A program made the translations under genes and the position numbers. Below, piece by piece: positions 1 through 64,000 of a stretch of DNA of 64,000 bases. This DNA is from Kyrpidia spormannii (lineage in GTDB: Bacteria > Bacillota > Bacilli > Kyrpidiales > Kyrpidiaceae), in the NCBI RefSeq assembly GCF_002804065.1, contig NZ_CP024955.1, positions 1,302,001 through 1,366,000 on the forward strand, read 5' to 3'. A model generated the notes under the pieces. That model made no database searches and had not been told where the DNA came from. It was given only the letters and a program-made list of their open reading frames with translations. The first letter of the stretch is position 1. Each line of letters opens with the position of its first letter.

Positions 1-905
1 GTCCGGTACCGGTCGAGACCCAGCAGAGAATCTGTCGATGGGCGCTCAAGACCATCGGGTATGATTTTGACCGGGGGCGCCTCGATGAAACGGCCCACCC
101 CTTTCAGATCACGTTGAATGCCGGAGATGTGCGGGTAACCACGAAGTATGTCGTCGAGGATTTTCGCAGTGCGTTGTTCAGTGCGTTTCACGAGGGTGGT
201 CACGCGCTTTACGAGCAGGGGATCGATCCGGACCTAGCGGGAACCCCCCTTTACGCCGGAGCATCCCTCGGGGTCCATGAGTCCCAGTCGAGGTTTTGGG
301 AGAATGTCGTGGGCCGCAGCCGGGCCTTCTGGGAGCACTATTATGGCGAACTGACAAAGAGGCTGGGTCCGGCGTGGAACGATTTGGATATTGAGACGTT
401 CTATGCGGGAATCAACGATGTCCGTCCCTCTCCCATTCGTACCGAGGCGGATGAGGTCACCTACAACCTTCATATTCTCTTACGCTATGAATTGGAACGG
501 GCTCTGATCTCCGGGGATTTGAAGGTGGCCGATCTGCCGCAGGCCTGGAGGGAAAAGACTAGGGCGCTTTTGGGGTTCGAACCGAACCGGGACGCCGACG
601 GTGTTTTGCAGGACGTGCACTGGGCGTCAGGGAGCTTTGGTTATTTTCCGACTTACACATTGGGAAACGTGTATGCGGCGCAATTCTGGGAGGCCATGGA
701 TCGGGACCTGGGCGGCTTCGACCGGCGGCTGGCCGAAGGGGATGTGGCGGCCGTGCGGGAGTGGTTGAGGGAAAAAGTTCACCGGCCCGGGAGGGAGCTG
801 CAACCTCACGAGGTGTTAAAGAGGGCGACGGGTACCGACCGGCCGGTCGCCGAGCCCCTCCTCCGGTACTGGCGTGAGAAATTTGGCCCTCTGTACGGGC
901 TATGA
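1..905 (+). CDS. Thermostable carboxypeptidase, peptidase family M32 (5' end outside window)
   Basis: Zinc metallocarboxypeptidase that removes C-terminal residues from peptides in the cytoplasm. The frame is open from base 3 with no start, so only about the last 300 of the family's roughly 500 residues are present. The zinc motif HEGGH is at 189-203 (context FHEGGHALYEQG), followed by the family's HESQSRFWEN segment, which carries a downstream glutamate ligand. Upstream, GYDFDRGRLDETAHPF is also characteristic of M32. The stop overlaps the longest possible pssA frame, but the better pssA start lies about 140 bases downstream. Confidence 0.95.
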   Translation, partial: PVPVETQQRICRWALKTIGYDFDRGRLDETAHPFQITLNAGDVRVTTKYVVEDFRSALFSAFHEGGHALYEQGIDPDLAGTPLYAGASLGVHESQSRFWENVVGRSRAFWEHYYGELTKRLGPAWNDLDIETFYAGINDVRPSPIRTEADEVTYNLHILLRYELERALISGDLKVADLPQAWREKTRALLGFEPNRDADGVLQDVHWASGSFGYFPTYTLGNVYAAQFWEAMDRDLGGFDRRLAEGDVAAVREWLREKVHRPGRELQPHEVLKRATGTDRPVAEPLLRYWREKFGPLYGL

Positions 906-1045
906 CAGGGGAGCTTTGGGGATCATGCAGGTCAAAACGCTCATGGACGCCCTTCCCCGGGATACAGTACAATGAGGGCGCGGAGGGGTCGGGGCAGGTT
1001 GGAATCCGCCCCCTGCGCTGTGAGTATGCCTGGGGGGGCCTGAGG

Positions 1046-1615
1046 GTGCGACGAAATCCCGTACGAACGGAGCTGCGGATCCGGCGGGTACCGCCGAATC
1101 CGACCCGACGTTGGCTGAAATATGCCGCGAACACGATCACGGCCGCCAATCTGTCCCTCGGGCTGTTGTCGGTACTGTTGTCGTCCATGCATTTGTTTCA
1201 CTGGGCTGCCGTGGCGTTGATGGTGGCGGTGCTGTTTGACCGCCTGGACGGCTCCACGGCCCGGCGGTTGGGGATTGCAAGCGATTTTGGCCGGGAGCTG
1301 GATAGTCTGAGCGACCTGGTGTCTTTCGGGGTGGCCCCGGCGCTCTTGGTGTATACCCAGGTGTACATGGAACATCTGCCGCTAGTGGGTGGGGCGTTGT
1401 CCATGGTTTATGTGCTCTGCGGCGCACTGCGGTTGGCTCGCTACAATGTGCAACGGTTCAGCGGGGGCTTTCTCGGGGTGCCCATTACGTTTGCCGGCGG
1501 TGTGCTCGGGTTGCTCAGTTTCGTCTCGAGGGATGTACACCTTCTCGGGTTTGCGGCGGCTGAGATCCTCTTATCTGCGCTCATGGTGAGCAAGATTCCA
1601 ATTAAGAAATTCTAA
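1046..1615 (+). CDS. pssA: CDP-alcohol phosphatidyltransferase, probable phosphatidylserine synthase
   Basis: Membrane enzyme expected to transfer a phosphatidyl group from CDP-diacylglycerol to serine, the first step to phosphatidylethanolamine. The signature DG-x2-AR-x8-G-x3-D-x3-D is seen as DGSTARR followed by GRELDSLSD, inside a protein of several hydrophobic helices starting at NTITAANLSLGLL. The frame is open back to 902, but the extra residues are polar and unlike the family, so GTG 1046 is preferred; its ribosome binding site is weak and the start is uncertain. The serine specificity is inferred from overall similarity. Phosphatidylglycerophosphate synthase is the main alternative. 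Confidence 0.82.
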   Translation: MRRNPVRTELRIRRVPPNPTRRWLKYAANTITAANLSLGLLSVLLSSMHLFHWAAVALMVAVLFDRLDGSTARRLGIASDFGRELDSLSDLVSFGVAPALLVYTQVYMEHLPLVGGALSMVYVLCGALRLARYNVQRFSGGFLGVPITFAGGVLGLLSFVSRDVHLLGFAAAEILLSALMVSKIPIKKF

Positions 1616-1644
1616 GGGATGAGACGCGATCGGAGGGAGCGGGT

Positions 1645-2409
1645 TTGAAAGTCTTGGTGACCGGGGGGATCGCCGGCCTGGGTCGAGCCGTGGCTGAGCG
1701 ATTGGCCCGGCGCGGCCATGACGTGGTGGTGACCTACCGACGGGATCGCGCCGAGGTGGGAGAGCAGTCCGACGGAGGTCTCAAAAAGACGTGGAGTCTT
1801 GGTGGTGTGCGGGCGGTTCAATGTGACGCAGGGTCCAGGCAACAAGTGGATCGGTGGTTGAGCCGGGAACACGATTTTGACTGCTGGATTCACGCGGTTG
1901 GACCGTTTCGGGTCAAACGGACGCCTCTGGCAGACACCGCAGCCGGGGAGTGGGAGGAGCTCGTCGCCGGCAACTTACATAGCGCGTACTGGCACGCCCG
2001 CTGGCTGATTCCCCACATGCGGGGAAATCATTTTGGGCGGGTCATTACCTTTGGGTATCCCCAGATCGAGGGCGGGATGCCTTGGGAAGGGCGGGGGGCG
2101 TACGCTGGCGCCAAGGCGGGGTTGCTTTCGTTTACCCGGACTTTGGCCGCGGAAGAAGCCCCCTACGGGATCACGGTCAACATGGTGTGTCCCGGAGATA
2201 TCCGAGATCCATTTAAAGAAGGGGCGATCGTCGACGCCAGAAACCAGGCGGGTTTGTCCACGGTAGGTTCTACACCCGCCGGTCGACCCGCCACTGGAGA
2301 AGACGTGGCCCGGGTGGTTGAGTTTTTGTGTCATCCAGATTCGGACATGGTTACCGGGAGTGTGATTTACGTGACCGGAGGGGTGCAGTATTTTCCCTTC
2401 ACGTATTGA
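1645..2409 (+). CDS. Short-chain dehydrogenase/reductase (FabG-like)
   Basis: NAD(P)-dependent oxidoreductase of the classical SDR fold, 254 residues. The N-terminal cofactor motif is TGGIAGLG, and the catalytic Tyr and Lys are in YAGAK (bases 2101-2115). The usual catalytic serine region reads VITFGYPQ, with no serine at the expected place, so activity may be altered. The C-terminal VTGSVIYVTGG is typical of FabG-like members. The TTG start at 1645 follows a GGAGCGGG ribosome binding site. The substrate cannot be predicted. Confidence 0.85.
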   Translation: MKVLVTGGIAGLGRAVAERLARRGHDVVVTYRRDRAEVGEQSDGGLKKTWSLGGVRAVQCDAGSRQQVDRWLSREHDFDCWIHAVGPFRVKRTPLADTAAGEWEELVAGNLHSAYWHARWLIPHMRGNHFGRVITFGYPQIEGGMPWEGRGAYAGAKAGLLSFTRTLAAEEAPYGITVNMVCPGDIRDPFKEGAIVDARNQAGLSTVGSTPAGRPATGEDVARVVEFLCHPDSDMVTGSVIYVTGGVQYFPFTY

Positions 2410-2457
2410 TGGGGCCAATGGTGTCGATGGTGGATATTTTTGGAGGAGCGCCGGGAT

Positions 2458-2652
2458 TCACTTTCGCGAACGTGATTTTCGTGACGGTGGGGTGGGATGA
2501 TCAGCGGGTCCAAACAACGTATGATAAACCGATGGCCCAAAGGGGACGGGAGAAGTGCGGCCGCGGTGCCGGATGGCGGTCCGCACCCCCTGTAAACTGA
2601 GCCCAAGTACGAGTCCTGCGAGCAACCAAAGCCACGGTTTGCGGTGGGTCAT
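2458..2652 (-). CDS. Small hypothetical protein with one membrane helix (64 aa)
   Basis: A short leftward frame starting at ATG 2652, preceded at ideal distance by a strong purine-rich site (GGAGGGAGAGGA). The product begins MTHRKPW, runs into one hydrophobic stretch (LWLLAGLVLGLSL, about residues 8-20) and ends in a basic Ser/Pro-rich tail. This looks like a single-pass small membrane protein. No family is recognised. The ribosome binding site plus hydrophobic segment is the only support; it could be fortuitous. Confidence 0.45.
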   Translation of the reverse strand: MTHRKPWLWLLAGLVLGLSLQGVRTAIRHRGRTSPVPFGPSVYHTLFGPADHPTPPSRKSRSRK

Positions 2653-2795
2653 TCCTCTCCCTCCGGTTGGATATCGTGAGTGCAAGGATGGCGGTTGACT
2701 GAGCATATATTGTGCAGAGCTGCAGAATTTATTTGAAGGGCGCCGATGAGCGCGTCACGCCGTGGTGTCGGCGGAATTTTCAACAGAAACCGGCG

Positions 2796-2824
2796 TTGCT
2801 GTTTGTGCGGGATTGGCATACAAT
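2796..2824 (+). promoter_or_regulatory. Sigma-A promoter of the riboswitch-controlled gene
   Basis: A -35 box TTGCTG (2796-2801), a 17-base spacer and a -10 box TACAAT (2819-2824) place transcription start near 2831, just ahead of the c-di-AMP riboswitch. Confidence 0.7.
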
Positions 2825-2849
2825 AATGATGTGCCCCGGGGGGGTCATG

Positions 2850-2968
2850 ATGCGCTGAGTTCCGGACAACGGAAGCGGGGGACCCAGGACTTTGGGGTGA
2901 ATCCGGCCAAGGCCGGTAGGGTGGCTCTCGACCCGAACCCGTCAGCTAACCCCGTAAGCGAAAGGAGA
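2850..2968 (+). promoter_or_regulatory. c-di-AMP riboswitch (ydaO-yuaA class)
   Basis: The conserved blocks of the ydaO-yuaA leader are readable in order: GCGGGGGACCCA (about 2875-2886), TGGGGTGAATCC, GGTAGGGTGGCT, then ACCCGAACCCGTCAGCTAAC and CCCGTAAGCG. The closing stem can form between CGCT near 2853 and AGCG near 2957. The ribosome binding site AAAGGAGAG of the next gene follows directly, so control may act on translation. Known members respond to cyclic di-AMP and usually shut genes off when it is bound. Exact ends are approximate. Confidence 0.85.
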
Positions 2969-2976
2969 GTGGGTGG

Positions 2977-3279
2977 GTGTTGCAGGAAAGGGTCAAGGAC
3001 CCGAGGTGTGTTCGGGTGTCGATCCGGCTGGGGGACGGACATGTTCCGTGGATCCGGCTCAATGAGAGGCGATTCGAATTGCCTTTTGGGTCGATCCGCT
3101 TAGTGGCGCGTTTAGTCGGTGTGAATTTGAGAAACAACCCCGACCTGCGGGAAGTGGAGGTCGGGAATCCCCACGGCTTGCGGGGGAAAGCCGACATCGG
3201 CTCCGTCATTGAGGCGCTTCGCGAAGTGATCCTGGCCAGCGGTCGATCCATGGAGTTTTCCGCCATGTTGGGCGTCTAG
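2977..3279 (+). CDS. Unknown 100-aa protein under c-di-AMP riboswitch control
   Basis: Start GTG 2977 lies 8 bases after AAAGGAGA. The product is soluble in appearance, with no signal peptide or membrane helix, and mixes basic and hydrophobic segments (for example LPFGSIRLVARLVGVNL and SVIEALREVILAS). I recognise no family. It has its own promoter, a ydaO-class riboswitch and a strong terminator, forming an isolated single-gene unit. Known genes under this riboswitch deal with cell-wall remodelling, K+ or osmolyte transport and sporulation or germination, so a role in wall or osmotic balance is a reasonable guess but nothing more. Confidence 0.75.
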   Translation: MLQERVKDPRCVRVSIRLGDGHVPWIRLNERRFELPFGSIRLVARLVGVNLRNNPDLREVEVGNPHGLRGKADIGSVIEALREVILASGRSMEFSAMLGV

Positions 3280-3333
3280 GGCGAGAACGGCGCGATTCGG
3301 ATACAAGCGAGACAGAATCGGGGAGGCACGTAA

Positions 3334-3361
3334 AAGGGACCGCTTGCTGGCGGTCCTTTTT
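3334..3361 (+). terminator. Intrinsic terminator
   Basis: GGACCGC and GCGGTCC pair around a TTGCTG loop and are followed by TTTTTAT. It ends the riboswitch-controlled single-gene transcript. Confidence 0.9.
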
Positions 3362-3399
3362 ATAAGGGATCACCTCGGCGAAAGAGGGAGAGGGTCGAC

Positions 3400-4260
3400 A
3401 TGAACCACGTCCGGTTCCATGCCATCACGGGGGATCCAATTCTATACATCGATCACCGACGGAAACCCAATGGCTACATCGATGGGCATTGTCCTTTCTG
3501 TCATCCCTCTGAATCGATTAAACAGGTTTATCCTGTGGGGGATGACGCCATCAGTGTTTGGGATAATCTATACCCGGTAGTGCCGGAAGGGATGGCCCAG
3601 GAATTGGTGGTGGAGAGCCGGGTGCACGACCGGATGCTCGGCCAACATTCTGCAGAGGCCATTGCCGTGCTGCTGTGGGTCATCCGTGAGCGGATGAAAC
3701 ATTTATACGACCACCCCGGGGTCGTATACGTATCCATGTTTCGCAACTGGGGAAGACAATCGGGGGGTACACAACCGCATCCTCACAGTCAATTATACGC
3801 TCTGCCCTTTGTTCCTCCGGCCATCGAGCGGGAGCGGGAGGGGTTTCAAAGGCTGCAACGGGCGGGTTGTTGTCCGATCTGTCGCGAGATCGACGGGATG
3901 GTTCCCGAACGCCTGGTGGCCGAGAATGAATGGGCGATGGCCTTTGCCCCTTACGCCTCGATGCACCCTTTTGAAATGTGGGTGACTCCCCGGCGCCACG
4001 TGGGGGCTTTCGAATCGATACCTGACGATGTCCTTACGGGTATGGCGGCGGTATTGCACCAGGCGGTGGGGGCACTGGAGAAGGCTATTGATGGACGGGC
4101 ATACAACATTATTTTGTGTCACGACCGGGATGAGGATTATCACCTTCGCTTCTTGGTGTTTGCGCGGATTTTCACTTCCTCGGGATTTGTCATTGGAACC
4201 GGGGCGGGGATCAACGGGCTGGATCCCGAACGGGCCGTCGCTTTGCTTCGAGGCGTTTGA
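3400..4260 (+). CDS. GalT-like nucleotidyltransferase (HIT superfamily, DUF4931-type)
   Basis: A 286-residue member of the galactose-1-phosphate uridylyltransferase/HIT fold. It has two zinc-type pairs (CPFC near residue 31 and CPIC near residue 167) and the active-site segment HPHSQLYALP, matching the HxHxQ catalytic signature. A second HIT-like half contains ASMHPFEMWVTPRRH. It is shorter than true GalT (about 350), so galactose metabolism is not certain; Bacillales carry related DUF4931 proteins of unknown substrate. ATG 3400 follows GAGGGAGAGGG. It stands alone between a terminator and csoR. Confidence 0.75.
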   Translation: MNHVRFHAITGDPILYIDHRRKPNGYIDGHCPFCHPSESIKQVYPVGDDAISVWDNLYPVVPEGMAQELVVESRVHDRMLGQHSAEAIAVLLWVIRERMKHLYDHPGVVYVSMFRNWGRQSGGTQPHPHSQLYALPFVPPAIEREREGFQRLQRAGCCPICREIDGMVPERLVAENEWAMAFAPYASMHPFEMWVTPRRHVGAFESIPDDVLTGMAAVLHQAVGALEKAIDGRAYNIILCHDRDEDYHLRFLVFARIFTSSGFVIGTGAGINGLDPERAVALLRGV

Positions 4261-4308
4261 TTTACGATACTCCGGTATGGTAAGATAGCGCCGAAGGTGG
4301 TGAACCGG

Positions 4309-4581
4309 TTGCACGGGTACGCCGATGTCAAGGACGAGCTGATCCAGCGTCTCCGCCGAATTGAAGGACAGGTGCGCGGGGTTCAGAAAATGATTGAAGA
4401 CGATCGGTACTGCGTAGATATTCTCACCCAGTTGGCGGCCATTCGAGCGGCTGCCAACAAAGTCGCACTGACGGTGCTTGAAGCGCACACCCGTGGGTGT
4501 GTAACCCGGGCCATTCAGTCGAACGGCGGGGAGGAAGCCATCACGGAACTGATGGAAGCCGTTGAGTTCTTTACGAAATAA
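4309..4581 (+). CDS. csoR: CsoR-type copper-sensing repressor (DUF156)
   Basis: All-helical metal-responsive DNA-binding repressor. The motif RRIEGQVRGVQKMIEDDRYCVDIL is interrupted later by HTRGC, giving the Cys, His, Cys set that binds Cu(I) in CsoR. Start TTG 4309 sits 5 bases after AAGGTGGTGA; GTG 4297 is the alternative. The next gene is copZ, 26 bases on, consistent with a copper operon. In the family, Cu(I) binding releases the operator. No copA copper ATPase is present nearby. Confidence 0.88.
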   Translation: MHGYADVKDELIQRLRRIEGQVRGVQKMIEDDRYCVDILTQLAAIRAAANKVALTVLEAHTRGCVTRAIQSNGGEEAITELMEAVEFFTK

Positions 4582-4607
4582 ATTTTTGGGTGGAGGTCGG
4601 AAGCAAG

Positions 4608-4829
4608 TTGGAGACAAAAGTCCTGCATATAAAAGGTATGTCCTGTAGTCATTGTGTACACGCCGTGAAGTCGGCCTTGTCTGCCTTGGCCGGAGTTCAC
4701 GAGGTGGATGTGGATCTTGATAAGGGTAAGGCATTGGTGAAGTTCGACGGATCCAAGGTGCGAGAACCTCAATTCCGCGAAGCCATCGAAGAGGCCGGGT
4801 ACGAATTGACGGGTATGTCGGACCACTAA
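4608..4829 (+). CDS. copZ: Copper chaperone CopZ (heavy-metal-associated domain)
   Basis: A small cytosolic copper carrier of 73 residues with one HMA domain. The metal-binding loop is GMSCSHC (MxCxxC), and the rest follows the beta-alpha-beta-beta-alpha-beta pattern ending EEAGYEL. TTG 4608 follows GGAGGT at 11-12 bases; an upstream GTG at 4590 would put that site inside the gene. It lies directly after csoR, so both are probably induced by copper. The usual partner copA is missing here. Confidence 0.88.
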   Translation: METKVLHIKGMSCSHCVHAVKSALSALAGVHEVDVDLDKGKALVKFDGSKVREPQFREAIEEAGYELTGMSDH

Positions 4830-4899
4830 CAGCGCCGACCCAAAACTTCACAAAACCTCAATTGTAGATCGGGGAGGAATGGCGAAAGGAGGACCCGGG

Positions 4900-5607
4900 G
4901 TGGTGCGAGAAAGTCGTCGGTGGGTGCAAGGGCTGATCCTCGTGGCGGTGCTGATCCTCGCTGCAGGATGGGTGCATCGAGGGCTCGGCGGCCACCCTTC
5001 GCCCAACCCCGGGGACTGGTTCACTCACCTGAGGGGTTTTGGTTATATGGCCTGGGGGGCGGCGGCCGCATTGGTCGTCGCCCACGCTGTTTTTCCGTAC
5101 ATCCCCTTCGTGGTCCTGGCCGGGGCGAATGTTGCTTTGTTTGGCGCGCTTCCGGGTTTTTTGATCAATTGGCTAGGTATCGCCGCAGGAGCGTCGCTGT
5201 TGTTCTGGCTCAGCCGCGGGATTTTGCGCGGGTGGGTCCGGCGCAGGTGGAGGGATCATCCTCTCGCCGAGCGCCTGGACCGGGCAGCGGCCTCAAAAGG
5301 ATGGATTTTGGTGGCGCTCACCCGGTTGGTTCCGGTCATCCCGTCATCGGCCATCGATGGGCTGGCGGGAATCTCTGGAATGATGTATCGGTCGTTTCTT
5401 GTGGGGACATTGCTCGGGACTTTTCCTATGATTGCCGTCGAGTCTTTTTTTGGAGGAGCTTTTTGGAGACCGGAGGGCGTTGTATGGTCAAGGGCTCTCC
5501 TCGGTGGAGTGGCTTGGCTGGTTTTGGTTGCGGGAGGGCTCTGGATGGGCCGGTCGGTTTTTACACCCGGTAAAACACGGGACTCCCGGAATGGGCCCCG
5601 AACCTGA
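4900..5607 (+). CDS. TVP38/TMEM64 (VTT/DedA-like) membrane protein
   Basis: Polytopic membrane protein of 235 residues. A first hydrophobic helix (LILVAVLILAAGW) precedes the VTT core, with the re-entrant region FPYIPFVVLAGANVALFG, the segment LFWLSRGILRGW and the characteristic ALTRLVPVIPSSAIDGLAGISGMMYRSFLV. Family members are linked to lipid scrambling or transport and membrane homeostasis, without a firm assignment here. GTG 4900 lies 7 bases after AAAGGAGG, which is better than ATG 4879. Confidence 0.85.
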   Translation: MVRESRRWVQGLILVAVLILAAGWVHRGLGGHPSPNPGDWFTHLRGFGYMAWGAAAALVVAHAVFPYIPFVVLAGANVALFGALPGFLINWLGIAAGASLLFWLSRGILRGWVRRRWRDHPLAERLDRAAASKGWILVALTRLVPVIPSSAIDGLAGISGMMYRSFLVGTLLGTFPMIAVESFFGGAFWRPEGVVWSRALLGGVAWLVLVAGGLWMGRSVFTPGKTRDSRNGPRT

Positions 5608-5749
5608 GACTGGAGTGAAGGCTCAGTTCTTTTGGGTGGGCCGGTCCCCGGTCATTGTCTAGATCGTGCCTTTTTTCACAAAAGCGCGGGTTTCCTAAGG
5701 ATGAACCTCTGGGTTGCGGGGCATATTGGATGCCAGGAGGTGAATCCGC

Positions 5750-5905
5750 GTGGAACAGGACCGCATCAAGGAATTGGAACGAGAGAAGGAGTCTCTGCTC
5801 GATCAGTGGATGTGGGCGGATCGGGCCGAGCGGGTCAGGATTCTGATTCGTCGGATGGAACTGCAGGATATGTTGGAAGACTTACAACAAACGACGGGTG
5901 GATGA
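5750..5905 (+). CDS. Small charged helical protein (51 aa)
   Basis: GTG 5750 follows a near-perfect AGGAGGTGA. The product begins MEQDRIKELEREKE and continues as a heptad-like, strongly charged helix with LLDQWMW and RVRILIRRMEL before TTGG at the end, so a short coiled coil is likely. No family is recognised. It is followed 50 bases later by a strong terminator, which supports it as a real transcribed unit. Confidence 0.6.
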   Translation: MEQDRIKELEREKESLLDQWMWADRAERVRILIRRMELQDMLEDLQQTTGG

Positions 5906-5957
5906 AGGTACCGGGCTGAAGCGGGGTTTCTCCGCCTCGATCGTCGTTGACACAGGA

Positions 5958-5985
5958 AACGCCGTGGGGATCCCATGGCGTTTTT
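5958..5985 (+). terminator. Intrinsic terminator
   Basis: AACGCCGTGGG and CCCATGGCGTT pair around GAT (one G-T pair), followed by a T run. It lies after the 51-aa gene. Confidence 0.85.
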
Positions 5986-6089
5986 CACGTACGACAATTC
6001 CCTCGGTTATGATACACTGGTTCGCACAGAGACCTCTCTCCGTCTACGGTTTCCCGGGTGGGACGCGACGAGGAAAAGGGGGAAATGTC

Positions 6090-6253
6090 GTGCTACGGGT
6101 GGCACTGATAGCCCCTTAACGGCACAGACTCATGAACCGGACATCACCGCTCTGCTCCGGGTGTGCGATGTCCACAATGTGCCCTTAGTCACCAATGTGG
6201 CCACAGCGGAATTGGTTCTTCGGGTCCTGTTTGAACATCAATCATCGAGCTGA
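6090..6253 (+). pseudogene. mgsA: Methylglyoxal synthase remnant with internal deletion
   Basis: Methylglyoxal synthase normally converts dihydroxyacetone phosphate to methylglyoxal and has about 135-150 residues. Here GTG 6090, after AAAAGGGGGA, gives only MLRVALIAP and a stop, matching the first residues of the enzyme. In another frame the next bases resume at the C-terminal third: [19 protein letters not shown], then [20 protein letters not shown]. The middle, including the active-site aspartates, is gone. An out-of-frame deletion of roughly 75 codons explains this. The 3' end overlaps the convergent gene at 6238. Confidence 0.85.
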
Positions 6254-6720
6254 AGGGCGGATGTCCAGAACGCTTCACCCACCGATTCCCGGGTTCGGGT
6301 CACGGCCACCTGCAACTCGGTCGCGGTTCGCTCGTGCCAAGCGCGAACAGAAGTGATCCACCGCCGGGCGTCTTCTTTCGCTTCCGCTGCAGCCATTCGG
6401 TGGACGGCTTCCCCAGCCAAGCGGTCGTGTTCTGCCGCTTTGTGCATGCTGTGAACGGCAATGGCGACGACGGTGGCGTGGTGATCTCCGGCTAAGATGC
6501 GGCGGACGCTTCCTTTCGCCGTGATCCGGTGATAGGAACTCTCATAAATCTCCCGATAAAACTCATCGAAACCCGGCAGGTCCTTTGTCACGGCGAAAAG
6601 TTTCATCTGTCGACTGACGGAGCAGAGCACGGCGAGAGCATATTCGCTCGCCGTCAGATGGTCCAGTACCCGGGTAAAGACGACATGTTCCACGTGGGGG
6701 TGTTGAGGCAAGGGTTCCAT
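6238..6720 (-). CDS. Hypothetical protein (160 aa)
   Basis: Start ATG 6720 follows AAAGGAG at about 10 bases. The product is mostly helical and soluble, rich in Ala, His and Arg, with a run like [21 protein letters not shown] near the middle. No signal peptide, membrane helix or known motif is visible and I do not recognise the family. It is the only leftward gene between the mgsA remnant and the small gene at 6859, and shares 16 bases with the remnant. Confidence 0.65.
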
Positions 6721-6858
6721 GGTGGGGCCACTCCTTTCCTGCGTTTCATGTCGGCACTGCAGCCTATGCAAACCGGGCATCTGTTGACTCCCTGGATTAG
6801 CTCGTCAATGTGCGGGTTAAGATAGGTGTGTGACCGCGTTTTATGGAGGGGGATAGCC

Positions 6859-7014
6859 GTGAAGCCGCGCACAGAACAATCGGTCGATCGCCGGGATTAT
6901 CGATTCTCGCAGCTTCCGCCTCATGTGTTGGAGGAGTTGCAAACTTTTGAGGCCAAGCTTTCCTCGGAGCTGGGGAAAGAAGTGATTCTGATTTGTTACG
7001 ACGATCCACGGTGA
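6859..7014 (+). CDS. Small conserved-looking hypothetical protein (51 aa)
   Basis: GTG 6859 follows GGAGGGGGAT. The product (MKPRTEQSVDRRDYRF, then SQLPPHVLEELQTFEAKL) ends KEVILICYDDPR. The C-terminal strand plus preceding helix resembles small Bacillales proteins of unknown function. A long hairpin follows within 15 bases of the stop, marking the end of a short transcript. Confidence 0.6.
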   Translation: MKPRTEQSVDRRDYRFSQLPPHVLEELQTFEAKLSSELGKEVILICYDDPR

Positions 7015-7026
7015 AGGTCGGGCGGC

Positions 7027-7079
7027 GGCCGCCTGGGACGCGATCCCCTTTCGGGGCGCGGGTCCCAGGCGGCCTGTTT
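7027..7079 (+). terminator. Long intrinsic terminator hairpin
   Basis: GGCCGCCTGGGAC (7027-7039) pairs perfectly with GTCCCAGGCGGCC (7062-7074), and an inner CCCC/GGGG pair extends it. The T tract (TGTTTG) is weak. It separates the small rightward gene from the leftward metQ. Confidence 0.7.
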
Positions 7080-7153
7080 GCTCTCTACCGTCCGCCCAAG
7101 ATCAAGAGGAGTTTTGAACAGCCATACAAAGGCGTAAAGGAATCGTTAACCGC

Positions 7154-8017
7154 CTACTGTAACGCAGGAGCCAAGGCGGGGGCTGGGACCACAGCCCCAT
7201 GATACTTTTGTTCGATAAACTGTTTTACGTCGTCTGAAGTGAGGGCTTGGGCCAGCTTGACCAACTCCGGTCTCTTTTCATCCCCTTTGCGGACCACGAG
7301 GACGTTCGCGTACGGCGAATCGGCGCTCTCCAAAAAGATGGCGTCTTTGGTGGGATTGAGGTTGGCCTGTAGGGCGTAGTTGGTGTTGATGACCGCTGCC
7401 GTGACGTCGTCCAAAGCCCGGGGGAGCATGGCCGCATCCAACTCCCGGATGGTTAAATTGCCCGGCTTTTGTACAATGTCTCGAACGGTGGCCGTGACCC
7501 CGGCTCCTGGTTTCAGTTGAATGACTCCCGCCTTAGCCAATAATGCCAAGGCCCGGCCGCCGTTTGTGGCGTCGTTGGGAATGGCCACCGTCCCCCCCTG
7601 GCTTTTCAAGTCGTCCACAGATTTGATTTTCTTGGAATAAATCCCCATGGGTTCAATGTGGACTTTGGCGATCCACTGCAAGTCCGTTCCTTTTTGCTGG
7701 TTGAAATTGTCGAGATAAGGAATGTGTTGAAAATAATTGGCGTCTAGCTGTTTGTCCACCAATTGCGGGTTGAGCTGGGCGTAATCTGAAAAGGTCACGA
7801 CTTCTAGCTTAATCCCTTCCTTGGCCAATGTCGGCTTGACATGTTCCAAAATCTCGGCGTGGGGGACGGCCGTCGCTCCAACTTTGATAACTTTTTCCAC
7901 GCCCCCCTGTTGGCCGGTGTCGCTGGGTGAACCCGATGTTCCGGAAGATCCGCACGCGGTTAAGGCTAGGGCCAAGGCGACGGTCAGGAACGGCAAAGCT
8001 CTTTTCAACTTTTTCAC
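7154..8017 (-). CDS. metQ: D-methionine ABC transporter substrate-binding lipoprotein
   Basis: Extracellular lipid-anchored methionine receptor of the NlpA/MetQ family, 287 residues. GTG 8017 follows AAAGGGGGTC. The signal peptide has a basic start (KKLKR), a hydrophobic core and a lipobox LTAC. Family segments include the YFQHIPYLDNFNQ region and IPNDATNGGRALALLAKAG. It is the last gene of the leftward metN-metI-metQ operon, which begins with an S-box riboswitch. Confidence 0.95.
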   Translation of the reverse strand: MKKLKRALPFLTVALALALTACGSSGTSGSPSDTGQQGGVEKVIKVGATAVPHAEILEHVKPTLAKEGIKLEVVTFSDYAQLNPQLVDKQLDANYFQHIPYLDNFNQQKGTDLQWIAKVHIEPMGIYSKKIKSVDDLKSQGGTVAIPNDATNGGRALALLAKAGVIQLKPGAGVTATVRDIVQKPGNLTIRELDAAMLPRALDDVTAAVINTNYALQANLNPTKDAIFLESADSPYANVLVVRKGDEKRPELVKLAQALTSDDVKQFIEQKYHGAVVPAPALAPALQ

Positions 8018-8055
8018 GGTGAAAGACCCCCTTTGTTGGATACAGACCTTATGAT

Positions 8056-8709
8056 CTAACGGCGGGTGAAACGAAGGACCAGGCGATCTCCGCCCCATTG
8101 CAGCAACTGGACAAAAACGACGAGGAGGGCGGTGGTCAGCAGCATGACGCCGGTGTCGAACCGCTGATACCCGTATCGGACCGCCAGGTCCCCGAGCCCT
8201 CCGCCGCCGATGGCACCGGCCATAGCCGAGTAGCCGATGAGGTTCACGGCGGTAATGGTGATGCCCGCCAAGAGCCCTGGCCGGGCTTCGGGAAGGAGGA
8301 CCTTCCAGATGATCTGGCCGGTGCGGGCTCCCATAGCCTGGGCCGCCTCGATGACTCCCCGGTCGACTTCCCGCAGGGAAGTCTCCACGAGCCGGGCGAA
8401 AAATGGGGCCGCCGAGGCCACCAGGGGCGGGATGGCGGCGGTGACGCCGATGGATGTGCCCACCAGCAGCCGGGTGAACGGGATCATAAGGATGAGCAGG
8501 ATGATGAATGGTATCGAACGAACGATATTCACCACCGCCCCTACGATCCGGTACAAACCGGGCATCGGTTTGAGGTGTCCAGGTCCCGCTACGACGAGAA
8601 AAATCCCCACGGGCCCACCCAGCAGGACCGAGAACAATACCGACAGTCCAATCATGTAGACCGTATCGAGGGATGCTTGTCCGATTTCACCCCATAGCCC
8701 CGGATCCAC
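8056..8709 (-). CDS. metI: Methionine ABC transporter permease
   Basis: Inner-membrane channel subunit of 217 residues with about five hydrophobic helices. The ATPase-contact loop EAAQAMGARTGQIIWKVLLPEARPG is the expected EAA motif of binding-protein-dependent permeases. It overlaps the end of metN by 23 bases and is followed by metQ, so translational coupling is likely. S-box control is inferred from the leader of metN. Confidence 0.95.
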   Translation of the reverse strand: MDPGLWGEIGQASLDTVYMIGLSVLFSVLLGGPVGIFLVVAGPGHLKPMPGLYRIVGAVVNIVRSIPFIILLILMIPFTRLLVGTSIGVTAAIPPLVASAAPFFARLVETSLREVDRGVIEAAQAMGARTGQIIWKVLLPEARPGLLAGITITAVNLIGYSAMAGAIGGGGLGDLAVRYGYQRFDTGVMLLTTALLVVFVQLLQWGGDRLVLRFTRR

Positions 8710-9715
8710 CTGAATTCACCTCCTTCACCCATGCCCCCCGATCCTGGAGGATTTGTATGGCTCTCTGCTTCGCCTCCTCTGGCCCCACAAGGGCCACGAT
8801 GAACCGACCGTAGGGAATGGTTTTCATCCGGTCCACAGATCCCTGAAGAATTCGCACATGTACCCCGGTTTCTTCCGTCACCTCAGAAAAAACGGGCCGC
8901 AAAGCAGAATCTCCCACAAAGAGACACCGCAACAACTGTTCGTCTTGCGGCACCCCGGGGAGGTCATCGGTATCGGCACCGCCCATTTGCCGGACGAATT
9001 CGGTGGTGACTGGATGTTTCGGCCGGAGAAACACGTCCACCACACGTCCTTCCTCCACAATGCGCCCTTGGTGCAGCACGGCCACGCGGTCGCAAATCGC
9101 GGTGACGACGTGCATCTCGTGGGTGATGACCACCATTGTGAGGCCCAGGGACCGGTTGATGCTGGCGAGCAGTTCCAGGATCGAATCGGTGGTTTGGGGA
9201 TCCAGGGCAGAAGTGGCCTCATCGCACAGGAGCACTTCCGGCTGAGGGGCAAGGGCCCGGGCGATCCCCACTCGTTGTTTCTGGCCGCCGCTCAGTTTGG
9301 ATGGGTATTGATCCCGGAGCTCCCACAACCCCACCAGCCGGAGAAGCTCTTCCACCCGGCGGCGGCGACGTTCTTTTGGCCAGCCCGCCAGCTCTAGCGG
9401 GAACTCGATGTTTTCCGCCGCCGTGCGAGAAGACAGCAAATTAAAATGTTGGAACACCATGCCGATCTTTTGTCTCTCGGATTGCAGCTTCCGGGGGTCC
9501 AGATTTGTCAAATCCTTGCCGTTTACGGTGACCCGGCCGGAAGTAGGGCGTTCCAAGAGGTTGATGCACCTTACCAACGTGCTTTTCCCCGCCCCGCTGT
9601 GACCGATGATCCCGTAGATCGTGCCCTTTGGAATGTTTAAGTCGATGCCGTCCAGGACGCGCACCGCACGGCCGCCGATCGTAAAATCTTTGGATACTCC
9701 GTCAAGTTCAATCAT
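8687..9715 (-). CDS. metN: Methionine ABC transporter ATP-binding protein
   Basis: ATPase of the methionine importer, 342 residues. Walker A is GHSGAGKST, the signature LSGGQKQRVGIARAL, and Walker B LLCDEATSALDP. The C-terminal 90 residues form the NIL domain that binds methionine and inhibits transport when the cell is replete. ATG 9715 is 10 bases after GGAGA. First gene of the operon, about 20 bases after the S-box terminator. Confidence 0.96.
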   Translation of the reverse strand: MIELDGVSKDFTIGGRAVRVLDGIDLNIPKGTIYGIIGHSGAGKSTLVRCINLLERPTSGRVTVNGKDLTNLDPRKLQSERQKIGMVFQHFNLLSSRTAAENIEFPLELAGWPKERRRRRVEELLRLVGLWELRDQYPSKLSGGQKQRVGIARALAPQPEVLLCDEATSALDPQTTDSILELLASINRSLGLTMVVITHEMHVVTAICDRVAVLHQGRIVEEGRVVDVFLRPKHPVTTEFVRQMGGADTDDLPGVPQDEQLLRCLFVGDSALRPVFSEVTEETGVHVRILQGSVDRMKTIPYGRFIVALVGPEEAKQRAIQILQDRGAWVKEVNSGGSGAMG

Positions 9716-9733
9716 CGATCAATCTCCTAGCAC

Positions 9734-9761
9734 AAAAAATCCCTTTCGCGTCGCGAAAGGG
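9734..9761 (-). terminator. Riboswitch-controlled terminator ahead of metN
   Basis: On the minus strand CCCTTTCGCGACGCGAAAGGG is followed by ATTTTTT. It forms the off-state of the S-box leader and lies only 18 bases before the metN start. Confidence 0.9.
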
Positions 9762-9775
9762 CCCCTGAAGCGGCC

Positions 9776-9900
9776 CTCTCATCTCCCGAAGCGCCATGGG
9801 CTTCGCAGGATTTAGCACCTGACACCCCGCTATGGTCAAGCGCGGTGTTGGTTGCCGGGCTTCATCGGGCCAGTCCCTCCGCCTGCTCTCGATAAGAGGT
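9776..9900 (-). promoter_or_regulatory. SAM-I (S-box) riboswitch
   Basis: Read leftward, the sequence shows CTTATCGAGAGC, GGCGGAGGGACTGGCCC, GATGAAGCCCGGCAACC and GGTGCTAAATCCTGC in order, all S-box hallmarks. S-adenosylmethionine binding is known to favour the downstream terminator and so shuts off methionine uptake genes, here metNIQ. Confidence 0.95.
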
Positions 9901-10144
9901 TGTAGTAATCTCTGCATTTCTTTGATACGATAAGGACAAGTTCGAATCTCAGTGTAATGAATGGCGATGGCGGCGTCAAGAGGGAGGGGGAAATAGTTCA
10001 TTTGGACTACATCCGTTAGCTCAGGTTCACCAGGGCAAACTGGTCGGTGTCAACCTTTCTCGGTGGTGGCCGATGGGGTAGACTGTAGACGGTTACTAAG
10101 AATAATTTGCAGTGGACCTCCTAGGGGAACGGGAATGGTTGCAC

Positions 10145-11791
10145 ATGAAATGGTTCGATGCGTTGAACCCTCTGTCCTCCATTTTTGACTTGATGTCCGG
10201 GGCAAGGGTCGGAAGGTCCCGGCGGGTGGCGTATCTCGCGGCGAAGATCGGGCTCGGGGTGGGCTTGGGCCTCCGGGAGGCACGAACGTTATATTTTGCC
10301 GGATTGTTGCATGACGTCGGCGCTCTCGTCAGTCCGTCCGGGGATTTCAAGCGGCGGGATCCAACCTTCGTACCGGTGGCCTCCGCACAATGGGTTCGGT
10401 CTCTGGACTTGGACCCGTGGACAGAAGTGTTTGTTGGGCAAAGTTGGGAAAACTGGGACGGTTCGGGTGTACCTTTTGGGCTCCGCGGTCGTGAGATTTC
10501 ATTGGGAGCGAGGATTGTGCGGGTGGCGCGCGAGGCGGCCCAGGTAATGGACCGGGCGCCGATGGATGTCCCTTTGGCCGAGCGACTGGCCCGGGTTCGC
10601 GCAATCGGGCAGCGGGCTGGTGAGGTTTTCGATCCGGATGTGGTCCGAGTTTTTGAAGAACTGCTTGGGCACCCAGAAGTTGTCCTAGATGCGTTTGGTC
10701 CGTATTCTCCTTTTGTGTTGTTGTCAAAGCGGCCTGCCGGGGACGCTCCGATGTCCTCAGAAGATGCGGTCAAGCTGGCGAGAATGTTTGGACGGTTGGC
10801 CGGCGTCTTGCGGGGGACTCCGAATCACGCGGAGCGGGTGGCAGGTTGGGCGATGAGCTTGGGGGAAGAGATGGGGCTGTCGGAGCGGGACCTCTATTCC
10901 CTCAATATTGCTGCTTATTACCACGATGTGGGATGGCTGGTGGGAAACCCAGGAGGGACGTTTGGTGGCGATGTGCAGGAGGAGCGCGAGCGGCTTCACT
11001 CCTATTACACCCAGGCTTTTTTGCAGCAAATACCCGGCCTGGAGGGTCCGGCGATATGGACCGGCCAGCATCATGAGCGGATCGATGGCACCGGGTACCC
11101 TGAAGGCCTTGCCGGCGAGATGCTGAGTCTGCCTTCTCGAATCCTTCAGGTGGCTGAATTTCTCGTTGACCAAGAAATGGCCCTTCAGGGGAAGGAAGGA
11201 GCCGGGATCAAGAGGCGGTTGGCGCGCCTCCTGCACGCCGAGGAGCTAGCCGGCCGTTTGGACGGGCCGGTGTGTCGGGCGGCTATGAAAAGGGTGTCTC
11301 ACGATCCTGAGCCAGCCAGCCGGGATCAGGAACACTTCTATCATCTGTCGAGCGAGGTGTCAGAGATGAAAAAGGTTTTGTTTGCCACGGACGGTTCTGA
11401 GGCGTCTAAGAAAGCGGAACAGATGGTGGCGGATATCTTGTCGAAGTGGACGGAGGCAGAGGTGACGGTCCTCTACGTGTCCCAGACAGTGCCCTACTAC
11501 TATGAAGCCACTCCGGACCTCTTGGCCAATTTGTCCCAGTACGAGGAGTCCTGGGCGAAGCAGATTGAAGAGACCGTGATGAACACTTTTAAAGACTACA
11601 AGGATCGGGTGCGCTTCAAGCATCTGGTGGGACATCCGGCTACGGCGATTTGTGATGTTGCGGACGAGGAGAACGTCGATCTCATTGTGGTGGGGACCCA
11701 CGGCCGGGGTGCTATTGACCGGGTTCTTCTTGGCAGTGTGAGCCACGGTGTGTTAAATCGGGCCAAACATTCGGTGTTGGTGGTTCGCTAA
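10145..11791 (+). CDS. Tandem HD-GYP phosphohydrolase domains fused to a UspA domain
   Basis: A 548-residue cytoplasmic protein. The first HD-like half has HD at residues 56-57 and GSGVPFGL in place of the GYP loop; the second has HD at 260-261 and an intact-looking HHERIDGTGYPEGL. HD-GYP domains hydrolyse cyclic dinucleotides, chiefly c-di-GMP; the first copy looks degenerate. From residue 408 (base 11366) the frame continues without a stop into a universal stress domain (MKKVLFATDGSEASKK, ending GTHGRGAIDRVLLGSV and SVLVVR). That Met has its own GAGGTG site 6 bases upstream, so free UspA may also be made. ATG 10145 is preferred over GTG 10112. Confidence 0.85.
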   Translation: MKWFDALNPLSSIFDLMSGARVGRSRRVAYLAAKIGLGVGLGLREARTLYFAGLLHDVGALVSPSGDFKRRDPTFVPVASAQWVRSLDLDPWTEVFVGQSWENWDGSGVPFGLRGREISLGARIVRVAREAAQVMDRAPMDVPLAERLARVRAIGQRAGEVFDPDVVRVFEELLGHPEVVLDAFGPYSPFVLLSKRPAGDAPMSSEDAVKLARMFGRLAGVLRGTPNHAERVAGWAMSLGEEMGLSERDLYSLNIAAYYHDVGWLVGNPGGTFGGDVQEERERLHSYYTQAFLQQIPGLEGPAIWTGQHHERIDGTGYPEGLAGEMLSLPSRILQVAEFLVDQEMALQGKEGAGIKRRLARLLHAEELAGRLDGPVCRAAMKRVSHDPEPASRDQEHFYHLSSEVSEMKKVLFATDGSEASKKAEQMVADILSKWTEAEVTVLYVSQTVPYYYEATPDLLANLSQYEESWAKQIEETVMNTFKDYKDRVRFKHLVGHPATAICDVADEENVDLIVVGTHGRGAIDRVLLGSVSHGVLNRAKHSVLVVR

Positions 11792-11803
11792 TCCCACGAG
11801 GGC

Positions 11804-11839
11804 GCGGGGGCGGACGTTTTGAGTCTGCCCCCGCTACTC
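11804..11839 (+). terminator. Hairpin at the 5' side of the group II intron
   Basis: GCGGGGGCGGAC and GTCTGCCCCCGC pair around GTTTTGA just after the HD-GYP/UspA stop, then TACTC and the intron. It looks like a terminator stem whose T tract is missing. Bacterial class C introns are known to insert directly after such stems. Confidence 0.6.
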
Positions 11840-13728
11840 GTGCGCCCGGCATGGGCGTTGACTGGGTGGTGAAAGTCCACTGCAGGCGAGGCAGCACGAG
11901 TCTGCTAGCCAAAGGCAAGGGTGTCCATCGTGAGGTGGGATCCGAAGGAAGCTGGAGGCAAACCCACGGCCCGATGAACAAGAACCTCATACGAGGCTAC
12001 GCCGTTCGGATGAGCTGGCAAGACACAGCGAAATCCAAAGGCTGCCAAAGGGCGGCGGAGTATATGAGGCGGGCGCGGGGGGAAGGTCAACGCTCTTACC
12101 CGGGGAGGCCTGCCGGATACGCCAGGGGACTGGCAACCCGGATCGAGAGGTTCGGTTGAACCGGCAGGAGTCAGCAGAGGGCATAGTACCCAGGAGGTCA
12201 TGAACTCCGGGGGAAGGCCCGAACATCAAGACAGAGGTGAAACCGGTGCGTTCGCGAGAAGGACGAAGACAGCCGAAAACCCTGAACAGGGACTACCCAC
12301 GGGAGGAAGTGGTGAAGCCACGGGGGACCGTGGGAGAGCCGAGCCCTTCTCCGGCACAAAGCGGAGCTTCACCTCGCGGAGAACAAGGTGACGGCCTGAT
12401 GGAGAAGGTGGTGGCCAGGCAGAACATGCTGGCCGCCCTGAAGCGGGTGGAGCAGAACAAGGGTGCCCCCGGCGTGGACGGCATTCCCACGGAAAACCTC
12501 CGGGAACAGATCCGAGCCGAGTGGCCGCGCATCCGGGAAGAGCTGCTCACGGGGATCTACCGACCGCAGCCCGTGCGCCGGGTCGAAATCCCGAAACCCG
12601 GGGGAGGCAAGCGGATGCTGGGGATCCCCACCGTGATGGACCGCCTGATCCAGCAGGCACTTCTGCAGGTGCTGACGCCCATCTTTGACCCGCAATTTTC
12701 GGAGGCCAGCTACGGGTTCCGACCCGGAAGAAGGGCACACGAGGCGGTCAAGAAGGCGAGGCAGTATGTGGAAGAAGGATACGAATGGGCCGTGGACATG
12801 GACCTGGAAAAGTTCTTTGACCGAGTGAATCATGACATCCTGATGGCCCGGGTAGCCCGGAGGGTCACGGACAAACGAGTGCTCAAGGTCATTCGCCGGT
12901 ACCTCCAGGCAGGGATCATGGTGAACGGAGTGGTCATGGAAAGAGAGGAAGGGACACCACAGGGCGGGCCGCTGAGTCCCCTGTTGGCGAATATCCTTCT
13001 GGATGACCTGGACAAAGAACTGGAAAAGAGAGGTCACAAGTTCGTCCGGTATGCGGATGATGCTAACATCTACGTTCGAAGCAAACGGGCGGGGGAGAGA
13101 GTCCTGGCCAGTGTCCGGACATTCCTGCAGGAGCGGCTAAGACTCAAACTCAACGAGCAGAAGAGCACGGTGGACCGACCGTGGAAACTGAAGTTTCTGG
13201 GATTCAGCATGTACAAACGCAAAGCCGGGGAAATCCGCATTCGCTTGGCCAGACAGTCGATCGAGCGGGTCAAGGCCAAGATCCGAACCCTCACGGCGAG
13301 GAACACACCGATCGCCATGGAGGAACGCATCCGGCGGCTGAACACGTATCTGGGCGGATGGATGGGATACTTTGCCCTGGCGGAGACGCCGAGCACCTTC
13401 GAAGAAATCGAAGGATGGATCCGGCGGAGGCTGCGGATGTGTCTCTGGAAACAGTGGAAACGGGTACGGACGCGATACCGTGAACTGCGCGCGCTAGGGC
13501 TGCCGGAGTGGGTCGTTCATCAATTTGCCAATGCCCGCAAAGGACCGTGGCGGATGGCCCATGGGCCGATGAATCGAGCCTTGGGGAACGCCTATTGGCA
13601 GGCCCAAGGACTCATGAGCTTAACCGAACGTTACCGAAGGCTTCGTCAATCTTGGTGAACCGCCGGATGCGGACCCGCATGTCCGGTGGTGTGAGAGGAC
13701 GGGGGCTAGCCGCCCCCTCCTACTCGAT
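11840..13728 (+). mobile_element. Group II intron with encoded reverse transcriptase
   Basis: The element starts GTGCGCCCGGCATGGGCG, a typical bacterial group II 5' end. It carries a structured 5' RNA region of about 400 bases, the RT gene, and a 3' domain V/VI region (GGATGCGGACCCGCATGTCC stem, then GGGGGCTAGCCGCCCCC and CCTACTCGAT). The 3' boundary at GAT 13728 is my estimate from the usual AY end. It lies between a terminator-like hairpin and the convergent response regulator gene, whose stop codon (13720-13722) falls inside it. The RT frame is intact, so mobility is possible. Confidence 0.85.
12237..13658 (+). CDS. ltrA: Group II intron reverse transcriptase/maturase
   Basis: Multifunctional intron-encoded protein of up to 473 residues: reverse transcriptase fingers and palm (NKGAPGVDG, GIPTVMDRLIQQ, SYGFRPGRRAHEAV, FFDRVNHD, GTPQGGPLSPLLANI, and the catalytic YADD) followed by the maturase/GIIM X domain (LNTYLGGWMGYF) ending NAYWQAQGLMSLTERY. 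No HNH endonuclease is present, which fits the class C-like set. The frame is open from GTG 12237; an inner ATG at 12399 would drop a low-complexity N-terminus and may be the true start. Confidence 0.93.
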   Translation: MKPVRSREGRRQPKTLNRDYPREEVVKPRGTVGEPSPSPAQSGASPRGEQGDGLMEKVVARQNMLAALKRVEQNKGAPGVDGIPTENLREQIRAEWPRIREELLTGIYRPQPVRRVEIPKPGGGKRMLGIPTVMDRLIQQALLQVLTPIFDPQFSEASYGFRPGRRAHEAVKKARQYVEEGYEWAVDMDLEKFFDRVNHDILMARVARRVTDKRVLKVIRRYLQAGIMVNGVVMEREEGTPQGGPLSPLLANILLDDLDKELEKRGHKFVRYADDANIYVRSKRAGERVLASVRTFLQERLRLKLNEQKSTVDRPWKLKFLGFSMYKRKAGEIRIRLARQSIERVKAKIRTLTARNTPIAMEERIRRLNTYLGGWMGYFALAETPSTFEEIEGWIRRRLRMCLWKQWKRVRTRYRELRALGLPEWVVHQFANARKGPWRMAHGPMNRALGNAYWQAQGLMSLTERYRRLRQSW

Positions 13729-14385
13729 GTCTGAGGGGGGAGTGTCCGGTGGGCGGATGCCCTGGCGAATGGCGTAAGCGGCAGCCTGGACGCGATTCGT
13801 CAGATGGAGTTTGCTGAGGATGTTCTGGATATGATTGCGCACGGTGTGTTCACTGATGAACAACTGTTTAGCAATCTCCCGGTTGGAGGCCCCGGTGCTC
13901 AAATATCCCAGGACTTGGAGTTCCCGGCCCGTCAAAGGGTCAAGGACTTCCTCGGGGCTAGCTTCCTTGTGGAGTTCTGCCATGATCCGGGCGGCCAGCA
14001 GACCCGGGATCACCGCTTCCCCCGCCGCGACTTTCTGGATGCTGGAGATCAATTCGTCGGGATCGACGTTTTTCAACAGGTATCCGTTGGCTCCCGCTCG
14101 GATGGCTTCAAAAAGATCGTCGTCCTCCTCGGAAACGGTGAGGATCAAGATGCGCACCTGGGGGTCCATGGCTCGCAGCCTCCGCACGGCCTCCAGTCCG
14201 CCCATCACCGGCATACGAATGTCCATCAGGACGAGGTCGGGATGCAGTTCGGCATAAAGTTCCACCGCTTGTTTTCCGTTTGAAGCTTCTCCGACCACCG
14301 AAAGATCTTCGGCAGTTTCGAGGATTGTTCTCACCCCCCGGCGAAACAGAGCGTGATCGTCGACAAGGAGCACACTCACCGGCAT
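13720..14385 (-). CDS. NarL/FixJ-type response regulator
   Basis: Transcription factor of 221 residues: receiver domain with acidic pair DD at residues 9-10, phospho-acceptor Asp55 (LMDIRMP) and Lys in LLKN, then a LuxR-type helix-turn-helix (LTGRELQVLGYLSTGASNREIAKQL). ATG 14385 follows GAGGGG. It lies downstream of the histidine kinase at 14465 on the same strand and is its probable partner. The stop codon and last residues (DIE) fall within the 3' end of the group II intron. Confidence 0.92.
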   Translation of the reverse strand: MPVSVLLVDDHALFRRGVRTILETAEDLSVVGEASNGKQAVELYAELHPDLVLMDIRMPVMGGLEAVRRLRAMDPQVRILILTVSEEDDDLFEAIRAGANGYLLKNVDPDELISSIQKVAAGEAVIPGLLAARIMAELHKEASPEEVLDPLTGRELQVLGYLSTGASNREIAKQLFISEHTVRNHIQNILSKLHLTNRVQAAAYAIRQGIRPPDTPPSDIE

Positions 14386-14464
14386 CTTTCGTTCCCCTCT
14401 TCCTCTGGCGTTTCGGGACGGGATCCTGATCCCCGGGCCGGCATCGGCGTCACAGCGGCCCCGA

Positions 14465-15592
14465 TTAACCGGCTTGCTTGACAGCGTCTTCATGGGATAT
14501 GTCCTGGAACCAATGCAGCTCAACCCGGGTCCCCGTCGGGTTCCGGCGGGAAATGGTCAAGATTCCACCCAGGGATTGGGCTCGCTCCCGCATGGCCTTC
14601 AGGCCAAAGTGACGACCGGCATTCTCATGATCCGCCCATCCCTGATTGAAACGATGAAGGACGTCCTCGGGGATTCCGCACCCGTTATCTTCGATGATGA
14701 CGCTAAATTGCTGACGGTAGGGCCCCACCGGACAGGCACCGAGGGTCATCCACGCTTTCGTGGCCCCGCTGTGCTTGCGGACATTTGCCAGGGCTTCCTG
14801 TACGATTTTGGTCACCTGATCGCCAATATAAGGGTCGCAGGTGTCCGGAAATTCGAGCATCGCAACTTCGACGGGGATCCCGGACCGCTGCTGGAATTCG
14901 GCCAGCCATTTGGACAAAAAATGTTTCAGATCCTTTCCCGCGTGAATGGTGAGGTCATAAAGCACGTGCCGCAATTCCACAAAACTGTCGTGGACCACTT
15001 CGGTGACATCCCGGAGTTTATCCTGGGCTTCTGCGACCCGACCCTGGGCGAGCAGCGACTGGACCAGTTTGAGCTGCATATGAGAGTAGGCGATATCCTG
15101 CACGACACCGTCGTGAAGGTCCCTGGCCAGGCGCTCTCGTTCCTGGAGCGTAAAGTACATTTCGTCGCGTTTTCGCCGCTCTTCTTCTAAGTGTCGGCGT
15201 TCCCTGAGGTCTCGAAGGCTCATGAGGAAGTACCGGCGGTTGCCGGCTGGAATATACGAGTAGGAGACAGCGACGGGGATCACATCACCCTGTCGGGAAT
15301 GGATGTTCATCTCCACGTAGCTGAGCGGCGCCTTGGTATTCAATACGCAATGACCGAAGCACAGTGGCGCCAGGGCGAGATTCTCATCCTTGTCGTTGCG
15401 GCATTGCAAAAGTTCGGCACATGTGTCTGGGAATTGTTCGGTTTCGGCAAGCCCGACGAGTTCCCTGGCTGCCCGGTTCATAAAAACGATCCGGCGCTCC
15501 TCATCCGCCACCACCAAGCCATCCGAAGCGTGTTCCAGCAAAGCGTGGCAATACAGGGCCGGGTTATCCCCTTGTTCCTTCCTGTCACTCAT
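14465..15592 (-). CDS. Cytoplasmic PAS sensor histidine kinase (HisKA_3, NreB/DegS-like)
   Basis: A 375-residue kinase without membrane helices. Residues about 15-130 form a PAS domain containing four cysteines (Cys58, Cys64, Cys78, Cys82; spacing C-x5-C-x13-C-x3-C). His160 in ERLARDLHDGVVQD is the phosphorylation site of the HisKA_3 class, and the ATPase domain has NVRKHSGA and EDNGCGIP. The cysteines may bind an iron-sulfur cluster or sense redox, as in NreB, though the spacing differs. ATG 15592 lies 8 bases after GGGGGG. It precedes the response regulator gene by 79 bases. Confidence 0.9.
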   Translation of the reverse strand: MSDRKEQGDNPALYCHALLEHASDGLVVADEERRIVFMNRAARELVGLAETEQFPDTCAELLQCRNDKDENLALAPLCFGHCVLNTKAPLSYVEMNIHSRQGDVIPVAVSYSYIPAGNRRYFLMSLRDLRERRHLEEERRKRDEMYFTLQERERLARDLHDGVVQDIAYSHMQLKLVQSLLAQGRVAEAQDKLRDVTEVVHDSFVELRHVLYDLTIHAGKDLKHFLSKWLAEFQQRSGIPVEVAMLEFPDTCDPYIGDQVTKIVQEALANVRKHSGATKAWMTLGACPVGPYRQQFSVIIEDNGCGIPEDVLHRFNQGWADHENAGRHFGLKAMRERAQSLGGILTISRRNPTGTRVELHWFQDISHEDAVKQAG

Positions 15593-15619
15593 CTTCATCG
15601 CCCCCCGTTCCCGACCGCC

Positions 15620-15648
15620 TGTGCCGAAAATACGTCCGTTTCGGCACA
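15620..15648. promoter_or_regulatory. Palindrome upstream of the sensor kinase gene
   Basis: TGTGCCGAAA (15620-15629) and TTTCGGCACA (15639-15648) form a perfect 10-base inverted repeat with a 9-base centre, 28 bases upstream of the kinase start. It may be an operator for the NarL-type regulator. Rightward it could also act as a terminator because CTTCTTTTT follows, but no rightward gene leads into it. Confidence 0.5.
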
Positions 15649-15726
15649 CTTCTTTTTCAATTACTAGTATACCAGGTTTCTACCGGGGAGCAGGGAGAAA
15701 GAACTGGGGAAATCCGAACCTTCTCC

Positions 15727-15753
15727 AAAAAAATAGTCCCCTTTTGGGGACCT
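15727..15753 (-). terminator. Intrinsic terminator of the deacetylase gene
   Basis: On the minus strand GTCCCCAAAAGGGGAC is followed by TATTTTTTT, about 100 bases after the stop of the polysaccharide deacetylase. Confidence 0.8.
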
Positions 15754-15850
15754 AGGCCACAGAATCTTCAAAGGGGGTCTGAAAGGAGTATAACACGTTT
15801 TTCCGCGTTAAAGCAACAGAGTTTAGAAAAGGTTGGAGTTCCGCGATGGA

Positions 15851-16618
15851 TCATTCTTCGCTTAAAGTCACGAATTGATATCCTTGTTTCTTGAGAAAAT
15901 CCAGTAGACTATCTAATGCTTCCAACATTCGGGGCTGATTGCCGCCACCGTCGTGAAAAAGCACAATCCTTCCAGGGCCCACCGTGTCTTTGACCACCGC
16001 TGTGATAGCCGTGGCATCCCGGCCGACGACCCAGTCCCTCGGGTCCACAGACCACATGGCGATGGGATGGCCGGTCTGGGCGGCCGCCTGCAGCACGGTG
16101 GGGGTCAATACGCCTCCCGCCGGGCGAAAATAATGGGGCCATATTCCGGTGATGCGCGCAATCACCTGATCGGCTCGTCGGATATCGGCGGCGACGGAAT
16201 CTGGGGACATTTTGTCCAGACGGGCGTGAAGATATCCGTGATTCCCCAATTCATGACCCTCCGCCGCAATTCGTTTAACGATGGAAGGGTGTTTTTCGCA
16301 ATGAATGCCTGTGAGAAAAAACGTGGCCCGAACCCGGTGCTTGCGAAGGATGTACAGGAGCTGCGGGGTGTAGATGGGGTGAGGACCATCGTCGAAGGTC
16401 AGGGCGATGCACTGGCCACTGTGTTGGACGGTACGGATGGGCGCGTTCTGTCCAGGGATCGAACTGTTCGCGGAAATGTTCCAGGATTGGCGATCGTTGG
16501 GATCGACCATTCGGGCGAGCGGATGGTGGCTTAGAAATGTCGGCGCGACGGCCATAAAAGCGACTGCCGTCAGATATAAAGATCCCAGCGGGCGACGTGA
16601 TGTGTTGCGAAACAACAT
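15851..16618 (-). CDS. Polysaccharide deacetylase (NodB homology)
   Basis: Metal-dependent deacetylase of 255 residues acting on N-acetylated cell-surface polymers such as peptidoglycan. The N-terminal hydrophobic segment (LYLTAVAFMAVAPTFL) suggests export or membrane anchoring. Catalytic motifs are TFDDGPH, HELGNHGYLH and FRPAGG, with late segments WSVDPRDW and IVLFHDGGG. The spore-former context makes a PdaA/PdaB-like role in spore cortex possible, but the sequence does not decide this. The transcript ends at 15727. Confidence 0.92.
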   Translation of the reverse strand: MLFRNTSRRPLGSLYLTAVAFMAVAPTFLSHHPLARMVDPNDRQSWNISANSSIPGQNAPIRTVQHSGQCIALTFDDGPHPIYTPQLLYILRKHRVRATFFLTGIHCEKHPSIVKRIAAEGHELGNHGYLHARLDKMSPDSVAADIRRADQVIARITGIWPHYFRPAGGVLTPTVLQAAAQTGHPIAMWSVDPRDWVVGRDATAITAVVKDTVGPGRIVLFHDGGGNQPRMLEALDSLLDFLKKQGYQFVTLSEE

Positions 16619-16809
16619 GACGGGTCCCCTCCGGGCTTTTGAGTACGTCGCATAGTGTAACCGGGCTAGCGACTGGCTATGATCCTGCTGATTGAGCCGA
16701 ACCTTCCCGAATGAACCCGTGGCCGGTTTGGCATTTTCCCGGAGTTGTGAAACAATAAAGGGAAAGGCTTCGAGGTGTCTCGAGCGGGAAATCAGGAGGT
16801 TGGAGTACG

Positions 16810-17286
16810 GTGGAGCAGGAACAAGCGGCGTATATGACCGAAGAGGGATTACGCAAGCTCAAGGAAGAGCTGGAATGGCTAAAAACCGAGAAACGGGCGG
16901 AAGTGAAAGAAAGGCTCAAGATCGCGCGAAGTTACGGTGACCTGTCTGAAAACAGCGAGTATGATGCGGCAAAAGAGGAGCAGGCCTTTGTCGAATCGAG
17001 GATTCTCCAACTGGAAGACCAGATTCGCCGGGCGAAAATCATCCGGGCGGAGGACAAGGTGGAAGGAGTGGTATCCATAGGTTCCACGGTGACCATTCGC
17101 GAACTGCCGGATGGTCCTGAAGAGACTTACACCATTGTGGGAACTGCCGAAGCAGATCCGGGTAAATTTCGGATATCGAATGAGTCGCCCATCGGGGCTG
17201 GTTTACTCGGGCGCCGGGCAGGGGAAGAGGTGGGCATTCAGACGCCGGCCGGGGAGATCATATTCCGGATTTTGCGCATCCGTTGA
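16810..17286 (+). CDS. greA: Transcription elongation factor GreA
   Basis: Cytoplasmic factor that rescues backtracked RNA polymerase by stimulating cleavage of the nascent transcript. 158 residues, the usual length: the N-terminal coiled coil carries the family signature [16 protein letters not shown] with the acidic tip residues, and the C-terminal FKBP-like domain includes [17 protein letters not shown] 16810 follows AGGAGGTTGGAG. It has no operon partner; csp follows 99 bases after the stop. Confidence 0.97.
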
Positions 17287-17385
17287 ATGACGCATAGAAA
17301 AATTGTTGACCGTCTGCCAATTCCTCTGTGCAGGGGTTGGTTTGTATGTTATGATGAGGGCATAAAGGCGCAAGGAGGCAGCTTC

Positions 17386-17586
17386 GTGAAAGGCAAAGTC
17401 AAGTGGTTCAATGCGGAGAAGGGTTATGGTTTCATTACGCCGGATGACGGCGGGAAAGACGTGTTTGTGCATTATAGCGCGATTCAGGAAGAAGGGTTTC
17501 GTACACTCGAAGAGGGCCAGGACGTCGAGTACGACATCGTGGAAGGTCCGCGGGGCCCTCAGGCAGCGAATGTCGTGAAGTTGTAA
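17386..17586 (+). CDS. CspA-family cold-shock protein
   Basis: Single-stranded nucleic-acid-binding protein of 66 residues. RNP1 (KGYGFITP) and RNP2 (VFVHYSAI) are intact. GTG 17386 lies 5 bases after AAGGAGGCAG; the longer frame to 17287 is not coding-like. It forms a single-gene unit with a strong terminator. Confidence 0.96.
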
Positions 17587-17626
17587 GAGCAATTGATGAA
17601 TGTGCGGACGGGAAGCCAGAAAGGTT

Positions 17627-17666
17627 CAGCCACTGGCCTTAAGGCCAGTGGCTGTTGCTGTTTTTT
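17627..17666 (+). terminator. Intrinsic terminator of the cold-shock gene
   Basis: CAGCCACTGGCC and GGCCAGTGGCTG form a perfect stem around TTAA, followed by TTGCTGTTTTTT. Confidence 0.93.
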
Positions 17667-17729
17667 GCGCTATGGCGCATGGGCCTGGGGGAAGAAACAT
17701 ATCTTTTTGAGGGCGTGCCAGAAAATAGG

Positions 17730-17760
17730 TTGACCGTTTTTCGGTAGACTGGTGTATAAT
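17730..17760 (+). promoter_or_regulatory. Promoter of the ABC importer operon
   Basis: TTGACC (17730-17735) and TATAAT (17755-17760) are 19 bases apart; a TG just before the -10 box gives it an extended character. About 100 bases of leader follow before the first gene; no T-box or known riboswitch motif was seen in it. Confidence 0.65.
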
Positions 17761-17857
17761 CGGCGTAAGTAACAGTTTCTAAATCAGGGGGTAAATCTCC
17801 ACAAAAAGAAGTCGGCGGCCTTCCAAGCGGCCGATCGACGGGAAAAGGGGGCTCAAC

Positions 17858-18868
17858 ATGGAGCGAATGAAAAATAGAGGGTGGTTGTTGGCCGGGGTCG
17901 TAGCCATGACCATGGTGGTGACGGGCTGTGGGGCTCAGAACAGCGCTGGAACTACGTCTGGCGGTTCAGACGCAGGGAAAGTCAAGAAAATCGGCATCAT
18001 TCAAATAATGGATCACCCTGCGCTCAATGCCGCCCGAGACGGATTCATTCAAGCGTTGGCGGATGCGGGGTATAAAGAAGGGGAAAAGGTGACTTTTGAT
18101 CGACAGAACGCCCAGAATGATCAGTCGGTGGCAAAAACGATCGCCGACAAGTTTGTCCGGGACAAGGACGACTTGATCCTGGCGGTGGCCACGCCCTCGG
18201 CTCAGGCTGTATACAACGCCACGAAGACCATCCCCATCGTCTTTACTGCCGTGACGGACCCGGTTAAAGCCGGTTTGGTTCAGTCCCTCGATCATCCGGG
18301 AACGAACGTCACCGGTACGTCGGATGCGGTGCCAATCGGTGAACAATTAAAACTGATTCAACAGATTCTCCCCCATGCAAAGAATGTCGGATTCCTGTAC
18401 AATCCTGGAGAACCGAACTCTGTGGTGCAATTGGATCAGGCGAAGCAAGTTGCGCCGCAGTTCGGTTTTAACCTCATCCCTCAACCGGTTTCAGGGCTCA
18501 ATGATGTAAAAGTGGCCACCGCGCAACTTACGAGTAAGGTGGATGCCATCTACGTTCCCACGGACAACACGGTGGTCTCTGCCATCGCCACGGTGGTCGC
18601 CACGGCCAAGGAGAAGAAGATTCCCGTTTTTGGTTCAGAGGAAGGTCAGGTGCAGCAAGGTGCTCTGATCACCAAAGGAATCGACTATAAGAAGCTGGGC
18701 TACCAGGCGGGGCAACTTGCAGTGAAGATTCTGTCCGGCGCCGATCCGAAAACCTTGCCCGTGGAGACGGCGAAAAATCTGGGCGTGGTAGTCAATCTCA
18801 AGACGGCCCAGGATCTCGGCATTACGATTCCCGATTCGCTACTTCAAGACGCCAAGAAGATCCAATAG
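17858..18868 (+). CDS. ABC transporter substrate-binding lipoprotein (DUF534/TrpX type)
   Basis: Lipid-anchored solute receptor of 336 residues. The signal peptide ends in a lipobox VTGC (VVAMTMVVTGCGAQ). The periplasmic-binding-like fold shows IGIIQIMDHPALNAARDGF, FTAVTDPVKAGLV and NVTGTSDAVP, typical of the DUF534 family that includes TrpX-type aromatic amino acid receptors. ATG 17858 follows AAAAGGGGGC. First of three genes with a permease and an ATPase; substrate unproven, aromatic amino acids are one guess. Confidence 0.9.
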   Translation: MERMKNRGWLLAGVVAMTMVVTGCGAQNSAGTTSGGSDAGKVKKIGIIQIMDHPALNAARDGFIQALADAGYKEGEKVTFDRQNAQNDQSVAKTIADKFVRDKDDLILAVATPSAQAVYNATKTIPIVFTAVTDPVKAGLVQSLDHPGTNVTGTSDAVPIGEQLKLIQQILPHAKNVGFLYNPGEPNSVVQLDQAKQVAPQFGFNLIPQPVSGLNDVKVATAQLTSKVDAIYVPTDNTVVSAIATVVATAKEKKIPVFGSEEGQVQQGALITKGIDYKKLGYQAGQLAVKILSGADPKTLPVETAKNLGVVVNLKTAQDLGITIPDSLLQDAKKIQ

Positions 18869-18880
18869 GGGCGAATAACG

Positions 18881-19750
18881 TTGTTGGACATTCTACTCAC
18901 CGCGGTAAGAGAAGGATTGCTGTTTGGCATCATGGCCATGGGGGTCTTTCTAACCTTTAGGGTTTTAAATTTTGCCGATCTCACCGTGGACGGCACTTTC
19001 GCCCTCGGGGCAGCGACGTACGCGGCCGTGGTGATCAGCGGTGGGTCTGTGTGGGTCGGGATTGCTTTGGCCCTGGCGGGGGGGTTTGCCGCCGGGGCCG
19101 TGACCGGTCTCTTACACACCAAGGCGGGGATCACTGGGCTGCTTAGTGGGATTCTCACCATGATCGCCTTATACTCGATCAATTTGAGGATTATGGGCCG
19201 GCCGAACATCCCGCTGCTGAGCGGGCAGGGGATTTTGGGGGTATTCGAGCCCTTGGGCCTCTCGCCGGACGCCAGCGCATGGGTTGTGTTCGTGTTGTTT
19301 CCAGGGGTGGTGTTCGTCCTTTTGGTGTGGTTGTTTCGCACCAAATTCGGTTACGTGTTGCGGGCCACCGGGGATAATATCCAGATGGTGAGGTCCCTCG
19401 GTGTGAATCCCGAGCGGATGGAGGTGTGGGGGCTGGCGCTCTCCAATGCCCTTGTCAGCCTCTCCGGTGCATTGGTGGCACAGTATCAAGGGTTCGCGGA
19501 CGTAGGGATGGGTATCGGGACCATTATTGCCGGCCTGGCCTCGGTGATCATTGGCGAAGTGTTTGCCGGTTCCCGGGGCATGGGGTGGCTTTTGGCGGGT
19601 GTTTTCCTCGGGACCTTTGTTTATCGGTTGAGCATTGGACTGGCCCTGGTCCTTGGGTTCGAACCCACCGATTTGAAACTCCTCACGGCTATCATCGTGT
19701 TTCTCGCCTTGACGTTGCCGGCTGTTCGAAAGAAGGTGCGGTTCTCGTGA
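18881..19750 (+). CDS. ABC transporter permease (BPD_transp_2 type)
   Basis: Hydrophobic protein of 289 residues with eight or more membrane helices, related to branched-chain amino acid and TrpY-type permeases (GVFLTFRVLNFADLTVDG near the N-terminus, GYVLRATGDNIQMVRSLGVNPERM in the cytoplasmic loop). TTG 18881 (or the second TTG) follows AGGGGCG, 13 bases after the receptor gene. It overlaps the ATPase gene by 4 bases. Confidence 0.92.
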   Translation: MLDILLTAVREGLLFGIMAMGVFLTFRVLNFADLTVDGTFALGAATYAAVVISGGSVWVGIALALAGGFAAGAVTGLLHTKAGITGLLSGILTMIALYSINLRIMGRPNIPLLSGQGILGVFEPLGLSPDASAWVVFVLFPGVVFVLLVWLFRTKFGYVLRATGDNIQMVRSLGVNPERMEVWGLALSNALVSLSGALVAQYQGFADVGMGIGTIIAGLASVIIGEVFAGSRGMGWLLAGVFLGTFVYRLSIGLALVLGFEPTDLKLLTAIIVFLALTLPAVRKKVRFS

Positions 19751-20547
19751 TCGAGATCGAAGGCTTGCATAAAACGTTCCATCGGGGAACCGCCGACGAA
19801 GTGGCCTTGTTCAGAGATTTTTCGTTACGGGTCGAATCCGGAGAGTTTGTCACGATCATCGGAAGCAACGGAGCCGGGAAGTCGACATTGTTGAATTTGA
19901 TTGCGGGAAGCATCCCACCGGATGCGGGGCGGATTGTGGTCAATGGCCGGGATGTTGGAAAAATGCCCGAGCACCGGCGCTCAGCTTTTATCAGCCGGGT
20001 TTTCCAAAATCCGGCGCTTGGCACGTCCCCTTCACTGACGATCGAGGAAAACCTTTCCTTGGCCGTGAATAAAGGCCGACCTTTCGGCTTAGGATTTGCA
20101 AGAGACCGCCGGAGACGGGAGCATTTTAAAGAACGTTTAGCGTCTTTGGGCCTCGGGTTAGAAAATAAATTGGATATTAAGGTGGGGGTTTTATCAGGGG
20201 GACAGCGCCAGGCTCTGGCGTTACTGATGGCCACGGAGGTGAGCCCCTCCCTGCTCCTCCTGGATGAGCACACCGCTGCATTGGACCCTAAGACGGCGGG
20301 AATTATTATGGAGATGACGAAGAAGCTGGTGGAGGAGCACCGGATCACGACCCTCATGGTCACGCACAACATGAAAAATGCTTTGGACTACGGCAACCGT
20401 TTGGTCATGCTCCACCAAGGTTCCGTGGTGGTGGACATTGGTGGCGACGCAAAACGGGGGCTTACCGTCGCGAAGCTCATGGAGCTGTTCGGAGAGGGCT
20501 CTGCCTTGTCCGATCGGATGGTGTTCGCGGAATTCAGTGAAGTCTAA
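19747..20547 (+). CDS. ABC transporter ATP-binding protein
   Basis: ATPase of 266 residues completing the importer. Walker A is GSNGAGKST, the signature LSGGQRQALALLMA, Walker B LLLLDEHTAALDP, and the switch His is in MVTHNMKN. GTG 19747 overlaps the permease stop as GTGA; the longer frame back to 19426 is antisense-like filler over the permease. Translational coupling with the permease is likely. Confidence 0.94.
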   Translation: MIEIEGLHKTFHRGTADEVALFRDFSLRVESGEFVTIIGSNGAGKSTLLNLIAGSIPPDAGRIVVNGRDVGKMPEHRRSAFISRVFQNPALGTSPSLTIEENLSLAVNKGRPFGLGFARDRRRREHFKERLASLGLGLENKLDIKVGVLSGGQRQALALLMATEVSPSLLLLDEHTAALDPKTAGIIMEMTKKLVEEHRITTLMVTHNMKNALDYGNRLVMLHQGSVVVDIGGDAKRGLTVAKLMELFGEGSALSDRMVFAEFSEV

Positions 20548-20562
20548 TCGGGGTGCGGGAAC

Positions 20563-21306
20563 ATGACCAAAGAATCCGGGGGCCGGCTGCCGCAATCCGG
20601 AGTGGCGAGGGAACTCAGACAGAAACTGATCCTGTACGTGTCCCTGGCGATGGTGTTTTTTGTATTGGGCTGGCTTCTCACCGTCCAGTATCGGTCGCTC
20701 CATTCGGGGGGCAATACGGAAGTTTCCCAAGACGCGAGCGAAGTCGCCCACCAGCTCGAAGCCGTAAAAGCCCGGAATCAACAGCTGGAGTCCCAAGTTC
20801 AGGATGTCCAGAAACAGATTGATGGGATCGAAAAACAGTATGGGGGAAACCTCGCATCATTCGAACAGATGCGCATGGACATGGACCGGGCGCGGATTCT
20901 GGCCGGCGCACCAGTGAGCGGCCCTGGGGTGACGGTGACGTTGGACAATGGTCGAGGGACTCAAACAGGGGGCGATAGACAGGCGGCGATCGTCGAGGAA
21001 TGGGACGTCGTGCGCCTGGTCCAGGAACTTTTGGCCGGCGGGGCTGAAGCGGTGGCGGTGAATGGTCAGCGCTGGGCCATCGTTGACAGTCCGGCACCGG
21101 ATTCTGCGCCTGTCCATCTTCACGCCCCTTATCAAATTCAGGCTATTGGGGATCCAAGCGTGTTGATGACGGCGCTGTCGATGCGGGGCGGCATCTTGGA
21201 CTGGCTTCAGCAGAGGGGGCTCACAGTGTCCGCGCCCAAGGCGGTCAACACCCTTCACTTGCCCGGCTACGATGGGCGAAGATGGACCTTTGACATTCGG
21301 CAATAA
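20563..21306 (+). CDS. DUF881 family protein (YlxW/YlxX-like)
   Basis: A 247-residue protein with an N-terminal membrane anchor (LILYVSLAMVFFVLGWLLTV), a coiled coil (residues about 60-95) and the DUF881 domain (GPGVTVTLDNGRG, LVQELLAGGAEAVAVNGQR, and IGDPSVLMTALSMRGGIL). Related genes in Bacillales are found near cell-division loci, but here it stands alone after the ABC importer and before tRNAs, and its role is unknown. ATG 20563 follows GGGTGCGGG. Confidence 0.88.
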   Translation: MTKESGGRLPQSGVARELRQKLILYVSLAMVFFVLGWLLTVQYRSLHSGGNTEVSQDASEVAHQLEAVKARNQQLESQVQDVQKQIDGIEKQYGGNLASFEQMRMDMDRARILAGAPVSGPGVTVTLDNGRGTQTGGDRQAAIVEEWDVVRLVQELLAGGAEAVAVNGQRWAIVDSPAPDSAPVHLHAPYQIQAIGDPSVLMTALSMRGGILDWLQQRGLTVSAPKAVNTLHLPGYDGRRWTFDIRQ

Positions 21307-21396
21307 GGTTTTTGTCGGGGGGCAGGTCCGGGTTGGTTGGCATGGCCTGGTTGCGGCGGGGTGCGAGAAGAATTTCCCTCGCGTACAAATACCCCC

Positions 21397-21425
21397 TTGT
21401 CAAAGACGATGGAGTTTGATAAAGT
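21397..21425 (+). promoter_or_regulatory. Promoter of the first tRNA array
   Basis: TTGTCA (21397-21402), a 17-base spacer and TAAAGT (21420-21425) lie 42 bases ahead of tRNA-Asn. Confidence 0.65.
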
Positions 21426-21466
21426 GTATCTTGTCGCCCGGAGGCGAGGGTGTTACAATCGCGCTT

Positions 21467-21541
21467 TCCTCGGTAGCTCAGTGGTAGAGCGTCCGGCTGT
21501 TAACCGGGTGGTCGCAGGTTCGAATCCTGCCCGGGGAGCCA
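21467..21541 (+). tRNA. tRNA-Asn (GTT)
   Basis: Full cloverleaf with anticodon GTT and encoded CCA. The 75-base sequence is identical to the copy at 51347-51421. Confidence 0.97.
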
Positions 21542-21546
21542 ATCCT

Positions 21547-21622
21547 GCTCCCATAGCTCAGTTGGTAGAGCGCATCCATGGTAAGGATGAGGTCACCAGT
21601 TCGAGCCTGGTTGGGAGCTCCA
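21547..21622 (+). tRNA. tRNA-Thr (GGT)
   Basis: Acceptor GCTCCCA/TGGGAGC; anticodon loop ATGGTAA; CCA encoded. Confidence 0.96.
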
Positions 21623-21666
21623 TACACGGGTTATATCGTCGTTTCTGGACCGGCGGTATAGCCCGG

Positions 21667-21742
<76 letters not shown>

Positions 21743-21745
21743 CAT

Positions 21746-21821
21746 GCCACCTTAGCTCAGTTGGTAGAGCACTTCACTCGTAATGAAGGGGTCGGCGGTT
21801 CGAGTCCGCCAGGTGGCTCCA
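21746..21821 (+). tRNA. tRNA-Thr (CGT)
   Basis: Acceptor GCCACCT/AGGTGGC; anticodon loop CTCGTAA; CCA encoded. Second threonine isoacceptor of the array. Confidence 0.96.
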
Positions 21822-21825
21822 TGAT

Positions 21826-21910
21826 GGAGGGGTACCAAAGCGGTCAACTGGGGCGGACTGTAAATCCGTTGGCGTAGCCTTCGTAGGTTCGAATCCTACC
21901 CCCTCCACCA
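21826..21910 (+). tRNA. tRNA-Tyr (GTA)
   Basis: Class II tRNA with long variable arm; anticodon loop CTGTAAA; CCA encoded. Confidence 0.96.
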
Positions 21911-21982
21911 GAGGTTGCCCGGCTGGGGTCGGCGACCGACGCGATACTGGGGAGACGGGCCTATTGGATGCGAGATCAGGTA

Positions 21983-22011
21983 TTGACGATTGATGCGTAA
22001 GGTGATAGAAT
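21983..22011 (+). promoter_or_regulatory. Internal promoter of the tRNA array
   Basis: TTGACG (21983-21988), a 17-base spacer and TAGAAT (22006-22011), 20 bases before tRNA-Leu, drive Leu-Gly-Cys independently of the first five tRNAs. Confidence 0.8.
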
Positions 22012-22031
22012 AAAGGTCGCCGTTGCAACCT

Positions 22032-22118
22032 GCGGACGTGGCGGAATTGGCAGACGCGCAAGATTCAGGTTCTTGTGGCCGCAAGGTCGTGGGGGTTCAA
22101 GTCCCTTCGTCCGCACCA
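22032..22118 (+). tRNA. tRNA-Leu (CAG)
   Basis: Class II tRNA; anticodon loop TTCAGGT; long variable arm; CCA encoded. Confidence 0.96.
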
Positions 22119-22119
22119 T

Positions 22120-22194
22120 GCGGAAGTAGCTCAGGGGTAGAGCATCGCCTTGCCAAGGCGAGGGCCGCGGGTTCGAATCCCGTCTTCCGCTCCA
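22120..22194 (+). tRNA. tRNA-Gly (GCC)
   Basis: Acceptor GCGGAAG/CTTCCGC; anticodon loop TTGCCAA; CCA encoded; one base after tRNA-Leu. Confidence 0.96.
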
Positions 22195-22199
22195 TAAGT

Positions 22200-22273
<74 letters not shown>

Positions 22274-22411
22274 ATCCCGGATTGTCCGAGCACTGAAACG
22301 GTGTGGGCCGAAAACTTGGCCATGCGGCAAGACTTGTTTCCAGTGGACCTTAAGTCTTAAACAGTTGATGAGGTTTTATGTTACGAAGACCTTTTTTCCC
22401 GGAATCAGCAT

Positions 22412-22443
22412 AGCGACTTCCTCAAAGGGGGTCGCTCTTTTCT
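22412..22443 (+). terminator. Intrinsic terminator
   Basis: AGCGAC and GTCGCT pair around a 13-base loop, followed by CTTTTCT. It lies about 140 bases after tRNA-Cys; the stretch between holds nothing else recognisable. Confidence 0.65.
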
Positions 22444-22519
22444 ATTATGGATGGTTTGGATGAACAACTGTGTCTAGAAATCGGGAAAGCCAAAAAGAGG
22501 GCAGTCGGGAGGTGTCCAA

Positions 22520-23064
22520 GGTGAGCTTGGATCCTAGGGTGCGCGAACTTTTGGACCAGATGGATTTTTCCGCGGTCACCCCCAAGGCGGGGGCCGATCC
22601 CGCCGCGCTTCTGCGAGACGAGGGAGTGCAGAGACATTGCCCCGGAAGAGGCGCCGTCGGTGGTAGCAGGATTTGTGCCCGTGTTGGACATGACGGCCGA
22701 AGATATTCTGCAGAAGAACCCGCGATTTTTAACCCGAGCCAAGAATTTCGACACCTTTTTCAGTTTTGGACCGGAACTTGTGACGGTGGATGAGGTTGAG
22801 GATCTCGCGGGATTGAAGGTAGGCACTTATCTAAACAGCCGATTGCACAGGGAAAACGTGGTGGCCAATATGATTTTTGACCCGTGGTTCCTCGTTTCCT
22901 TTCATTCCCGGGTCATGACCTTTGAGCCCGGGGATATTCTCTCCACCGGAACGCCCGGCGCGGCAGTCATCCGGCCGGGGGATCAAGTGGAATGCCGGAT
23001 CACAGGTTTTCTCCCCTTGGTCAATCCGGTGGGGCGGTACGAACCGGCACCTTCAAAGGTATAA
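22520..23064 (+). pseudogene. Composite remnant: esterase-like start joined to a fumarylacetoacetate-hydrolase end
   Basis: GTG 22520 follows GGAGGTGTCC and gives VSLDPRVRELLDQMDF, which resembles the start of alpha/beta-hydrolase esterases, for about 33 codons. After about 22615 the readable protein is in another frame: CRDIAPEEAPSVVAGFVPVLDM and on to the FAH-family C-terminal half (FDTFFSFGPELVTVDEV, MIFDPWFLVSFHSRVMTFEPGDILSTGTPGAAV). FAH proteins are about 250-300 residues, so the N-terminal half is lost. A deletion joining two former neighbours best explains this; the esterase identity is less sure than the FAH identity. Confidence 0.7.
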
Positions 23065-23072
23065 ACTGCCCG

Positions 23073-23101
23073 TTGACACCAGTCCTGTTTCGTGATACAA
23101 C
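23073..23101 (+). promoter_or_regulatory. Promoter of the Val-Arg tRNA pair
   Basis: TTGACA (23073-23078), a 17-base spacer and TACAAC (23096-23101), starting 9 bases after the pseudogene stop. Confidence 0.7.
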
Positions 23102-23159
23102 AATATGCGTACCCCGTTTTCGGGCGACCGAACGGCCCCGGGACAGGGCTGGGTATGAC

Positions 23160-23234
23160 GCGGCAGTAGCTCAGCGGGAGAGCACCACCTTGACGCGGTG
23201 GGGGCCACAGGTTCGATCCCTGTCTGCCGCACCA
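23160..23234 (+). tRNA. tRNA-Val (GAC)
   Basis: Acceptor GCGGCAG/CTGCCGC; anticodon loop TTGACGC; CCA encoded. Confidence 0.95.
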
Positions 23235-23241
23235 CAATCTT

Positions 23242-23318
23242 GTGCCCGTAGCTCAGCCGGATAGAGCGTCTGACTACGAATCAGAAGGCCGGGAGTTCGA
23301 ATCTCTCCGGGCACGCCA
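23242..23318 (+). tRNA. tRNA-Arg (ACG)
   Basis: Acceptor GTGCCCG/CGGGCAC; anticodon loop CTACGAA, where A34 is expected to become inosine; CCA encoded. Confidence 0.96.
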
Positions 23319-23328
23319 GAGTTCCGCG

Positions 23329-23366
23329 CGTAGGCTGTACCTCGTCGAGGGCGGCCTTTATTTTTT
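23329..23366 (+). terminator. Probable terminator after tRNA-Arg
   Basis: An imperfect stem (AGGCTG..CCTC with GAGG..CGGCCT) is followed by TTATTTTTT. Confidence 0.55.
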
Positions 23367-23556
23367 GGATGGATACAAAGAATTGTCTGCGCCTCCGAAA
23401 AGCTCCCACCCGCCGGTTTGGTGTCCCTCAACGAATTTGGAGGGCGCGGCGGGTCGACTTTTTGAGGAAAACTTGTAAGGCCATTTCGGAAGGCGGGATC
23501 GGAGGCGCGCTACAGTTTTCACCGTCTGTCTCACAATGGCCTATGTACGGCCGATT

Positions 23557-24030
23557 TTATCCGTGGTGAGTGCGGGCCTGGAACTCTTTGGTCCATGCGT
23601 GGATTAGCGAGCACAAACTTTGAACGGCGTCGGCGATGCCGGTGGCTTTGGGTGGATTGGGATTGCCACTGGTTCGGTGGTGAAACGCGATTTCGATGGT
23701 ACCTTGTTGACCGAGGCTGACCAGGGCTCCGGAATGTTGAAAAAGGTGTAAGGGAGGTTCATCGCCTGCGTGGGCGCTCCGCAACGGGTCTGGCCTGAAA
23801 CTCACCTGTAGTCGCACGGTGAGTTCGAGGTAGGCGAAGATCGGGGCGTCGTGAGCGGGGGTAATGGGATAATAGTGGATTCGCGCACTATATCCGGGCC
23901 CATCTGGAACGGAAAAACCAGTGTCCTGAAGTGAAGAGATCAGAAGATTCACGGCACGTTGTACATCTTCGGAAAAAGGAAGGCGATGATTGAGACCGAA
24001 TCGCCCCTCCAATTTAGAAGAAATCCCCAT
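23557..24030 (-). CDS. Hypothetical protein (157 aa)
   Basis: ATG 24030 lies 8 bases after GGGGGGAA. The product appears soluble and mixed alpha/beta, with IHYYPITPAHDAPIFAYLELTVRL as a likely strand pair and a His-containing segment IEIAFHHRTSGN. No signal peptide, membrane helix or family motif is seen. It is a stand-alone gene between the tRNA pair and rocD, both ends well separated. Confidence 0.65.
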   Translation of the reverse strand: MGISSKLEGRFGLNHRLPFSEDVQRAVNLLISSLQDTGFSVPDGPGYSARIHYYPITPAHDAPIFAYLELTVRLQVSFRPDPLRSAHAGDEPPLHLFQHSGALVSLGQQGTIEIAFHHRTSGNPNPPKATGIADAVQSLCSLIHAWTKEFQARTHHG

Positions 24031-24205
24031 GGCGTCTTCCCCCCTTCGGTGTCATCCGCCAAGCCCTCATCTCTATCTTAATGCAAAAGTTGTGAAAAAA
24101 GAAAGAATAAATCATGGACGTGTTGGACACCCTCCCGGCCGGGTGTGTCCTGAGGCTCGCGGATGAGACCCGCATGTGGGGGTGCGCTCCGCCCGATGAT
24201 CGGAA

Positions 24206-25411
24206 TCACCCTGCCTCCGGGCGGAACACCTCCGCAATCTGTTCAAAAGCCCAATCCAACTCTTCTTTTTGAATCACCAAAGGCGGGGCGAACCGGATGG
24301 TCATCTCGTGCGTTTCTTTGCATAAGAGGCCGCGGTCTTTCAACTTTTTGCAATAGGGCCGGGCGGGCGACGTCAATTCCAGGCCGATAAACAGTCCCCG
24401 CCCGCGGACTTCCCGGATGGCCGGGTGGTGGAGGGTTCGTAGTCGGACCAGAAAATATGCTCCGAGTTCTCGGGATCGTTCCACAAGGTTTTCGTCCTCG
24501 ATGACCTGAAGGGCGGTGACAGCCACCGCTGCTGCCAGGGGATTGCCGCCGAAGGTCGATCCGTGGGAACCAGGTTCGAAAACTCCCAAAATGTCATGAT
24601 TTGCGGCCACCGCTGACACCGGGTACACCCCTCCGCCCAGGGCTTTGCCCAGAATATAGAGATCGGGGGTGACATTTTCCCAGTCGCAGGCAAACCACTG
24701 TCCCGTTCGTCCCAGGCCGGTCTGAATTTCATCTGCAGCGAACACAATCCCATTCTCCGTACAAATCCGCCGAACCTCGCGAAGATATCCGTCGGGCGGG
24801 AGGATGATCCCCGCTTCCCCTTGAATCGGTTCGAGAAGCACTCCAGCGGTATGAGGGCCTACAGCTTGGCGCAGGGCCTCGACGTCCCCATAGGGCACGA
24901 CCCGAAAACCCGGGGTGAGGGGGCCGAACCCTTCCTGGTATTCCGGCTCCGAGGAAAAAGAGATCACAGTGGTGGTCCGCCCGTGAAAATTCCCGGCGGC
25001 GACAATAATTTCTGCCTGGTTTTCGGGGACGCCTTTGATTCGATAAGCCCAACGGCGCATGGCTTTGATGGCGGTTTCCACCGCTTCGGTTCCCGTGTTC
25101 ATGGGGAGAATGGTGTCCTTATGAGTCAACTGGGCCAACCGTTCATAGAACAGGCCGAGCTTGTCATTATAAAAGGCCCGGGAGGTTAAGGTGATCCGGT
25201 CCGCCTGGGCTTTGAGGGCCTCGATGATTCGGGGGTGGCGGTGTCCTTGGTTGAGGGCGGAATAAGCGCTCAGCATGTCGAGATAGCGCCGACCCTCTAC
25301 ATCCTCCACCCAAACCCCTTCCCCTTTCGTCAATACAACCGGAAGGGGGTGGTAATTCCGGGCCCCGTATCGGTCTTCGCGTTCGATCATCGAGTTTGCG
25401 AGACTACCCAC
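24206..25411 (-). CDS. rocD: Ornithine--oxo-acid aminotransferase
   Basis: PLP enzyme converting ornithine and 2-oxoglutarate to glutamate-5-semialdehyde and glutamate in arginine/ornithine catabolism. 401 residues, family length. Signatures include [45 protein letters not shown], the aspartate in [14 protein letters not shown] and the PLP lysine in [11 protein letters not shown] 25411 follows AGGAGG. Related class III transaminases cannot be wholly excluded, but the [10 protein letters not shown] motif is typical of RocD. It is divergent from the hydrogenase locus; no sigma-54-type site was found upstream. Confidence 0.94.
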
Positions 25412-25591
25412 GTCATTCCCTCCTGAGTTTTCCCATTTTAAAAATGGCTGCCTGGGCAGGATCGCCTGATCAGTCCTCGTTGTGGTGTCGCTCCATCAGT
25501 ATATTCTGCTCCACTACGCCTCATTTCCTCCGGGTTCCTACAGCGGCGGCGAGAAAGTTTCTATGACCGCGGCGGTTACATTCTACGGAAA

Positions 25592-25643
25592 ATAGTACGA
25601 TTGAACTATTGATGATTTCTTTCAGAACATTTATAGTACAATC
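25592..25643. repeat. Pair of direct repeats between rocD and the hydrogenase locus
   Basis: ATAGTACGATT (25592-25602) and ATAGTACAATC (25633-25643) are near-identical and 41 bases apart, about four helical turns, in the divergent region. They may be regulator sites. The second copy overlaps a possible -10 element TACAAT, but no good -35 box was found at normal spacing. Confidence 0.4.
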
Positions 25644-25717
25644 ATCCTAGTCTATTGTTTCCTCAACTTGATCTCAGTCTCCATCCTCGACGAAATTATG
25701 GGAAAGGAGGGCGTGGT

Positions 25718-26314
25718 GTGGCGATGCGCGAAGCTTTGGAGATGACGGCGGATCCCCTTTTGGAGAAGCTGGACGATGTCGAAGTGCAGCGGGCATTGGT
25801 TGCGCTGCTCGACAGACTTCCGGAGTTGGTCGCTATGATCGATGGGGTGGAACGGGCAGCCCATTATGTGCGAGCCGCGGCCTCCGATGAAGGCAATCTC
25901 GAACGCTTTGCCGAGGCGATCCGCGAACCGGTTGACATGGTGAGTCAGAAGATTCGGCCAATGTTAGACGGCCAGGATATGCTGGAGGCTGCGACGGTTT
26001 TGCCAGCATGGCTTCGTCTGATGACCGAGATGGCCCATTCGGCGGACGCCATCTCCGCCGGGCTCAAAACGTTACGCCAACTGGAGCAGGCGGGGTTGCT
26101 CCGGGCGTTGCAGGCGTTGGGGGATGCGATTCGCCCGGGCGTTTTGGACGACTTGGTCCAAGTGGTGGGGCGTTCCATTCGGGAAGCTGATCAGGATACG
26201 ACGGTGATTTCGGTGTTTGGCATTCTGCGCATGTTGAAAGAGCCGGCGGTGCAGCGCCTGCTGCGGGTTGTGTCTACGATGTTGCGCAACTTGTCTGAAA
26301 ACCAAAAAAGTTGA
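25718..26314 (+). CDS. DUF1641 protein at the head of the hydrogenase locus
   Basis: A 198-residue, almost wholly helical protein without signal peptide or membrane span. Its C-terminal segment VISVFGILRMLKEPAVQRLLRVVSTML is the DUF1641 core, amphipathic enough to contact a membrane or partner. DUF1641 genes often sit beside formate dehydrogenase or hydrogenase genes; their role is unclear. GTG 25718 follows AAAGGAGG at 7 bases. hupS begins 73 bases downstream in the same direction with no terminator seen, so co-transcription is likely. Confidence 0.85.
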   Translation: MAMREALEMTADPLLEKLDDVEVQRALVALLDRLPELVAMIDGVERAAHYVRAAASDEGNLERFAEAIREPVDMVSQKIRPMLDGQDMLEAATVLPAWLRLMTEMAHSADAISAGLKTLRQLEQAGLLRALQALGDAIRPGVLDDLVQVVGRSIREADQDTTVISVFGILRMLKEPAVQRLLRVVSTMLRNLSENQKS

Positions 26315-26387
26315 GAACAATATCACCGTACTTGTCTGATTGTAGGCACCTTTACGGATCATCGATCTATCCATAGGGGGGAATCAC

Positions 26388-27407
26388 GTGGGACTGACGT
26401 TATTTTGGTTGCAGGCCCAGGCGTGCAGCGGCAACACCATGTCATTGCTCAACGCCGAAGAGCCGGATTTGACGGAATTCATCACCCGTTACGACGTGGA
26501 TGTGTTGTACCACCCCTCCCTATCGCCCATCTGGGGGGAGCAGGTGCACCGATTGCTTCGCCAATTGGCCAATGAAGAAATCAAGCTCGATATTTTCGTC
26601 GTGGAAGGGGCCATTCCCCTTGGGCCGAATGGGACGGGGTTGTACAACACCTTTGCCGACCGCCCCATTAAGGACATCGTGCAGGAACTGGCGGCTGTGG
26701 CGGAATACGTGGTGGCGGTGGGCGATTGCGCCACCCACGGGGGATTTCCGGCCATGGATCCGAATCCCACCGATGCCGTGGGGCTTCAATACTTAAATAA
26801 ACAGCACGGGGGTCTTCTCGGGGCCGAGTATCGATCCCGGGCGGGGTTGCCCGTGGTGAACATCACCGGCTGTCCGGCTCATCCGGACTGGCAGTTGCAG
26901 ACCTTGATGGCTATTGCCGAGGGGCTCGGGCCGCTCCTCGAATTGGACGAATATGCGCGTCCACGGGCTTTCTATGGAAAGATGACCCACACGGGGTGCA
27001 CCAATAACGAGTACTACGACCACAAACATTCCGTAAAGAGTTTCACGCAACAAGGTTGTCTCTTCTTTGACAAAGGCTGCCGGGGACCGTACACGCATTC
27101 GGACTGCAACGTGCGGTTGTGGAATCGGCAATCGAGCAAGACCCGGGTGGGATCACCGTGTCTCGGATGTACGGACATCGGGTGGCCCAACGAGAACTAT
27201 TCGGTGGAGCGGCCTTTTTATAGCCGGGAGCAGTTGACCCCGATGCGGGAAGATTCCCGGGTTCTGCCCTATGGCCTCGGGAAGATCTTCAGTTATGTGG
27301 CGACTCCGGCGGAACTGGAAGAGCGAAAGGTGCTCTTCAGTCCTGAGGTGGATCGTCGGCCCCAAAATCTGGTGGGGATTGAAGAGATCAAGGTGCTGAG
27401 CGACTGA
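26388..27407 (+). CDS. hupS: [NiFe] hydrogenase small subunit (group 2a-like)
   Basis: Electron-transfer subunit of an uptake hydrogenase, 339 residues. It starts directly with LTLFWLQAQACSGNTMSLLNAEEP and lacks a Tat signal, so the enzyme is cytoplasmic, as in group 2. Cysteines for the proximal cluster (ACSGN, GDCATHGG, ITGCPAHP) and for the medial and distal clusters (CTNNEYYDH, CLFFDKGCRGP, CLGCTDIGWP) are in place. ATG/GTG 26388 follows AGGGGGGAA. hupL follows after 42 bases. The group assignment is from motif similarity to HupS-type proteins, not from a tree. Confidence 0.95.
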   Translation: MGLTLFWLQAQACSGNTMSLLNAEEPDLTEFITRYDVDVLYHPSLSPIWGEQVHRLLRQLANEEIKLDIFVVEGAIPLGPNGTGLYNTFADRPIKDIVQELAAVAEYVVAVGDCATHGGFPAMDPNPTDAVGLQYLNKQHGGLLGAEYRSRAGLPVVNITGCPAHPDWQLQTLMAIAEGLGPLLELDEYARPRAFYGKMTHTGCTNNEYYDHKHSVKSFTQQGCLFFDKGCRGPYTHSDCNVRLWNRQSSKTRVGSPCLGCTDIGWPNENYSVERPFYSREQLTPMREDSRVLPYGLGKIFSYVATPAELEERKVLFSPEVDRRPQNLVGIEEIKVLSD

Positions 27408-27449
27408 AGGAATTGCGAAAAGCTATCGATGAATCGATAGAAGGGGAGG

Positions 27450-29051
27450 ATGTCCGTGGCGGAAGGAGCCCAGATGTCGGCGGCAAAAACAAAGGGGCAG
27501 CAGCGAATTCGGATCAGCCCGGCCGGTCGGGTGGAGGGCGATCTGGATTTTGAAGTTGACATTAAAGACGGCCGGGTCACCCGAGCTGAGGCCCGGGCGG
27601 TGATGTTCCGGGGGTTCGAAAAGATCCTTAAAGGGAAAGATTCATGGCTCGGCATTACCATGACGCCCCGGATTTGTGGAATCTGCGGGATCGGGCACAT
27701 CACCAGCGCCGTCAAACTGGTGGATATGGCCAGCGGCAACGGGATCGGCGGGGTGGATCTACCGATTCAGGCCAGGATCGTGCGCAATATCGTCGGATCG
27801 ACGGAGAGCCACATGAGCGGGATCCGGCATCATTGGTTGCTGTTCGGGCCGGATATGGTTAACGAAGCTTACTCCGGGTGGAGTGAGTACGAGAAGCTCA
27901 AGGAGCGCATGCAACCCTTTACGGGGACCTCGTACCGAGCCGCGGTGGCCTGGTCGAAAAAGGCCGTGGAAATCACCGCGATTTTTGCCGGTCAACAGCC
28001 GCATCCCGCCTCCTTTGTCCCCGGCGGTGTGACCAGCAGCCCGACCCTTGGGGATATCACCAAATCCCTGGGCATTTTGCAAGATGTCCGGGAACATTTT
28101 ATCGAAAAGCATATTTTGCACGGGAAATTAGAGGATTACCTAGCGATCCGCACTTGGGAGGACCTCCAGGAATGGCTCGGCCGCGGGGATCACGAAGACA
28201 GTGACCTGGGGTTGTTCATCCGGCAAGCCCTGCATTTCGGCTGGCACACCTGGGGCCGGGGAACGGGGTATTTTCTTGGGTACCCCTCTTACGAGACGGA
28301 GCCGGGCCAGTTTTGGTATCCGGGTGGTTTGTACTCCAGCGCCTTCATGTACAATGGCACGTACGAGCCCGTGGGGGATCCGCTGGAGTTCCAACAGCAG
28401 ATCATGGAGCACCACGCCCACTCCTTCTATCAGGGCGAGGGACCGTTCCACCCGTCCCAGGGGCAGACCGAGCCGATTGCTGATCTCCAGAATCCGGGGG
28501 ACAAATATTCCTTTGCCAAGGCGCCCCGGTTCCGGGGGCTGGCGGTGGAGGTGGGACCCTTCGCCCGGTTGCTCACTCAGGGAGATCCCCTGATCCGGGA
28601 TATGGAGAAGAAACTCGGTCCCAGCGTGTTTTTGCGCCAGTTCGCCCGGATTCACGAAATTATGACCGGGCATGTGGTCATTCGGGATTGGATTAAATCC
28701 GTTCATCCTAAAGGACCCTTTTACCGGGAAACGCCCCGATTGGTCAAAGATGGGATGTTTTTCGGCTGGCACGAGGTGCATCGGGGAGCTTTGGCCCACT
28801 GGGCGGAATTCAAAGATAACCGGATCGTGAACTACCAGATCATTGCACCGACTACCTGGAATATCGGCCCCCGGGACGCCTTGGATCAGCCCGGAGCCGT
28901 GGAGCAGACGGTGATGGACATCCCGGTGGAGGACCCGACCAATCCCGTGGGCTTGCAGCATGCCCTGCGGTCTTACGACCTGTGCCTGGTCTGCACGGTG
29001 CACGCCGTGCAGGGCGGCCGGGAGGTCCAGCGGTTCACCTTGGGGTTGTGA
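27450..29051 (+). CDS. hupL: [NiFe] hydrogenase large (catalytic) subunit
   Basis: Carries the Ni-Fe active site that splits H2; 533 residues. N-terminal motif RICGICGIGH supplies two cysteine ligands; the C-terminal pair is in DLCLVCTVH, where the family usually has DPCxxCxxH. The 15 residues after that His (AVQGGREVQRFTLGL) are the expected extension removed by the maturation protease encoded next. ATG 27450 almost touches GGGGAGG; GTG 27456 has better spacing and ATG 27474 has its own GGAAGGAG, so the start is uncertain by a few codons. Confidence 0.96.
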   Translation: MSVAEGAQMSAAKTKGQQRIRISPAGRVEGDLDFEVDIKDGRVTRAEARAVMFRGFEKILKGKDSWLGITMTPRICGICGIGHITSAVKLVDMASGNGIGGVDLPIQARIVRNIVGSTESHMSGIRHHWLLFGPDMVNEAYSGWSEYEKLKERMQPFTGTSYRAAVAWSKKAVEITAIFAGQQPHPASFVPGGVTSSPTLGDITKSLGILQDVREHFIEKHILHGKLEDYLAIRTWEDLQEWLGRGDHEDSDLGLFIRQALHFGWHTWGRGTGYFLGYPSYETEPGQFWYPGGLYSSAFMYNGTYEPVGDPLEFQQQIMEHHAHSFYQGEGPFHPSQGQTEPIADLQNPGDKYSFAKAPRFRGLAVEVGPFARLLTQGDPLIRDMEKKLGPSVFLRQFARIHEIMTGHVVIRDWIKSVHPKGPFYRETPRLVKDGMFFGWHEVHRGALAHWAEFKDNRIVNYQIIAPTTWNIGPRDALDQPGAVEQTVMDIPVEDPTNPVGLQHALRSYDLCLVCTVHAVQGGREVQRFTLGL

Positions 29052-29067
29052 GGGGTCTAAAGCGAGG

Positions 29068-29550
29068 ATGTTGCAGCCGATCCACATGATTTTCTTGGGC
29101 AATCCCTTGTGGGGAGATGACGGGGCGGGGACATACCTGCTCCGTCGTTTCTCTCGTCTTCGGGAATCCCGGGGGAGTTTGTCTCGTCAAGGTCGACCCG
29201 TGGTGCTGATCGATGGGGGAACGGGGGGATTGAATTTGCTTAATGCCTTCGATGGGGCCGGACGCATTGAGGTGTTCGATGCGGTGCAGAGTGGGGGGCA
29301 CCCTGGGGAGGTGTACCGGATTCCGGGAAGGCAGGTGGAGTTCTGGCCGGCCCGGTCCTCCCACGATTTCGGCATTGAGCAGGTGATTCGCCTGTACTGC
29401 GAGATCAGCCCGGATCCTCTGGATCTCGATGATATCGTACTCTATGGGATTGAAGTCAAAGGCCTTGAGTTCGGGGAGTCTTTGTCGCCACCCGTCCAAC
29501 AGGCCTGCGATCGATTGTTCAACCGCCTCGTGGAGGAGCTTGATCCGTGA
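29068..29550 (+). CDS. hupD: Hydrogenase maturation endopeptidase (HybD/HupD family)
   Basis: Ni-dependent protease that removes the C-terminal tail of the large subunit after cofactor insertion. 160 residues. Conserved parts are FLGNPLWGDDGAGTYLLRRF with the metal-binding acidic residue, LIDGGTGGLNLL, and SSHDFGIEQVI with the conserved His. ATG 29068 lies 17 bases after hupL. The end overlaps the next gene by 4 bases (GTGA). Confidence 0.92.
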   Translation: MLQPIHMIFLGNPLWGDDGAGTYLLRRFSRLRESRGSLSRQGRPVVLIDGGTGGLNLLNAFDGAGRIEVFDAVQSGGHPGEVYRIPGRQVEFWPARSSHDFGIEQVIRLYCEISPDPLDLDDIVLYGIEVKGLEFGESLSPPVQQACDRLFNRLVEELDP

Positions 29551-29978
29551 AGAAAGACACATGGCATGGGTGGGTGGAAGAGTATCTCGCCGGGGGGGAG
29601 TTTGCGGGGGGATACGGAAGGCCGGAGCGAACGGATGAAGATGGGGCATGGGTAAGGGCGCGGGAGACGCTAGGTGCTTGGCTGGCAGGACATGTTGAAG
29701 AGGTCGCCGGGGAGGAACCCGATAGGGGGAAGTTGCGCGAATCTGTTGAGGAGATGCTGTACCGATTGGCGCTCTCCGGGGCGGGGAGCGCGGAATTGGA
29801 TCGGCACCTCGGGGTGCTCAAGGCGTTCTCCGCCTGGTGCGTTGCCGCGGGAAAGTTGTCCTTCGATTTTGCCGGTGACATTCCCTGGATAGGTGAAACG
29901 GATCCCGGACTTGTCGCGCATATTCGCGGAAAATGGGCTTTGAACGATCGATTTTATGGCATCGAGGAGAATGGTTGA
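29547..29978 (+). CDS. Unknown hydrogenase-operon protein (143 aa)
   Basis: GTG 29547 overlaps the protease stop, so it is translationally coupled into the operon. The product is acidic and helical (GKLRESVEEMLYRLALSGAG, ELDRHLGVLKAFSAWCVAAGKL), with one cysteine and a Trp/Phe-rich tail (WALNDRFYGIEENG). No membrane helix, signal peptide or metal motif is visible. I recognise no hup, hox or hyp family. Its place between the protease and hypC suggests an assembly, stability or interaction role, which is inference only. Confidence 0.8.
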   Translation: MKKDTWHGWVEEYLAGGEFAGGYGRPERTDEDGAWVRARETLGAWLAGHVEEVAGEEPDRGKLRESVEEMLYRLALSGAGSAELDRHLGVLKAFSAWCVAAGKLSFDFAGDIPWIGETDPGLVAHIRGKWALNDRFYGIEENG

Positions 29979-29993
29979 AGGGAGGGATTCGGG

Positions 29994-30254
29994 ATGTGTT
30001 TGGCAGTACCGGGGCAAATCCTGTCCATCGAAGGGGAAGGGCGCACGGCCATGGTGGACATGGGCGGGGTGAAGCGACGGGTGAGTCTGGAGCTTTTGGA
30101 CGATGTCCGGGTGGGTCAATATGTGCTGGTGCACGTAGGGTTTGCCCTCCAAACGATCGACGAGGCCGAAGCCCGGGAGACCCTTGAGATACTGGAAACG
30201 TATTTTCGAGAGGAGTTGGAGGCGGAGACGGGAGGAGGTGATCCGAGGGGATGA
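29994..30254 (+). CDS. hypC: Hydrogenase assembly chaperone HypC
   Basis: Small chaperone of 86 residues that carries the Fe(CN)2CO unit with HypD and delivers it to the large subunit. The N-terminal MCLAVPGQIL contains the essential Cys2. The mid-section MVDMGGVKRRVSLELLDDVRVGQYVLVHVGFAL is typical. ATG follows GGGAGGGATTCGGG. It overlaps hypD by 4 bases. Confidence 0.96.
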   Translation: MCLAVPGQILSIEGEGRTAMVDMGGVKRRVSLELLDDVRVGQYVLVHVGFALQTIDEAEARETLEILETYFREELEAETGGGDPRG

Positions 30255-31369
30255 AGTACGTCGACGAGTATCGGGACCCGGCGATGGCCGAACATCTGAT
30301 TGAGGAGATCAGAAGACTGGCTGAGGAGCCGATTTCCATCATGGAGATCTGCGGCGGGCACACCCATGCGATTTTTCGCGCGGGGATCGACCAAGTGCTG
30401 GAGCCGCAGATTCGTTTTCTCCACGGTCCCGGATGTCCGGTATGCGTGACGCCCATTGAAAAAATCGATCGCGCCATTGCCCTGGCCAGGCGACCGAAGA
30501 CGATCATCGCCACCTACGGGGATATGTTGCGGGTGCCGGGGTCTGAGTCGACACTCCTGAAGGAGAAGGCCAAGGGCGCCCAGGTCAAAATGGTCTATTC
30601 CAGTCTTGATGCCGTGGCCTTGGCGGAAAAACACCCGGACTTCGAAGTGGTGTTTTTTGCGGTGGGGTTTGAGACGACCATTCCGGCCAATGGCTTCAGC
30701 ATTTTGCGCGCCCGGGAGCTGGGTCTTCGGAACTATTCCGTGTTGTGTAACCACGTTTTGGTTCCGCCGGTGATCCGGTTTTTGCTGGAGGATCCGGATG
30801 TGCAAATCGATGCCTTCATCGGCCCCGGTCACGTGGGGACGGTGGTGGGCAGTGAAGATTACCGGTTTATTGCAGAAGAGTTTGGCCGGCCGGTGGTGAT
30901 CTCCGGCTTTGAGCCCAACGATATTCTCCAGTCGGTGTACATGATTCTCAAACAGCGTCAAGAAGGGCGTCGCCAAGTGGAGATCCAGTACTCCCGGGCG
31001 GTGAAGCCCGAGGGCAATGTCCGGGCCCGGGCTGTCCTCAACCGGATTTTTGAGCCCGTGGATCAAGAGTGGCGGGGCATCGGGACGATCCCTCGAAGCG
31101 GAATGGCGATCCGGGAGGAGTTTCGGGACTACGATGCGGAATTTAAGTTTCAATCGGCGCTCACCCTCTCCCCGGCCCAGGAATCCCCGGCTTGCATTTG
31201 CGGAGAGATCACAAAAGGTGTGAAAGAGCCCTGGCAGTGCGAATCCTTTGGCACGGCTTGCACTCCGGACAATCCCATCGGGACCTGCATGGTGTCTTCG
31301 GAAGGGACGTGTGCCGCTTATTACAAATATCAGTTTCTAAAACGGGCGGCAGGAGGGATGTTGGGCTGA
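30251..31369 (+). CDS. hypD: Hydrogenase formation protein HypD
   Basis: Iron-sulfur scaffold for assembly of the Fe(CN)2CO group, 372 residues. Motifs: EICGGHTHAI, LHGPGCPVCVTP, VGFETTIPAN, and the C-terminal cysteine set CICGEI, WQCESFGTACTPDNPIGTCMV and EGTCAAYY that holds a [4Fe-4S] cluster. The ATG overlaps the hypC stop, and the stop overlaps the hypE start by one base. Confidence 0.97.
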   Translation: MKYVDEYRDPAMAEHLIEEIRRLAEEPISIMEICGGHTHAIFRAGIDQVLEPQIRFLHGPGCPVCVTPIEKIDRAIALARRPKTIIATYGDMLRVPGSESTLLKEKAKGAQVKMVYSSLDAVALAEKHPDFEVVFFAVGFETTIPANGFSILRARELGLRNYSVLCNHVLVPPVIRFLLEDPDVQIDAFIGPGHVGTVVGSEDYRFIAEEFGRPVVISGFEPNDILQSVYMILKQRQEGRRQVEIQYSRAVKPEGNVRARAVLNRIFEPVDQEWRGIGTIPRSGMAIREEFRDYDAEFKFQSALTLSPAQESPACICGEITKGVKEPWQCESFGTACTPDNPIGTCMVSSEGTCAAYYKYQFLKRAAGGMLG

Positions 31370-32409
31370 TGGAGGAACGACGGACGCCACCTCGGGCGCA
31401 TACCCTTCCGGAAACCATTCAGTTGGCTCATGGAACCGGGGGGCGCCTGACCCACCAACTGATCGAACAATTGTTTCTGGAATATTTTAGAAATCCATAC
31501 TTGGAAGGGATGAATGACCAAGCGATTCTGCCCGGAGAAGGGGGGCGCTTGGCCATGTCCACGGACGCTTTTGTGGTGAAACCGTATCGTTTTCCCGGCG
31601 GCAATATCGGCGACCTGGCCGTCAATGGCACGGTGAACGACCTGGTGGTCGGGGGAGCGACCCCACTTTATCTGAGTGCTTCGTTTATCTTGGAAGAAGG
31701 GTTGCCGGTCCGGGATTTGGTTGAAGTGGTGGAGTCTATGGCAGCGGCGTCCGCGGTGGCCGGGGTACAGGTGGTGACCGGGGACACGAAGGTGGTGGAG
31801 AGAGGTTCTGCGGACGGGCTGTACATCACCACCTCCGGGATCGGTCGGATCCCGGAAGGGATCGACTGGGGACCGCACCGGATCCGGGAAGGGGATGTGG
31901 TGATCCTTTCCGGCAGTGTCGGAGACCACGGAGCCAGCGTGATGATCGAACGATTCGAGATGGAATTCGACACCCAGATTGAAAGCGATACCGCTTGTTT
32001 GCGGGATTTGGTGGAAGCGGTGCGGGATGTTCCCGGGATTCGCTGCATGCGGGATCCCACCCGAGGAGGGCTCGCGACGACCCTGAACGAGTTGTCCCAA
32101 AGCAGCGGGTTGAATCTGCGCATTCGGGAACGGGACGTACCGATCCGGGATGAGGTGCGGGGGCTTTGCGAGGCCCTGGGGATTGATCCGCTTTATGTGG
32201 CCAACGAAGGGAAGCTCGTGTGTGTGGTGGCGCCGGAAGAGGCCGAAGAGGTGGTCCGGAGGATGAGGCGGGTCAAGGAAGGGCGCGAGGCGCGTATCAT
32301 CGGGGAAGTCACCGGGGAGCTCCCGGGGTTGGCGAGCCTTGAGACTCTCTTGGGTGCGGTGCGGGTGTTGGATCTGTTGGCGGTGGAGCAACTGCCGCGA
32401 ATCTGCTGA
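31369..32409 (+). CDS. hypE: Carbamoyl dehydratase HypE
   Basis: Converts the carbamoyl group placed on its C-terminal cysteine by HypF into a thiocyanate, the source of the cyanide ligands. 346 residues ending in the diagnostic PRIC. PurM-like ATP-binding features include LAHGTGGRLTHQLI, LAMSTDAFVV, and MRDPTRGGLATTLNEL. ATG 31369 overlaps the hypD TGA. Confidence 0.97.
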   Translation: MEERRTPPRAHTLPETIQLAHGTGGRLTHQLIEQLFLEYFRNPYLEGMNDQAILPGEGGRLAMSTDAFVVKPYRFPGGNIGDLAVNGTVNDLVVGGATPLYLSASFILEEGLPVRDLVEVVESMAAASAVAGVQVVTGDTKVVERGSADGLYITTSGIGRIPEGIDWGPHRIREGDVVILSGSVGDHGASVMIERFEMEFDTQIESDTACLRDLVEAVRDVPGIRCMRDPTRGGLATTLNELSQSSGLNLRIRERDVPIRDEVRGLCEALGIDPLYVANEGKLVCVVAPEEAEEVVRRMRRVKEGREARIIGEVTGELPGLASLETLLGAVRVLDLLAVEQLPRIC

Positions 32410-32424
32410 CCTGGGGTGGAGGGG

Positions 32425-32808
32425 ATGCACGAGCTGAGCATTGCGGAGAGCATCGTGACCATTGCTGCGGAAGAAGCGGCCCGCCTGGGTTCCCGGGTTC
32501 GGTCGGCGGTGGTTCGGGTGGGGCGGTTGGTTCAGATCGAACCTGAGAATTTGCTTTTCTGCCTCGGCATCCTGCGGGAAGACCGGGAGGAGACCCGGGG
32601 GGCGGAGTTCACTATTGAAGAGGAGTCCCTTCAATTGTTGTGTCGCGAGTGTGGGCATAAAACTGTGACTTCTGAGGTGGTTTTTGCGTGCGCTGCGTGC
32701 CGGTCGTCCAAGGTGGACGTGGTGGCCGGCGATGCGTTGGAGATTTTGTCCATGGAGGTGGATGTCGGTGAAAGTGGATGTGAACCGGAGTGTCCTGGAA
32801 GCCAATAA
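32425..32808 (+). CDS. hypA: Hydrogenase nickel-insertion protein HypA
   Basis: Nickel metallochaperone of 127 residues that works with HypB. The N-terminus MHELSIAE provides the Ni-binding His2; the zinc site is CREC with CAAC. ATG 32425 follows GGTGGAGGGG and matches the family start exactly. It overlaps the start region of hypB by about 40 bases. Confidence 0.96.
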   Translation: MHELSIAESIVTIAAEEAARLGSRVRSAVVRVGRLVQIEPENLLFCLGILREDREETRGAEFTIEEESLQLLCRECGHKTVTSEVVFACAACRSSKVDVVAGDALEILSMEVDVGESGCEPECPGSQ

Positions 32809-33460
32809 TGAGATTGCGGAGCGGCTACGGGATACGTGGAGGAGCCGGGGCATTTTTGTGCTGAATCTGATCAGTTCACCGGGTTCCGGAAAGACCACCC
32901 TTCTGGAAAAGACGTTAGAAGGGCTAAAGGGGCGGATCAAGGCCGCGGTCCTGGTGGGGGACGTGCAAACGGACAATGACGCCCGGCGACTGGCGGGGCA
33001 TGGGGCGGAGGTCAAGCAGATCGTCACCGGCGGGACGTGCCACCTGGAGGCTCACATGATCGAAAAGCACCTCGAAGCGGTGGACGGGGAAGACCTGGAA
33101 CTTCTGATCATCGAAAATGTTGGAAACTTGGTCTGTCCGACCTCTTACGATCTCGGCGAGGACGGCAAGGTGGTGTTGGTCAGCGTGACGGAAGGTGAGG
33201 ACAAACCGCTCAAGTATCCGGCCATCTTCCACAAAGCGAGGTTGGCGCTGATCACCAAAACGGACCTGGCTCCCCATCTCGACTGCGATCTCGAAGAGTT
33301 GCGCCGCAACATCACTGCGGTGAATGGCCAAATTGAAGTGCTTGAAGTGTCTGCCCGCACGGGCCAGGGGATGGAGGGCTGGCTGGAGTGGATTCTCACC
33401 CGGGCGGCAGAAAAACGTGGTGTGGCACCCCGGGAATCGGAGGAAGGCGCCCGGGCATGA
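32768..33460 (+). CDS. hypB: Hydrogenase maturation GTPase HypB
   Basis: GTPase that drives nickel insertion, about 230 residues. The P-loop is SSPGSGKTTLLEKT, the metal-binding Cys lies in NLVCPTSYDLGE, and the specificity loop is ITKTDLAPH. There is no histidine-rich N-terminal nickel store. GTG 32768 is 9 bases after GGAGG; ATG 32762 is the alternative. The gene overlaps hypA and, by 4 bases, hypF. Confidence 0.95.
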   Translation: MKVDVNRSVLEANNEIAERLRDTWRSRGIFVLNLISSPGSGKTTLLEKTLEGLKGRIKAAVLVGDVQTDNDARRLAGHGAEVKQIVTGGTCHLEAHMIEKHLEAVDGEDLELLIIENVGNLVCPTSYDLGEDGKVVLVSVTEGEDKPLKYPAIFHKARLALITKTDLAPHLDCDLEELRRNITAVNGQIEVLEVSARTGQGMEGWLEWILTRAAEKRGVAPRESEEGARA

Positions 33461-35745
33461 CCGAGCGGGTGCGGGTGACAGTGGCGGGGACGGTGCAGGG
33501 GGTGGGGTTCCGCCCCTTCGTGTACCGCTTGGCCTCGGAGATAGGGCTCACGGGAGAAGTGTGTAACCGGGGGTCCATCGTCACCGTGGATGTGGAGGGG
33601 TGCGGTGGAGATCTTGCCCAGTTTTTGCGTCGACTTCAGAGCGAGGCTCCCCCGGCAGCCCGGATCGACGATCTCGGGGTGGAACGACTCCGCCCAGTGG
33701 GTTACCAAGATTTAAAAATTGTATCGTCCGAGGACGGAGACCGGGTTTCGTTTGGTATTCCGGCGGATTTAGCGATTTGTCCCGATTGTCTCCGGGACAT
33801 GGCGGAGCCAACCAGCCGCTACTATCGATATCCCTTTACGTCTTGCACCCAGTGCGGTCCCCGGTATACCGTGTCCAAGCGGCTGCCCTTCGACCGGGAG
33901 ACCACGGTAATGGAGGATTTTCCGCTTTGTCCGGAGTGTTTGCGGGACTACCGGGATCCGGGCTCCCGAAGGTTTCACGCCCAGACCACCGCCTGCCCCC
34001 GGTGCGGTCCGGTGTTGCGGTGGATTCCAGGTGAGGGGGGCGAGGGCGAGAAGACCGGGGAAGACGCCTTGAAGGCGGCCAAAGATGTCCTTCGTTCCGG
34101 GGGTGTCGTGGCCGTGCTCGGAATCGGCGGGTTTCACCTGGCCGTGAACGCCCTGAACGAGCAGGCGGTTCGCCGACTCCGGGTGAAAAAGCACAGACCT
34201 ACTAAACCCTTTGCCGTGATGATGAGCTCGGAGGCGGTGAAGGTACACTGCGTACCCAGTGCTGGAGAATGGCAGGCGCTGACGTCGGCGGTGCGGCCGA
34301 TTGTCCTTCTCCAAAAGCGCCCGGATTCGCCGGTGGCCGGCGAGGTGGCGCCCGGGATGGACCGGTTGGGCGTATTTCTCCCTTATACGGGGATTCAAGT
34401 GTTGCTCATGGAAGATGCGGATTTGTCCGCCTTGGTCATGACCAGCGGAAATCTCAGTGGGGAACCTCTTGCTTATGAGGTGGAAGACGGCCTGCGGCGC
34501 TTAGCTGGACTGGCGGAGGGATTTTTGGTCCACAACCGTCCGATTCTCCGGCCGGTGGATGATTCGGTTCTTTACGTGGACGGGGATGTCCCTCGGGTGA
34601 TACGGCGGGGTCGGGGTATGGTCCCGGAAGGGTTTCGGATTGGACGCCGGGACGAGGCTGCGCCCGTGGTGCTGGCGGTGGGCGGGGACCTCAAGAATGC
34701 CGTGGCGGTGGCGGCGAAGGGAAAATTATGGCTCAGCCCGCACATCGGGGACTTGGATTCGCCAAGGGCCCGGGAGGGTTTCCGACGCCAGATCGAATGG
34801 CAACTGGAAACTCTGGGGGTTGCCCCAGATGTGGTGGCTCACGATCTGCATCCCGGCTATGTCAGTACGGCGGAAGCCCTCGGGAATTGGGAGAAAACCT
34901 TGGGTGTCCAGCACCACCACGCCCATTTGGCGGCGGTCATCACCGAACACCGGGCGACGGGGCCAGTACTCGGCGTCATTCTAGACGGTACGGGCTATGG
35001 GGAAGATGGCGGAATCTGGGGCGGGGAGATGCTTCTTGGCGACTGTCGGTCGGTGCTGCGGATCGGGCATTTGGAACCCCTCCGAATGGTGGTGGGGGAT
35101 CAGGGGACCCGGGAACCGTGGCGGTTGGTGGTGAATTATTTCTATGCTTTAGACTTGTGGGACCGTTGGGCGGACTTTGTGGTCGACCGGCTCGGCATCC
35201 CGGCCCGGAGTTTGGAGGCTTTGATTCGGGTGCTGAAGAGCCGATACCCGGGCTATCGATCTTCCAGTGCCGGAAGGCTGTTTGATGTGGTGGGAGCTTT
35301 GGTGAGCCGGAGAACGGAGGCGACCTTTGAGGGAGAGTTGCCGATGGGTTTGGAGGCACAGGTAGACCCGGGCGTCAAAGAGCGATACAATTTTCATATA
35401 ACGGAGCGGGACGGCCGTTGGATGGTCTCGCCGGGGATCCTCGATGCAGTGTGTTGGGATTTAGCCGCCGGGCGACAGGATCGGGTGGCGACGAAGTTTC
35501 ACCGGGGATTCGCGGCGGCGTGGGCCGAAGCGGCATTCCGGGCGGCGACGCGGCATGGTGTGTCGACGGTCGCGGTGGGAGGTGGGGTTTGGCAGAACCG
35601 TTGGTTGTTGCGCTGGTTTGTGGAGGATCTAGAGAACCGGGGACTGCGGGTGCTCATCCCCAGGAGGTGGCCGGCGGGGGACGGGGGCCTGGCGGCCGGG
35701 CAGGCGGCTGTGGCTTTGGCCAAGTTGAGAGAAGGTGGAGGCTGA
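33457..35745 (+). CDS. hypF: Carbamoyltransferase HypF
   Basis: Makes the carbamoyl group for cyanide ligands from carbamoyl phosphate and transfers it to HypE. 762 residues in the standard order: acylphosphatase domain (GTVQGVGFRPFVYRLA), two C4 zinc fingers (CPDC..CTQCGP, CPEC..CPRCGP), a YrdC-like domain (LRVKKHRPTKPFAVMM), and a Kae1-like domain with VQHHHAHLAAVITEH and GGGVWQNRWL. ATG 33457 overlaps the hypB stop as ATGA. Last hyp gene of the run. Confidence 0.97.
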   Translation: MTERVRVTVAGTVQGVGFRPFVYRLASEIGLTGEVCNRGSIVTVDVEGCGGDLAQFLRRLQSEAPPAARIDDLGVERLRPVGYQDLKIVSSEDGDRVSFGIPADLAICPDCLRDMAEPTSRYYRYPFTSCTQCGPRYTVSKRLPFDRETTVMEDFPLCPECLRDYRDPGSRRFHAQTTACPRCGPVLRWIPGEGGEGEKTGEDALKAAKDVLRSGGVVAVLGIGGFHLAVNALNEQAVRRLRVKKHRPTKPFAVMMSSEAVKVHCVPSAGEWQALTSAVRPIVLLQKRPDSPVAGEVAPGMDRLGVFLPYTGIQVLLMEDADLSALVMTSGNLSGEPLAYEVEDGLRRLAGLAEGFLVHNRPILRPVDDSVLYVDGDVPRVIRRGRGMVPEGFRIGRRDEAAPVVLAVGGDLKNAVAVAAKGKLWLSPHIGDLDSPRAREGFRRQIEWQLETLGVAPDVVAHDLHPGYVSTAEALGNWEKTLGVQHHHAHLAAVITEHRATGPVLGVILDGTGYGEDGGIWGGEMLLGDCRSVLRIGHLEPLRMVVGDQGTREPWRLVVNYFYALDLWDRWADFVVDRLGIPARSLEALIRVLKSRYPGYRSSSAGRLFDVVGALVSRRTEATFEGELPMGLEAQVDPGVKERYNFHITERDGRWMVSPGILDAVCWDLAAGRQDRVATKFHRGFAAAWAEAAFRAATRHGVSTVAVGGGVWQNRWLLRWFVEDLENRGLRVLIPRRWPAGDGGLAAGQAAVALAKLREGGG

Positions 35746-35811
35746 AAACTTAGGCCAAAAGGCCTCGATGGTGCCACGGGATGTGGCAACAACTAGGGGG
35801 TGAAGGAACCG

Positions 35812-36858
35812 GTGAATGTGGGCGCGAAAACGTTGCAGAAGAAAGGAAGTTGGCTAGGGTACGGGACGGCGGTGGCCGCGTTGCACGCGGCCGGGATCGC
35901 CAGCCTGGCGGCCGTGGTTCCTGCTCACCCCACCTTGCTGGGGCTGGGATTACTTGCATATACCTTGGGCGTTCGCCACGCCTTCGACGCCGATCACATT
36001 GCTGCGATTGACAACACGGTTCGAAAACTCCTCCAGCAAGGAAGGAACCCGAGGGGAGTGGGGTTTTTTTTCTCCGTCGGCCATTCGACGGTGGTTTGCC
36101 TGATGGCGGTGGCGACAGCCTTGGCCGCGGGCTGGGCGATCCGGGCGATGCCGAGTCTACAAGCGGTGGGGGGCGTGATTGGGACCGCGGTGTCCGGGGG
36201 TTTTCTCCTGGTGCTCGGCGTCGTGAATCTCATGATTCTCATCCAAATTCTGCAGGTCTTCTTCCGGATGCGGAAGGGGGTGAACGAAGAAGGCCGGCTG
36301 GAAGAATTGCTCCACGCCCGGGGGTTGATCGCCCGGCTCGTCACCCCGCTCCTGCGGTTTGTCGGCCGCAGTTGGCATGTGTATCCGATCGGATTCCTAT
36401 TTGGCTTAGGCTTTGATACAGCCAGTGAGGTGTCGCTCATGGCTCTCTCGGCCGGGGCCGGGCAAAGTGGCCTCCCCGTTGTCGGGGTTTTGGCGTTGCC
36501 CCTCTTGTTTGCCGCGGGCATGAGTTTATTTGACACGGCGGACGGTATTTTCATGTCGGAAGCGTACTCCTGGGCGTTTCGCAATCCTGTGCGGAAGATT
36601 TATTACAACCTGACGGTGACAGGGCTAGCTGCGGCCGCAGCTCTGTTGATTGGATCGGTCGAACTCGTGCAGGTCGTTGCTTCCCACCTTCGCACGACAA
36701 GCGGATTTTGGACGCGGATTCAAGAACTGGATCTCGGATCCGTCGGCTATGTACTGGTGGTCTTGTTTGGGTTGGCATGGGCGTTATCCTATGGGGCATG
36801 GAAAGTGTTTCGCATTGAAGAACGGTGGGCTTTGCCTCAGGATAAGGTGCGGGATTGA
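35812..36858 (+). CDS. HoxN/NixA-family nickel permease
   Basis: High-affinity Ni2+ (or Co2+) uptake protein with about eight membrane helices, 348 residues. The signature RHAFDADHIAAIDN contains the HX4DH nickel motif; GLGFDTASEV and LFAAGMSLFDTADG are the other family motifs. GTG 35812 is 8 bases after TAGGGGGTGA; GTG 35800 is possible. It lies 66 bases after hypF, with two small hairpins (GGCCAAAAGGCC and GTGCCACGGG..GTGGCAAC) between them. The context argues for nickel as the substrate. Confidence 0.93.
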   Translation: MNVGAKTLQKKGSWLGYGTAVAALHAAGIASLAAVVPAHPTLLGLGLLAYTLGVRHAFDADHIAAIDNTVRKLLQQGRNPRGVGFFFSVGHSTVVCLMAVATALAAGWAIRAMPSLQAVGGVIGTAVSGGFLLVLGVVNLMILIQILQVFFRMRKGVNEEGRLEELLHARGLIARLVTPLLRFVGRSWHVYPIGFLFGLGFDTASEVSLMALSAGAGQSGLPVVGVLALPLLFAAGMSLFDTADGIFMSEAYSWAFRNPVRKIYYNLTVTGLAAAAALLIGSVELVQVVASHLRTTSGFWTRIQELDLGSVGYVLVVLFGLAWALSYGAWKVFRIEERWALPQDKVRD

Positions 36859-36875
36859 CGTTCGATGTCCCGGCC

Positions 36876-36893
36876 CCCTGGGGCCGGCGTCCC
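36876..36893 (+). terminator. GC-rich hairpin after the nickel permease
   Basis: CCGGCCCC and GGGGCCGG pair around CT shortly after the permease stop. There is no T tract, so termination here is uncertain. Confidence 0.35.
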
Positions 36894-36944
36894 GGAAAGG
36901 GGGTGGGCCTCCCCCGGTGGGCGTGGTCGATTTGGCCCCCATCC

Positions 36945-36974
36945 TTGCGCATTCGACGGGGTTCTCGGTATAAT
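36945..36974 (+). promoter_or_regulatory. Promoter of the DUF2062 gene
   Basis: TTGCGC (36945-36950), an 18-base spacer and a consensus TATAAT (36969-36974). Confidence 0.65.
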
Positions 36975-37015
36975 GAACGTCGTACTGTCAGGATGCCGTG
37001 GGGGCGGGGGGCGGA

Positions 37016-37525
37016 ATGAAGGGGAGAGAGCGGGGGATTTTTCGCGGTCTGGGCAGATGGATGCGGTATTACCTTTTGCGGCTGGTGCGGGTGCGGGACG
37101 AGCAGCGGCGGGTGCAGAAGGGGATCGCCTTGGGGGCGGTGATGCATTTTATCCCCACCCCGGGGATCGGCTTGGCGGTGGCCTTGATCATCGCGGTCTT
37201 TCTTCGGGCGAACAAGGCGGCCACCACCATCGCCAATGTGTTTGCCGCGCCGGCAGCGGTTCCCATGTGGTTCCTCAATTATTGGGTAGGCAAACTGTTT
37301 GTCGGGGCCAAGAACGCCGGCCACGTGGTGGATGTGCACGGCCAGGGGTTCGTGGCGATGTGGCATTGGCTCGCTTCCCAAGGCGTGGGCTTTTTCATCG
37401 GAATCGGCGTGAACATGGTGGTCGGATTCGCCATTCTGTATGTCGTTTCCGGGTGGGTACTGCGCCGGGCGGCCGCGAAGATTCAAAGCCGAAGGGCGTC
37501 TCCTTCTCCGGAGGGCAGACCGTGA
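37016..37525 (+). CDS. DUF2062 membrane protein
   Basis: A 169-residue protein with about three membrane helices. The DUF2062 block reads QRRVQKGIALGAVMHFIPTPGIG, then LIIAVFLRANKAATTIANV. The family has no firm function; some members sit near glycosyltransferase genes, but none is here. ATG 37016 follows GGGGGGCGGA; GTG 36998 is a longer alternative. Confidence 0.85.
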   Translation: MKGRERGIFRGLGRWMRYYLLRLVRVRDEQRRVQKGIALGAVMHFIPTPGIGLAVALIIAVFLRANKAATTIANVFAAPAAVPMWFLNYWVGKLFVGAKNAGHVVDVHGQGFVAMWHWLASQGVGFFIGIGVNMVVGFAILYVVSGWVLRRAAAKIQSRRASPSPEGRP

Positions 37526-37577
37526 AACACCATCGATTCAGATCCGAGTCGAGCCGGTGAAAGTTCTCTCTCACCCG

Positions 37578-37607
37578 TTGACGAGGGTCGGGCCCTCGTG
37601 ATATAGT
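37578..37607 (+). promoter_or_regulatory. Promoter of the Pro-Leu-Pro-Ile tRNA array
   Basis: TTGACG (37578-37583), an 18-base spacer holding an inverted repeat (GAGGGTCGGGCCCTC), and TATAGT (37602-37607), 13 bases before the first tRNA. Confidence 0.8.
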
Positions 37608-37619
37608 AGTCTTTGCCGT

Positions 37620-37696
37620 CGGAATGTAGCTCAGCTTGGTAGAGCGCACGGTTCGGGACCGTGAGGCCCAGGGTTCAAATCCCTGCATTCCGACCA
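37620..37696 (+). tRNA. tRNA-Pro (CGG)
   Basis: Acceptor CGGAATG/CATTCCG; anticodon loop TTCGGGA; CCA encoded. Confidence 0.96.
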
Positions 37697-37701
37697 GTGA
37701 T

Positions 37702-37786
37702 GTCGAAGTGGCGGAATCGGCAGACGCGCACGTTTGAGGGGCGTGTGGGGAAACCCGTGCGGGTTCAAGTCCCGCCTTCGACACCA
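37702..37786 (+). tRNA. tRNA-Leu (GAG)
   Basis: Class II tRNA; anticodon loop TTGAGGG; long variable arm; CCA encoded. Confidence 0.95.
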
Positions 37787-37787
37787 T

Positions 37788-37864
37788 CGGGACGTAGCGC
37801 AGCCTGGTAGCGCGCTACCTTGGGGAGGTAGAGGTCGCGGGTTCAAATCCCGCCGTTCCGACCA
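37788..37864 (+). tRNA. tRNA-Pro (GGG)
   Basis: Acceptor CGGGACG/CGTTCCG; anticodon loop TTGGGGA; CCA encoded. Confidence 0.96.
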
Positions 37865-37891
37865 AGTGCCCCAGGATGTTGGGGGCCCTGC

Positions 37892-37968
37892 GGGCCTATA
37901 GCTCAGTTGGCCAGAGCGCACGACTGATAATCGTGAGGTCAGTGGTTCAAGTCCACTTAGGCCCACCA
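37892..37968 (+). tRNA. tRNA-Ile (GAT)
   Basis: Acceptor GGGCCTA/TAGGCCC; anticodon loop CTGATAA; CCA encoded. Its last 22 bases are also the antisense of the cwlD 3' end. Confidence 0.96.
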
Positions 37969-38741
37969 CACAGCGCCATCCCCTGGAAAGCGGGGATTGG
38001 CGTTTTTTTCTGCCTTTCTGGCGGAACCGGCGAAGTGATCCGGTAGGCGCGGATCGCCCGGGCCAGGGCTTCAGCCAAGCGTTGTCGATAGGCGGGGTCG
38101 AGGAGCGCCTGGCGGTCCGTCGGGTTTGAGAGATAACCCACCTCGACCAGGATGGCCGGACACGGGGCTCGCCGGAGCACGTGTAACGAGCGGTTTGGAA
38201 ACACGATGGCCCGTCCCGTGATGCCGAAGAGCTGTTTCTTGGCCAGTTCGGCGAGCCACGCGCCGGCTGGATCATTCGCCTCGTGCAAGATCACGGCTCC
38301 CCGGGGGTCGGAGGCCGAGGAGTGATTGACGTGGATGCTCACAAACAGATGGGCTCCGCTTTCCCGGGCGATGCGGACCCGGTTGCGCAAATCCCGGGCG
38401 TGGCGGCTGCGAAGGGGGGATGGGTAACGATGACTCACATCTTCGTCCCGTTCCCGGGTCATCACCACCGGACATCCTTCTTTTAACAGGACATCCCGAA
38501 GTCGAAGCCCAATGTCGAGCACCAAGTCCTTCTCCAGGATTCCACCGACCGAGGTCCCCCCGTCGATGCCGCCGTGTCCCGGGTCGATCAATACGGGGCC
38601 ATCTTCTTCGGAGAAGGCCTCGAGGGGAACCTGAGGAACAGTGACCTGGGTTTGTGCAGCAGGGCTCGTCGTGGGCACCATGGCCCAGGTGAGGACGGCT
38701 GTGAGAAGGGCAGTACAAATTCGCCAGCAACAGTTTGCCAT
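37947..38741 (-). CDS. cwlD: N-acetylmuramoyl-L-alanine amidase CwlD-like
   Basis: Exported amidase that splits peptide side chains from muramic acid; CwlD works with PdaA to make muramic lactam in spore cortex. 264 residues with a signal sequence (ICTALLTAVLTWAMV) and the amidase-3 motifs IDPGHGGIDGG, a second zinc glutamate near GILEKD, VSIHVNHSS and PAILVEVGYLSN with the catalytic Glu. The final 25 or so residues are encoded across the tRNA terminator and into the tRNA-Ile gene on the other strand, and have no family similarity. The cortex role is inferred from context. Confidence 0.9.
   Translation of the reverse strand: MANCCWRICTALLTAVLTWAMVPTTSPAAQTQVTVPQVPLEAFSEEDGPVLIDPGHGGIDGGTSVGGILEKDLVLDIGLRLRDVLLKEGCPVVMTRERDEDVSHRYPSPLRSRHARDLRNRVRIARESGAHLFVSIHVNHSSASDPRGAVILHEANDPAGAWLAELAKKQLFGITGRAIVFPNRSLHVLRRAPCPAILVEVGYLSNPTDRQALLDPAYRQRLAEALARAIRAYRITSPVPPERQKKTPIPAFQGMALCGGPKWT
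37974..38011 (+). terminator. Terminator of the tRNA array, inside cwlD
   Basis: CGCCATCCCC and GGGGATTGGCG pair around TGGAAAGC and are followed by TTTTTTT. The whole hairpin lies within the coding region of the convergent cwlD gene. Confidence 0.85.
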
Positions 38742-38817
38742 TCAATTCCTCCGGGCATCGAATGATATTCTTAAGGTGCCGGGCAGGGCGACCTTTCATA
38801 CCACGAGGTGATTGACG

Positions 38818-39663
38818 ATGAAAATCGGGGCCAATGTGTCCATTGCGAAAACGGGTCTGCTGGCAGCGGTGGAGGAGTCCATCGGATACCGAGCCACTTC
38901 CCTCATGATTTACACTCGCTCCAATCGGGGGGGCCGGGCCAAACCCATCGAACAATTCCATCGGGATGAAGCCTGGGCGTTGATGAAAGAACACGGGATT
39001 GGCGATCCGGTGGTGCATGCGCCTTACCTGATCAATTTGGCCAGTCCAAAAGACGACACGTGGGAGTACGGAATCGGCCTGTTGCGGGAGGACATCGACC
39101 GCACCGCCTATCTTCAGATTCCTTGGATTGTCTTTCACCCGGGTTCCCATACCGGGGCGGGGATCGAATACGGCATCGAACGGATTGCCACTGGGCTCAA
39201 CCGGATTCTGGATGAGGCGGCGGAGGGGCCGATGGTGCTCCTGGAGACGATGGCCGGAGATGGATCGAAGGTGGGCAGTCGATTTGAAGAAATCGCGGAG
39301 ATCATTCACCGGGTGGAACGTTCGGATCGCCTCGGAGTGTGCGGGGATACCTGCCACTGGTACAGCGCGGGATACGACATCGTGGAGGATTTTGACAAAG
39401 TCCTTTATACCTTTGACGATGTGATCGGCATTGAGCGCCTGAAGGTGTTTCATATTAATGACAGCAAAAACCCCTTTGACTCCCGAAAGGATCGGCATGC
39501 AAACATCGGGCACGGTTCCATCGGGGCCGAAGCGCTGCGGCGGATCTGCCACCATGAGGTGCTGCGGGACATGCCTTTGATCCTGGAAACGCCGGAAGGC
39601 CACTACGGAGAAGAAATTGCCTACCTGAGGGGAGAGACTGATGCGCTGCCTCAGATCGACTGA
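38818..39663 (+). CDS. nfo: Endonuclease IV-like TIM-barrel protein
   Basis: AP-endonuclease family protein for base-excision repair of abasic DNA sites, 281 residues. Zinc-ligand regions seen: VVHAPYLINLASP, VFHPGSHTGAG, LLETMAGDGSKVG, CGDTCHWYSAGYD, FHINDSKNPFDSRKDRHANIGHG and LETPEGHYGEE. ATG 38818 follows GAGGTGA at 7 bases; TTG 38812 is too close. Stand-alone gene divergent from cwlD. Confidence 0.94.
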   Translation: MKIGANVSIAKTGLLAAVEESIGYRATSLMIYTRSNRGGRAKPIEQFHRDEAWALMKEHGIGDPVVHAPYLINLASPKDDTWEYGIGLLREDIDRTAYLQIPWIVFHPGSHTGAGIEYGIERIATGLNRILDEAAEGPMVLLETMAGDGSKVGSRFEEIAEIIHRVERSDRLGVCGDTCHWYSAGYDIVEDFDKVLYTFDDVIGIERLKVFHINDSKNPFDSRKDRHANIGHGSIGAEALRRICHHEVLRDMPLILETPEGHYGEEIAYLRGETDALPQID

Positions 39664-39787
39664 TATCGAAGCATACGGGTGAAATGGGCTGGCGGCGCAC
39701 GAGAACTTGGACCGGCTTGCTTCCCTTTCCGATTATTAGCCCCGGGATCGGGAGAAACTGGGGGAATGAAGAAAGGGAGGCAGTGCG

Positions 39788-41254
39788 GTGCGGCCGATCA
39801 ATGCCGAATTGGACCGCGTCGTAGAGGAAGTGAACCAAACTCTCGGCGTGGGTGTAAGTTTTGACGTCCTGTACCGGCCCATCGATTTCTCTGGTATGCG
39901 CCTGGCCGTGTACGGCTTAAACGGATTTTTCCAGAGTTTATTCGTGTTTGACATCGTCAAAGCGGTGGAAAGGGTCGCCCAACGGCTGGCGGAAAATAAA
40001 GTGCACGGAACCAAGGCCCTGGGAGATGCGATCTACGCTGAACTGCCTTTTGTTCAGGTCGATCGGACCAAGGACCTCGAAAAGGCCTTGATCAACATCA
40101 TGTCCGGGCCCATCGCCATTTTTGTCGACGGGCAATCCGAGGCCATCCTGGTGGACACCCGCCTTTATCCGGCGCGAAACCCGGATGATCCCGCCGTGGA
40201 GCGGGTGGTTCGAGGCCCGCGGGACGGATATACAGAAACCCTGGTCACGAACGTCGCCTTGACGCGCAGGCGGTTACGGGACCCCGGGCTTCGCTTCGAG
40301 TTGCATCAGGTGGGACAGCGCTCGAAGACGGATGTGTGTTTGGTCTACATCAACGACATCGTGAATCCGGATCTGTTGGCCGCGGTTCGGAAGAAAATCC
40401 AAGGGATCCGGGTAGATGGGATCCCGATGGCGGAACAGTCGATCGAAGAGTTCCTCATCGACAACAAATGGAACCCCTATCCCATGGCCAGGTACACCGA
40501 ACGGCCGGATGTGGTGGCGACCCATCTGTTACAGGGATATATGGCCATCTTCGTGGACACGTCCCCGGAGGTGATCATTCTTCCCACCACCTTTGTGGAC
40601 CACGTGCAGCACCCGGAGGATTACCATCAGACTCCCCTCAGCGGTACATATATGCGATGGATCTTGCTGCTGAGCGTTATTTTGTCGGTACTGCTGCCTC
40701 CGGTGTGGCTGGCCCTGATCCAATTGGCCCCGTCGATGCCTGCGCTTCATTGGGTGGTGCCCCATAAGGAGAGCTCTATTCCGATCTGGATGCAAATGGT
40801 CTTTGCTGAGATGGGTATGGATATTCTTCGTCGGGCGGTGATCAATACCCCGATGCCACTGGGCAACGCCCTCGGCATCGTGGCCGGCGTCATTTTTGGC
40901 CAAACCGCCGTGACGGTAGGGCTTTACAGCGCCGAAGTCATGGTGTTCATGGCCGTCACCTTTGTGGCATCCTTTGCGACCTCCAGTCCCGAGCTTGCCG
41001 CCGCCAACCGCCTGGTCCGAATGATGCTCCTCATCCTGACCACGCTGATCGGTCCGTGGGGGTGCGTCGTTGGCATCCTCGGCTGGTTTGCGCTTCTCGG
41101 GAGGAGCCGATCCTTTGGAGTCCCGTACTTTTGGCCGATCCTGCCCTTTCATTTTTACGGATTCAAACAAATGCTCGTCCGGGAGCCTTTGCCAGATATT
41201 AAGACGCGGATTTCGGCTTTACACCCCGTGGACCCCGATAAGCGGACGGGATGA
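39788..41254 (+). CDS. spoVAF: GerA/SpoVAF-family spore membrane protein
   Basis: A 488-residue GerAA-like protein: large soluble N-terminal half (residues 1-290, for example SGPIAIFVDGQSEAILVDTR and VRGPRDGYTETLVTNVALTRRRL) followed by four to five membrane helices from MRWILLLSVILSVLLPPVW. SpoVAF proteins associate with the SpoVA dipicolinate channel and boost germination. GTG 39788 follows AGGGAGG. It is 5 kb from spoVAC-spoVAD rather than beside them. Its 3' end overlaps the convergent GDSL gene by 56 bases. A germinant-receptor A subunit is the alternative, but no gerB/gerC partner is present. Confidence 0.85.
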   Translation: MRPINAELDRVVEEVNQTLGVGVSFDVLYRPIDFSGMRLAVYGLNGFFQSLFVFDIVKAVERVAQRLAENKVHGTKALGDAIYAELPFVQVDRTKDLEKALINIMSGPIAIFVDGQSEAILVDTRLYPARNPDDPAVERVVRGPRDGYTETLVTNVALTRRRLRDPGLRFELHQVGQRSKTDVCLVYINDIVNPDLLAAVRKKIQGIRVDGIPMAEQSIEEFLIDNKWNPYPMARYTERPDVVATHLLQGYMAIFVDTSPEVIILPTTFVDHVQHPEDYHQTPLSGTYMRWILLLSVILSVLLPPVWLALIQLAPSMPALHWVVPHKESSIPIWMQMVFAEMGMDILRRAVINTPMPLGNALGIVAGVIFGQTAVTVGLYSAEVMVFMAVTFVASFATSSPELAAANRLVRMMLLILTTLIGPWGCVVGILGWFALLGRSRSFGVPYFWPILPFHFYGFKQMLVREPLPDIKTRISALHPVDPDKRTG

Positions 41255-41897
41255 GGCGACCAGAACCCAACTCTTCAGGCAAAGTCTTCCGATAGGCGTC
41301 AAAGAGTGCTCCGGCGATCCGGCGGTGTCCGGCCACCGTGGGATGAACGCCGTCGCACAGCCACCCCTGAGAGGCCCTGGGCAGGATCTCCTGCAGGTTG
41401 ATAAACTCTACGCACGGTCCGGCGACCCGGGCGGCGTACTCCCAGTTCAGGCGCCGGATCAGCCACTCCGTCGTGCGAAAGCCCCGCCAAGACGCCGGAT
41501 AAGGATTATAAAAGCCGAGAACAAATACCCGGGCGGAAGGGGCGTGCCGCCGGATCTCCGCCATGAGGGTAGCGGCGGTGGGCCAGAGCTGCTGGACAGC
41601 TCGTACATAGCTGTAGGGATTGCGGTGACCGGTGATGAGCCGCCGCAGGAGGTCATTGCCGCCAATCGACAGGGTGATGCAGTTGGCCGGCGCCAGCCGC
41701 TGGGCGAATCGGTTTCTCACCAAAGTGAGCAACTCGCCGCTGGTCAACCCGGAGATGGCTAGATTTTCCAGGAGGCAGTCCGGGCTGTGGCGCAGGTGGC
41801 GAAACAATACGTTGGGATAAGCCGCCCCCTCGGGCACGCCTTTGCCTGCGGTGATGGAATCTCCCAGGGCGATGTAATAGAGGGGTTTGGCGTTCAT
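41199..41897 (-). CDS. GDSL/SGNH-family esterase
   Basis: Hydrolase of 232 residues with the SGNH blocks: Ser in IALGDSITAGKG, Gly in LENLAISGLTSGELL, Asn in LSIGGNDLLRRL, and Asp-His in LCDGVHPTVAGHRRIA. There is no signal peptide, so it may act inside the cell or spore. Members of this family in spore formers act on lipids or esters; no precise substrate can be given. Located downstream of sleB on the same strand. Confidence 0.92.
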   Translation of the reverse strand: MNAKPLYYIALGDSITAGKGVPEGAAYPNVLFRHLRHSPDCLLENLAISGLTSGELLTLVRNRFAQRLAPANCITLSIGGNDLLRRLITGHRNPYSYVRAVQQLWPTAATLMAEIRRHAPSARVFVLGFYNPYPASWRGFRTTEWLIRRLNWEYAARVAGPCVEFINLQEILPRASQGWLCDGVHPTVAGHRRIAGALFDAYRKTLPEELGSGRLIPSAYRGPRGVKPKSAS

Positions 41898-41946
41898 CGG
41901 CGAACCTCCTCTGGCGGCCGTTGTTTCGAGCCCGACGCGTTCGTTC

Positions 41947-42666
41947 TTATCGCGTAAAAATGTGCCGGCCGATCTGTTTAATTTGGGGCCTGGACCAAAT
42001 CCAACGGGAGGTGGCGGTGGCCGGGTTAAAATAGTAAATCGCTCCGCCGGTGGGATCCCACCCCCGGATGGCGTCCAGGGCCGCTTTTCTGGCCTCGCTG
42101 TCGGGGGTGAGCCATATCTGTCCGTCCGAGACGGAGGTAAAGGCCCCGGGTTGAAAAATGATCCCCGGGATGGTGTGGGGGAAACGGGGATCTTCCAGGC
42201 GGTTGAGGACCACGGCGGCGACGGCGACTTGGCCGACGTAGGGCTCTCCCCGGGCCTCCCCGTAGACCAACCGGGTTAACAGATCGATGTCCCGGGCGGA
42301 AAATCGCCCCACACCGGTGGCCGGCGGGGCCGAAGTTTGGGCGGGGGCCGGTCGGTATCCCCGGGACCTTTGCACGAGAGCCGCTTTGGTGGCGGGACCG
42401 GCGATCCCATCCACTCGCAGACCGACATCGCGTTGGAAATTTCTCACGGCCCAATAGGTCTGCCATCCGAACACCCCGTCGATGGCTCCGTGGTAATAGT
42501 TCACATAGCGGAGCCGGCCCTGCAGCTCCGTCACGTCCGCACCCCGACTGCCCCGCATCATGTTCCAGTTCCAGTTGGCGAACCCTTGAGCGGAAGGGGC
42601 TACACTCCCCCATAAACAAAGGACCGCGATGAGGATCGCGGCCGCGAAATGAATGGCTCTGCGCAC
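41947..42666 (-). CDS. sleB: Spore cortex-lytic enzyme SleB
   Basis: Germination lytic transglycosylase that degrades spore cortex containing muramic lactam. 239 residues: signal peptide (AAAILIAVLCLWGSVAPSAQ), a peptidoglycan-binding domain (VTELQGRLRYVNYYHGAIDGVFG), a short linker and the hydrolase_2 domain (LTRLVYGEARGEPYVGQVAVAAVVLNRL). GTG 42666 is 8 bases after AAGGAGGTC, which is covered by a complementary upstream segment. The partner ypeB is not beside it. Confidence 0.93.
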   Translation of the reverse strand: MRRAIHFAAAILIAVLCLWGSVAPSAQGFANWNWNMMRGSRGADVTELQGRLRYVNYYHGAIDGVFGWQTYWAVRNFQRDVGLRVDGIAGPATKAALVQRSRGYRPAPAQTSAPPATGVGRFSARDIDLLTRLVYGEARGEPYVGQVAVAAVVLNRLEDPRFPHTIPGIIFQPGAFTSVSDGQIWLTPDSEARKAALDAIRGWDPTGGAIYYFNPATATSRWIWSRPQIKQIGRHIFTR

Positions 42667-42672
42667 GGTCCC

Positions 42673-42714
42673 GACCTCCTTCGTCGATTAATCTGAACCG
42701 AAGGAGGCGAGGTC
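42673..42714 (-). promoter_or_regulatory. Hairpin covering the sleB ribosome binding site
   Basis: In the sleB mRNA, CTCCTTCG pairs exactly with CGAAGGAG, and GAC with GTC outside a small bulge, around a 15-base loop. The 3' arm is the ribosome binding site itself, so translation could be restrained. No T tract follows, arguing against a terminator. Confidence 0.55.
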
Positions 42715-42752
42715 ATACGGAACCCCGTCAAAGGAATCGCCGGGAACTGGAA

Positions 42753-43322
42753 TTAGAAAATATGTGGCTGTTCCCGCTCCTGTTTTAAGATTTCAACGGC
42801 CTCTCGGAATCGCTGGGAGTGGACCACTTCCCGCTCCCGCAGAAATCTCAGGGCGTCGTTCACATCCGGATCATCGGACATGTCGATCAACCATTGGTAC
42901 GTCGCCCGGGCTTTCTCTTCGGCGGCAATATCTTCATACAAGTCGGTGATCGGGTCTCCTTTGGCTTGGATATAGGTGGCGGTAAAGGGCGCTCCAGCCG
43001 CGTTGTGGTAAAAGAGTGCCGGTCCGTGGTCTGCCACGTGGTCGCTGAGCCCGGCTTCTCGCAACTGTTCCAGGGTCGCATCTTTGGTGAGTTTGTACAC
43101 CATCGTGGCGATCATCTCCAGGTGACCAAACTCTTCGGTTCCGATGTCCGTAAGCAGGCCCGCGATCCGATCGGGAATGGTGTAACGCTGATTGAGGTAT
43201 CGGAGAGCGGCGGCCAACTCCCCATCCGCTCCGCCGTACTGTTCGATCAAATATTTGGCGAGCCGTGGGTTGCACTGGCTCACCCGGACCGGGTATTGCA
43301 GCTTTTTCTCATATACCCACAT
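42753..43322 (-). CDS. cotJC: Spore coat protein CotJC (manganese catalase family)
   Basis: Ferritin-like di-manganese catalase-family protein of 189 residues in the spore coat or mother cell. It starts MWVYEKKLQYPVRV like known CotJC; the metal-binding glutamate/histidine helices include TDIGTEEFGHLEMIATMV and DIAAEEKARATYQ. ATG 43322 lies 7 bases after GAGGAGGGA. Third gene of the leftward cotJABC operon, followed by sleB. Confidence 0.95.
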   Translation of the reverse strand: MWVYEKKLQYPVRVSQCNPRLAKYLIEQYGGADGELAAALRYLNQRYTIPDRIAGLLTDIGTEEFGHLEMIATMVYKLTKDATLEQLREAGLSDHVADHGPALFYHNAAGAPFTATYIQAKGDPITDLYEDIAAEEKARATYQWLIDMSDDPDVNDALRFLREREVVHSQRFREAVEILKQEREQPHIF

Positions 43323-43349
43323 CGTCATCCCTCCTCGTCAGCGCCCAGG

Positions 43350-43613
43350 TTAAACTTGCCAGGGCCAAGGACTTTCCACCCATTCCCAATGATGGGCGGA
43401 CCGCCCGTTGCCCCCGGCGGTCAAGGGTCCGAACCGTGTTTCGAACCCGGCCGCGATGGCTTTCCGGCGCTCGTTCCACGCTCGGTATTGCTGGAGCGCT
43501 TGGACGTCCCCCGGGTGGGTGTCCAGGTACAAATGCAACTCCATCAACACAAAATCGACCGTTTGCAGCTGTTCCAGCCACTGGTAATACTCTTCGGGTA
43601 CGGGTGGTTTCAT
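43350..43613 (-). CDS. cotJB: Spore coat protein CotJB
   Basis: Small inner spore-coat component of 87 residues; the core YYQWLEQLQTVDFVLMELHLYLDTHPGD is the CotJB signature. ATG 43613 overlaps the cotJA stop as TGATG. It needs CotJA and CotJC for assembly in B. subtilis. The operon is expected to be sigma-E dependent, but I did not find a clear promoter. Confidence 0.93.
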   Translation of the reverse strand: MKPPVPEEYYQWLEQLQTVDFVLMELHLYLDTHPGDVQALQQYRAWNERRKAIAAGFETRFGPLTAGGNGRSAHHWEWVESPWPWQV

Positions 43614-43828
43614 CAGTGATCCCCCCGATGGGGTTCCCCGTACGGGCTGTATAACGCCGGCCACAGGGTCCCCCGGTGCAGGGCCTCCCGGGCTGGGTAT
43701 TGGGGCAGACCCGGTGGCTGAAATCCCAGGTACAGCTCTGGAGGCGTTTGGTAGAATTTTTGTCGGATGGGCGCACAAGGATCGTGGGGACTCACATAAG
43801 GGTAGTACACTTTTTGTTGGGTGAACAC
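43613..43828 (-). CDS. cotJA: Spore coat-associated protein CotJA
   Basis: 71 residues, first gene of cotJABC. Family pattern: YYPYVSPHDPCAPIRQKFYQTPPELYLGFQPPGLPQ, rich in Pro and Tyr. GTG 43828 follows GGGAGGGAG. Confidence 0.92.
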   Translation of the reverse strand: MFTQQKVYYPYVSPHDPCAPIRQKFYQTPPELYLGFQPPGLPQYPAREALHRGTLWPALYSPYGEPHRGDH

Positions 43829-43931
43829 GGCACTCCCTCCCGCTGGGCATTGTTCACGCCATACTATGCGAAAGGACGGGCAAGAGCCCCGAATTTGGGC
43901 CTTTCTTCAACAGTTCTTCAAGATTGTCCGG

Positions 43932-43937
43932 TATAAT
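43932..43937 (+). promoter_or_regulatory. -10 box of the two-component operon
   Basis: A consensus TATAAT 33 bases before the response-regulator start; the -35 region is poor, suggesting activator dependence, perhaps autoregulation. Confidence 0.5.
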
Positions 43938-43969
43938 GACATCAATCGAGGGTAAAGGACGGGGTCGAC

Positions 43970-44656
43970 ATGGAAGCGACGCTCTTGTTGGTGGACGATG
44001 AACCGCGGGTCCTGGACGTCATGGCGACGTTCCTGCAAGGGGAGGGGTTCCGAATCGTTACCGCCCAAACCGGCCGGGAGGCCCTGGAGGTTTTTCAGAA
44101 ACATCAACCGGACCTCGTGGTCCTGGACTGGATGTTGCCCGAGATGAGCGGCCTCGATGTTTGTCGGGAGCTGCGTCGAATGGGCAGCGTGGGCATCATC
44201 ATGGTGACGGCCCGGACGGAAGAGGCGGATAAGATCGTCGGCCTTGAGGTGGGGGCCGATGATTACATCACCAAACCCTTCAGCCTGCGGGAATTGGCTG
44301 CCCGAATTCGCTCGGTGTTGCGGCGCACCCAGGGGGGCGGGGACGAGCCTTCGGTGCTGCGCCGGGGTGATTTGACGATCGACGAGACGAAATTCCGGGT
44401 GTGGAAAGGGGATCAGGAGATCGTTCTCACCCCGACGGAGTTCAAAATTCTCGTGACCCTCGCTTCCAGGCCAGGGACGGTTTACAGCCGTCTGCAACTG
44501 TTACAAAGCGCCCTGGGGGAGACCTACCTCAACTACGAGCGAACGGTGGATACTCACGTTAGTCATTTGAGGAAAAAAATCGAGGATGATCCCGCGGAAC
44601 CGCGATATATTCAAACGGTGTATGGGGTCGGATACCGATTCGGTGAGCGCCTGTGA
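43970..44656 (+). CDS. OmpR/PhoB-type response regulator
   Basis: 228 residues: receiver domain (acidic residues in VDDEP, phospho-Asp in VVLDWMLPEMSG, Lys in YITKPFS) and a winged-helix DNA-binding domain (LTPTEFKILVTLASRPGTVYSRLQLL, ending RYIQTVYGVGYRF). ATG 43970 follows AAAGGACGGGG. The stop overlaps the histidine kinase start by 4 bases, so the two are a coupled pair. Target genes unknown; the spore genes directly downstream are in the same orientation. Confidence 0.95.
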   Translation: MEATLLLVDDEPRVLDVMATFLQGEGFRIVTAQTGREALEVFQKHQPDLVVLDWMLPEMSGLDVCRELRRMGSVGIIMVTARTEEADKIVGLEVGADDYITKPFSLRELAARIRSVLRRTQGGGDEPSVLRRGDLTIDETKFRVWKGDQEIVLTPTEFKILVTLASRPGTVYSRLQLLQSALGETYLNYERTVDTHVSHLRKKIEDDPAEPRYIQTVYGVGYRFGERL

Positions 44657-46053
44657 AAGTCCGGGACAAATTGTTCTTGGGGATGGCGGCTCTGATCCTG
44701 TTCATGGCCGCCGTTTTTCTCACCATTTCCCAAGGGTATGTCAAACATCTGTTTCAGCAGTATGCAATGGCGGCCCGCCAGGGCCAGGTCCAGCAGTGGG
44801 AACAGCTGCTGGCTTATTATTATGTGCAAAATGACGGTTCCTGGGAGGGGGTTGGTCAGTTTGTGACGGCGGTGGTCAGCCAGCAGCTGGCGACGAAAAA
44901 GGAACCGTTGCGATTCTTGCTGTTGGATTCTCAACGACGGGTCGTGTTGTCCCTCGGTGTGGGCGGCGGCCATCCGGACCTTGGAACGGGTTGGGAAGTT
45001 CCGGTGACGGTCGCCGGACAAACGGTGGGGATTCTGTGGGTGTCCGATCAAAACATCCAGGGTCTCGCGAAGATTGAAGGTACGATTTTGCACTCGATGA
45101 CCTTGGCAACGGTGACCGGCGTGATCCTGACGACGGTGGCGGCCCTGCTCGTAGCGGCCTGGTTGGCCCGGCGGATCACCGAACCCCTTCGGGCGCTCAT
45201 CGATGCCACCCGGCGCATTCAAAAGGGGGACCTCGGGCCGAGGCTTTCCATCGCCACCCGGGACGAATTCGGAGAAGTGGCCCAGGCTTTTAATGAGATG
45301 GCCCTCCAGTTGTCGAGAATCGAAGAGACCCGCCGCCACCTGGTGGCGGACGTCGCCCATGAATTGCGGACGCCGCTGACTATCATCCAGGGGCAGTTGG
45401 AACTCATCCAGCAAGGGGTTAAGCGCGCCGAGCCTGAGACATTACTCCCTATTCAGGATGAAGTGATGCGGTTGACCCGCCTCGTCGGGGATCTTCATCA
45501 ACTTTCGTTGGCCGAAGCCGGCCGACTTCCCCTTGAAAAAACCTGGACAGATCTCACCGCCTTGGCTGGGCGCATTGTTGATAACTTTCAAATCGAGGCT
45601 GAGGCCAAGGAGATTACCCTCACTTTGGAAGCGAGCGATTCCATTCCCGTCTACGTAGACCCGCACCGGATGACCCAAGTGATCGTCAATCTGGTTGGCA
45701 ACGCCCTCCGCTACACACCCACCGGGGGCGCCATCCGCATCGTCGCGCGACAGGAAGGATCGGAAGCCATCCTGGCTGTGTCGGACACGGGCCCGGGGAT
45801 TCGGCCGGAACATCTCCCGCACATCTTTGACCGATTCTTTCGGTCTGACGAGGCTCGGTCCCGGGAAGAGGGGGGGACCGGCCTGGGACTGGCCATTGCC
45901 AAGGAGTTCGTCGAGGCTCACGGAGGCCGGATCGGTGTCGAATCCAAGCTAGGAAAAGGCACGACCTTTACCGTTCGCCTTCCTAAAGATTTAACGGTCA
46001 GCGATCGTACGTCTCCCCGCCCTGATGGCTTTCGTAGGGACCAACAGGACTGA
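44653..46053 (+). CDS. Membrane sensor histidine kinase
   Basis: 466 residues. Two membrane helices (LGMAALILFMAAVFLTIS and LATVTGVILTTVAALLVAAW) flank an extracellular sensor of about 140 residues. A HAMP domain, the H-box VADVAHELRTPL, and ATPase boxes (NLVGNALRYTPTGG, SDTGPGIRPEHLPHIFDRF, GGTGLGLAIAKEF) follow. GTG 44653 overlaps the regulator stop. The signal is unknown. Confidence 0.95.
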   Translation: MKVRDKLFLGMAALILFMAAVFLTISQGYVKHLFQQYAMAARQGQVQQWEQLLAYYYVQNDGSWEGVGQFVTAVVSQQLATKKEPLRFLLLDSQRRVVLSLGVGGGHPDLGTGWEVPVTVAGQTVGILWVSDQNIQGLAKIEGTILHSMTLATVTGVILTTVAALLVAAWLARRITEPLRALIDATRRIQKGDLGPRLSIATRDEFGEVAQAFNEMALQLSRIEETRRHLVADVAHELRTPLTIIQGQLELIQQGVKRAEPETLLPIQDEVMRLTRLVGDLHQLSLAEAGRLPLEKTWTDLTALAGRIVDNFQIEAEAKEITLTLEASDSIPVYVDPHRMTQVIVNLVGNALRYTPTGGAIRIVARQEGSEAILAVSDTGPGIRPEHLPHIFDRFFRSDEARSREEGGTGLGLAIAKEFVEAHGGRIGVESKLGKGTTFTVRLPKDLTVSDRTSPRPDGFRRDQQD

Positions 46054-46133
46054 GGAGGAATGAATTCCCAGAGGGGGCTGCTGCACGAAATCCCGGTAGC
46101 CCGGACACACTGTCAACGGGAGGTGAGGGATCC

Positions 46134-46340
46134 GTGACTGTGGCGTCTCAAGTAAAACAAACGTTAGCAGGTCTGAAATCGGCCCAGGCGTCCCTGGAGC
46201 AATTCGCCTTGCAAACGCAGGACAAAGCGGCCAAAAAAGCGTTTACCGACGCCGCCACCCAGACGCAGTCGATCATTAACACGCTACAAAGCCGGGTGAC
46301 GCAGATGGAACAGCAGGAACCGGAGTACAAGGGGTTCTGA
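46134..46340 (+). CDS. DUF1657 small spore-associated protein
   Basis: 68 residues, helical: VASQVKQTLAGLKSAQASLEQFALQTQDKAAKKAF identifies DUF1657. These genes accompany extra spoVA operons (spoVA-2mob type) in spore formers and are probably made in the forespore. GTG 46134 follows GGGAGGTGAGGG. First gene of the DUF1657-DUF421-spoVAC-spoVAD run. Confidence 0.9.
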   Translation: MTVASQVKQTLAGLKSAQASLEQFALQTQDKAAKKAFTDAATQTQSIINTLQSRVTQMEQQEPEYKGF

Positions 46341-46432
46341 TCGCAAAGGCGGGGAGTTCAGCGGGAACTCCACCCGGGTTCCCGCTGAACCGCCTCCGCG
46401 TAACCCCAGGGCCGGCGGGGAGGTGGGCTGTC

Positions 46433-47305
46433 GTGGACGGGGCGGTCAGCGCTTTCCTACGCTCCATTGTCATCTTTTTCATCCTGCTGCTGTTTACCAA
46501 GATCCTGGGCAAACGGGAGATTTCCCAATTGTCCTTCATCGACTTTGTCTCGGCCATCACCATGGGCGACATTGCCGCCAACCTGTCCTATAATTTGGAA
46601 GGAGAAATGGGGAAGGGATTCTCCAGCCTGATGGTCTGGGTGTTTCTCCCGTTTCTCCTGTCGTATATGGCGTTGCATTTTAAATGGGTGAGGCGCTTTC
46701 TGAATGGCAATCCGGTGGTGGTGATCCGCCAGGGGAAGGTGATGGAGGATAACCTGCGAAAGGTGAGGTATTCCATTGATGATTTGATGCAACAACTGCG
46801 CCAGCGCAACGTGTTTCACGTGGCCGACGTGGAGTTTGCGGTGCTCGAGGCAAGCGGACAGCTGACTGTGCTAAAAAAGGCGGACTTGGAACAGCCGACC
46901 CGCCGGGATTTGTCGGTTCCGGCCGAGTTGCGCAATGAACCTCACGTGGTGATCGAGGACGGCCACATCAATCACGAGGCCCTCACCAAGGCAAATTTGG
47001 ATCCCGGGTGGCTCTTGGCGGAGCTGGAGCGAAAGGGGGTCCTCTTATCCAATGTGTTCCTCGGGCAGGTGGATTCCCAAGGGAATCTGTATGTCGATCT
47101 CTATGACGATAACCTGCCAGTTCCGGCGTCAACCCATCGCCAGGCAACGTTCGCGCTACTGAAACAGGCTCAGGCGAATCTTGAGATGTTCGCCCTTCAG
47201 AGCGAAAAAATGGCTTCTAAAGGGCAATATGAGCAGTTGGCTAAAGATCTGGACCACGTGGTTCGGGGAATTGAGCCGTTTTTGCGGGGAGGCGGGGTAG
47301 GGTGA
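46433..47305 (+). CDS. DUF421 (YetF-like) membrane protein with DUF1657-like tail
   Basis: 290 residues. Three N-terminal helices (SIVIFFILLLFTKILGKREISQL and following) lead into two DUF421 soluble domains (NPVVVIRQGKVMEDNLRKVRYSIDDLMQQLR). The last 60 residues (ATFALLKQAQANLEMFALQSEKMASKGQY) strongly resemble the neighbouring DUF1657 protein. Such proteins are part of spoVA-2mob operons and may affect inner-membrane properties or germination. GTG 46433 follows GGGGAGGTGGG. The stop overlaps spoVAC by 4 bases. Confidence 0.9.
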   Translation: MDGAVSAFLRSIVIFFILLLFTKILGKREISQLSFIDFVSAITMGDIAANLSYNLEGEMGKGFSSLMVWVFLPFLLSYMALHFKWVRRFLNGNPVVVIRQGKVMEDNLRKVRYSIDDLMQQLRQRNVFHVADVEFAVLEASGQLTVLKKADLEQPTRRDLSVPAELRNEPHVVIEDGHINHEALTKANLDPGWLLAELERKGVLLSNVFLGQVDSQGNLYVDLYDDNLPVPASTHRQATFALLKQAQANLEMFALQSEKMASKGQYEQLAKDLDHVVRGIEPFLRGGGVG

Positions 47306-47772
47306 GGCCAAAAGACGCGAAGACCACTCCGACCCAGCGGGCCTATGCGGAACGTGTGATGAAGATTCGGAAACCCGTCCCGCTGGTGAAAAACTGCATC
47401 CGCGCATTTTTCGTCGGCGGGGTTCTTTGCCTGCTCGGGCAGCTGATTCAGACGGGATGGATGCGGTGGTTTGGCGTGGACAAAGAGATGGCGGCGGGTC
47501 CCACGGTGGCCACGTTGATCGCTCTCTCAATCTTGGCCACGGGGTTGGGTGTCTATGACCGCTTCGCCCAGTGGGCCGGTGCGGGGTCGGCGGTTCCGGT
47601 GACGGGGTTTGCCAATTCAATGGCCAGCGCGGCGATTGAACACCGGTCCGAAGGCTTGGTCCTGGGGACGGCGGCGCAGATGTTTAAATTGGCCGGGCCA
47701 ATTCTCGCCTTCGGGGTGACTGCAGCTTTTTTCGTTGCCTTGGTCAAAGCACTGTGGGTCGCCGGTTCGTGA
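47302..47772 (+). CDS. spoVAC: Stage V sporulation protein AC
   Basis: Membrane component of the spore dipicolinic acid channel; SpoVAC of B. subtilis is mechanosensitive. 156 residues with KPVPLVKNCIRAFFVGGVLCLLGQ and IEHRSEGLVLGTAAQMFKLAGPILAFG, both typical, and about four helices. GTG 47302 overlaps the DUF421 stop. spoVAD follows after 21 bases. Confidence 0.95.
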   Translation: MRPKDAKTTPTQRAYAERVMKIRKPVPLVKNCIRAFFVGGVLCLLGQLIQTGWMRWFGVDKEMAAGPTVATLIALSILATGLGVYDRFAQWAGAGSAVPVTGFANSMASAAIEHRSEGLVLGTAAQMFKLAGPILAFGVTAAFFVALVKALWVAGS

Positions 47773-47793
47773 GAACCGGGAGGAGGTGGCGGA

Positions 47794-48804
47794 ATGGGAC
47801 GGGTAGGCCATCAAACCTATGTCTTCGAACGGCAGATAGGCATTCGTACCACCGGGGTGGTGGTGGGACAAAAAGAGGCGGAGGGGCCTTTAGCGAAGTA
47901 TTTTGACCGGCTCCACGACGATATGCGCATGGGGCAGAAGACTTGGGAAAAAGCGGAACGGACGCTGCTCAAGGAAGCGATGGATCTGGCCATGCGCAAA
48001 GCGCAGTTGGAGAAAGAAGACATTCCTCTGTACATCGGCGGGGACCTGATGGATCAGATCACCACCACGAATTTTGCGGCGAGTTCCCTCGGCTCGATGT
48101 ATTTGGGCATTTACAGCGCCTGTGGCACGACGGTGGAAGGGTTGGCCCTGTCGGCGATGATGATGGAGAGCGGCGCGGTGGACCGGGTGATGACCGGAGC
48201 AGTGAGTCACACATATGCGGCGGAAAAATTGTATCGATTTCCCAATGAGTATGGGGTTCAAAAACCTCCCTACGCCCAGCGGACCGTCACCGGAGCGGGT
48301 GTGGCCTTGTTAGAACCCGGGACGGGCCCCCGGGTGGAGGCGGCCACCTTCGGCAGGGTGGTGGATTCGGGACTGAAGGATCCTTTCGACATGGGCAGCG
48401 CCGAGGCCCCGGCAGCGGTGGCGACCATTGTGGCTCATTTGCAGGATCTCGGTCGGAGTCTCGACGATTACGGTCTCATTCTCACCGGGGATCTAGCCCG
48501 GGTTGGGCTCACCTTTGCCAAGCAGCTTCTGGAAGGCCAAGGGGTTACGCCAACCGAACGGGTTGAAGATTGCGGGGTGATGATCTACCGGGAAGACCAG
48601 GGGGCATTCGCCGGGGGCAGTGGAGCCGGGTGCTCGGCTGTGGTGATGTACGGGTGGGCGGTCAATCAGATGCGTCAGGGTCGCTATCGGAGGGTGCTCT
48701 TATGCGGGACCGGTGCGCTTCATTCTCCGACCAGCGTTAAACAAGGGGACAGCATTCCGGGGATCTGTCACGCGGTGAGTTTAGTCATGGATGGAGATAG
48801 GTGA
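47794..48804 (+). CDS. spoVAD: Stage V sporulation protein AD
   Basis: Soluble SpoVA subunit that binds dipicolinic acid; thiolase-like fold. 336 residues. Characteristic parts: LYIGGDLMDQITTTNFAASSL, YSACGTTVEGLALSAMMME, GAVSHTYAAEKLYRFPNEYG, and GAGCSAVVMYGWAVNQMRQG. ATG 47794 follows GGAGGAGGTGGCGG. The expected next gene, spoVAE, is absent; instead a riboswitch unit begins. Confidence 0.96.
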   Translation: MGRVGHQTYVFERQIGIRTTGVVVGQKEAEGPLAKYFDRLHDDMRMGQKTWEKAERTLLKEAMDLAMRKAQLEKEDIPLYIGGDLMDQITTTNFAASSLGSMYLGIYSACGTTVEGLALSAMMMESGAVDRVMTGAVSHTYAAEKLYRFPNEYGVQKPPYAQRTVTGAGVALLEPGTGPRVEAATFGRVVDSGLKDPFDMGSAEAPAAVATIVAHLQDLGRSLDDYGLILTGDLARVGLTFAKQLLEGQGVTPTERVEDCGVMIYREDQGAFAGGSGAGCSAVVMYGWAVNQMRQGRYRRVLLCGTGALHSPTSVKQGDSIPGICHAVSLVMDGDR

Positions 48805-48905
48805 TTTATTACAGGGAACCCAAAAATTGGACAAAGATCCGCCAACTTCATATGGATATCCGGGGATGTCGCGGGTATACTGGGACACGACCTTTGAAAA
48901 AACGA

Positions 48906-49036
48906 CCGGCCGAGTCGCCACAGTTCCGGAATTCCGGGCGTGGCGTACGGGGGAACCAAATGTGTGGGGTGAAATGACCCGGTGGTCATCGGGCGACCTT
49001 TCGACCGAACCCGGCAGCTAACCCCGGAGGCCGCCG
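48906..49036 (+). promoter_or_regulatory. c-di-AMP riboswitch (ydaO-yuaA class), second copy
   Basis: Hallmark blocks occur in order: ACGGGGGAACCAA, TGGGGTGAAATG, ATCGGGCGACC, then CGAACCCGGCAGCTAAC and CCCGGAGGCC. A closing stem can form between CGGCC near 48908 and GGCCG near 49029. The next gene's AAAGGAGAG is adjacent, exactly as in the copy at 2850. No clear promoter was found between spoVAD and this leader. Ends approximate. Confidence 0.85.
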
Positions 49037-49051
49037 AAAGGAGAGAGGCAA

Positions 49052-49810
49052 GTGAGCCCTTCCGTATGGTTGGTGCTGGCGGCATCGTTGTCGTTCGGCA
49101 TGCAGTCGGTGGGAACAGGGGCGTTCGGTCCCTCCCTGTATCACGCTTTCTCGGTCAAATCTGATGGCGGTGACGGTGTCTCCGGATTGGCGAGTCGCTC
49201 CCTTTCGCCGACCGAGGCCGGGGCAACCGTGACCGTGCATCGCGGAGATGAGGGATCCAAGGCACAGCCGGCCCCGGCGCCGGGTGAATCGGCTGCTCCC
49301 GCTCCGCAAAACACTACCCAGGGCAACGGGCGGCCTGCGGAGGTCTCCGCACCGCCCGCCAAGGCTCTCGAGCCGGCTCCCGTGAAGAAGGAAGTCCGGC
49401 AGACGGCACCAAAACCTGCGGCGACGGCGGTGAAGCCAGTCGTGAAACCCGTGAACCGACAGCCGGTTCAGCGGCAGGCTCAAGCGCCTTCCCAGGTGGC
49501 GGTCAGGACCATGACCGCCACGGTGTATGGGCCGGGGAACTCCGGCCCATATGGGGATGTGGATGCCTTTGGCCAGCCTCTGCGGGTAGGCGTTGTGGCC
49601 GTGGATCCGAGGGTGATTCCACTGGGATCCCGGGTGCTGATCAAAGGTTTTCACGCTCCGGGGATCTCGCCGGACGGTTTTTACGCCGTGGCCTCGGACA
49701 TGGGAGGGGCCATCAAGGGCAATCGCATCGACGTGTTCTTGCCGCTGGATCAGCAACAACTGCTCGACATCGGGATGCAACAGGTGACTGTGCAAGTCTT
49801 GGGGAAGTAA
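49052..49810 (+). CDS. Exported 3D-domain cell-wall protein
   Basis: 252 residues. An N-terminal hydrophobic export segment (LVLAASLSFGMQSVGTGAF), a long Ala/Pro/Lys-rich linker (residues about 65-150) and a C-terminal 3D domain with three conserved aspartates (YGDVDAFGQPLRVGVVAVDP, ASDMGGAIKGNRIDVFL). 3D domains occur in MltA/YocH-type peptidoglycan hydrolases. c-di-AMP riboswitches commonly control such enzymes. GTG 49052 follows AAAGGAGAG. A strong terminator follows. Confidence 0.92.
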   Translation: MSPSVWLVLAASLSFGMQSVGTGAFGPSLYHAFSVKSDGGDGVSGLASRSLSPTEAGATVTVHRGDEGSKAQPAPAPGESAAPAPQNTTQGNGRPAEVSAPPAKALEPAPVKKEVRQTAPKPAATAVKPVVKPVNRQPVQRQAQAPSQVAVRTMTATVYGPGNSGPYGDVDAFGQPLRVGVVAVDPRVIPLGSRVLIKGFHAPGISPDGFYAVASDMGGAIKGNRIDVFLPLDQQQLLDIGMQQVTVQVLGK

Positions 49811-49814
49811 AAGG

Positions 49815-49858
49815 AGCGGGGCCGTTTTCAGGGAGTTCCTGAATCGGCCCCTGTTTTT
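49815..49858 (+). terminator. Intrinsic terminator of the 3D-domain gene
   Basis: GGGGCCG pairs with CGGCCCC, with an inner TTCAGG/CCTGAA stem, followed by TGTTTTTT. Confidence 0.9.
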
Positions 49859-49984
49859 TGAAGGCGGAGCAACTTTGACGGGTGGCGGCGGATATGCAAG
49901 GATTGTCGGAATGACAGAGATTTTGTCGAAGGATGGACAAAAAGTGTTCCCAGTTTAAACCTATGCAAAAACCGCGGTTTTCTC

Positions 49985-49999
49985 ATATAATCATATTTA
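49985..49999 (+). promoter_or_regulatory. Possible Per box overlapping the perR -10 region
   Basis: ATATAATCATATTTA matches 10 of 14 fixed positions of the Per box (TTATAATNATTATAA) and contains the -10 box TATAAT (49986-49991). This fits autorepression of perR. A palindrome AAAACCGCGGTTTT lies just upstream. Confidence 0.45.
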
Positions 50000-50032
50000 T
50001 AGGGAGCTAGAGAGATGTGAGAGGTGGTGGCC

Positions 50033-50461
50033 ATGCGGTCCTACGATGAAGCGGTGGGTCTGTTGAAAGGGCGCGGTGTTCGCATCACCCCGCAACGGAC
50101 GGCCATCCTCCAATACCTGTTGTCTCATCGAACGCATCCTACGGCAGATGAGATTTATCGGGCCATTCAACCGTCCTATCCCAATGTGAGCGTGGCGACG
50201 GTGTATAACAATCTGCGGGCGTTTCAGGAGGCGGGCTTGGTTCGGGAACTGACGGCCGGAGATCACGCAAGCCGCTTTGATGTCAATATGGTCCCGCACC
50301 ATCATGCGGTGTGTGACCGTTGCGGCAAGATCGTCGATTTTTATCACCCGCAATTGGACGGGCTGGCCGAGGCGATGGAAGAGGAACTGGGCTTCGCGGT
50401 GACGGAACAGCGGATCGAGGTTCACGGTCTCTGCCGGGAATGCCGTCAGCGGCCTTCTTGA
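50033..50461 (+). CDS. perR: Fur-family regulator, PerR-like
   Basis: Metal-dependent repressor of peroxide-stress genes, 142 residues. The DNA-binding half contains ITPQRTAILQYLLSH and HPTADEIYRAI. The regulatory metal site of PerR is conserved in SRFDVNMVPHHHAVCDRCGKIVDFYH (Asp, His, His, Asp), and the structural zinc in CDRC and CREC. The Asp in FDVN favours PerR over Fur or Zur. ATG 50033 follows GAGAGGTGG; GTG 50024 is less likely. Confidence 0.9.
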   Translation: MRSYDEAVGLLKGRGVRITPQRTAILQYLLSHRTHPTADEIYRAIQPSYPNVSVATVYNNLRAFQEAGLVRELTAGDHASRFDVNMVPHHHAVCDRCGKIVDFYHPQLDGLAEAMEEELGFAVTEQRIEVHGLCRECRQRPS

Positions 50462-50522
50462 GGATGGCGGTAAGTAGAATAGGAATTTCGGCCGCACATG
50501 CCGATCGCGATGGAGGCGAAAG

Positions 50523-50888
50523 ATGTTGCAGGGACGAAGGGTAGCCGGCATCGTTTTTGTCCTTGGGGTATTATTCCTGGTCGTCTTACAGTTCGTGATG
50601 GATCCGGTTCGACAAGCCAAAGATCCCGTAGCAGTGGCGAATAATTTTATCGGCTACGTAGAGCTTCAGCAGTTTGACAAAGCAAGTCAGTTTTTGAGCA
50701 GCAGTTTCCGCAACAGCGGCCAGGCGGACCACGTCCTGCGACAGTTGTGGCAGAACCTCGATCAGAACGCAGTGAATGTGAAGCTGGTCTCCAATACCGG
50801 TTCCGAGGCGAGGGTGCAGTTTTACAATGATCCTAACGCTGTGCTCGTTTTGACCAAAGAAGGGGATCGGTGGGTCGTCAGTAACTGA
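50523..50888 (+). CDS. Membrane-anchored hypothetical protein (121 aa)
   Basis: An N-terminal helix (VAGIVFVLGVLFLVVLQFVM) is followed by an NTF2/DUF4878-like extracellular domain (DPVAVANNFIGYVELQQFDKASQFLSSSFR, ending VLVLTKEGDRWVVSN). Function unknown. ATG 50523 follows GGAGGCGAAAG. Stand-alone gene between perR and tRNAs. Confidence 0.8.
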   Translation: MLQGRRVAGIVFVLGVLFLVVLQFVMDPVRQAKDPVAVANNFIGYVELQQFDKASQFLSSSFRNSGQADHVLRQLWQNLDQNAVNVKLVSNTGSEARVQFYNDPNAVLVLTKEGDRWVVSN

Positions 50889-51043
50889 CGAAAACGGCAT
50901 TCGAAGGAACGGAGAGCCGTAGTCCAGGGCGAAGGAGAGCCTTGGCTACGGCCCTGCCCGGGGAGGCGGTTTGCCATCGCGGCGGTCTGGATCAGCGTCT
51001 TGTGTGCTGCGGAATGTTCGTCTGTTAAAATAAATTGGGGGGG

Positions 51044-51073
51044 TTGACACGGCGGCGAGTTGGCTTATATAAT
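51044..51073 (+). promoter_or_regulatory. Strong promoter of the six-tRNA array
   Basis: Consensus TTGACA (51044-51049) and TATAAT (51068-51073) with an 18-base spacer; about 90 bases of leader precede tRNA-Leu. Confidence 0.9.
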
Positions 51074-51162
51074 CATCCTTGCGTCTAGATCCCGAGGACG
51101 AACGGGGATTTGGACACTGAACTCCGGACTCGGCAGTCAGGTGCCGAGGATTCAGAAGCGAT

Positions 51163-51247
51163 GCCGAAGTGGCGGAATTGGCAGACGCACACGACTCAAA
51201 ATCGTGCGGGGAAACCCATGTCGGTTCGAGTCCGACCTTCGGCACCA
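51163..51247 (+). tRNA. tRNA-Leu (CAA)
   Basis: Class II tRNA; anticodon loop CTCAAAA; CCA encoded. Confidence 0.95.
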
Positions 51248-51250
51248 CGT

Positions 51251-51326
<76 letters not shown>

Positions 51327-51346
51327 ATGCCTCGGACGAGGCGCGT

Positions 51347-51421
51347 TCCTCGGTAGCTCAGTGGTAGAGCGTCCGGCTGTTAACCGGGTGGTCGCAGGTT
51401 CGAATCCTGCCCGGGGAGCCA
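51347..51421 (+). tRNA. tRNA-Asn (GTT), second copy
   Basis: Identical over all 75 bases to 21467-21541; anticodon GTT; CCA encoded. Confidence 0.97.
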
Positions 51422-51422
51422 A

Positions 51423-51497
51423 GGCCCCATGGTCAAGTGGTTAAGACACCGCCCTTTCACGGCGGTAACGGGGGTTCGAATCCCCCTGGGGTCACCA
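51423..51497 (+). tRNA. tRNA-Glu (TTC)
   Basis: Acceptor GGCCCCA/TGGGGTC; anticodon loop CTTTCAC; CCA encoded. Confidence 0.96.
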
Positions 51498-51503
51498 AAA
51501 CGT

Positions 51504-51580
51504 CGCGGGGTGGAGCAGTCTGGCAGCTCGTCGGGCTCATAACCCGAAGGTCGCAGGTTCGAATCCTGTCCCCGCAACCA
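51504..51580 (+). tRNA. Initiator tRNA-fMet (CAT)
   Basis: Anticodon CAT. The C1-A72 mismatch and three G-C pairs at the base of the anticodon stem mark an initiator rather than elongator tRNA. CCA encoded. Confidence 0.95.
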
Positions 51581-51584
51581 CATT

Positions 51585-51661
51585 GGAGCTGTAGTGTAGA
51601 GGCCCAACACGCCTGCCTGTCACGCAGGAGATCGCGGGTTCGAATCCCGTCAGCTCCGCCA
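51585..51661 (+). tRNA. tRNA-Asp (GTC)
   Basis: Acceptor GGAGCTG/CAGCTCC; anticodon loop CTGTCAC; CCA encoded. Last of the array. Confidence 0.96.
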
Positions 51662-51674
51662 GAAAAAAACCGAG

Positions 51675-51699
51675 AGCTCGCCGTGAGGCGGGCTTTTTT
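51675..51699 (+). terminator. Terminator of the six-tRNA array
   Basis: AGCTCGCC and GGCGGGCT pair around GTGA (one G-T pair), followed by TTTTTCG. Confidence 0.88.
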
Positions 51700-51774
51700 C
51701 GTTTGAACTCCTTCAGGGTCAAGAGGGCGAGGGAAGGGTCAGACGGCTGTGCCACCACCTTTGCGGTTAGCTGC

Positions 51775-51803
51775 TTGACAGGGAGAATTGGCAAAGATAG
51801 AAT
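51775..51803 (+). promoter_or_regulatory. Promoter of the pabA-trpE pair
   Basis: TTGACA (51775-51780), a 17-base spacer and TAGAAT (51798-51803). About 100 bases of leader follow; no T-box or TRAP-type repeat was seen in it. Confidence 0.8.
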
Positions 51804-51908
51804 GAGGCCAATCCGGGGGATCCGAAGGAGAGCGAAGGCGCGTCGCTCGCCCGGGGCGGAGTCGGAGAAGAGCCGAGCTGAGTGGAGTCGAGATGAGGAG
51901 GGTCACCC

Positions 51909-52517
51909 TTGGTTTTGATGATCGATAACTATGATTCTTTCACGTACAACCTCGTCCAGTATATTGAGATTCTGGGAATGCCAGTAAGTGTCCTTCGGAA
52001 CGATGTGATCTCTGCCGAAGAGCTGGATCCTGACGCCTACAGTCACGTCGTGATTTCGCCAGGACCCGGAACGCCCCGGGATGCAGGGGTTTCGATGGCG
52101 GTGATCGAACGATTTGCCGGCCGGGTGCCGGTGCTCGGAGTGTGTCTTGGACACCAGGCCATTGCCGAGGTGTTCGGAGGGCGCGTGGTTCACGCCAGGC
52201 GGCCGATGCACGGAAAAACCTCGATGATTCTCCACGATGGTTCCTTTCTTTTCTCGCGTCTCCCCAATCCCTTTCGCGCCACTCGGTATCATTCACTGAT
52301 TGTTGATGAAACCACCCTACCTTCGGAGCTTCGAGTGACAGCTCGTAGTGAGGAAGGCGAAATCATGGCCATCTGTCACCGGGACTTGCCCGTGTACGGG
52401 GTCCAGTTTCATCCCGAATCGATCCTGACCGATGGCGGGATGAAGATCCTGGCGGATTTTCTCGGTGTGGCCGACGCGGAACCGGTCCTTTTGTCGGCGG
52501 GGGGTGGTGTGCGGTGA
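51909..52517 (+). CDS. pabA: Glutamine amidotransferase of anthranilate/aminodeoxychorismate synthase
   Basis: Releases ammonia from glutamine for the chorismate-using partner. 202 residues: MIDNYDSFTYNLVQY start, catalytic Cys in GVCLGHQAI, and His-Glu in GVQFHPESIL. TTG 51909 follows GAGGAGGG. It overlaps the next gene by 4 bases. In Bacillales one such subunit often serves both folate (PabB) and tryptophan (TrpE) synthesis, so pabA/trpG naming is open. Confidence 0.93.
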   Translation: MVLMIDNYDSFTYNLVQYIEILGMPVSVLRNDVISAEELDPDAYSHVVISPGPGTPRDAGVSMAVIERFAGRVPVLGVCLGHQAIAEVFGGRVVHARRPMHGKTSMILHDGSFLFSRLPNPFRATRYHSLIVDETTLPSELRVTARSEEGEIMAICHRDLPVYGVQFHPESILTDGGMKILADFLGVADAEPVLLSAGGGVR

Positions 52518-53971
52518 GCGTGGTGGAGCGCTTGCAGGTCGTGGTATCCACCCGGCGCCACACGGTGCCCCGCCGGGCCGGTGCGGACGCTTTTGCACTC
52601 TTTCGGGTGATCGCGGGAGAGATCGGGGCCGAGCGAGCTTTTCTCCTGGACTCGGTGTCAGACCCCCGGGCTCAGCACCGGCTGGCTGTGGTGGCAGCGG
52701 ACCCCGTGTTGGAGCTGAGGTTCAAAGGTGAGGGTATCGCAGTTTCTGGAGATGAGTCGGTGACCGCCACGGTGCGGGCGCGGCTGGACCAGGAGCGGTT
52801 GGTGAAAGACGGTCAGATGGTCGCGGGCCCGGCGGAGGTTTTGGCGGCGGTTTCGGATGTGTTTGCGCCAGCCGAGGATCTGCCTGCTTTTGCGGGCGGG
52901 TTTCTCGGATACGTGGCCTACGATGCGATTCGATATTTTGAGCGGCTACCCCACACCACGGTGGATGACCGGCGTCTGGATGACATCCGTCTACGGGTTT
53001 TCCGAACGGTCATTCATGTCACGGATGACCAGTTCGAGGTCTACGCCCATCGCTTTGGGGAGGAACGCGACGATCTCGATCGGGCTTTGAAGTGGATATC
53101 CGGGATTGAGGATCTGCCAGATCTGTCTGGGGATGTGGAGCCGGCGATTGAGGTGTACCACGACGTCACTGAAGAGGAATTTGTACACCGGGTAGAAAAG
53201 GCCAAAAAGTATATTGCCGATGGGGATATTTTTCAAATCGTACCCTCCATGCGCCTGCGGGTCAGGAGTAAGTCGGATCCCTTGGTGGTGTACGACCGGC
53301 TGCGCCGGGTGAATCCTTCACCTTTTATGTTTTACGGCGACTATGGGGACTTTCGCATCTTCGGAGCCAGCCCGGAGGTCCAGCTCCGGGTCCAGGGAGG
53401 CGTGGCCCAGATGCGCCCCATCGCGGGGACATCAAAGGGAAAGGGGATGACCGACGCGGAGAATCGCCGGCTGGTGGAAGATTTGCTCGGGGATGAGAAA
53501 GAACGGGCCGAGCACCTGATGTTGGTGGACCTCTGCCGAAATGACCTGGGGAGGGTGTGCCGGCCGGGGACCGTGGTCGTGGAACAACTGATGGTGGTGG
53601 AAGAATACTCCCACGTCTTTCACATCGTTTCTCATGTCAACGGCGAATTGCGGCCGGACGTCAAGCCCCTTCATGCGATTCTGGCCACGTTTCCGGCGGG
53701 CACCCTGAGCGGTACACCAAAGGTCAGAGCCATGGAGATTATCGACGAGTTGGAGTCTTTTGACCGAGGCCCCTACGGCGGGGCGGTGGGGTTTATCGAT
53801 TGGAAAGGCAATGTGAATCTGGCCATTATGATCCGAAGCGTCGTACACATCGAGGACGTGTTTTATCTGCAAGCGGGGGCGGGTATCGTAGCGGATTCCG
53901 TGCCGGAGATGGAGTGGCGAGAGTGCGGGCACAAGCTGGCAGCCCTGCACCAGGCGCTGTTTCCAGCCTGA
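52514..53971 (+). CDS. trpE: Anthranilate synthase component I (TrpE-like)
   Basis: Chorismate-using enzyme of 485 residues. Motifs: FLGYVAYDAIRYFE, DGDIFQIVPSMRL, FGASPEVQLRV, RPIAGTSKGKG, LVDLCRNDLGRV, FPAGTLSGTPKVRAMEIIDELE and YLQAGAGIVADSVPE. Alanine in PIAGT favours anthranilate synthase; PabB-type enzymes have lysine there (PIKGT). GTG 52514 overlaps the amidotransferase stop. No other trp genes follow in the window. Confidence 0.9.
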   Translation: MSVVERLQVVVSTRRHTVPRRAGADAFALFRVIAGEIGAERAFLLDSVSDPRAQHRLAVVAADPVLELRFKGEGIAVSGDESVTATVRARLDQERLVKDGQMVAGPAEVLAAVSDVFAPAEDLPAFAGGFLGYVAYDAIRYFERLPHTTVDDRRLDDIRLRVFRTVIHVTDDQFEVYAHRFGEERDDLDRALKWISGIEDLPDLSGDVEPAIEVYHDVTEEEFVHRVEKAKKYIADGDIFQIVPSMRLRVRSKSDPLVVYDRLRRVNPSPFMFYGDYGDFRIFGASPEVQLRVQGGVAQMRPIAGTSKGKGMTDAENRRLVEDLLGDEKERAEHLMLVDLCRNDLGRVCRPGTVVVEQLMVVEEYSHVFHIVSHVNGELRPDVKPLHAILATFPAGTLSGTPKVRAMEIIDELESFDRGPYGGAVGFIDWKGNVNLAIMIRSVVHIEDVFYLQAGAGIVADSVPEMEWRECGHKLAALHQALFPA

Positions 53972-54027
53972 TGGCATCGAGGTCGGTTCTTTCAGGAAAC
54001 ATCCCATGTCCTCCCGAGAAAATATGG

Positions 54028-54033
54028 TATGAT
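54028..54033 (+). promoter_or_regulatory. -10 box upstream of murT
   Basis: TATGAT at 54028-54033 within GGTATGATAG; the -35 region is weak. It would start transcription near 54040, supporting GTG 54068 as the murT start. Confidence 0.5.
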
Positions 54034-54067
54034 AGTCCCATGGATGTGTGCGGGAGGGTCGGCTGGG

Positions 54068-55513
54068 GTGGCGAGACGATGGCAGTTTTGGGCGGCTCTG
54101 GCAGCGGGCCGGATTGTGTCCCGATTCCTGCGGGTCGCCGGCCGGAAGGCGACGACGCTGCCCGGCGTCGTCGCTATGCGGCTATGCCCGGGTTTCTTGG
54201 CGGCAGTCGGAGATCGGTTTGCCGGCAGAGTGGTGCTGATCACCGGGACGAACGGCAAGACGACGACGAGTAACCTGGTGGGGACATGGCTTAACGATAA
54301 CGGATGGCAGGTGGTAAGCAATCGCCTGGGGGCGAACCTCGTCCAAGGAATTGCCACGGCGGTGGTGGAGCAGTTGCAAAGACACCGTTCATACCTGGAG
54401 GCCGCGGTGTTTGAAGTGGACGAGGCCACCGTGGAGAAAGTGGTCGAGGACCTCCGTCCGGGGGTCGTTGTGGTCACCAACTTTTTCCGCGATCAAATGG
54501 ATCGCTACGGGGAACTAGACCGGGTGGTGGATCTTGTCGCCGGGGCCTTGGCCCGGGTTCCGGAGGGCTCCCTGTGCCTGATCAACGGGGACGATCCGGT
54601 GGCCTACCGGGCGGCCCCGCACGGCCGGAAGGTGCAGTTTTACGGGCTTGAGGCGCCGGAGTGGCTTGAACCCCGCTCCCGGGAAGTGCGGGACGGGAAA
54701 TTTTGTGGCTTTTGTGGCCATCCCTTGAGCTATGCGGGTTTTTTCTACGGGCAATTGGGCATCTGGCGTTGCCCGGGTTGTGGGCGGGAACGCCCCCTTC
54801 CCGACCCTGCGGCCCGGCACATTCGCGTGGCCAAGGGTGGTTTGGCCTTTGAGGTGGACGGGCTACCCGCCCGGTTGGACTCCCCGGGATTGTACAACGT
54901 CTACAATGTGCTCGCGGCCTACGGAGCGGTTCGGGCACTGGGCCTCTCCCAGGAACAGGTACAGGGAGCCATGGCCCGGATACGGACGGGGCTCGGACGG
55001 CTGGAGCGGTTTCGACTTGCCGGCCGGCCGATCGTTTTGGCGTTGGTGAAAAATCCCGCCGGCCTCAACGAGCAATTAAAGGTGGTGGAGCGGACCCCGG
55101 AAGTCACGGACGTGGTGTTGGTGCTCAATGATCTCTACGCCGACGGAACGGATGTGTCGTGGATTTGGGATGCGGATCTGGAGCGTCTGAAGGACAAGGG
55201 GATCGAGCGGGCGTGGTGTGCCGGCACACGAGCGGAGGACATGGCGATTCGCGTTCGATATGCGGAATGGCCGGCGGAGATTCGGGTAATTCGGGATCCG
55301 GTCGCCTGCGTGGAGGCGGCCTCGTCCAGCCCGGCGGACCGGGCGGTGACGAGGGGGGGATCCGGCAGGCCAAAGGGAGCAGTGTATGTGTTGACGACTT
55401 ACACATCGTTATACACGTTGAGAGACTGGCTGGTCCGGCGGGGCGAGGAGGAACATGACGATGAAACTGACCATCGGCCATCTGTATCCCGATCTGCTCG
55501 ATCTGTACAGTGA
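54068..55513 (+). CDS. murT: Lipid II isoglutaminyl synthase, Mur ligase-like subunit MurT
   Basis: With GatD amidates the second residue of the peptidoglycan stem peptide (D-Glu to D-iGln). About 481 residues: Mur-ligase ATP loop ITGTNGKTTTSNL, FEVDEATVEKVV, NFFRDQMDRYGELD, a zinc ribbon (CGFCG..CPGCG) typical of MurT, and the DUF1727 C-terminal domain (LNDLYADGTDVSWIWD). GTG 54068 is 10 bases after GGGAGGG. Its 3' end overlaps gatD by about 50 bases. Confidence 0.94.
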   Translation: MARRWQFWAALAAGRIVSRFLRVAGRKATTLPGVVAMRLCPGFLAAVGDRFAGRVVLITGTNGKTTTSNLVGTWLNDNGWQVVSNRLGANLVQGIATAVVEQLQRHRSYLEAAVFEVDEATVEKVVEDLRPGVVVVTNFFRDQMDRYGELDRVVDLVAGALARVPEGSLCLINGDDPVAYRAAPHGRKVQFYGLEAPEWLEPRSREVRDGKFCGFCGHPLSYAGFFYGQLGIWRCPGCGRERPLPDPAARHIRVAKGGLAFEVDGLPARLDSPGLYNVYNVLAAYGAVRALGLSQEQVQGAMARIRTGLGRLERFRLAGRPIVLALVKNPAGLNEQLKVVERTPEVTDVVLVLNDLYADGTDVSWIWDADLERLKDKGIERAWCAGTRAEDMAIRVRYAEWPAEIRVIRDPVACVEAASSSPADRAVTRGGSGRPKGAVYVLTTYTSLYTLRDWLVRRGEEEHDDETDHRPSVSRSARSVQ

Positions 55514-56237
55514 TCGGGGCAATGTCATGATTCTCGAAAAGAGGGCCCGCTGGCGGGGGATCGAGGTAGAGGTGGTGCGGGTGGATGCCGGGGATGCCAC
55601 CGATGTGCGGGGGTGCGACCTGTTGATGATGGGCGGCGGCATGGACCGGGAGCAAAGTTTAGTGGCCCGGGATCTTCAGCACCGCCGGTTGAACGTGGAG
55701 CAGGCCGTGGCCGAGGGTACCGTGGTTCTGGCCATTTGCGGTGGGTACCAGTTACTCGGGGAGTATTTTGAAACCGGGTCTGGTGAGAGGATCCCGGGAA
55801 TCGGGCTGCTGGACGCTTATACTGTAGCCGGGGAAAGGCGGATGGTGGGGAACGTCATGGCGGAGTGTCCCCTGGATGGACCGATGGAGACTATTTTTGG
55901 GTATGAAAATCATTCCGGACGGACGTATCTTCGGGAGGGGACCGACCCTTGGATGCGGGTGGTCCGGGGGGGTGGAAATAACGGAAGTGACGGCACCGAG
56001 GGGGCGCGGAAAGGCCGGGTGTTTGGCACGTACCTGCACGGGCCGCTGCTCGCTAAAAATCCGCGGCTGGCGGATTGGCTGTTGGGGCTGGCCCTGGAAC
56101 GCAAGGGAACAGGGGGGGGATTCAAGTCCTTGGTGGACCGGTGGGAGGAGGCGGCCCGGGAGCATCTGGTGCGCCGGTTAGCCGAGTTGGACGGCATGGA
56201 GTCCCCCCACGTGGGGACGGGCGGGACAAAAAAATGA
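55461..56237 (+). CDS. gatD: Lipid II isoglutaminyl synthase, glutaminase subunit GatD
   Basis: CobB/CobQ-type glutamine amidotransferase supplying ammonia to MurT. 258 residues: KLTIGHLYPDLLDLYSDRGN, catalytic Cys in LAICGGYQLLG and His in GTYLHGPLLAKNP. ATG 55461 matches the family start and lies 10 bases after AGGAGG; ATG 55455 is an alternative. It is embedded in the end of murT, so the two are coupled. Confidence 0.94.
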   Translation: MKLTIGHLYPDLLDLYSDRGNVMILEKRARWRGIEVEVVRVDAGDATDVRGCDLLMMGGGMDREQSLVARDLQHRRLNVEQAVAEGTVVLAICGGYQLLGEYFETGSGERIPGIGLLDAYTVAGERRMVGNVMAECPLDGPMETIFGYENHSGRTYLREGTDPWMRVVRGGGNNGSDGTEGARKGRVFGTYLHGPLLAKNPRLADWLLGLALERKGTGGGFKSLVDRWEEAAREHLVRRLAELDGMESPHVGTGGTKK

Positions 56238-56247
56238 TTCAAGGGTC

Positions 56248-56276
56248 TTGCACTCGGCTAATTGTGGTGGTAAGAT
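56248..56276 (+). promoter_or_regulatory. Promoter of tRNA-Arg
   Basis: TTGCAC (56248-56253), a 17-base spacer and TAAGAT (56271-56276). Confidence 0.65.
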
Positions 56277-56338
56277 AATTGATGCGTTGAGAAAATGGAC
56301 GCGGCCGCTTTTCGGGCGGAGGAATGTGAACAGGATGT

Positions 56339-56413
<75 letters not shown>

Positions 56414-56450
56414 TGTTTTAAACGGCGTGGGGTTCCCTTTTTTGGTTTTG

Positions 56451-56487
56451 GGGCTGGTGTTTATCAACACCAGCCCTCGATTTATTT
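56451..56487 (+). terminator. Terminator after tRNA-Arg
   Basis: GGGCTGGTGTT and AACACCAGCCC form a perfect stem around TATC, followed by TCGATTTATTT. Confidence 0.88.
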
Positions 56488-56707
56488 GCGCCGGGCAATC
56501 CTGGCTGGGATGGGGACACACGTTGCCCAACGGGGACCCGCCGAATGCTGTATGCGGGGCAAGGACCCGCGGAAGGTTTCGCCTCTTTTCGTTGTCTATC
56601 TCTCTTGACAGCGCCAGAGTATCATTCCACGTCGGTTGAAGACAATAACACGCAGCAAATCCTGCCCTGGTTGTGGAGACCCCCGGGAGAAAGAGGGGAA
56701 CGGGTTG

Positions 56708-57358
56708 GTGCGTGCGCTGCGGATTACTCTATGTGTGTGTATCCTTGTCGTGCTTGGGCTCGGGGGGAACGTCCACGTCCGCGCCGAGTCCGGGCCGCTT
56801 ATGCAGATTGAGGTGAACACCGATACCCACCGACTTACTGTCTACCGGGACGGCATTGCCATTAAACAATATCCGGTGGCGCTCGGGAGACCCGACAGTC
56901 CCACCCCCATCGGCAATTGGAAACTCATCAACAAGTATAAAAATTGGGGTGGAGGATTTGGCACCCGCTGGCTCGGTTTGAATGTTCCATGGGGTATCTA
57001 TGGCATTCACGGGACAAATCGTCCCCATTCCATCGGGTGGTCGGCGAGCGCTGGCTGCATCCGCATGAGGAACCGAGACGTGGAGGAGCTGTACGAGATG
57101 ATCCGGGTCGGGACCCCGGTGCGCATCGTCGGTGACCCGCTGCAATACATGCGCCGGCTCAAGGACGGCGATATCGGAACGGATGTGTGGCTGGTCCAGG
57201 ACAGGTTGCTCCGCCTGGGCTTTTACCGGGGTCCCTGCAATGGTCGTTTTTCGTTGTCCACTCAAGCGGCCCTCAAAGCGTTTGAAAGAAGTCAGCATCT
57301 TCCGGTGGACGGAGTGGTGAGTGTGCGGGATTATCATGCTTTGGGATTGATCGAGTAA
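56708..57358 (+). CDS. L,D-transpeptidase (YkuD) with C-terminal peptidoglycan-binding domain
   Basis: Exported cell-wall cross-linking enzyme. A signal segment (LRITLCVCILVVLGLGG) is followed by the YkuD domain: IEVNTDTHRLTVYRDG, TPIGNWKLINK, GIYGIHGT and the catalytic SAGCIRMRNRDVEELYE. A PG-binding_1 domain (IGTDVWLVQDRLLRLGFY) ends the protein. GTG 56708 is 8 bases after GAGGGGAA; TTG 56705 is equally possible; the track back to 56636 is unlikely. Related enzymes act in spore coat or cortex as well as vegetative wall. Confidence 0.92.
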   Translation: MRALRITLCVCILVVLGLGGNVHVRAESGPLMQIEVNTDTHRLTVYRDGIAIKQYPVALGRPDSPTPIGNWKLINKYKNWGGGFGTRWLGLNVPWGIYGIHGTNRPHSIGWSASAGCIRMRNRDVEELYEMIRVGTPVRIVGDPLQYMRRLKDGDIGTDVWLVQDRLLRLGFYRGPCNGRFSLSTQAALKAFERSQHLPVDGVVSVRDYHALGLIE

Positions 57359-57464
57359 TGTGACTCTCGTCCCGGTGGGACTGCCGACCGCCCGGCCCGG
57401 ATGGTATCATAAGGGGGGCATTGCCCGATCTGTTTGTTGGTGGAGTGGTGCGGAGGAGGGTAAG

Positions 57465-57632
57465 ATGGGGGAGGAGCAAGCCCCGATGCATTCCGGGCTC
57501 ACGGAGCGGGAAGCGGCTCAGCGGTTGCGGGTGAAAGGCTTCAACCACTTGCCCCAATCACGGCGAAAGCCCTTAAGCCGAATTGTCTTCGAAGTCGTAC
57601 GGGAGCCGATGTTCTTGCCTTTCGAGGGTTAG
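57465..57632 (+). pseudogene. N-terminal remnant of a P-type cation ATPase
   Basis: ATG 57465 follows GGAGGAGGGTAAG. The 55-residue product (HSGLTEREAAQRLRVKGFNHL, then PQSRRKPLSRIVFEVVREPMFLPFEG) matches the cation_ATPase_N segment that opens Ca2+-type P-type ATPases, which are about 850-900 residues. It stops just where the first membrane helix pair should begin. The rest of the gene is absent; the epimerase gene starts 28 bases later. Confidence 0.75.
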
Positions 57633-57660
57633 ATCGCCCGGGAACGAGGAGGGCGGCCAG

Positions 57661-58623
57661 ATGATAAGTCAAAGGGTTGGACACGCGGGGATCGTCGGCG
57701 TTACCGGGGGAACAGGTTTTGTCGGCCGGGCGCTAATTCGAGACCTGCTCCACTCCGGGTATGGCGTCATGATCGTGACTCGGGACCCGGAACGGTTTCG
57801 GCGGACCGTTCCTGCGGGTGCGGGGGTGGGGGAGGTGGAGGTCTGCGGATGGGATGTACTGATGGACCGGGCACGTCGCAAGCGGGTCGAGACCTGGGTA
57901 CACTTGGCTGGTGAGCCCATCGCGGGGCGGCGTTGGTCAAAACGGCAGAAAGAGGCGATCCTCCGGAGTCGGGCGGAAAGCACCCGGCGGGTGGTGGAGG
58001 TCCTGTCCTCCGCTCAGGTCCCTGGCGGAGGCCGTCCGGTGTTGGTAAGCGCTTCGGCGGTGGGATTCTACGGGACCTCTGAGACCGCCGTGTTTACCGA
58101 AGAGGACCCAGGCGGGGATGATTTTCTCGCCACAGTGGTCAAAATGTGGGAAGAAGAAGCGCTTCGCGCCGAAAAGTTCGGCGCCCGGGTGGTCAGGGTT
58201 CGGCTCGGGGTGGTACTGGGGCGGGAGGGTGGAGCGTTGCCCCGGATGGTTTTTCCTTATCGCTTAGGAATCGGCGGGAGGATTGGCACGGGTCGGCAGT
58301 GGGTTTCCTGGGTACACCTGGCAGACGCGGTGGGGCTTTTTCGATTTGCCATCGAACGTCCTGTCCAAGGGGCGGTCAACGCGGTCAGTCCCAATCCCGT
58401 GACGATGGAAACCTTCGGGCGCACCCTGGCCCGGGTGCTGGGCCGGCCTTACCGGGTGCCGGTGCCCGGGGCGGCGTTGCGGGTCGTTTTCGGTGAGGGG
58501 GCGGACGTGTTGCTCCGGGGCCAGAGGGTGTTGCCCAAACGGGCGGAGCAGTGGGGCTATGTATTTCGGCACCCGGATCTGGAAGGGGCGCTGGCTGACA
58601 TTTTCAAAGGTGGGGAACGCTGA
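57661..58623 (+). CDS. TIGR01777-family NAD-dependent epimerase (SDR39U1/YfcH-like)
   Basis: An extended SDR of 320 residues. Cofactor motif GVTGGTGFVGRALIRDLL; family segments WVHLAGEPIAGRRWSKRQKEAILRSR, VSASAVGFYG (catalytic Tyr present), RLGVVLGREGGALPRM, WVSWVHLADAV and the C-terminal DUF1731 region GQRVLPKRAEQWGYVFRHPDLEGAL. ATG 57661 follows GAGGAGGGCGGCC. Physiological substrate unknown for the family. Confidence 0.93.
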   Translation: MISQRVGHAGIVGVTGGTGFVGRALIRDLLHSGYGVMIVTRDPERFRRTVPAGAGVGEVEVCGWDVLMDRARRKRVETWVHLAGEPIAGRRWSKRQKEAILRSRAESTRRVVEVLSSAQVPGGGRPVLVSASAVGFYGTSETAVFTEEDPGGDDFLATVVKMWEEEALRAEKFGARVVRVRLGVVLGREGGALPRMVFPYRLGIGGRIGTGRQWVSWVHLADAVGLFRFAIERPVQGAVNAVSPNPVTMETFGRTLARVLGRPYRVPVPGAALRVVFGEGADVLLRGQRVLPKRAEQWGYVFRHPDLEGALADIFKGGER

Positions 58624-58680
58624 GGGCGGGGAACGAACGACGAGGTCTTCCGAGGTGCAGGAGGCCACCATGGAGGGGAA

Positions 58681-60120
58681 GTGACGGGGCGACCGCTCCA
58701 GGAAACGTTTGTCTCCGCACGGGACGCATTGGGGGCGGATGGCCGAGGGGCCGGGGAAACCTTTTGGGGCCAGTGTGGGAGAGGGGGAGATGGGTTGATT
58801 CGTGTGCAGGTGGATGGGGCGCAGCCCTGGGTGTCCGGTGAGGCGCTCCGCCGACTGATGAGTCAGTTGGAAGCCGCCCAGGGTCGACTGTGGGACCCCA
58901 AAGAGGACGAGGGAAAAAAGGGGTGGTTAACCTGGCCGGAAGAGGACCATGACGGGTTGTGGCAGGAAGTGGAGGCGACGGCCACGGAGATTCGCTCCCG
59001 TGCGGATGTGGCGGTGGTGGTGGGGATCGGCGGGTCGTACCTGGGTGCCCGGGCGATGACGGCGATGCTCCGCCCGGGGTCGGAAATTTCCGGGTCCCGG
59101 GGATTTCCGGTGGTATTTGCGGGGTATCAGTTGAGCGAGGGGGAACTGTTGCGGCTGATGGACGACCTCGACGACCGGGAGCCTGCGCTCGTCGTTGTTT
59201 CAAAATCGGGATCCACCTTGGAACCCGGGGCCGTGTTTCATCTGTTGCGAACAAACTTGGAGAGGCGTTACGGCCACCAGGCCAGGGAAAGGATCTACGT
59301 GGTGACCGATCCGGAGCGGGGGGCGCTGCGAGAATACGCTGTCGAGAAGGGATATCGCCGACTACCGATACCCCCGGACATCGGGGGACGGTACTCGGTG
59401 TTGACACCGGTGGGGATGCTCCCGGCAGCGGTGGCGGGCATCGATATCCGGCGCGTTTTGACAGGAGCCCGGCGGGGATGGGAGGAGTGCCGTCGTTTGG
59501 ATTTGTGGGCGAATCCGGCAATCCTGTACGCCGCTGCACGACACTTGTTGTATTTGCAGGGCTGGATGGTGGAGGCGTTGGTGACTTACGAGCCCCGAAT
59601 GGCTGACTTTTCCCGTTGGTGGCAACAATTGTTCGGGGAGAGCCAGGGGAAGGATGGCCGGGGGCTGTTTCCGGCGTTTCTCCATTATACGACAGATCTA
59701 CACTCGATGGGGCAGTTTGTCCAGCAGGGACGGCGATTGTTGTTTGAGACGGTCCTCGACGTCGATGGGTCCTCGGCGCCCCAGCCGGCTAACGGGGAGC
59801 CGCCGGATCCCCGGGCGGTGATTCCGGACGATGTGGACGCGGCCTCCGCTTATCTTGCCGGGAAGAGACTGGATGATCTCCAAGAGGCGGCGATGGCGGC
59901 CGTGATGGAGGCGCATCGGGAGGGCGGGGTGCCCCAGCTCTGGATTGAAGCGAAAGGGCCGGGGGAGGAATTGGTCGGCGAATTAGTCTTTTTCTTCGAG
60001 GCGGCCTGCGCCCTGGGCGGCTATCTGCTCGGGGTGGATCCCTATGACCAACCCGGAGTGGAGGCATACAAACGCAAGTTGAAAGCTCGTTTGTTGAGCG
60101 GGCCGGTTGCCGGAGCCTAG
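58681..60120 (+). CDS. pgi: Glucose-6-phosphate isomerase
   Basis: Interconverts glucose-6-phosphate and fructose-6-phosphate in glycolysis. 479 residues, in the range of Bacillales Pgi. Motifs: VVGIGGSYLGARAM, VVSKSGSTLEPGAVF (phosphate loop), GGRYSVLTPVGMLPAAVAG (signature 1), the catalytic Glu near FGESQGKDGRG, and HYTTDLHSMGQFVQQG. The C-terminal Lys is in DQPGVEAYKRKL. GTG 58681 follows GGAGGGGAA. It is 57 bases after the epimerase gene. Confidence 0.95.
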   Translation: MTGRPLQETFVSARDALGADGRGAGETFWGQCGRGGDGLIRVQVDGAQPWVSGEALRRLMSQLEAAQGRLWDPKEDEGKKGWLTWPEEDHDGLWQEVEATATEIRSRADVAVVVGIGGSYLGARAMTAMLRPGSEISGSRGFPVVFAGYQLSEGELLRLMDDLDDREPALVVVSKSGSTLEPGAVFHLLRTNLERRYGHQARERIYVVTDPERGALREYAVEKGYRRLPIPPDIGGRYSVLTPVGMLPAAVAGIDIRRVLTGARRGWEECRRLDLWANPAILYAAARHLLYLQGWMVEALVTYEPRMADFSRWWQQLFGESQGKDGRGLFPAFLHYTTDLHSMGQFVQQGRRLLFETVLDVDGSSAPQPANGEPPDPRAVIPDDVDAASAYLAGKRLDDLQEAAMAAVMEAHREGGVPQLWIEAKGPGEELVGELVFFFEAACALGGYLLGVDPYDQPGVEAYKRKLKARLLSGPVAGA

Positions 60121-60318
60121 AAGCCAAAAAATCCTCCAGATGGGCAATGCCGAAGCAGTGAAGAAAAAAGGTGCCAACCTCGCCACGAACTGTGGTTGGT
60201 GTAAGATGCTGTTCTGTGATTGGAGCCGGATTCCGGGCGTATTGTGTCGTTTTAGGTGCATATCCGCCATGAATGGCGATTTTCGGGGAGGACATGACGA
60301 TCCTGACGAGCCGAGCAG
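60121..60318. other. Gap without recognisable gene
   Basis: The 320 bases between pgi and tRNA-Ser hold only the tRNA promoter at the end. Nothing else is recognised: no convincing frame with a ribosome binding site and no terminator-like stem. Confidence 0.6.
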
Positions 60319-60348
60319 TTGACATGGAGACTCTGGAATCGATACAAT
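60319..60348 (+). promoter_or_regulatory. Promoter of the Ser-Gly tRNA pair
   Basis: TTGACA (60319-60324), an 18-base spacer and TACAAT (60343-60348). Confidence 0.85.
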
Positions 60349-60441
60349 GAAAACTGCCCGTTGCGGCTGCTGGTCCTGGTTGTTGACCCGGGACGGACTT
60401 AGCGAGAGTTGTCCCCGCTTATCTCATGGCCGCTGTCCCGC

Positions 60442-60535
60442 GGAGTGATGGCCGAGTAGGTCGAAGGCGCTCGCCTGCTAAGCGAGTATACGGCGACGAG
60501 CCGTATCGACGGTTCGAATCCGTCTCACTCCGCCA
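60442..60535 (+). tRNA. tRNA-Ser (GCT)
   Basis: Class II tRNA with long variable arm; anticodon loop CTGCTAA; acceptor GGAGTGA/TCACTCC; CCA encoded. Confidence 0.96.
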
Positions 60536-60538
60536 TTC

Positions 60539-60612
60539 GCGGGTGTAGCTCAATGGTAGAGCCCCAGCCTTCCAAGCTGGTTACGTGGGTTCGATTCCCA
60601 TCACCCGCTCCA
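60539..60612 (+). tRNA. tRNA-Gly (TCC)
   Basis: Acceptor GCGGGTG/CACCCGC; anticodon loop CTTCCAA; CCA encoded. Confidence 0.96.
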
Positions 60613-60640
60613 TGTCGTGGACAATGTAATTTTATCGAAA

Positions 60641-60670
60641 CAATGGATCCCTGAAGAGGGATCCATTTTA
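60641..60670 (+). terminator. Terminator after tRNA-Gly
   Basis: AATGGATCCCT and AGGGATCCATT pair around GAAG, followed by TTAC. Confidence 0.8.
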
Positions 60671-60708
60671 CTACATGGCCTGTATCGGTGGGATCCCGGC
60701 TGAAAGAA

Positions 60709-60891
60709 TCAAGGGTTTTTGCGGCTCAGCGGGTGGAGGGTCACCGTTACCCGGACGGCGTATTCCCGGCCACAGTTCGGGCAGCGCCAGAGGCCGACGG
60801 GTTCGGGGTCGTACATCCCCACCTCCAGGTCTTCCGGAACTTCATAATAGTCGTGGCGTTGACAGGTCGGGCACACGACGAAAATCTCCAT
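60709..60891 (-). CDS. Small zinc-ribbon protein (60 aa)
   Basis: ATG 60891 follows GGGGGGACC. Two cysteine pairs (CPTCQRH near residue 8 and CPNCGREY near residue 38) form a likely zinc ribbon; the tail is EYAVRVTVTLHP. Its function is unknown; the family resembles small metal-binding proteins of Bacillales. Confidence 0.75.
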   Translation of the reverse strand: MEIFVVCPTCQRHDYYEVPEDLEVGMYDPEPVGLWRCPNCGREYAVRVTVTLHPLSRKNP

Positions 60892-60910
60892 AATCCGGTC
60901 CCCCCCTGAG

Positions 60911-60936
60911 AACAAAAGCCGCATTTCTGCGGCTTC
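60911..60936 (-). terminator. Terminator of the DUF1292 gene
   Basis: On the minus strand AAGCCGCAGAAATGCGGCTT is followed by TTGTT. Confidence 0.8.
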
Positions 60937-61020
60937 TTGCGATCGATAAAATCGGAGTCCCCCGGCCCGAAGAGACGGGGAAAGGCGCCATGGTTATCGA
61001 GCCGGGGGTGGACGCCGAGG

Positions 61021-61323
61021 TCAGTTGTCCTCCTCAACAGCGGCTTCATACGCCTGGACGACCCGGTCCCATTCCGCATCGTCTTCAATGTCCACTAAAT
61101 ATTCTTCGCCATCTGCGTCGGTGTCGATGCGGAGGACGACGCCGTCTCCTTCGGGTTCATCTTCGGGCACGAGAACGGCGTATTCCTTACCGCCAACTTC
61201 AATCACGTCGACGATCCGAAATTCCCGCTCGTTTCCATTCTCGTCCTCCAGGAGAACGGTTTCGTCATGATCGTGGTCGTGGTGTTCGTCGTGAACATGG
61301 TTGTCATGAGGCACGGATACCAT
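61021..61323 (-). CDS. DUF1292 protein with histidine-rich N-terminus
   Basis: 100 residues. After a His/Asp-rich start (HDNHVHDEHHDHDHDE) comes the DUF1292 domain: VLLEDENGNEREFRIVDVIEVGGKEYAVLVPEDEP. YrzB-type proteins of this family often sit near alaS-yrrL-yrzB, which is not seen here. ATG 61323 follows GAGAGGAG. The His-rich part could bind metal ions. Confidence 0.88.
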   Translation of the reverse strand: MVSVPHDNHVHDEHHDHDHDETVLLEDENGNEREFRIVDVIEVGGKEYAVLVPEDEPEGDGVVLRIDTDADGEEYLVDIEDDAEWDRVVQAYEAAVEEDN

Positions 61324-61380
61324 CGACTCCTCTCGGGGAATTCGACTCATCATAGCATGTTTTTCCGTTCCTCGGCAACC

Positions 61381-61767
61381 TTAATCACAACCGCAATCGC
61401 GTGGGCCGGGTGGAGGTTCAGGAGGATCCTGCATGGCGGACAGGATGGTCCGGGTCACCTCTTTCAAAAGGTCGTTCACCTGTTGCTGGGCATTCTTGAA
61501 CGCTACGACCTCGGGGATGGCATCGAGGGCTTTCAGAATCTCCTCGATGCTTTCCTCGAGAGGCCGCAAATGTTCCCCGGAGCCGTAAGCCCTGAGGCGG
61601 TCCAGCTGTTCTTGTTGTTCCCGGAGTTCCCTCATGAGTGCCTGGGCTTCGGCGTTCTCGCCCAGGGCTTTCTCCGCCAGGCGGTACGCTTCGATTTCCG
61701 AAGAGTCGGCGATGAGCAGTCCCAGTTCGTAGGCTTGTGCCCATAATTCGTTCACGTCTAAAGCCAA
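61381..61767 (-). CDS. YlbF/YmcA-family protein
   Basis: 128 residues, helical, with the family core VNELWAQAYELGLLIADSSEI and LREQQEQLDRL. B. subtilis YlbF and YmcA, with YaaT, form an Fe-S complex that aids RNase Y and development. This protein ends CGCD, a possible metal-binding tail. TTG 61767 follows AAGGGGGAAC. Which paralogue it represents is not clear. Confidence 0.85.
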   Translation of the reverse strand: MALDVNELWAQAYELGLLIADSSEIEAYRLAEKALGENAEAQALMRELREQQEQLDRLRAYGSGEHLRPLEESIEEILKALDAIPEVVAFKNAQQQVNDLLKEVTRTILSAMQDPPEPPPGPRDCGCD

Positions 61768-61967
61768 GATCGTTCCCCCTTGACTGGGCTTTCGGACCCG
61801 GATAGCCGTCTGGACGGTCTGGGCGTCCGGCGTGTTGGCCCAGGATCATCGTATCGTTTCGATTGTATTCGGAGTGGATATCGGGTGCAAGGCGGATGGG
61901 ATTGAGTGAAGGAACAATTTGATGACGTCGACGGAACGTAGAAATCCGGGAAAAGTGTTGGCTTGAC

Positions 61968-61997
61968 TTGACGGGGACATTGGATTGTTTTTATGCT
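61968..61997 (+). promoter_or_regulatory. Promoter of the small membrane gene
   Basis: TTGACG (61968-61973), an 18-base spacer and TATGCT (61992-61997). Confidence 0.55.
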
Positions 61998-62034
61998 TAG
62001 GGGGAAGGGTACTGGAAAAGGAGGCGGATTCGTT

Positions 62035-62154
62035 ATGCTCGGGGTGGTGGCCGCGGCGGCTGCGATTGTGGCGTTATTGTTTATGTGCGCGTCTTTGACG
62101 AAAGAGAACACCGAAGAAGCGGTGCGCAAGCAGTATCTGTCTTGGAAACGTTGA
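62035..62154 (+). CDS. Small membrane protein (39 aa)
   Basis: ATG 62035 is 10 bases after AAGGAGG. The product is one hydrophobic helix (LGVVAAAAAIVALLFMCA) followed by a charged tail (TKENTEEAVRKQYLSWKR). It has a promoter-like sequence in front. Function unknown. Confidence 0.6.
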   Translation: MLGVVAAAAAIVALLFMCASLTKENTEEAVRKQYLSWKR

Positions 62155-62223
62155 CGGCGGTCGGCAGGGGGAAGCCCTGCCGCTGCCATGTTCACACGTA
62201 CGGGGATTCGGGGGGAGACGAAG

Positions 62224-62697
62224 GTGGTGTTTACGTTCACCAAGGCCCGGCCGTACGCATTTTTTTACGGGGAGGCCCACCTGGTGCTCTGGCAGTTCGA
62301 CCGGGATGGGCGGAGGGACCTTTACGTCTTGCACGAAGGGGATGACGGCGGGGCCACTGTCCTCGAGTATCCGGGCGAGACATTCACGGAGAGGGTTTTG
62401 GCGGAGGTTGGGGATGTCTTTTTTGTGTCGGTGCACGAGGAGGACGAGGTGGCGGAGGCGGCTCTGGGTGCCCTGTTTGAACACCGGGGAAGGCGCTACG
62501 GAGCTTATTACGATCGCAAGGCCGAGACCAACCCGATGATCTGGTTTTTCCGGCTGGAAGGCGAACCGGGTGAGGTGGCGGTGGAGCCTCTGAACGGCCA
62601 GGAGCACCGGGAGATTTCCGAAGTGTTCGTCAAGCGGTATGGTCATCTGCTCGACATCCGCCAGGAGGGTTCCGAAATGGGGGAAGAGGGGGAATAG
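62224..62697 (+). CDS. Hypothetical protein, DUF1292-like features (157 aa)
   Basis: Soluble, acidic and strand-rich. Two similar-looking parts (RPYAFFYGEAHLVLWQFDRDGRRDLYVL and LGALFEHRGRRYGAYYDRKAETNPMIWFFRLEGE) recall DUF1292 layout, but the match is weak. GTG 62224 is 6 bases after GGGGAG; ATG 62188 is a longer alternative after AGGGGGAAG. Function unknown. Confidence 0.7.
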   Translation: MVFTFTKARPYAFFYGEAHLVLWQFDRDGRRDLYVLHEGDDGGATVLEYPGETFTERVLAEVGDVFFVSVHEEDEVAEAALGALFEHRGRRYGAYYDRKAETNPMIWFFRLEGEPGEVAVEPLNGQEHREISEVFVKRYGHLLDIRQEGSEMGEEGE

Positions 62698-62720
62698 GCC
62701 GTCTCTGAGGGCGGTTCGCA

Positions 62721-62748
62721 CAAAAAAACGCCGGGTTTGACCCGGCGA
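62721..62748 (-). terminator. Terminator of the IDEAL-domain gene
   Basis: On the minus strand CGCCGGGTCAAACCCGGCG is followed by TTTTTTTG, 5 bases beyond the gene's stop. Confidence 0.93.
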
Positions 62749-62752
62749 TGGG

Positions 62753-63193
62753 TTACTCTTCCAGCTGGGCAAGGCTTTGCGCGAGGCGAAGAAAGGCTCC
62801 CCGGTCCCGGCGTTCCAGCGCTTCATCGATCTGGCGCATCAACTCATCCCGTTTCTGAACGCGTTCCTCCACTTCGCGAATGACTTCCGTCACCGCGGCG
62901 GGGAATTGGATTTCGGGCAGGTTGATAAACACGTACAAAATTTGTTCGCCTTCAAAGAATCGCTGCAAAGACGTCAGGATCTCGGGAGGCTGACTCAGCT
63001 TGGTGATCCGTCCGTCGATTGGCAGCCGGGCGATCATGCCGTGGCGACCGATGATGATGAGCGGTACGTGCTCCAGGATGATCGAGGTCATCTCGAGTTG
63101 CTGATGGTGCTGGGAGAGCAGTTCAATGACCGGACCGGCCCCGGGGGGGAGGATGCGGTTTTTCAATGCAAGCAGATGCTCCTTGGCCACCAT
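62753..63193 (-). CDS. IDEAL-domain protein
   Basis: 146 residues. The C-terminus MRQIDEALERRDRGAFLRLAQSL carries the eponymous IDEAL motif, found in Bacillales proteins such as YpiB, ComK and others. The N-terminal part (VIELLSQHHQQLEMTSIILEHVPLIIIGRHG) has no clear relative that I recognise. ATG 63193 follows GGAGGGTGGAG. Divergent from the LON-domain gene. Confidence 0.85.
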   Translation of the reverse strand: MVAKEHLLALKNRILPPGAGPVIELLSQHHQQLEMTSIILEHVPLIIIGRHGMIARLPIDGRITKLSQPPEILTSLQRFFEGEQILYVFINLPEIQFPAAVTEVIREVEERVQKRDELMRQIDEALERRDRGAFLRLAQSLAQLEE

Positions 63194-63352
63194 TGCTCCA
63201 CCCTCCTTACGGATCATCCGACGAGCAGATAACTCGTTCTTATGTATCATCATACGCAGAATGGGGCGGACGGACAACCCAAATTTCGCGAAGGATCCGG
63301 CATATCCGGTTGAAAATCCGAGCCGTAAAGGCATGAACGGAGGGATTCTCCA

Positions 63353-63979
63353 TTGGAGTGGTTTGACCTCCCGCTGTTTCCGTTACACACCGTGCTCTTC
63401 CCCCGCCAGACTCTGGCTTTGCACGTGTTTGAACGGCGATACCGCACGATGATCGAGTGGTGTCTGATGCAAAGGGTGCCTTTTGGCGTGACCTTAATTC
63501 AAAGCGGGGATGAGGTCGGCGATGAGGCGGTGCCCCATCGGGTAGGCACAACGGCCTGGATTCAGGAGGTCACTCAATTCGCGGACGGGAGAATGTCGGT
63601 CAAGGTGACCGGCCGCCAACGGTTCCGCGTTCTCTATAGCGCCTATGACGGCCCCTGTCTTACCGCCCGGGTACAACCCCTCTACGATGTGGAAGAGCCG
63701 TTTCGGGAGATTGAGGCGTTGGTCGCCCGGGTAAGGGCGCAGTTTCACCATTATAACGCTGCCCGCCGACCCCAGAATCAGACCTCTTGGCACATCCCCC
63801 GGGATCCTGCCCGGCTGACCTGGCTGGTGGCTGGGACCTTGGAGCTGGACATCATGGAACGGCAGCGACTCCTCGCCTCGGGTAGGGCCAGTGAACGGCT
63901 GCTCATTCTCTCCTCGTGGCTCGAACAAGCCTTGCATCAGACGAGTCGATCGGAGCCGGGGGGAGGTCGCTGTGGGTAA
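63353..63979 (+). CDS. LON substrate-binding-domain protein
   Basis: 208 residues matching the stand-alone Lon N-domain family: LPLFPLHTVLFPRQTLALHVFERRYRTMIEWCL, FGVTLIQSGDEVG, VGTTAWIQEVTQFADGRMSVKVTGRQRFRV. No AAA or protease part follows, which is normal for this family (YcaN/cereblon-like). TTG 63353 follows GGAGGGATTC. Function uncertain; perhaps recognition of damaged proteins. Confidence 0.9.
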   Translation: MEWFDLPLFPLHTVLFPRQTLALHVFERRYRTMIEWCLMQRVPFGVTLIQSGDEVGDEAVPHRVGTTAWIQEVTQFADGRMSVKVTGRQRFRVLYSAYDGPCLTARVQPLYDVEEPFREIEALVARVRAQFHHYNAARRPQNQTSWHIPRDPARLTWLVAGTLELDIMERQRLLASGRASERLLILSSWLEQALHQTSRSEPGGGRCG

Positions 63980-64000
63980 GGGAGCAAAGGGCTGGGAGTG
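63972..64000 (+). CDS. Possible start of a further gene (cut by the window edge)
   Basis: GTG 63972 follows GGGGGGAGGTCGC at good spacing, overlaps the LON-domain stop by 8 bases and stays open to the edge. Only nine codons are visible, so nothing can be said about the product. Confidence 0.35.

Follow-up and report, generated by a model that had tools for sequence, protein, structure and literature searches.

For soluble respiratory enzymes that lack membrane subunits, the route to the membrane quinone has so far been worked out case by case. In Mycobacterium smegmatis, HucM holds the hydrogenase Huc and connects it to the membrane, with tetramers of HucM that scaffold the enzyme and form a hydrophobic tube (PDB 7utd, 7uus; PMC10017518). 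Likewise, the molybdoenzyme ForC1 requires ForE1, the non-catalytic subunit of the soluble, menaquinone-reducing ForCE1, for the binding and retention of MK-7 and for the reduction of menadione (PDB 8rqz; PMC8808070). YjlC from Bacillus subtilis, whose partner is the NDH-2 flavoprotein YjlD (PDB 9pxk, 9snk), carries the PDB deposit name 'NDH-2 membrane coupling protein'; the name shows that the depositors see a membrane-coupling role for it, and they may also have made the link to HucM. A literature search that took in few subscription papers and no preprints returned no work linking HucM, ForE and YjlC as one family.

Sequence comparisons join the three proteins in the DUF1641 family (PF07849). 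HucM (7uus_Q, scored on the residues copied from a search alignment) reaches 23.7 bits for the Pfam model, whose cut-off is 21, its relatives in other actinobacteria reach 50–54 bits, and on a Mycobacterium intracellulare plasmid the gene in the hucM position carries the NCBI annotation DUF1641. A profile of 13 DUF1641 proteins from which actinobacteria were left out (profile A2) retrieved from the PDB YjlC (9e-24), HucM 7uus_Q (7e-9) and ForE1 (0.012), and a profile of nine Bacillota sequences, none of the HucM type, found the actinobacterial genes preceding hucS with E values of 3e-8 to 0.1.

The locus analysed here lies in a 64,000-nucleotide stretch of the Kyrpidia spormannii genome (the window) and opens with a gene for a DUF1641-family protein, at positions 25718–26314 of the forward strand, which we propose as a membrane- and menaquinone-coupling subunit. 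The frame is open from a GTG at 25718 (198 aa) or an ATG at 25724 (196 aa) to a TGA at 26312–26314, and we favour the GTG because an AGGAGG at 25706–25711 lies 6 nt before it. An earlier reading of the same DNA, made from the sequence only, had given this gene as 25718–26387; its start stands, whereas its end includes the 73 bp that separate the gene from the GTG start of hupS at 26388.

On the same strand follow the genes, assigned with Pfam, for the small (hupS, 26388–27407) and large (hupL, 27450–29051) subunits of a [NiFe] hydrogenase, the maturation protease hupD (28996–29550, start uncertain), X143 (29547–29978), hypC (29994–30254), hypD (30251–31369), hypE (31363–32409, start approximate), hypA (32425–32808), hypB (32684–33460, a listed start that overlaps hypA, the true one likely being later), hypF (33457–35745, start approximate) and a nickel transporter of the NicO family (35800–36858). 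The Pfam content of the operon includes no cytochrome b, FeS anchor or other membrane anchor gene, in agreement with the sequence-only reading. X143, of 143 aa, has no Pfam or NCBIfam match; a counterpart of similar size occupies the same place between hupD and hypC in a genome of another family, L177 (L177:4413-4817; E 2e-17), and it seems specific to the lineage of the window hydrogenase. Clusters of tRNA genes flank the hydrogenase region, at 21467–23318 and 37620–37968, and a tRNA-Ala call at 35847–35938, within the nickel transporter gene, is probably false.

A consensus scan placed a promoter-like site upstream of the operon (TTGATG-17-TATAGT, 25609–25637, forward strand), which is not above the chance count (two sites found, 2.3 expected in shuffles). 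Scans of this kind, performing no better than shuffles, showed neither a terminator nor a promoter between the DUF1641 gene and hupS, and the RNA fold of the gap had no structure beyond that of shuffles (z 1.49). The DUF1641 gene and hupS are likely to share a single transcript; a separate one, which the sequence-only reading had named as evidence against its proposal, found no sign in the consensus scan.

The Pfam DUF1641 model was borderline on the trimmed open reading frame (20.8 bits against a cut-off of 21) and exceeded the cut-off in the genome search (22 bits). Family membership is secure because of the family profiles and because phmmer matched the protein to YjlC, with E values of 2.9e-9 for 9snk, where both ends aligned, and 7e-9 for 9pxk. 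The protein contains no Cys, and none of its 19-mers reaches the hydrophobicity of a membrane span. Its net charge is -8 overall and +4 over the last 36 residues, and the helical moment peaks (0.75) in this basic amphipathic C-terminus. The AlphaFold2 model is helical and weak (38 rows, mean pLDDT 72, pTM 0.36, with a range of 62–72 across five models). Fold searches with this model, using Foldseek and VIA-align, returned generic helical bundles alone (best E 2.5; best Z 7.9, inside the tool's warning range), and the absence of HucM, YjlC and ForE1 from these matches is uninformative either way. We found no relatives in viral contigs. The open reading frame, the Pfam match, the model and the C-terminus all fit the description, from the sequence-only reading, of an amphipathic all-helical DUF1641 protein as the first gene product of the operon.

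Besides HupSL, no clear [NiFe] hydrogenase is encoded in the genome of 3,352,175 bases. The best solved match of HupS is HucS (1.9e-92; next 4.3e-35) and that of HupL is HucL (1.9e-109; next 1.9e-57), and this wide margin bears out the group 2a-like label given to it earlier. Huc is thus the nearest solved relative and the operon has no cytochrome partner gene; HupL itself is not nested in the 2a clade. In our trees, whose rows included no reference sequences of groups 2e and 2f (named in PMC7784904), the window HupL forms with those of L027 and L177 a single lineage (support 100) on a long stem, placed beside all 2a rows with SH-aLRT values of 87 and 94. L027 and L177 are nearly identical and were counted as one independent relative. 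The same outlying position outside the 2a tree was reported previously, with a HydDB classification as 2a, in a study where K. spormannii FAVT5 under H2 limitation highly expressed both of its hydrogenases, one of which is of the window type (PMC7248562).

The menaquinone in Huc lies by HucS residues Lys212, Tyr229 and Tyr301 (PMC10017518). We set this numbering by hand on the alignments, where Lys212 and Tyr229 lined up at an offset of one, which put Tyr301 on the conserved Tyr near the C-terminus; on this basis, HupS Lys213 and Tyr295 align with Lys212 and Tyr301, and Phe227 with Tyr229, which stacks on the menaquinone. The Lys and Tyr count in favour of the coupling role discussed below; the Phe, which a 2b/c-like relative also has, and a HupS C-terminus that differs from the HucS one count against it.

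The window protein resembles HucM in many respects: both belong to the DUF1641 family, are helical, lack Cys and have a basic C-terminal segment; both genes directly precede that of the small subunit; and both partners are cytoplasmic group 2a-type [NiFe] hydrogenases without cytochrome b. From the profile matches, homology at the family level can be claimed, which the sequence-only reading, in comparing the two, had not done. The part comparable to that of HucM that it suggested gains support from HucM scoring above the DUF1641 cut-off and being found by the family profile; the role itself is still argued by analogy.

The position before the small-subunit gene, as for actinobacterial hucM, the shared family and the similar length would also suit an orthologue of HucM with the same tetrameric scaffold and hydrophobic tube. 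We consider this improbable, because the window protein scores 79.7 bits with an NDH-2/SQR-type profile against 31.8 with a Huc-type one, and its two syntenic relatives score 59.1 against 33.1 and 61.3 against 30.2, whereas left-out Huc members gave 140–199 bits for the Huc type and 13–43 for the NDH-2/SQR type. A tree also placed the window protein and its two relatives inside the NDH-2/SQR set of 13 rows, and not with the Huc-linked DUF1641 proteins, with support of 99/95; a single hydrogenase-linked clade was rejected on this tree (AU test, p 0.0005), which we had pruned of five long rows by our own choice and extended with L177 and seven Huc rows, and was not rejected on the first tree, which kept the long-branch rows (p 0.208). 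The three hydrogenase-linked relatives grouped with support of 83/21 in the second tree, and the pair in the first with 99/91.

On these profiles and trees, the window DUF1641 protein is likely to belong to the YjlC/SQR branch and not to that of HucM, so that the earlier comparison with HucM holds for the family and not for the branch. The window protein lacks the motif RRGxxIxxS that HucM-type proteins carry after their second helix, and HupSL is a separate deep lineage; moreover, the tetramer and tube of HucM are known from a structure, whereas the window protein is known from its sequence. YjlC, the nearest solved sequence, shares with it the motifs QLPxL and FGxLRMLK(D/E)P and the lack of Cys, but is shorter, without the central ca. 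50–60 residues, and has a flavoprotein as partner. The DUF1641 proteins encoded beside SQR-like genes in Bacilli (L024, L025, L026, L131) are in the same branch, have the same length (183–195 aa) and also adjoin a quinone-linked enzyme, although again a flavoprotein. The similarity to ForE1, of the same family, is weak. We found no published experiment on the window DUF1641 protein or on these SQR-side proteins in our literature search.

No NDH-2 or SQR partner gene accompanies the window type; its neighbour is hupSL in three of three known cases. The DUF1641-hupS-hupL order is conserved in L027 and L177, and in the latter extends through hupD and X143 to the hyp genes. With an NDH-2 partner as the nearest solved relative, and with neither of the other two DUF1641 genes of the genome adjoining an NDH-2 gene, the window gene might be a chance neighbour of hupS that serves a different enzyme, for instance an NDH-2 from another locus. 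This is highly improbable, since the gene occupies the same place before hupS in L027 and L177, with gaps of about 25 bp, and both profiles and trees show the three members to be alike.

The association extends to other group 2 hydrogenases. At HucL loci whose sequence reaches far enough upstream, a DUF1641 gene precedes hucS in Bacillota (7/7), Actinomycetota (33/38), Chloroflexota (4/4) and Gemmatimonadota (1/1), and in Acidobacteriota it lies just past the distance limit; none was found in Bacteroidota (0/19), Cyanobacteriota (0/1) or alphaproteobacterial plasmids (0/2). In Bacilli genomes with a HupS relative, the cluster includes a DUF1641 gene in 19 of 21; this set shares some genomes with another one, and the two counts are therefore not additive. 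The Huc type accounts for 17 of these 19 clusters, in which DUF1641-hypA-hypB-hucS-hucL is the usual order; the remaining two, the window and L177, have the other type. We estimate that a family of up to four genes would lie within 3.5 kb of hucS by chance in roughly 1% of genomes of 3–4 Mb. The sequence-only reading had proposed a survey for co-occurrence beyond the genus, and this is clearly present in Bacillota, Actinomycetota and Chloroflexota.

By annotation, with incomplete gene tables, no DUF1641 gene appeared in the clusters of group 1 and of regulatory group 2b that we inspected, and most of the group 1 clusters contain a cytochrome b. The same contrast exists between the 1d and 2a operons of P. 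thermoglucosidasius, in which the Huc operon and its DUF1641 gene rise together at slow growth (PMC12976888).

Coupling can also be solved otherwise, because the 2a clusters of Bacteroidota and Proteobacteria and two group 2 clusters of Bacilli have no DUF1641 gene nearby. In these two Bacilli genomes (L189:6243-7208, L191:5662-6612), the group 2-type hydrogenase forms its own branch outside 2a. In alphaproteobacterial 2a clusters (L113:6671-7382, L114:6692-7343), two small unassigned genes, possibly another answer to the same coupling problem, lie between those for the large subunit and the protease. The DUF1641 proteins from Huc clusters in Chloroflexota, Acidobacteriota and Gemmatimonadota (L037:6945-7808, L063:7375-8304, L047:4439-5350, L083:4271-5320) are 287–349 aa long, and their N-terminal unit RLxxPxTxxxLxxLLDHAELLAF seems to be present twice. 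A related genome (L147:3897-8244, L148:3388-7950) contains a pair of Huc-type hydrogenases, and a separate HucM-type DUF1641 gene goes with each.

DUF1641 genes also accompany other enzymes. Among 16 loci from Bacillota genomes, 13 adjoin genes for NDH-2, formate dehydrogenase (FDH) or SQR-like proteins, the last called from scores of 246–358 bits against a type III SQR model, which fall short of that model's own cut-off, set for a selenoprotein subtype. We confirmed the NDH-2 at L133 by its match to YjlD (3.8e-177) and the FDH at L021 with TIGR01591, above cut-off. The window genome alone has three DUF1641 genes: one overlaps a ForC-type formate dehydrogenase gene (L021:9400-12937), another adjoins a sulfide:quinone reductase-like gene (L022:8706-10474) and the third precedes hupSL. 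Three DUF1641 genes (L130:4739-5392, L023:7710-8357, L129:4913-5548) have no quinone-linked enzyme as direct neighbour.

By analogy with its relatives, the window DUF1641 protein is probably a non-catalytic, cofactor-free subunit that brings HupSL to the menaquinone of the membrane. The adaptor would bind cytoplasmic HupSL, with its basic amphipathic C-terminal segment resting on the inner face of the membrane; a hydrophobic surface would lead menaquinone to the distal FeS cluster of HupS, where electrons from H2 would reduce it, and no cytochrome b would be needed. We infer the binding, the membrane contact, the quinone transfer and the oligomeric state of the complex. Its geometry may differ from the tetrameric scaffold and tube of HucM, with a compact anchor instead, because the protein comes from the YjlC/SQR branch.

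The protein could also be an assembly or stability factor for HupSL, a chaperone or an oligomerisation scaffold with no direct part in quinone access. Deletion of hucM leaves Huc active while the large oligomer is lost (PMC10017518), the activity of ForC1 with an artificial acceptor drops about 50-fold when ForE1 is missing (PMC8808070), and the DUF1641 gene shares its cluster with maturation genes. Such a factor is nevertheless unlikely: HucM, ForE1 and YjlC stay in the solved complexes (7uus, 8rqz and 9pxk, respectively), and the four enzymes that the family partners with are unrelated and have in common that they pass electrons to a quinone; one would not expect the distribution of a dedicated chaperone to track the acceptor.

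Two DUF1641 branches appear to be paired with group 2 hydrogenases. The Huc type is confined in the HupL tree to the Bacillota-Actinomycetota-Chloroflexota part of 2a and, taken with the branch assignment of the window protein, this makes two separate pairings the simplest reading, although one type may instead have replaced the other. We lean towards the view that DUF1641 proteins are general, exchangeable menaquinone-coupling subunits of soluble dehydrogenases of H2, formate, sulfide and NADH. On this view, group 2 hydrogenases gained such a subunit on two or more occasions: the Huc clade took up the HucM type, and the K. spormannii lineage independently took up the YjlC/SQR type. If one family unites HucM, ForE and YjlC, a single mechanism would become testable across four enzyme classes, DUF1641 genes would serve as a marker of menaquinone-linked soluble dehydrogenases, and swapping adaptors from one enzyme to another would be a direct test.
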